Origin: Cladocopium goreaui
Lineage: Eukaryota > Sar > Dinophyceae > Suessiales > Symbiodiniaceae
Assembly: GCA_947184155.2 (NCBI GenBank)
Contig: CAMXCT020001001.1
Span: 202,501-266,500 of the forward strand
DNA: 64,000 bases
Reading direction: 5' to 3'
Shown here: piece after piece, positions 1-64,000 of the stretch
Position numbering within the stretch: position 1 is the stretch's first letter
Layout of the letters: each line of letters begins with the position of its first letter
Notes under the pieces: generated by a model
What the model saw: only the letters and a program-made list of their open reading frames with translations
Told to the model about the DNA's origin: nothing
Database searches by the model: none
Position numbers and translations under genes: made by a program

Positions 1-237
1 TGCAGATGCCTTTGCACGTCCTTTTTTGGCAATGTCGCCAGCCTCAATCTATGTCAATCACCTCCATTTTTTAGATTTTTTTAGCTGGTTCATACTCATA
101 GAACCAATGTCTGGCTAATAATCAGGTCCATTTTATGAGTTCATCCTCATACTGTACAACCAATTTCTGGGAAGACTGAGTATGGTTTGTCATTGCCATA
201 GTTCCCAGGGGTACTCCTTGAGTCCTTGGGGCCTCAG

Positions 238-43686
<43,449 letters not shown>

Positions 43687-44169
43687 CCAGACCCTCCAAG
43701 TACCTAGAAAAATGGGGTAACACATCCATGTTTCCCTGTTTTTTGCTGATTTTAATGGTATGCATTATTATTTAATATTATTTATATCTAATATATATAT
43801 TACAATATAAATGTATTGTAAATGTGGTATTCGTATGTATATATATATATATAAATACTATTTGTATCTTTGGAGGGTCATGCAGGGAAATATATAGAAC
43901 CAACATGAACCAACTATATGCCCCGCTATTGTTTGGATGAAACACTGAAACACTATTGAGTTGCGACATCTTGGCATGCTTTCAAGGTGCTTCTGCTGAA
44001 CCAAAATGTTGCTTTGTGTCAGGTTCACTTGCTTTTTCTCAGCCTTCCTATTTTCCCTCGAATTTGATGAAGGGACAATATATAGGAAACGGATGGAAAC
44101 GGCTGCATTTGCAGGGTAAAAGCATGTAAAAGCCATGTTTTTTTTTTCCGTTGATATTTTCCCTATCAG

Positions 44170-44264
44170 CTTTCGCCGGCGGCGTCGGCGGCGCCTGCAG
44201 CCATGGCGGCTGCAAGTGGGTTTCACTTTGCATCGGAGGTGGTCACGGAAGGAAACTTGGATAA
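44170..44264 (+). CDS. MAT-like exon 1 with start codon
   Basis: A polypyrimidine run and CCCTATCAG (44161-44169) could be a trans-splice acceptor. After 33 bases comes GCCATGGCGG, a good start context at 44203. The peptide reads [18 protein letters not shown] and is cut as GATAA | GTTGCT. The join to exon 2 restores DKLCD. The family motif HPDK reads NLDK. Confidence 0.75.
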
Positions 44265-47200
44265 GTTGCTTGGCAGGAGATTGCTTCCGGAGTGTGTTGT
44301 GTCTATATGTGTCTATGCCATGTTATAATAAGACACAATCATTCCAGGTGCATCCAGTACTTATAATATCTGTTTTTTAGATATGTGTTTGGTTTAATCA
44401 GATGTTACTTGGGATAAATTTGATCACGACTTCATTGCGGTGTCACGAAGAACCTTGTGTCTTGACGGGGGTGCGGTCTGGTAAACAGGGCAGAAGCGCA
44501 ACATTTCAGATCAGTCGCATCATTGATGTAGCCAGATGTGAAAAATGGTGTGTGATGTAGTTTATGTATATATATATATATATTTATTTATTTATTTAAA
44601 GATAGATATATAGATATAGTTTGCATATAGCTATATGGCCTGATCATGGGATGCCAGCACTGGGGAAACTTTGGATGAGTTTCGTCCTCCATTTCTTGCC
44701 ATTGAAAGTGCCACGCAAGCGTCACAGTCGGGGAATTTGGGTGTCCCCATGGGCATAGTTTCGTGCAATTCATGTTTGTTGTGTTGATTGTTTCTGATGC
44801 ACCTGCGCGTCCCTGTTTTGGTTCCATGATTCATACCCATCATGGTTGGCTATAGCATCATTTTCGCTCATAGCGCTGCTGGAATCTGCTGGATATATGT
44901 CCAATGTCTTCCAGCTGCCCCTCATCTATGATTTTCTACCTTCCGCTGGGATACTTCCAGCCGTTCCCCACCTCATCAGTTCCAAGGCAACTCCTCATGA
45001 GGAAATATGATGTTTGAAGAAGGGACCATGTTCTGTGAAGGGACCCACAAGGTTGGCCATATGTAGCACTGTGTAGCGGGACTACGGTTGTACTGTAACA
45101 TCTTGAAGCCATCCTGTGGCCCTTTTTGGGCCACTCGACGTGCAAAACAAATGTGGGCACCCTCTGGCAGGGGGGAATCACCATGTTCAAAGGGAAAGTC
45201 AATGAGAGGGTTTCAACATTACCAAGCAATTTGATCATGTTTTATAAGTTTAGAAGATACAAACCATTCAGAGCAACCCCCCAAAACGATAGAAAGTAAA
45301 GTAACATTTTCCTAACATAGTAACAGTTTTTTCATTTTTTGGGATTGCTAAAATCTAATTACTTAGACTTAGGCCCTCCAAGCACACAAAAGTCCCAAGG
45401 CATACTGGCGAAAAATTACCTCAAAGAATCCAAGTACAGAGTCTAACTCTGTACTTGTGTAGCCATGAATTCCACATTCCCCACAGCTCCCAGTTTCGTT
45501 CCCAATTCCCCAGGGTCAGACGGGCCCCGTTGGGCCGTTGGGCATCCGTCCAGGCTCTGCGACCGAGTCTGTGAGGCGGTTCTGGAGGCCTTGCTGTCGC
45601 AGGATGTCGAGTCTCGGGCGCAGCTGGATGCCTGTGCCAAGCTGGGCATGGTGCGCAAAGGGCGGGTGGGTGATGTTTTCTGAGTTCTTTAAGTTTAGTT
45701 GATCATCTTCAACTATTGATACAACCCACTCATCTACCTTAGCACACCCCACTTTTGTCCATCTCCATTATTGAGACAAGCCCCTAGTTCCCGTAGTGAA
45801 AGTGGACTTATCAACTAACTTGGATATCGCCACCCGGCGTGGTGGTATGGAAGCCACCTGGAAACATTTTAACATATTTAGAAAGGGTTTTAGTTTAAGA
45901 TGGAGGTATAAACAATCATGATACTGTAGGGATTTAAGCTATCAACATCTAACAAGTAGTGGTAAGGAACCTACAACAATAGTTCACGTTTGACTGATGT
46001 TTTCTGGGCAAGCCAACTGAGTTTGAGAGAGATATATAGCCAGCTTCGAGAAGAAAAAAGCACTGGAGGGTATCCAAGATGGGGGCGTACCTTTTTTAAA
46101 AGATATGCAGTAAACTGAAGAATAGAAACCCTAAGGTCTTTAAGGTCTGTGAAATGGAGCATGAACTTGATCAAAGCTGTCTCATCAAGAGCGGCGTGGA
46201 AGATGATTATCCTATATATATTGGACACAATTTGTGCGGCAACGCAATGAATAATTCAAGATTTGACCCCCATAACGGATAGAGAACTTTTTTTTTAATC
46301 CTGTAATTGATAGAATATGGGATTTTCAAAAACACTGCCATTTTACAAACGTTCTTTGAAAATTCCATATTCTATGTACTCAGTGACGACGGTAATATAT
46401 GTATATATGCATATATATATATATATACACATTTATGTGGAATTTATGTATATATATATATATTATGTATATACCTATGTGTAATTTTGCAGCATAATAT
46501 GCGGTTAGAATAAAAGTGATGCAGCCCAGACTGGTGCCATGATGAGCAGTTGGGTTTACGGTCTCGCCCCTTGGATAGCCAGCCACCTCCGATTTGATCC
46601 AAGAAAAAGATGAAACAACTGGTTTAGATTAGAATTATCAGCTCATATGCAATGCAATTATCACATCTTACCACAATGTGTCCATTCAACTCATTCAACT
46701 GTCAGCTGATGACTTGGCTGCCAAATCCATCCCCACTTTCCTGGATTCACGTTCCCTTGATCAAAAATTATCAAGTGATACCTGGTAAACTAACATAGTA
46801 ACATAGCTATGGAAAGTCACTTTTTTTTCAAAATGGATCAAAATCAAGTTATACATGGTCCTTTTTAATAGCTATGGATGGCCAGAGGCCATTTTTGTCG
46901 CTATGTCATGCTCCTGGGTGAAGTGGTCAGCAAAGCCACCGTGCCTTACGAGTCGATCATGCGCGAAGCGGTGAGGGCAGCGGGCTACGACCATGAAGAC
47001 ATGGGAATGGACTGGAGGACCGTGAACGTTCCCATGCCGCACCTGGGGCACCCTGGGGCTGGGTGGCGGGATGGTGGGTATCCAAGATCCAAGCTGCTGG
47101 GGACGTTTTCTGGTACCAAAATGCAGCATTTTGGTCGGTACCTCAGATTCGTCATGTGGCTGTGCTTAATTGTGCTTATAGTTCTGGCAATGGAAAATGC

Positions 47201-48767
47201 CATGGAAACTGCGCCAAAATCGATGTTTATCGCTCGAAACGGATCCAAGTCTGCATGGGTGAATATTCGTTACCATTCCAAATACGGTGCCAGAAGGGAA
47301 ACTTTGTATTGACGGCAATCTGGGTGAGTGATGAATATGGTCCGCTGTGTCTTCGCAATAGGTGGATGAAAATGCCATTTCCCACCATATACACTAATAT
47401 ATCACTAATATATATATATAATATAGACTGTAGACTAATCCTTCACCATATACACTAATAATATATAATTATTATATATCACTCATCCTTCACCAGGACA
47501 GTCTTGTTCGCAAAAGGGCCATGTATTCATCCGTCCCATGTTGACATGGGGCTTTTACATCGGAGTGGGATGTGTGGCACTGGATCAACATGGCACCATG
47601 AACTCTGGTAAACGTATAAAAAACTACTATGGAAAATCACCATGTTCAATGGGAAAATCCACTATTTCTATGGTCATTTCCAATAGCTATGTTAGTTTAC
47701 CAGAGGGTAATCAAGTGTTAGCATTGGGGTATGATGTTAGCAAACTACAATGGCACAATCTAACAAGAGTTTTTTTGATGCCGACAATCACACCTCATGG
47801 TGCTCTTTTGGGCTTGTAATGTGGTTGTTCGTCATTTTTCCAATTTTCAATGGCCCAAAGTTTGGGTCTATCGACTGCATTTGTTGGGCATACTCATTTT
47901 ATACTGGTGGTTAAGTTGTTTTCCATCAAGTTAAGTTGATTTTTTTTGGGTGGTCCCTATTCCTGGACAAACCAACAACTATGGGTGTATACCAACGTGA
48001 CCACACTATTCCATTTGATCAAGCATGTTTATATCTTCTAAAATGCAGATGCATGTCCCAGGTTGTCCTAGCCGCACAAAATATTAAATATATATATACT
48101 TTAGTTTGTTGCTTTCAATGTGTCCCATACCAATAATCAATATTATATACCTTGTTGGTGTGAAACAACATAATTTCTTGTTAAATGTCATTTAAAGATG
48201 TTGATTGTCAATGGTACTGTTTCAATATCTGTTTACTGGCTACAAGTCATAGGACGCGTTAAATGTCCTATAGGTTGTTTTGGCTTGTTTTGTATGGCAT
48301 GTTCCACAGCTTGGCTACGTATAATACACCCAAACCAAATAGACCCAAATAAACGAATTGTATGATATGATGTGAAATAAACCACGTGGTTACGAAGGAC
48401 ATAATAGGATTCAATTTCATGTATCAGCCTGATATGTTGGACTAACATATTGTCCTAATATGATTGCACACCCGCGCCGGTATGATACCCATGTCACAGC
48501 TAGTAATTGATCACCTATGTAAAATCATATATCTAGTAATTTACCGTAATTTACCATATTATGAATGATATTATTGGCTGGTGCACTGTTAAGTGTCATT
48601 ACTGGCTGGTGCGCTGTTAAGTGTCATTACTGGCTGGTTAAATATCATCAAGATGTTGGTGATCCATATTGTTAATTATCATACTAGTGACTAGTGGTTG
48701 AGCACCACACACAAGCACACACATATACATACATACATACATCCATGCATACATACATACATACATG

Positions 48768-48800
<33 letters not shown>

Positions 48801-51524
48801 GCACATACATACATACTGTGTGCATATATATATACATATATATATATATCATATTATGTTTAGATATAGATCTTATGATTAGTGGTTAAATCTTCCCACG
48901 CGCCAATCGCTGGCCACTTGCGCCGAGATCATCGTGGCGCTGGAGGACCGCAGCGCGGAGTGGCACCGGGCGCTGCTGGGCGGCGCCGATCCCTCGCGGT
49001 CCTTGGGAGACGATCAGGTCACGTGTCGGGGGATCCTGCCATGGTGGGCCATGGGACGCGGAAAACCCATGGGGAAAACGGGAAAACCCATGGAATTCAT
49101 GGGGAAATGATCTACAAATGCTGGGTCCCGTTTGCAGGAGGGAAGCTGGTTAGTAATGGGTCAAAAAAACACATAAAAAAATCACTTACAGCATTTACAG
49201 CCTATAGTTACTAACCATTTAACAAATCCCATAGCCTATCTAAGTACGGGGGGTTCTTCACATGGTGTGTTTGGCCAGCCCCAAAAAGAAAAAAAAACAT
49301 CCGATTGAAATAGTGGCAGGGGGACTTTCTATTTTTTTGTGGGGGGACTATGTATGCAGATAAAGCAGTGGAATTGTTGGGTATATGGGTATACCCCGTG
49401 TTGAGATAAACCCGACACCATTTGAGACTTTATTTAAGGGTTGGTTGTTGGGGCCTAAACACTGTCTCAGCGAGTAATTATAGCGATAGTAGCCCAAGCT
49501 GGAAACCCATGTTCTGTAGAGAAAACACATGCACAAAAACAATCATCTATAAAAGACATCCTAAACGGGAAATGTAAATATATATATATATATACAAATA
49601 TATTGTATATATATAATTGTCGAGTTAGAAACTAAGACGTAAATAGCAGCTTTGTGATTTTGGACATGGACCAAAGTTCCGACTTGGGAAGATCCCGCAG
49701 TAGATCACGTTCAAGTACAACGTTTGGAGTTGGAAATCGGTTTCGAATAAATACATCATAAAACTTAATTACTTCACTTCGAATGATCCCCACCATGACA
49801 TCTATACATTTTCTTACAGGCAAATCTTCTGGCATTCTATCTGACATATCTATCTGGCATTCTATCTGGCATATCTTCTGGCATATCTTCTGGCATTCTA
49901 TCTGGCAAATCTTCTGGCATTCTATCTGGCATATCTTCCGGCATTCTATCTGACATTTTATCTGGCATATCTTCTGACATTTTTTCTGGCATTCTATCTG
50001 GCCTATCTTCTGACATTCTATCTGACATATCTTCTGACATTCTATCTGGCATATCTTCTGACATTCTGTCTGGCATATCTTTTGACATTCTTTCTGACAT
50101 TCTTTCTGGCATTCTATCTGGCATATCTTCTGACATTCTATCTGACATCTTTTCTTCCCGTTGAGGTCCGGCAGTGCCCACTGCGATCTGGAAGTCGCGG
50201 TTGAGATCCGGCAGTGCCCACTGCGATCTGGAAGTCGCGGTTGAGGTCCGGCAGTGCCCACTGGGATCTGGAGCTCGCGGTTGAGGTCCGGCAGTGCCCA
50301 CTGGGATCTGGAGCTCGCGGTTGAGGTCCGGCAGTGCCCACTGCGATCTGCAGCTCGCGGTTGAGGTCCGGCAGTGCCCACTGGGATCTGGAGCTCGCGG
50401 TGGAGGTCGGACGTGCCCACTGGGATCTGGACTGCGAGGAGGAGGAGGAGGACGAGGAGGAGGAGGATGCGGAGGCGGAGGAGGAGGAGAACAGCTCTGA
50501 TAAAATCTAACAACCCTCACCTGGCAGGTGGGGAATTAAGTAGTAAATAACCAAAGAATTACTTCAATTAGTGAGTTGAAGTTGAAGTGAACAATGAAGC
50601 ATTGGACTTGGAGATTTTTTTTGAGATCAGGAATCAGGAATCAGACTGGGTTTCAGCGGCACTCACTGTTTTTCTGAAGGTTTGAGGTTTTCATTGCATC
50701 ATCATGATGATGTTTTCCTTTCCCAATTCACATCATGCGCATCAGGAAATATCATGATGTAAAGATCATCAATGACAGCATCCTGGAGTTGTTTTCATTC
50801 AATTTATTAGGTGGGTTGCCATATAACTGGTCAGTCGCCCAAAAAATAAGGTATCCAAAACCTTATAGCCGCCCCAATCACTCTGAAAATTTTATGTTAC
50901 TACGTGTTACCACCAAACGGCTACAGTACCAAACCAGTACCAAGCCACTACCAAACCACCAAATTACATCATTGGTGAATTCCTTTGTTTACTCTGTTTG
51001 CTTCACGAAGTTTTGGTTCATCCCTTCCCTTTCATATTAAACATTTCCCCATAAAGTATGGGTTTTGCAATGGTTACATGGGTTTGTCTGAAAATAGCGT
51101 ACCTCTAAATCCATTGGATGATCATCATTTTCCCGATTTCCAATAATCATGTGGTGGTAAGACAGCATATTTTCAGACACACCCTTAAATGAAATCAGAT
51201 ATAATATCCATCCAGAGCTGATCATATCCAACAAAATCAGCCCTGTTGGATAGTAACCCACTTCTCCATACGCTGACCTCCCTGATCTTCGCCGCTTTAC
51301 TTCACAGGCCGTGCTGTGTGGCTACGCCACGGACGAAACGCTGCAGCTCCAGCCCTTGTCCCAGCAGCTGGCAGAACAGCTGGCGGCGCGGATGGATGCG
51401 AAGCTTGGCTCCGTGAAAGCCATCGGAAGGCCATGGCAAAGCACGGGGGGACCTCCATATGTATATATATATATATTATATATATGTATAGTATATATGT
51501 ATATATATATATGTATAGTATATG

Positions 51525-51555
<31 letters not shown>

Positions 51556-54500
51556 GTATATATATATATGTATACATATCTACAGTCAATGGGGTTACAA
51601 ACCAAAGGAAACAAACATTCATATAAAGGGAATCCCTAATTATAAACTATATTTTTTTATACTTTTTTAGGATTTTCCCTTGAACCAATCGATTGAAAGT
51701 AAATGAGCACTTGTTAGCATCTCTCCTCGCGAGTTTCTCTCTGTTTGTGCCATCACCAAAAAGTACCCTGCACCCCGTGAATGATGAGCTGGAAGGCCAG
51801 CCAAGGTCAGATGCGTTTATGTCAATTTAAGGTGGCAGTATACACTGTAATACACCCGACATTGATATGTCAAGCTTTTCCGGGCCATCACTCGAAGTGG
51901 CGAAAATATGTACCGATCTATAGGTGGCTCCCAGAAACCATCCAGCCCCCAAAGGGCACATCTCAGGTTGAGACTCGATGGCTCCCTGCCGTGGTTGCGT
52001 CCCGATGCACGGGCACAGGTCACGGTGAAGTACGTCACTTGGCAGCGGCGGTGTTTAGCGGAGAATGTGTGGGGTGGGAACGAAAGGACGTAATTAATCT
52101 AACCTGGCAACCCGAACCCATGGGAAATCCCTTTGGTCAGAGTAGACAGGTAGATGGGGGCAGTGGTTTTTCAAGATTTTAGGTATGATACGGTTGTCCT
52201 GGAGTGGGTAGGAGGTAGATATTTGTATGATCATGCATAGATAGATAGCTAGCTAGATAGATAAATAGATAGATTAGATAGAGACGTAGAGATGTAGAGA
52301 TATAGATATATAGAGATATAGAAATAAATAGGGATATAGACATATATACTAGAGGTATAGATATGTATATATATATATAGGTATACAGATATAGATAGGT
52401 AGATAGATAGACAGATAGATAGATAGATAGATAGAGAGATGGATATAAATATACAGTAGATATAAATATAAATAAATATATATATATAAATATAAACATA
52501 AATATAGAGAGAAATAAATATATAAATATAGATGTATAGATACATTTAAATATATATATATATATTATAGATATAATACTTTTATAGATATTTTTATACA
52601 GTTATTTATATAGATATTCAGATACATAGATATATAGATATTTTTAGATACGTATAAATATAAAGACGTGTGGATATGCATATATGTGTATATAAATATA
52701 GAGATATATTAGATATGCAGATATAGATGTAGATAGATAGAAAACTAGCTAGCTAGCTAGCTAGATGCAAACACACACATATGAATCATATGTGGGTATA
52801 TCCTTTCGTTTACCAGCTATGGTCGGTTTATGTTTGGTATAGGGGAAACTTTTTTTTTGCGGAAACTGGCCTTAGACCTGATTTGTGATTGAACACTGTC
52901 AAAGTGGAATGCATGGGGGTTTTACTGCAGATTCTCTTGGTTCCAGTTTTTTTTTTGTCTCATTTTGAGATTCCACCAGCTGGGTGTGTATGCAATTTTT
53001 TAGTTGATCAGATACCTTTTTTTTCCGATCGAAGCGTAACACAAATTCTTGACAGAACCATTCGATACCCATTCCTTGAACTTTGATGTCCCAGTTTCAA
53101 GGGTTTACTGACTATTTATCTCCGTTACCGTGTAAACCATTGCAATAGATGGATTTGGAACAGGTACCGGAACTTGGTTTACCGGGAATGAATTAATCCC
53201 ACGTTCACATTTATGGCAAAGCCACGAATATTCACCGACCCTTTGGGGATGATGGTTACAACCCATCAATGGTGATTATGAGGATAGTTTATCATTGGGT
53301 TTGCCACCTTCGCTCCTTCGCTTTGTTAACCGTTAACCTTACTATGATGAAACCTGTGGTCACTACTTGGAGGATCATCCAATCCCACTTAGTGGATAAT
53401 AACCCTGGTTAGTAAGTCCCCTAAGTGGGTTACCTTCTGGTAAACATACAAAAAACTATGGAAAATCACCATTTTAGTGGGTAAATCAACGGACTAAATT
53501 AACTCAATGGCAAATTTCAATAGCAAACTGTTAGTTTACCAGAGGGTATCCCATTTATTATAAATGGCTAAAAAACACCAGTTGCTAACCCGTGCAGTGG
53601 GATGATCTGAGGTAGCCGTTCCCAACTCGCCAGGTGTGAGTTCCATTGCCATCGTCTACGGCCACGCTGCAGATGTGAAACCTTCTGAGGCGGAACAGGA
53701 GCCGTGCTGGATACCCATGCCGTCCAAGTACCCTCTGGTAAACGTACAAAAAAGCGAACTGGAAAATCACCATCTTTAATCTTTAAATTTGGTAAATCAA
53801 CTACAAATGAAGTATTTTCAATAGTTTTGTTAAATTACCAGAGAGTACCTGGAAGATTGGGGTCATGTGCCCATTGTGACTTGGGACTTTTAACAAATCG
53901 TGTGCTTCGAGGGTCTACTCCCAAAGATTACTTAGATGCAATAGGAAGATCATCTTCCAGGCCCATTTTTTGTAGGTTCCATGTTGTTTTTTTTGGTGGG
54001 TGTACCAAAGAAACGCTGGCAAGGAACTATATCTATATCTCTATATATATATATGAGACATCCATACTTCACGTTCACAAAAAGAGACATGCAGCAAGCC
54101 CAAAAAATGTCGATTGATGATTGAATCGACGATATATTGTGTGTTTGCCACATTAATGTTTGATATTTTAATGGTAGGGATCCCACCCTGATGCCCTGGA
54201 AGTTGATGTCCTCAAGGTATGTTCAAAGGTCTGTGTGATCATGTTTCCCATTTTTTTGAAAACCCTGCTTCATTTTGAGATGAATTGGATAAAACTAATT
54301 CGAGAGAGTGAGAGAGAGAAAAAAACAAATAGCCTTGTCTTTGGACGGAAATCTTGACATCTACCCTGGCGAAAACTTAAAAAAAATATACCCTCTGGTA
54401 ATTTAACATAGCTATGGAAAATCACCATTTTCAATAGGTAAACCATCTATAAATCGGCCATTTTCCATGGCTATGTTAAATAACCAGATGGTATGTCAAA

Positions 54501-57500
54501 AGCCAACAGGATAGGCATAGGGAAAGCCTTCTGTCCATGGCCCCAGGACTTGCTGGAGAAGGTGGTGAGCCTCGATTTTTACGCAGGGGGATCCATGGGG
54601 TTTCCATCAATGGCGGTAGCCCTAGTTACCCTCTGGTAAACTAACATAGCTGTTGAAAATGACCATTTATAAGTGGATTTTCCCATTGAAAATGGTGATT
54701 TTCCATAGTTATGTTAAATTACCAGAGGGTAGCCCGAGTTATCATCCATTTGAGATTGGGACTTTCCATGAAATAAACCATCCATAAATGGAGGTAGCCC
54801 CATTTATGGAACCCCCCATATGGAAAAAACCATGAAAAAAACGAGACCATGTTGGAATAGGTTTTTGGTATATCAGCATACAGATGCATACAGTATGTTT
54901 ATCATCTATTTCCATGGGCCATATTTTCCAAAGGTTAAACAGCCAGAGAGAGCCTGAGGGGAATTTTTGACTTTGTACTGAATGCCCCCATGAAAACAAT
55001 GGTAGCAGCAATCTTTAGTGCATATCCCGTCAACAAAAATGACATGGAGTTTGAAACATGCAATTCCAAAGTATCTTGCTGGATTGCTGATGGCCTTTGA
55101 TGGGTTGTGCAGTGCCAAAAATAATCCCAATCTTTTGACTTACACACTGAGTTCAGATCAATGTCCCATTTCAAGAGATTAAAACTCATCTCAAGACTCG
55201 ATGGTGGTATTGACTGGTCGGGATTTTCCCCTCATAGTTTGGATGCTGTTCAACAATGGGACAGCCGTCACATCACCTGTCCTACTTGAAAAATCATCCC
55301 AGACAGTTAGTTGTTAGTAAAGCTGGTGATCACAAACCCCCTGTCCCCTAATTAGCTGAATTATCGCTTTTGCAACTTGGTGCCCCAGAGTTAATTACCA
55401 TATATCATATGAAACCATATTTAGCTAAGTGTAATTCAACCATGGTGTATGGTAAATACACGAGTTAATTAATTTATAAACCGATAAGTATACCTAGGGC
55501 ACCACATTCCAACTCACCAGCTCCTAAGTGGATCTAAATGAGTTGAATTCATCCAGTATAAACCATTTCTTCGCCCAACTTAGCTGCTAAGCTCCATTTC
55601 TCCATAAGTTTTCTCCAAGGAAAGTGGTGCTCCCCAGCCTTCCGGAGAGCGTCGCCTTCACCCCCCGCAGCGCTTGGCGTGCCGGCGCAAGTGCCTCGGG
55701 CGCCTCTGGACGGAGACACCTGGAGAGCTATGGTGGCTGGGCACCTGGGCGCGAAAGGGATGAGATCGCCAAGAAACATCGAGGTTTATTTATATCTGGA
55801 CAACCGATGGTTAACTTGGGGTTTCAAAAAGGACACATCTACAGTTGGATAGACATGATAAACCAACTTATAACGTTTTTGGCGCTGGAAATCCCTTGGC
55901 TTTGAGGATTATCACACTTAGTGACTGGTTGGTAGTTCGAGCTGAAGGCCTTCCTGCTTGACAAGCTATATAATTATATAGTTATATACAACATATAGTT
56001 ACTGTAATACAATATATACTTATATAAGAAGTCCTGTAATTAAGCGGATTATCCACAGCTATGGCAGATGTTAACAGTGTCTAGCCTTGGAAACTAATCA
56101 TTTCCACCATTTATAATGATACTAAATACCACCCCATCGAAACACTGGTTTAGTATTGGATCTATTCATGAATTGGGCCCCCAAGATTAACATACCAATT
56201 CATTACGGAATGGCTAGTGGCTATGTTAAGCCCGAACTTTGATAGCTAAAACCAAAAACAACTTTTCTTGGTTAACAAGCTCTTTCTTGTTGTTCAAACC
56301 GCCGTCCATGTGGTGCCCGGCAGTTCTAACGAACTGGTGCATGACCAGTGTAGTGAGGTTCTAAATTTTAAAATTCAGTGATAAATAGGATTTCTGATCG
56401 ACAGGGTTACTAATCCAATACTGCTGCAATGCTATTTGGATTCTAGCTATCCAATCAAATTCCAATAGATTTATGACAACTTAATCTGGTTGGTGGTCTG
56501 GAACATTTGGATTATGTTTTCATATATTGGGAATGTCATCATCCCAACTGACTTTCATATTTTTCAGAGGGGTTGAAACCACCAACCAGTATATAACAGT
56601 ATATATCATATGGATATTCCATTATATCGTGGATATATATCAGTGATATACTATAGTCTATAGTGATATACTTAACCATATATATGGATAGTACCCTCTG
56701 GTAAACTAACATAACTATGGAAAATCACCATGTTCAATGGGTAAATCCACTATAAATGGGCCATGTTCAATAGCTATGCAGCTATGTTAAATTATGATAG
56801 ACTAACAGTAATATATGATAGACTAACAGTAATATATTCATGTTGAGAGATGGCAACCGAGGCCCCTGGTTGCGCCTTCAGCGGCCGCGACGGCGGCAGC
56901 CTTTCGCGTTGTGGTGGGCTGGCGGCCGCATGGGCAGCGAAGAGCCTGGTGGCGGGGAAGTTCTGCAGAAGATGTGGCGAGACAGCGGACGTTGCTATTT
57001 TCGCCTCGAAAAATAGTGGTTCTTTACCATGAAATTTTAGGAAAATCACCAGGAAAAAGTGGATTTTGGTTTGAAACTATTTCTAAACATAACAACTTAA
57101 GTATACTGAAGTAGATTTTGATCGTAATTAATCATTTAAACCACAGCATTCTAGTTTTACTATAACCAAATTTGTGATTCTAAACAGAAGTTGTTTCTAT
57201 ATGTATTTTATCATCAAAGTGACTGGTCTAACCATGACAAAGTTAGTCGTTTTATCACACGTTGATTATGTTCATCATTTGTCTAGTTATTTTTCACGTC
57301 TTGAAACCATTCTAAATTGTCGTTTCCATTGGTTGATTCCCAATTCTTGCAAGCAACACCGGCATTCTTTCCGATTCAGAGTAGAGACCCCCAAACTCCC
57401 AAACCGTGTTTTTGTTGACAAAAAACATGGTTACCATCCAACACTTAAGTTTCTTTCCGCCAACAATATCTTGGAGAAGGCTGGGAATCAACCAGTGGGA

Positions 57501-58432
57501 AAAGGACGTTGAAAAAAAATTTAAAATTGGTGCCCAGTTTTTTTAGTTGATCATGGTTGATCTATGAAGCCATTATGAAACTGTGGTTGTTTTTGCCACC
57601 ATGAACTTAGTTGGAAGCCACCGCTTGGCCAGCCATAGCACTGGGGCATCACCTTGTAATAATGGCTGTATACAATATACAGCAGCAAAAGAATGGTTCG
57701 GACTCTATTTTCTAGGTTCCATGCTTGATTTGGGGAGTGTACCCCAGATATAACAAACAATTTGGCCAAAGCCCTAGTGGATTTGCAATATATAATCATT
57801 AATTGGGCCTTAAGCCGAAGAAAAGGGAAATACAAAACACGTTGTTGTAGCAGGCTGGTCATTTTGTACTGTCCAACTATAAAATGATCCACTTTTTTCC
57901 AATAAACGCGATGAACGACACAAATTCGCCACTTGTAGATGATTACTCATGTCCATCCCCCGTTCATACTAAACGCCCCCCTTATGATTATCATGGTTAC
58001 TGGTCCATAATGGTCCCAGATATGTGTACCCTATGGTAAGTACAGTTAAGCTATGGACAATCACCATTTTTACAGGTCAATCATGAATCATCTAGAAAGG
58101 GGCAATTTTCCATGTTAAATAAGCAGAGGGTGAATGACCCATGAAAGTTCCAATCCATATCTATCCCTCAGTTGATTTCCCTTCCCAAATATCATGGTAA
58201 TTTCTTCGCAAAAACCATCAAAAACTCATGGGCCTTCCCAGGGTGGGCCTTCCCAGGGCCGGCCTGGGCCATGAAGGGATTGAGGTCGCGTGCAGCTGCG
58301 CTACGTCGCCGGAGAAGCCCAGATCCAGGTTGACAGCTACGGCAGCGCAAGGAGCGACGCAGAGCTGGAGGAGTTGTCACCCGACACAGCAGAGGTGTGA
58401 CGATTGGATGGTTTCCATCGGTGATTTTAGGG

Positions 58433-58466
<34 letters not shown>

Positions 58467-60273
58467 GCGCTCTCTTTCGGACTCTTCACATACACATTAC
58501 ATATACACATTTATGAACATATCCATATGTATGTATATATATATATATACACATATGCTTATATTTATTTAATTATAATTATATATATGTGGTTATTTAT
58601 ATATATATACATATGTGGTGTGCGTTTATATTTATGGCATTTATTGTATGTGTACATATATATATATATATAGTATATATATATATATTATATAATAATG
58701 TATAAATATATATATATATACAGGGATGATCACTGCTTGAAGTGAAGTCAGGATTGTTTGTTAGTAACACTCGCAGTGTCCCCTCAGTGGTTCAAAGCCG
58801 GTTGCCAATGATGAAATTCCATGATCATCCAAGCGGAGGATACCAGGAATGGACCTGGCGAAATTGGGTCTTTAAGCCATCCTCACGAGGGAATGTTTTA
58901 TTTAAAAAGTTCACATCCCACTGAACATTATATCAATCATGGTGCAGAAGAGGTCTGATTGGGATTGTGATTGTACAGCTGCATGATGGTTAAATTCAAG
59001 TTACTCTTATATTAATCAATTCAATGGAGTGCAATCGGGTTTCCTGGCAAATGGATTGAAATAAGGTGATTTCGGGTCTTTGTATGTTATACAAATACAT
59101 ATATATATACACATATATATGTTATAATAGACATAATTATATATACACAGTATAATTGCATACATTTGCATACTGCGTACTTGCAAATGTATTGGGTTAT
59201 GGCAATATGACTAGTTATTGACTGCAGCCCGAAGCAACTCCCAGGCACCCCATGGTGTCAATCAACGTATTTCAAAGATTTCAATCAACTAGAGGTCGTT
59301 TCAAGGCAGCGGAAATACTTCGTATAGGATTCAAACACACGGATTGATCATTAAAGCAGCACAGAATAGATTCAGGATGGCGGTTTCGCCCCTGCCAACT
59401 TCTTCGTTTTCCACTTCCGGCTGTCACGTATGGCTGGAAGACTGCCAGACCCCTGACTGACACACTTGGTGGCCAGTCAGCCATCAATTCAAACTTTCGT
59501 CTACTCTTCCACGGAAAAAAATGGAATCCCTTGAAATCTTCCCCCTCATCAGGATTCCTAGTTGGAAAGCACCCAGCTTTCCATTCCATGGCGAACATCG
59601 CTACCTAAGGCTGCTGCGGCATTTCGATTTCCGGCCACAAGCCTTGCAGAAAGAGCTGCAGTTGAATGCCTCAATGAAGGCCAAAGAGAAACCATGGGAG
59701 AAGCCAAAGGCGTGGTCCTGGCGGAAGAACCAAGGGCGGTTTCAGTCACCGGATTGAAAAAATCAGCGGGGCGCCATGAGTCATCACCATGTTGAATAGG
59801 TATGTGTAAATGATTGAAGTAAATGGGTCATGGCCGCCATAGCAAATTGTAACAAGTCACCAGAGAGTACTTGGAGGATCATCCCACAAATCGAACCTGG
59901 TCGGAGGTAGTTAGTAAGTTCCCTATGATCCTATGTGCCTATGTGCGTTATCTCAATTTTAGACTGGTTATAACATATTACTGGTTGGTGGTTTGGAACA
60001 TTTTAATTACATTTTATTTTTTCCATATATTGGGAACCATATACAGTCAGTAGTCCCATTTGACTATATAATCTTTTTCAGAGGGGTTGAAGCCACCAAC
60101 CAGTAACTATGGTCCTATGGTCATTAATCACTGATTGAGTGGGGTCCTCCACGTAGCCATTTCCTTCGTTGCCGCCGATGCTTGCCCCCGGTTACAGGTG
60201 CTCCAGTGACGGGCGCTGGGCGAAAAAAAATGGCCATTTGACGCGACCCTTTCTGGGCAACCTCACCAGAAAT
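44203..60273 (+). CDS. S-adenosylmethionine synthetase (MAT)-like protein, probable pseudoenzyme
   Basis: MAT makes S-adenosylmethionine from methionine and ATP. Fourteen islands, listed separately, follow the family order from SE.VTEG..DKLCD to the C-terminal GH(F/L) region, giving about 370 residues (usual 380-400). Most joins keep phase using GT-AG or GC-AG. Strongly conserved text remains: [42 protein letters not shown]. Key positions differ from the E. coli enzyme (residue numbers from memory): HPDK is NLDK (His14 lost), PDGK is PDAR (Lys165), GDAGLTGRK is SASGASGRR (Asp238, Lys245), GKD is GRD (Lys265), KVDRS is SLSRC (Lys269, Asp271). With no stop in any island this suggests a divergent, possibly inactive paralogue rather than fresh decay. 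The 3' end after 60273 is not identified. Confidence 0.8.
45554..45650 (+). CDS. MAT-like exon 2
   Basis: CGTCCAG | [36 protein letters not shown] | GTGCGC. It matches the family's LCDQVSDAVLDA.L.QD...R segment. A longer frame from 45487 is open but does not fit the family. Confidence 0.8.
46779..46890. mobile_element. Decayed introner family 1 copy beside MAT-like exon 3
   Basis: TACCTGGTAAACTAACATAG at the left, CTTTTTAATAGCTATGGATGGCCAGAGG at the right. Its CCAG may act as the acceptor. Confidence 0.55.
46886..47027 (+). CDS. MAT-like exon 3
   Basis: The family part begins [13 protein letters not shown] at 46905, then [15 protein letters not shown], and ends DWRTVN | GTTCCC. The acceptor is unresolved: CCAG at 46884 comes from a decayed family 1 element and would add about six residues. 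Confidence 0.8.
47602..47709. mobile_element. Introner family 1 copy
   Basis: ACTCTGGTAAACGTATAAAAA ... ATGTTAGTTTACCAGAGGGTA, in MAT-like intron 3. The rest of this intron (47028-48927) holds TA and CATA tracts only. Confidence 0.85.
48573..48642. repeat. 28-bp tandem repeat, about 2.5 units
   Basis: Unit ATTACTGGCTGGTGCGCTGTTAAGTGTC, in MAT-like intron 3. Confidence 0.85.
48928..49017 (+). CDS. MAT-like exon 4, phase 0-0
   Basis: GCGCCGAG | [30 protein letters not shown] | GTCACG. It corresponds to the (V/I)ALEQQS...GAGDQ segment. The conserved GAGDQ reads LGDDQ. Confidence 0.8.
49846..50152. repeat. 15-bp minisatellite
   Basis: Repeats of the type TCTATCTGGCATATCTTC / TCTGACATTC. The 15-base unit keeps minus-strand frames open as an M-P/S-D/E-R/D pentapeptide. 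In MAT-like intron 4. Confidence 0.85.
50161..50420. repeat. 40-bp GC-rich minisatellite, six to seven units
   Basis: The unit holds GGTCCGGCAGTGCCCACTG and ATCTGGAGCTCGCGG. Units start at 50161, 50201, 50241, 50281, 50321 and 50361, with a decayed last copy. A (GAG)n tract follows to about 50490. Confidence 0.95.
51308..51402 (+). CDS. MAT-like exon 5
   Basis: CTTCACAG | [31 protein letters not shown] | GC donor (AA | GCTTGG). CGYATDET is the most conserved signature in the window. Phase 0 after exon 4. Confidence 0.85.
51967..52033 (+). CDS. MAT-like exon 6
   Basis: CATCTCAG | [22 protein letters not shown] | GTCACT. It matches the family's G..PWLRPDGK.QVTVEY. The catalytic lysine position is arginine. 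Confidence 0.85.
52200..52760. repeat. (TAGA)/(TA) microsatellite region
   Basis: About 550 bases of GATA, TATA and AGATAG repeats in MAT-like intron 6. The remainder to 53430 shows no exon. Confidence 0.9.
53431..53548. mobile_element. Introner family 1 copy
   Basis: TACCTTCTGGTAAACATACAA ... CTGTTAGTTTACCAGAGGGTA. Confidence 0.85.
53612..53665 (+). CDS. MAT-like exon 7
   Basis: GATCTGAG | [18 protein letters not shown] | GCTGCA (GC donor). It aligns with the family's AVP.RVHTVVISTQH. The frame stays open to the element at 53727, so the true 3' end is open to doubt. Confidence 0.65.
53727..53849. mobile_element. Introner family 1 copy with direct repeats
   Basis: AGTACC | CTCTGGTAAACGTAC ... 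TTAAATTACCAGAG | AGTACC. The flanking AGTACC copies are a candidate target-site duplication. Confidence 0.8.
54178..54216 (+). CDS. MAT-like exon 8 (13 codons)
   Basis: AATGGTAG | [13 protein letters not shown] | GTATGT. It aligns with the loop and helix following ISTQH. Confidence 0.65.
54389..54493. mobile_element. Introner family 1 copy (near consensus)
   Basis: TACCCTCTGGTAATTTAACAT ... GTTAAATAACCAGATGGTA. Confidence 0.9.
54547..54568 (+). CDS. MAT-like microexon 9 (about 22 bases)
   Basis: GCCCCAG | DLLEKVV | GC donor (A | GCCTCG), or an 18-base form ending before GTGAGC. It matches the family's DLLEKVIKPV. Confidence 0.6.
54627..54731. mobile_element. Introner family 1 copy (near consensus)
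   Basis: TACCCTCTGGTAAACTAACAT ... TGTTAAATTACCAGAGGGTA. Confidence 0.9.
55625..55740 (+). CDS. MAT-like exon 10
   Basis: AAGGAAAG | [38 protein letters not shown] | GCACCT (GC donor). It aligns with P.GRFV.GGP.GDAGLTGRKIIVDTYGGW. The P-loop-like block is strongly altered. Confidence 0.75.
55742..56690. other. Intron 10, no exon seen
   Basis: It holds a family 2 introner (56486-56589) and AT-rich DNA. No other coding island is supported. Confidence 0.6.
56486..56589. mobile_element. Introner family 2 copy (near consensus)
   Basis: CTGGTTGGTGGTCTGGAACA ... TTTTCAGAGGGGTTGAAACCACCAACCAG. Confidence 0.9.
56692..56795. mobile_element. Introner family 1 copy, right end broken
   Basis: TACCCTCTGGTAAACTAACAT at the left. 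The right end reads TATGTTAAATTATGATAG and lacks CCAGAGGG. Confidence 0.8.
56862..56973 (+). CDS. MAT-like exon 11
   Basis: CAACCGAG | [37 protein letters not shown] | GTGGCG. It matches GGGAFSGKD..KVDRSAAYAARWVAKSLV..GLCRR. Two catalytic lysines and an aspartate are replaced. Confidence 0.85.
57160..57512 (+). other. Intronic open frame of 112 codons
   Basis: From ATT/ATG near 57174 to TGA 57512, without GC bias, between MAT-like exons 11 and 12. No family is recognised and it is probably chance. From 57513 to 58026 nothing is seen. Confidence 0.2.
58027..58131. mobile_element. Introner family 1 copy (diverged)
   Basis: TACCCTATGGTAAGTACAG ... CCATGTTAAATAAGCAGAGGG. Confidence 0.7.
58285..58396 (+). 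CDS. MAT-like exon 12
   Basis: GGGATTGAG | [36 protein letters not shown] | GTGACG. Joining exon 11 restores CRRCRVQ. It matches VQVSYAIGV...V.TYGT..S..EL. Confidence 0.8.
58435..58740. repeat. (CT)n then (TA)n microsatellites
   Basis: TCTCTC runs followed by TA, with a short GTGTG patch. Confidence 0.9.
59610..59657 (+). CDS. MAT-like exon 13
   Basis: CTACCTAAG | [15 protein letters not shown] | GC donor (CT | GCAGTT). Joining exon 12 gives [12 protein letters not shown], matching EIVKKNFDFRPG. Confidence 0.75.
59981..60103. mobile_element. Introner family 2 copy
   Basis: CTGGTTGGTGGTTTGGAACA ... TTTTTCAGAGGGGTTGAAGCCACCAACCAG. Confidence 0.9.
60198..60273 (+). CDS. MAT-like exon 14 (C-terminal region)
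   Basis: CGGTTACAG | [18 protein letters not shown] | [14 protein letters not shown] aligns with the family's (R/K)TAAYGHFGR. The last exon, with the usual TWE text, was not found. Confidence 0.55.
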
Positions 60274-60639
60274 GTGCCACACACACATACACACATCATA
60301 CATATATATATATGTAATACATACGCACGTATATTTATAATTTATATATGCACATATGATCACATATGTAGGGGGAAAACCTATATACAGAAAATCAATT
60401 TCTTGAAGGGACAATCTGGAAACCTTTGGGGATTTGTTCCGTTTGCCAATCCACTGAAAATGACAGTTAATTCTTGGCATATTATTACGGAAGGAACATC
60501 ATCCCCCAAAATTAGGGAATATCCACTGAAAGTTAGGGGAATCATCCCGAAATCGACTTATTGATACTTATTGTTGATGTTGGAAATACGGTCGTTTCCC
60601 ATTCTTGTTTGCAAAGAATCCCTAGGGACTCCAAGAATT

Positions 60640-60724
60640 CAGGGAACATCCGTGGACACTTCGGCTGGTGGCACCGCAGGAGTCTTCTTGGGGCCAACCT
60701 TCTTTTGCAGTGCTTTCTCTTCAT
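60640..60724 (-). CDS. Possible minus-strand lysine-rich exon
   Basis: On the minus strand after GGCTAAAAAG the frame reads DEEKALQKKVGPKKTPAVPP AEVSTDV. The plus-strand frames are hydrophobic and less gene-like. Confidence 0.3.
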
Positions 60725-61084
60725 CTTTTTAGCCAAAGGCGGGGCCCTCCAGAGCTCATGGATTTTCAGCGGGAGGGGGGTAACTGGGTCAACCGGTTGG
60801 TACTCTCATATACTTGAACCGTTTGCTGTAAAGATTGGTATATTTAATGATGTTTAACTTGTTTGCAGTGCATCCAAGATTGGCAATGGCTCTGCCCTCC
60901 AGACAAAAGACAATAGATATGACAAAAAATCCACCAGAAATCTAGATCAGATATGTTAGATATACCGTTTTGAAAAAGAGAACTCACATTTGGCTATGAC
61001 TATGAAACATCACCATTTTGAATAGGTCAATCCCCATAAATCATCAATGGGCAATTTTCCTTATGTGAAATATCCAGAGGTATG

Positions 61085-61205
61085 GGACCTTCCTGAGGTG
61101 CCTCTCCGCGCTTGGAGTTTGGTCGCCACCTGCTGGCCATCTTGCACTCCTTCTTGCGGCTGGGGGTCATCTTCACCGCACCTTGCTCCATGGGAGGGTT
61201 GGGGT
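61085..61205 (-). CDS. Possible minus-strand basic exon
   Basis: The minus strand reads MEQGAVKMTPSRKKECKMAS RWRPNSKRGEAP with high GC3. A plus frame (LLAILHSFLRLGVIFTA) is also open, so the strand is unsure. Confidence 0.3.
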
Positions 61206-61618
61206 CAGCTCTTGGGTTTTGGCATTTTCCAAGCCATAAAAAATAGGGCTATTGAAAAACCAACCACTACAACGGGATGGTGGGGAGTTTTGGGATACCT
61301 ACCAGTACCATGTGATGGGATCCCGGGGTGTTTTTGGGTATGTCTCATTCATGCCACGATGGGCAATGTGGGTGTGCAGGCGGAATCTGCATGGTTGCCA
61401 GATGGATTTGCCAAGGCATAGGTTTCCCTCTCAACTGCTTGGCTGAAAACCCAACGTTCCAAGTTTGGGAAAATGAGGGTAGTTATACCCAGCTGCCCTG
61501 GACCCATTTCCCAGCTTGACCGTTTTTTCTGGTATTGGCTCCTTTGCTTTCCTGTCCTTGCCTTTCCTTTCCTTGCCTGTGCCAAGGAGCTTCACAGAAA
61601 GGAAACAGAAGGCACTAG

Positions 61619-61710
61619 GACTTGAAAAGCGCGAGCTTCTTTTTCTTTGGCGGTGGCTTCAACACCAGCTTCTTTCTTAACATCAAGAACTTTATATGTC
61701 TTCTTGGTGA
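61619..61710 (-). CDS. Possible minus-strand lysine-rich exon
   Basis: Minus strand: GTGGCCAG | TKKTYKVLDVKKEAGVEATA KEKEARAFQ. It fits the other two islands in style. The family is not recognised. Confidence 0.3.
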
Positions 61711-61779
61711 CTGGCCACCCACAAATCATAAAAGGTATTCAGAAAGGCAATAAGTATAGAAATAACAGCAAGACAACAG

Positions 61780-62021
61780 AACACAACAACAACAACAGCA
61801 ACAGCAACAGCAACAGCAACAACAACAACAACAACACAAACAGCAACAGCAACAACAACAACAACAGCAACAACAACAACAACAAGAACAAGAACAAGAA
61901 CAACAACAAGAACAACAACAACGACGACGACGACGACGACGACGGCAGCAACAACAACAAGAACAAGAACACGAACAACAACAAGAACAACAACAACAAC
62001 GACGACGACGACGACGACGGC

Positions 62022-62061
<40 letters not shown>

Positions 62062-62262
62062 CAAACAGCAACAGCAACAGCAACGACAACAACAACAACA
62101 ACAGCAACAACAACAACAACAAGAACAAGAACAGCAACAACAACAGCAACAACAACAACAACAACAACAACAAGAACAGCAACAACAACAACAACAACAG
62201 CAACAACAACAACAACAAGAACAAGAACAAGAACAAGAACAGCAAGAACAAACAGAAAGAAA
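61780..62262. repeat. (CAA)n tract with (CGA) and (GAA) variants
   Basis: About 480 bases of CAA/CAG/GAA/CGA triplets. It creates long asparagine-rich and leucine/cysteine-rich false frames. Confidence 0.95.
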
Positions 62263-62335
62263 AGAGGGAACAGAGAGTCACAAGGAAGGAACGAAAAGGA
62301 GTAGTTCGCAGATAAAGCACATTTGGCGGCCAGGT

Positions 62336-62410
62336 ATGAAGCAAAACTTCAAGCCCGCTCTAGTGGCCGCCTTCCTGCTGTGCTATGCAATCCGGACCTA
62401 TTTCTTCCAG
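62336..62410 (+). CDS. Probable first exon of a membrane protein gene
   Basis: GGCGGCCAG | GT ATG: MKQNFKPALVAAFLLCYAIR TYFFQ. The AG two bases before the ATG could take a trans-spliced leader. PALVAAFLLCYAI looks like a signal anchor or first membrane helix. The frame stays open to 62513. The gene runs off the window. Confidence 0.5.
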
Positions 62411-62632
62411 AAAGGATATGTTTTTCTGATTGAACGACATTTCACTATACTGTGTGAGATGGTACATGTGTTTGATTCTTTTAAACACACGATGCCAAGC
62501 GATAAAATGGTATAGTCCCCTCATTTCATCAACCATTTCCATCTCCATTTGCCACGGGCCTTGTTTAAGTAAGGCTCATCTTGCTTAGGAACTTCTCAAT
62601 ATCTTTGATCGGGAACTCGAATTATCTCAATA

Positions 62633-62737
62633 TACCCTCTGGTTATTTAACATAGCCATTGAAAATGGCCCATTTATAGTGGATTTACCTATTATAAATG
62701 GTGCTTTTCCATGGCTATGTTAAATACCCAGAGGGTA
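62633..62737. mobile_element. Introner family 1 copy (near consensus)
   Basis: TACCCTCTGGTTATTTAACAT ... TATGTTAAATACCCAGAGGGTA. Confidence 0.9.
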
Positions 62738-62847
62738 CATTCCTGGCTTATACAACTCAGGGTGACCCAGGCCAGTGTAGACAACGTGGCTAGCCTGTCC
62801 AGTCACCAAAGGTCACCAAGGTTAACGCCAGGCCATCGCCAGCCCAG

Positions 62848-62942
62848 GTGTTGTTCTTGGTCTTCGCCAGCTTTACCTCAGCCTATTTGGTGATGGGTTC
62901 GCGCCTGCCGCTCCGAGCGCTCATCGAGAAGGCCACCCCGTG
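62848..62942 (+). CDS. Exon with a membrane helix
   Basis: CGCCAGCCCAG | VLFLVFASFTSAYLVMGSRL PLRALIEKATPW | GTTTTG. A hydrophobic run and then a basic/amphipathic stretch. It follows 62336-62410 on the same strand. Confidence 0.5.
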
Positions 62943-63411
62943 GTTTTGAGGGAGTTGTCACCGGTGATTTTCAGGGGAAGAAGCATCAAACATGGTGATT
63001 TAAGCAACAAAAATGGTTACTTATGAGGATTTGATAGGGATTCAATGGTGATAGTGGCGGGATGGAACAACCAATGAAGGACATCACTGGTGTAAAAGAA
63101 ACATGAGGATATTCAACAGGGATGCTCCCACCGCCGAATCCTAGCCACAAGGCAGGGACATTTGTCGTTTTAAAAGTTTATTTCCATCGAATTTACATAG
63201 ACCCCATAAGGTTCTCATACCATTGGGGATTCTTATAGGATCAGTTTGGGAGAAGTATGGGAAATTATGGGAATAAGGGTCCCACCATGGTTTGTCCTTA
63301 TAATTTCCACACTTCATTTACTCAGCTTTCTCATGAAACGGAAGATTATGGGTTGAAATGGGAAGCATTGCAACAAACTACTGTACTTATTTATACTTAT
63401 TTCAGGTTTAG

Positions 63412-63480
63412 GAAACTTCATATAATCTTCCCGGCGACATGTTTGTGCGGGCGTATAAAGATCCAAGCATGGGCAGCTCT
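63412..63480 (+). CDS. Possible exon, transporter-like text
   Basis: GGTTTAG | ETSYNLPGDMFVRAYKDPSM. LPGDMFVRA resembles SLC1/DAACS dicarboxylate or glutamate transporters (LPG(D/E)LF.R.LK), but the match is short. Confidence 0.35.
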
Positions 63481-63813
63481 TTGTACCCATCAGGCCCAGC
63501 AGATATATTTTAATGTATATATGTATAGTATTATACTCATATGAATGTATGTATATAGATAGCATTAAATAGCCAGATATGTAAACATGGACCACCATGC
63601 ATCGTGGATGGTATGGTTGCTGCATGGATCATGCCTGGCAGGTCTATCGGGGCCTTTTTTTGGCCGATGGCACCTTGGTATGACTTCGATATTTGCAAGG
63701 TTGTTGGTGGTGCCCCAGTTCGGAATGGCAACATATGATAGTGTATATATATATATATACATGATTATATATACATGGTGATCGATCTAAAGGTCCTTGT
63801 AAGGAGTTTTAAT

Positions 63814-63912
63814 TGCGAAAGCCGTGCATGTTATGTTGGAAACCCTCGCGAAAGTTTTTTTTCGAGTTCGCGAAAGTAAAATTTTATTTCGCGAAAGTTT
63901 CGCGAAAGTTGG
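63814..63912. repeat. Cluster of TTCGCGAAAG motifs
   Basis: Four to five copies of CGCGAAAG(T), including the palindrome TTCGCGAA, within 100 AT-rich bases. Confidence 0.75.
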
Positions 63913-63939
63913 GTATTATTATCATTATATGTAAAGGGC

Positions 63940-64000
63940 TACCACCCGCTGCCGCCCGGGGTCCAGCAGGAGAAGGGCACCAGAGAATGCGAGTAGCAGT
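63940..64000 (+). CDS. Partial GC-rich coding island at the window edge
   Basis: The sudden GC-rich text (CCACCCGCTGCCGCCCGGGG) resembles an exon. CAG at 63964-63966 may be its acceptor. It is cut by the window end and the frame is undecided. Confidence 0.35.

What the first reader, a model, noticed from the sequence alone, without database searches (positions are those of the whole stretch)
44203..60273. Near-complete SAM synthetase paralogue with its catalytic residues rewritten
Fourteen open islands keep the family's order and fold signatures, yet at least six catalytic or metal-site positions differ: NLDK for HPDK, PDAR for [13 protein letters not shown] for GDAGLTGRK, GRD for GKD, SLSRC for KVDRS. 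With no stop in any island, selection on a non-catalytic or regulatory role is plausible.
Basis: partly seen in the sequence, partly recalled or inferred. Interest (0 to 1): 0.85.

Follow-up and report, generated by a model that had tools for sequence, protein, structure and literature searches.

The report
Probably inactive dinoflagellate SAM-synthetase look-alike
A dinoflagellate nuclear genome carries a full-length, many-exon gene for a relative of the enzyme that makes SAM; most residues needed for catalysis are changed but the predicted coding sequence has no stop codon, so it may be a protein with a new, non-catalytic job.

Summary
A spliced model of 14 exons (44203-60286, + strand, 390 codons, no stop) matches SAM synthetase (MAT) along nearly its whole length; all three Pfam domains pass cut-off and the best solved-structure match is human MAT2A (E 2e-58). 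An automatic spliced alignment scores 286, against at most 43 in 24 controls. Of 15 residues named as catalytic or ligand-contacting in human MAT2A, 4 or 5 remain.

New here: the genome's intact resident MATs (a tandem array, an intron-rich gene) carry three MATX-like insertions that the window gene lacks. It is 41% identical to human MAT2A, 33% to the resident enzyme; grouping with the resident copies is rejected by AU (p=0.017) but not by KH or SH (0.052, 0.055).

Best reading: a constrained pseudoenzyme derived from ordinary MAT. Against: no transcript, no dN/dS, one genome, uncertain exons, and catalytic positions are not lost preferentially (5 of 13 kept versus 62 of 131 other invariant columns, p=0.58). 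A recently dead gene remains possible.

The parts
44203..44251 (+). Exon 1, [17 protein letters not shown] (alternative end 44264, adding NLD and the first two bases of K)
   Evidence: start ATG chosen by eye
45514..45654 (+). Exon 2, contains [22 protein letters not shown]...AKLGMV (alternative start 45554 joined to NLDK; alternative end 45633)
46888..47027 (+). Exon 3, ...[40 protein letters not shown]; keeps Glu70
48928..49017 (+). Exon 4, [30 protein letters not shown]; Gln113 to Arg, Ser114 kept; the only acceptor not AG|G
51308..51399 (+). Exon 5, [31 protein letters not shown]
51967..52033 (+). Exon 6, [22 protein letters not shown]; Lys181 to Arg
53612..53689 (+). Exon 7, [26 protein letters not shown] (aligner's end 53698)
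54178..54216 (+). Exon 8, [13 protein letters not shown]; uncertain, skipped by the aligner
   Evidence: only
54547..54557 (+). Exon 9, microexon of 11 bases (20 bases in the aligner's path); uncertain
55620..55740 (+). Exon 10, [40 protein letters not shown]; Phe250 to Trp, Asp258 lost, Lys265 to Arg, Arg264 kept (aligner's end 55752)
56862..56973 (+). Exon 11, [38 protein letters not shown]; Lys285 to Arg, Lys289 to Ser, Asp291 to Ser
58285..58372 (+). Exon 12, [29 protein letters not shown] (aligner's end 58375)
59610..59663 (+). Exon 13, [18 protein letters not shown] (aligner's end 59664)
60198..60286 (+). Exon 14, [16 protein letters not shown]..., weak match to the family's C-terminal end; 3' limit arbitrary, no stop reached in the model
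   Evidence: only

Best explanation
A resident nuclear dinoflagellate gene of about 12-14 exons encodes a nearly full-length protein of the SAM-synthetase family that cannot run the normal reaction. Shown: homology along the length, predicted exons without stops, change of most named catalytic residues, intact canonical copies elsewhere in the genome, and absence of the three insertions that the resident copies carry. Inferred: it descends from ordinary eukaryotic MAT; a MATX-type enzyme makes SAM in this organism; freed from catalysis, the protein diverged fast while still constrained as a coding sequence, and acts as a non-catalytic partner or sensor (for example binding MATX, or methionine, ATP or SAM without turnover). 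A role that supplies half of a mixed-dimer active site is unlikely, because residues of both halves are changed (Gln113 on one subunit, Asp258 from the partner).
For: Spliced model with 390 codons and 0 stops; automatic alignment 286 versus at most 43.25 in 24 controls, 0 stops when stops are cheap; three Pfam domains over cut-off; human MAT2A 1.9e-58; 10 or 11 of 15 named residues changed; GC3 0.728 as in the resident gene although introns are at 0.35-0.44; zero stops bounds purely neutral change to 0.066-0.120 per site against a branch of 1.49; no resident-type insertions, 41.1% identity to human MAT2A versus 32.6% to the resident enzyme; AU 0.017 against grouping with the resident copies.
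Against: No transcript, no orthologue, no dN/dS. Exon ends and exons 7-9 and 14 uncertain. The hand-joined exons were chosen partly because they are open, so the stop and GC3 arguments are weaker than they look. Catalytic positions are not lost preferentially (5 of 13 versus 62 of 131, p=0.58). KH 0.052 and SH 0.055 do not reject grouping with the resident copies; 7 taxa and one very long branch. The MATX label of the resident copies rests on papers, as I held no named MATX sequence.
Confidence: 0.52

Rival explanations
1. A gene that diverged as a coding sequence and died recently: a decaying pseudogene that has not yet gained stop codons.
For: Many family-invariant positions lost (69 of 131 unlisted); Lys-poor, Arg-rich drift with GC1 and GC2 raised to 0.675 and 0.503 versus 0.556 and 0.423 in the resident gene; odd microexon and uncertain joins in exons 7-9 and 14.
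Against: No stop in the path even when stops are cheap; GC3 not drifted toward intron GC; neutral change limited to about 0.07-0.12 per site by the absence of stops.
Confidence: 0.3
2. A neofunctionalised enzyme: the MAT fold now runs a different reaction, or weak phosphatase chemistry, with other residues.
For: Glu23, Glu70, Ser114 and Arg264 are kept, and Asp134 and Asp179 positions are Asp; several Lys are Arg, so some positive charge stays.
Against: Asp258 and Asp291 are lost, Lys289 is Ser, and no clustered new motif is visible in the alignment.
Confidence: 0.12
3. A fast-evolving duplicate of the resident MATX-type genes rather than a displaced ordinary MAT (a rival about origin, compatible with any of the functional readings).
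For: KH 0.052 and SH 0.055 do not reject it; long branch 1.49 makes placement unsafe; two of 13 introns lie within one column of an intron of the intron-rich resident gene.
Against: Lacks all three insertions; lowest identity but one, 32.6%; AU 0.017; 0 of 13 introns coincide exactly with the 18 placed in the intron-rich gene.
Confidence: 0.15
4. Chance islands strung together by eye.
For: Islands were first chosen by eye and three donor types make joins easy.
Against: Automatic score 286 versus at most 43.25 in 24 controls; three Pfam domains in order.
Confidence: 0.01

Closest known systems
Ordinary eukaryotic methionine adenosyltransferase, MAT (human MAT2A; Arabidopsis SAM synthase)
   Same: Same three domains in order and nearly gapless alignment; 41.1% and 39.6% identity over 270 shared columns; no MATX-type insertions.
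   Different: Only 4 or 5 of 15 named active-site residues kept; metK score 195.4 below the 309.4 cut-off.
MATX, the divergent paralogue reported from dinoflagellates, euglenids, haptophytes and diatoms (PMC3923989, passages and section 5)
   Same: Same family; the resident copies in this genome look like this type.
   Different: Window gene lacks the three insertions seen in the resident copies and in Crypthecodinium AdoMetS (PMC2148060), and is catalytically altered, whereas Euglena MATX is reported active.
Prozymes: catalytically dead paralogues of AdoMetDC and deoxyhypusine synthase in trypanosomatids (PMC5201418, PMC6221367, PMC3663545; abstracts in the listing)
   Same: Inactive paralogue beside an active enzyme; would work like one if it binds MATX.
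   Different: Different enzyme families; no binding partner or activation shown here.
MAT2B, regulatory subunit of human MAT II (recalled; mentioned in PMC6850014 and PMC3793261 passages)
   Same: A non-catalytic regulator of MAT.
   Different: MAT2B is not a MAT homologue (recalled), whereas this protein is.

Membership tests
MAT / SAM synthetase family by descent | Three domains S-AdoMet_synt N, M and C in order | tested here: met
   67.2, 71.7 and 63.1 bits against cut-offs 33.1, 29 and 25
Functional MAT (EC 2.5.1.6) | Catalytic and ligand residues (15 named for human MAT2A in PMC6850014) | tested here: not met
   5 of 15 kept on the HPSR path, 4 of 15 on the NLDK path; alignment of Ser247 to Asp258 is the least certain part
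Functional MAT (EC 2.5.1.6) | NCBIfam metK equivalog cut-off 309.4 bits | tested here: not met
   195.4 bits
Functional MAT (EC 2.5.1.6) | Forms SAM from methionine and ATP | not testable with these tools
   Needs expression and assay
MATX | Family-specific insertions (four reported in PMC3923989; three of 8, 19 and 10 residues in Crypthecodinium AdoMetS, PMC2148060) | tested here: not met
   The three insertions present in the resident copies are absent in the window protein; the fourth was not identified
MATX | Groups with MATX in a tree | tested here: inconclusive
   AU 0.017 rejects, KH 0.052 and SH 0.055 do not; 7 taxa; resident copies used as MATX
Pseudoenzyme under selection | Intact reading frame with catalytic residues lost | tested here: met
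   390 codons, 0 stops in the model; 0 stops in the automatic path; residues
Pseudoenzyme under selection | Expressed, with dN/dS below 1 | not testable with these tools
   No RNA data; no close homologue found in own genome, viral contigs or prokaryote contigs (one bacterial MetK only)

The most novel reading that the evidence does not exclude
In a dinoflagellate whose SAM synthesis rests on MATX, the displaced ordinary MAT gene was not lost but became a lineage-specific non-catalytic MAT-family protein, such as a methionine or SAM sensor or an allosteric partner of MATX; it would be the first pseudoenzyme of this family that I know of.
Probability: 0.28. Interest if true: 0.75.

Novelty: new variant of a known kind. 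Interest (0 to 1): 0.46.

Why it matters
MAT is among the most conserved enzymes, and PMC3923989 reports that organisms mostly carry either MAT or MATX. A surviving but inactive ordinary MAT beside a working MATX would show one fate of the replaced paralogue and give a test case for reuse of a housekeeping enzyme. Two searches for a MAT pseudoenzyme in print (open-access PMC only, listings and starts of abstracts seen; 20 of 50 papers listed, 4 of 4) showed none; subscription journals are not covered.

Tried and rejected
NLDK as pure intron read-through was my first view (note, model). The automatic aligner found a gapless GT-AG join that uses it, so I reversed that and keep HPSR as the rival. 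The residue counts use the HPSR alignment; I did not repeat the Fisher test on the NLDK alignment.

Preferential loss of catalytic residues: tested, not supported.

Duplication of the genome's own MAT: disfavoured by insertions and tree, not excluded. A first tree test used an uninformative constraint and an untrimmed bacterial sequence; one search replaces it.

Close relatives: none in viral contigs; genome contigs gave 17 pattern matches, 1 of them encoding a relative, an ordinary bacterial MetK.

A frame-B reading of exon 10 that looked by eye like a possible frameshift beside the GASGRR frame was set aside, as it needs about 20 extra bases; not tested statistically. A first version of the aligner (linear gaps) gave partly spurious exons with score 300.8 and was replaced. 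A first tblastn on C3501 printed nothing because of a wrong option; one search repeats it.
Full report
What is there. The window is G000:C1001:202501-266500 of a 1.17-Gb genome in 6202 contigs. It is a dinoflagellate: the 21-base spliced-leader sequence (recalled) has 172 exact matches, the reversed control none. Homology to SAM synthetase starts at 44203 and runs to about 60286 on the + strand. By hand I joined 14 exons into 390 codons without a stop. Donors are GT (6), GC (3) and GA (4); 12 of 13 acceptors are AG followed by G. That fits the genome: in the intron-rich canonical gene on C3501 I read by eye AG|G at 9 of 9 acceptors with the same three donor types, and the aligner gave 10 of 11 there. 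A table in PMC7789003 (passage) has two columns with 52% and 74% GC/GA-AG introns; the passage does not name the columns, which I take to be Symbiodiniaceae.

More than chance. I wrote a spliced aligner that scores codons against a profile of four canonical MATs, window excluded. At intron cost 18 it scores 286 half-bits, against 41.5 on the reverse strand, 39.0-40.5 on three other stretches of the window and 31.5-43.25 on 20 dinucleotide shuffles. With intron costs 14 and 24 it scores 329 and 231; controls were run only at 18. As a positive control, with a profile that leaves out the resident enzyme, it recovers the first part of the intron-rich gene on C3501 (score 446, 12 exons, the last probably spurious). 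15 of the 22 internal boundaries of its cost-14 path on the window equal mine. Making stops cheap leaves 0 stops in the path. The spliced protein passes the Pfam cut-offs for all three MAT domains, scores 195.4 bits on metK, below its cut-off of 309.4, and matches 45 distinct solved-structure sequences, best human MAT2A at 1.9e-58.

Active site. PMC6850014 (passages) names Glu23, His29, Glu70, Gln113, Ser114, Lys181, Ser247, Arg249, Phe250, Asp258, Arg264, Lys265, Lys285, Lys289 and Asp291 in human MAT2A. In the window Glu23, Glu70, Ser114 and Arg264 are kept; His29 is His on the HPSR path and Asn on the NLDK path; the other ten are changed. The alignment between Ser247 and Asp258 has a gap and is the least certain part. 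The join at HPDK has two candidates: a gapless GT-AG|G intron giving [12 protein letters not shown] (at intron cost 14, at 16), or a GA-AG|G intron giving TEG, nine extra residues and [10 protein letters not shown]. At costs 18 and 24 the aligner drops exon 1 and starts at GHPSR. Neither restores HPDK.

Not specially the active site. Of columns invariant in the canonical set, 5 of 13 listed and 62 of 131 unlisted are kept (Fisher p=0.58, HPSR alignment). The protein has 11 Lys and 32 Arg in 390 residues, the resident enzyme 34 and 14 in 390, so Lys-to-Arg changes are partly a general drift. An active enzyme would be expected to keep the listed set, so loss of normal catalysis stands as an inference, but 'rewritten catalytic residues' overstates it.

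Gene or pseudogene. Zero stops in 390 codons bounds purely neutral change to 0.066-0.120 substitutions per site (95%, stops alone; 0.024-0.047 if frameshifting indels at 5-10% of substitutions are counted), while the tree branch is 1.49 per site. The calculation uses the hand-joined model, whose exons were chosen partly because they are open; no long part of the family's length is missing, which limits that bias. GC3 is 0.728, equal to the resident gene, while introns are at 0.35-0.44; a long-dead gene would be expected to drift toward the introns. So most of the divergence probably happened under coding constraint. Recent death cannot be excluded. Exons 7-9 (a microexon of 11-20 bases) and exon 14 are weak points.

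Which MAT. Other MATs found in the genome are a tandem array on C1404 (9 N-domain matches; the copy read has HPDK, PDGK, GDAGLTGRK, GKD and KVDRS), an intron-rich gene on C3501 with matching pieces on C2720 and C1713, and a bacterial gene on C1. The protein search of the own genome lists only C1001, C1404 and C1; it scores only the best candidates. The array and the intron-rich gene carry insertions of about 8, 17-19 and 9-10 residues, as described for Crypthecodinium AdoMetS (8, 19 and 10; PMC2148060, passages and section 5). Dinoflagellates are listed as MATX bearers in PMC3923989 (passages and section 5). That the resident copies are MATX is inferred from these two papers. The window protein lacks all three insertions. 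Over 270 shared columns it is 41.1% identical to human MAT2A, 39.6% to Arabidopsis, 32.6% to the resident enzyme and 31.1% to the bacterial one; the canonical ones are 56-70% identical among themselves. Placing it with the resident copies is rejected by AU (0.017) but not by KH (0.052) or SH (0.055); placement with human, plant or bacteria is not rejected (7 taxa). None of its 13 introns coincides exactly with the 18 that I placed in the intron-rich gene; two lie within one column, and several of those positions are approximate.

How it most likely works. It probably folds like a MAT subunit and no longer makes SAM. [quoted passage not shown] Gln113 and Asp258 are both changed here, so a mixed dimer with MATX would not gain a clean hybrid site, and an allosteric or ligand-sensing role is more likely than half-site complementation. 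This step is inference.

Limits. No RNA, no orthologue, a small tree, hand-chosen exon ends. The literature was searched in open-access PMC only.

Noticed in passing
G000:C1404:68000-117500 (L031-L035): Tandem array of canonical MAT copies: 9 N-domain matches. In the C-domain search three of its matches carry in-frame stops (79865 and 111669 with one TGA and one TAG each, 99163 with one TAG) and some are partial.
   Followed up: partly
G000:C3501:29099-48900 with L027-L030, L036, L037: An intron-rich canonical MAT gene of the resident type; its pieces occur twice on C3501 in opposite orientations and again on C2720 and C1713, either duplicates or alternative assemblies.
   Followed up: partly
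G000:C1:2141525-2142640 (L001): An intronless bacterial-type MAT on a contig of over 2 Mb, probably a bacterial contig within the assembly.
   Followed up: no
window 49837-50535: Repetitive, partly GC-rich stretch inside intron 4, open on the minus strand as 232 residues of repeats such as SGHCRTSTA and [11 protein letters not shown].
   Followed up: no
window introns, for example about 53430-53560, 54390-54490, 54630-54730, 56690-56800: Recurrent element seen by eye with ends like TACCCTCTGGTAA and TTACCAGAGGGTA around ATGGAAAATCACCAT; looks like a short mobile element in introns.
   Followed up: no
window 5237-5734: Two GC-rich open islands that look ankyrin-like by eye; below the Pfam cut-off (Ank 13.7 of 21.1 bits in the second, none in the first).
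   Followed up: partly
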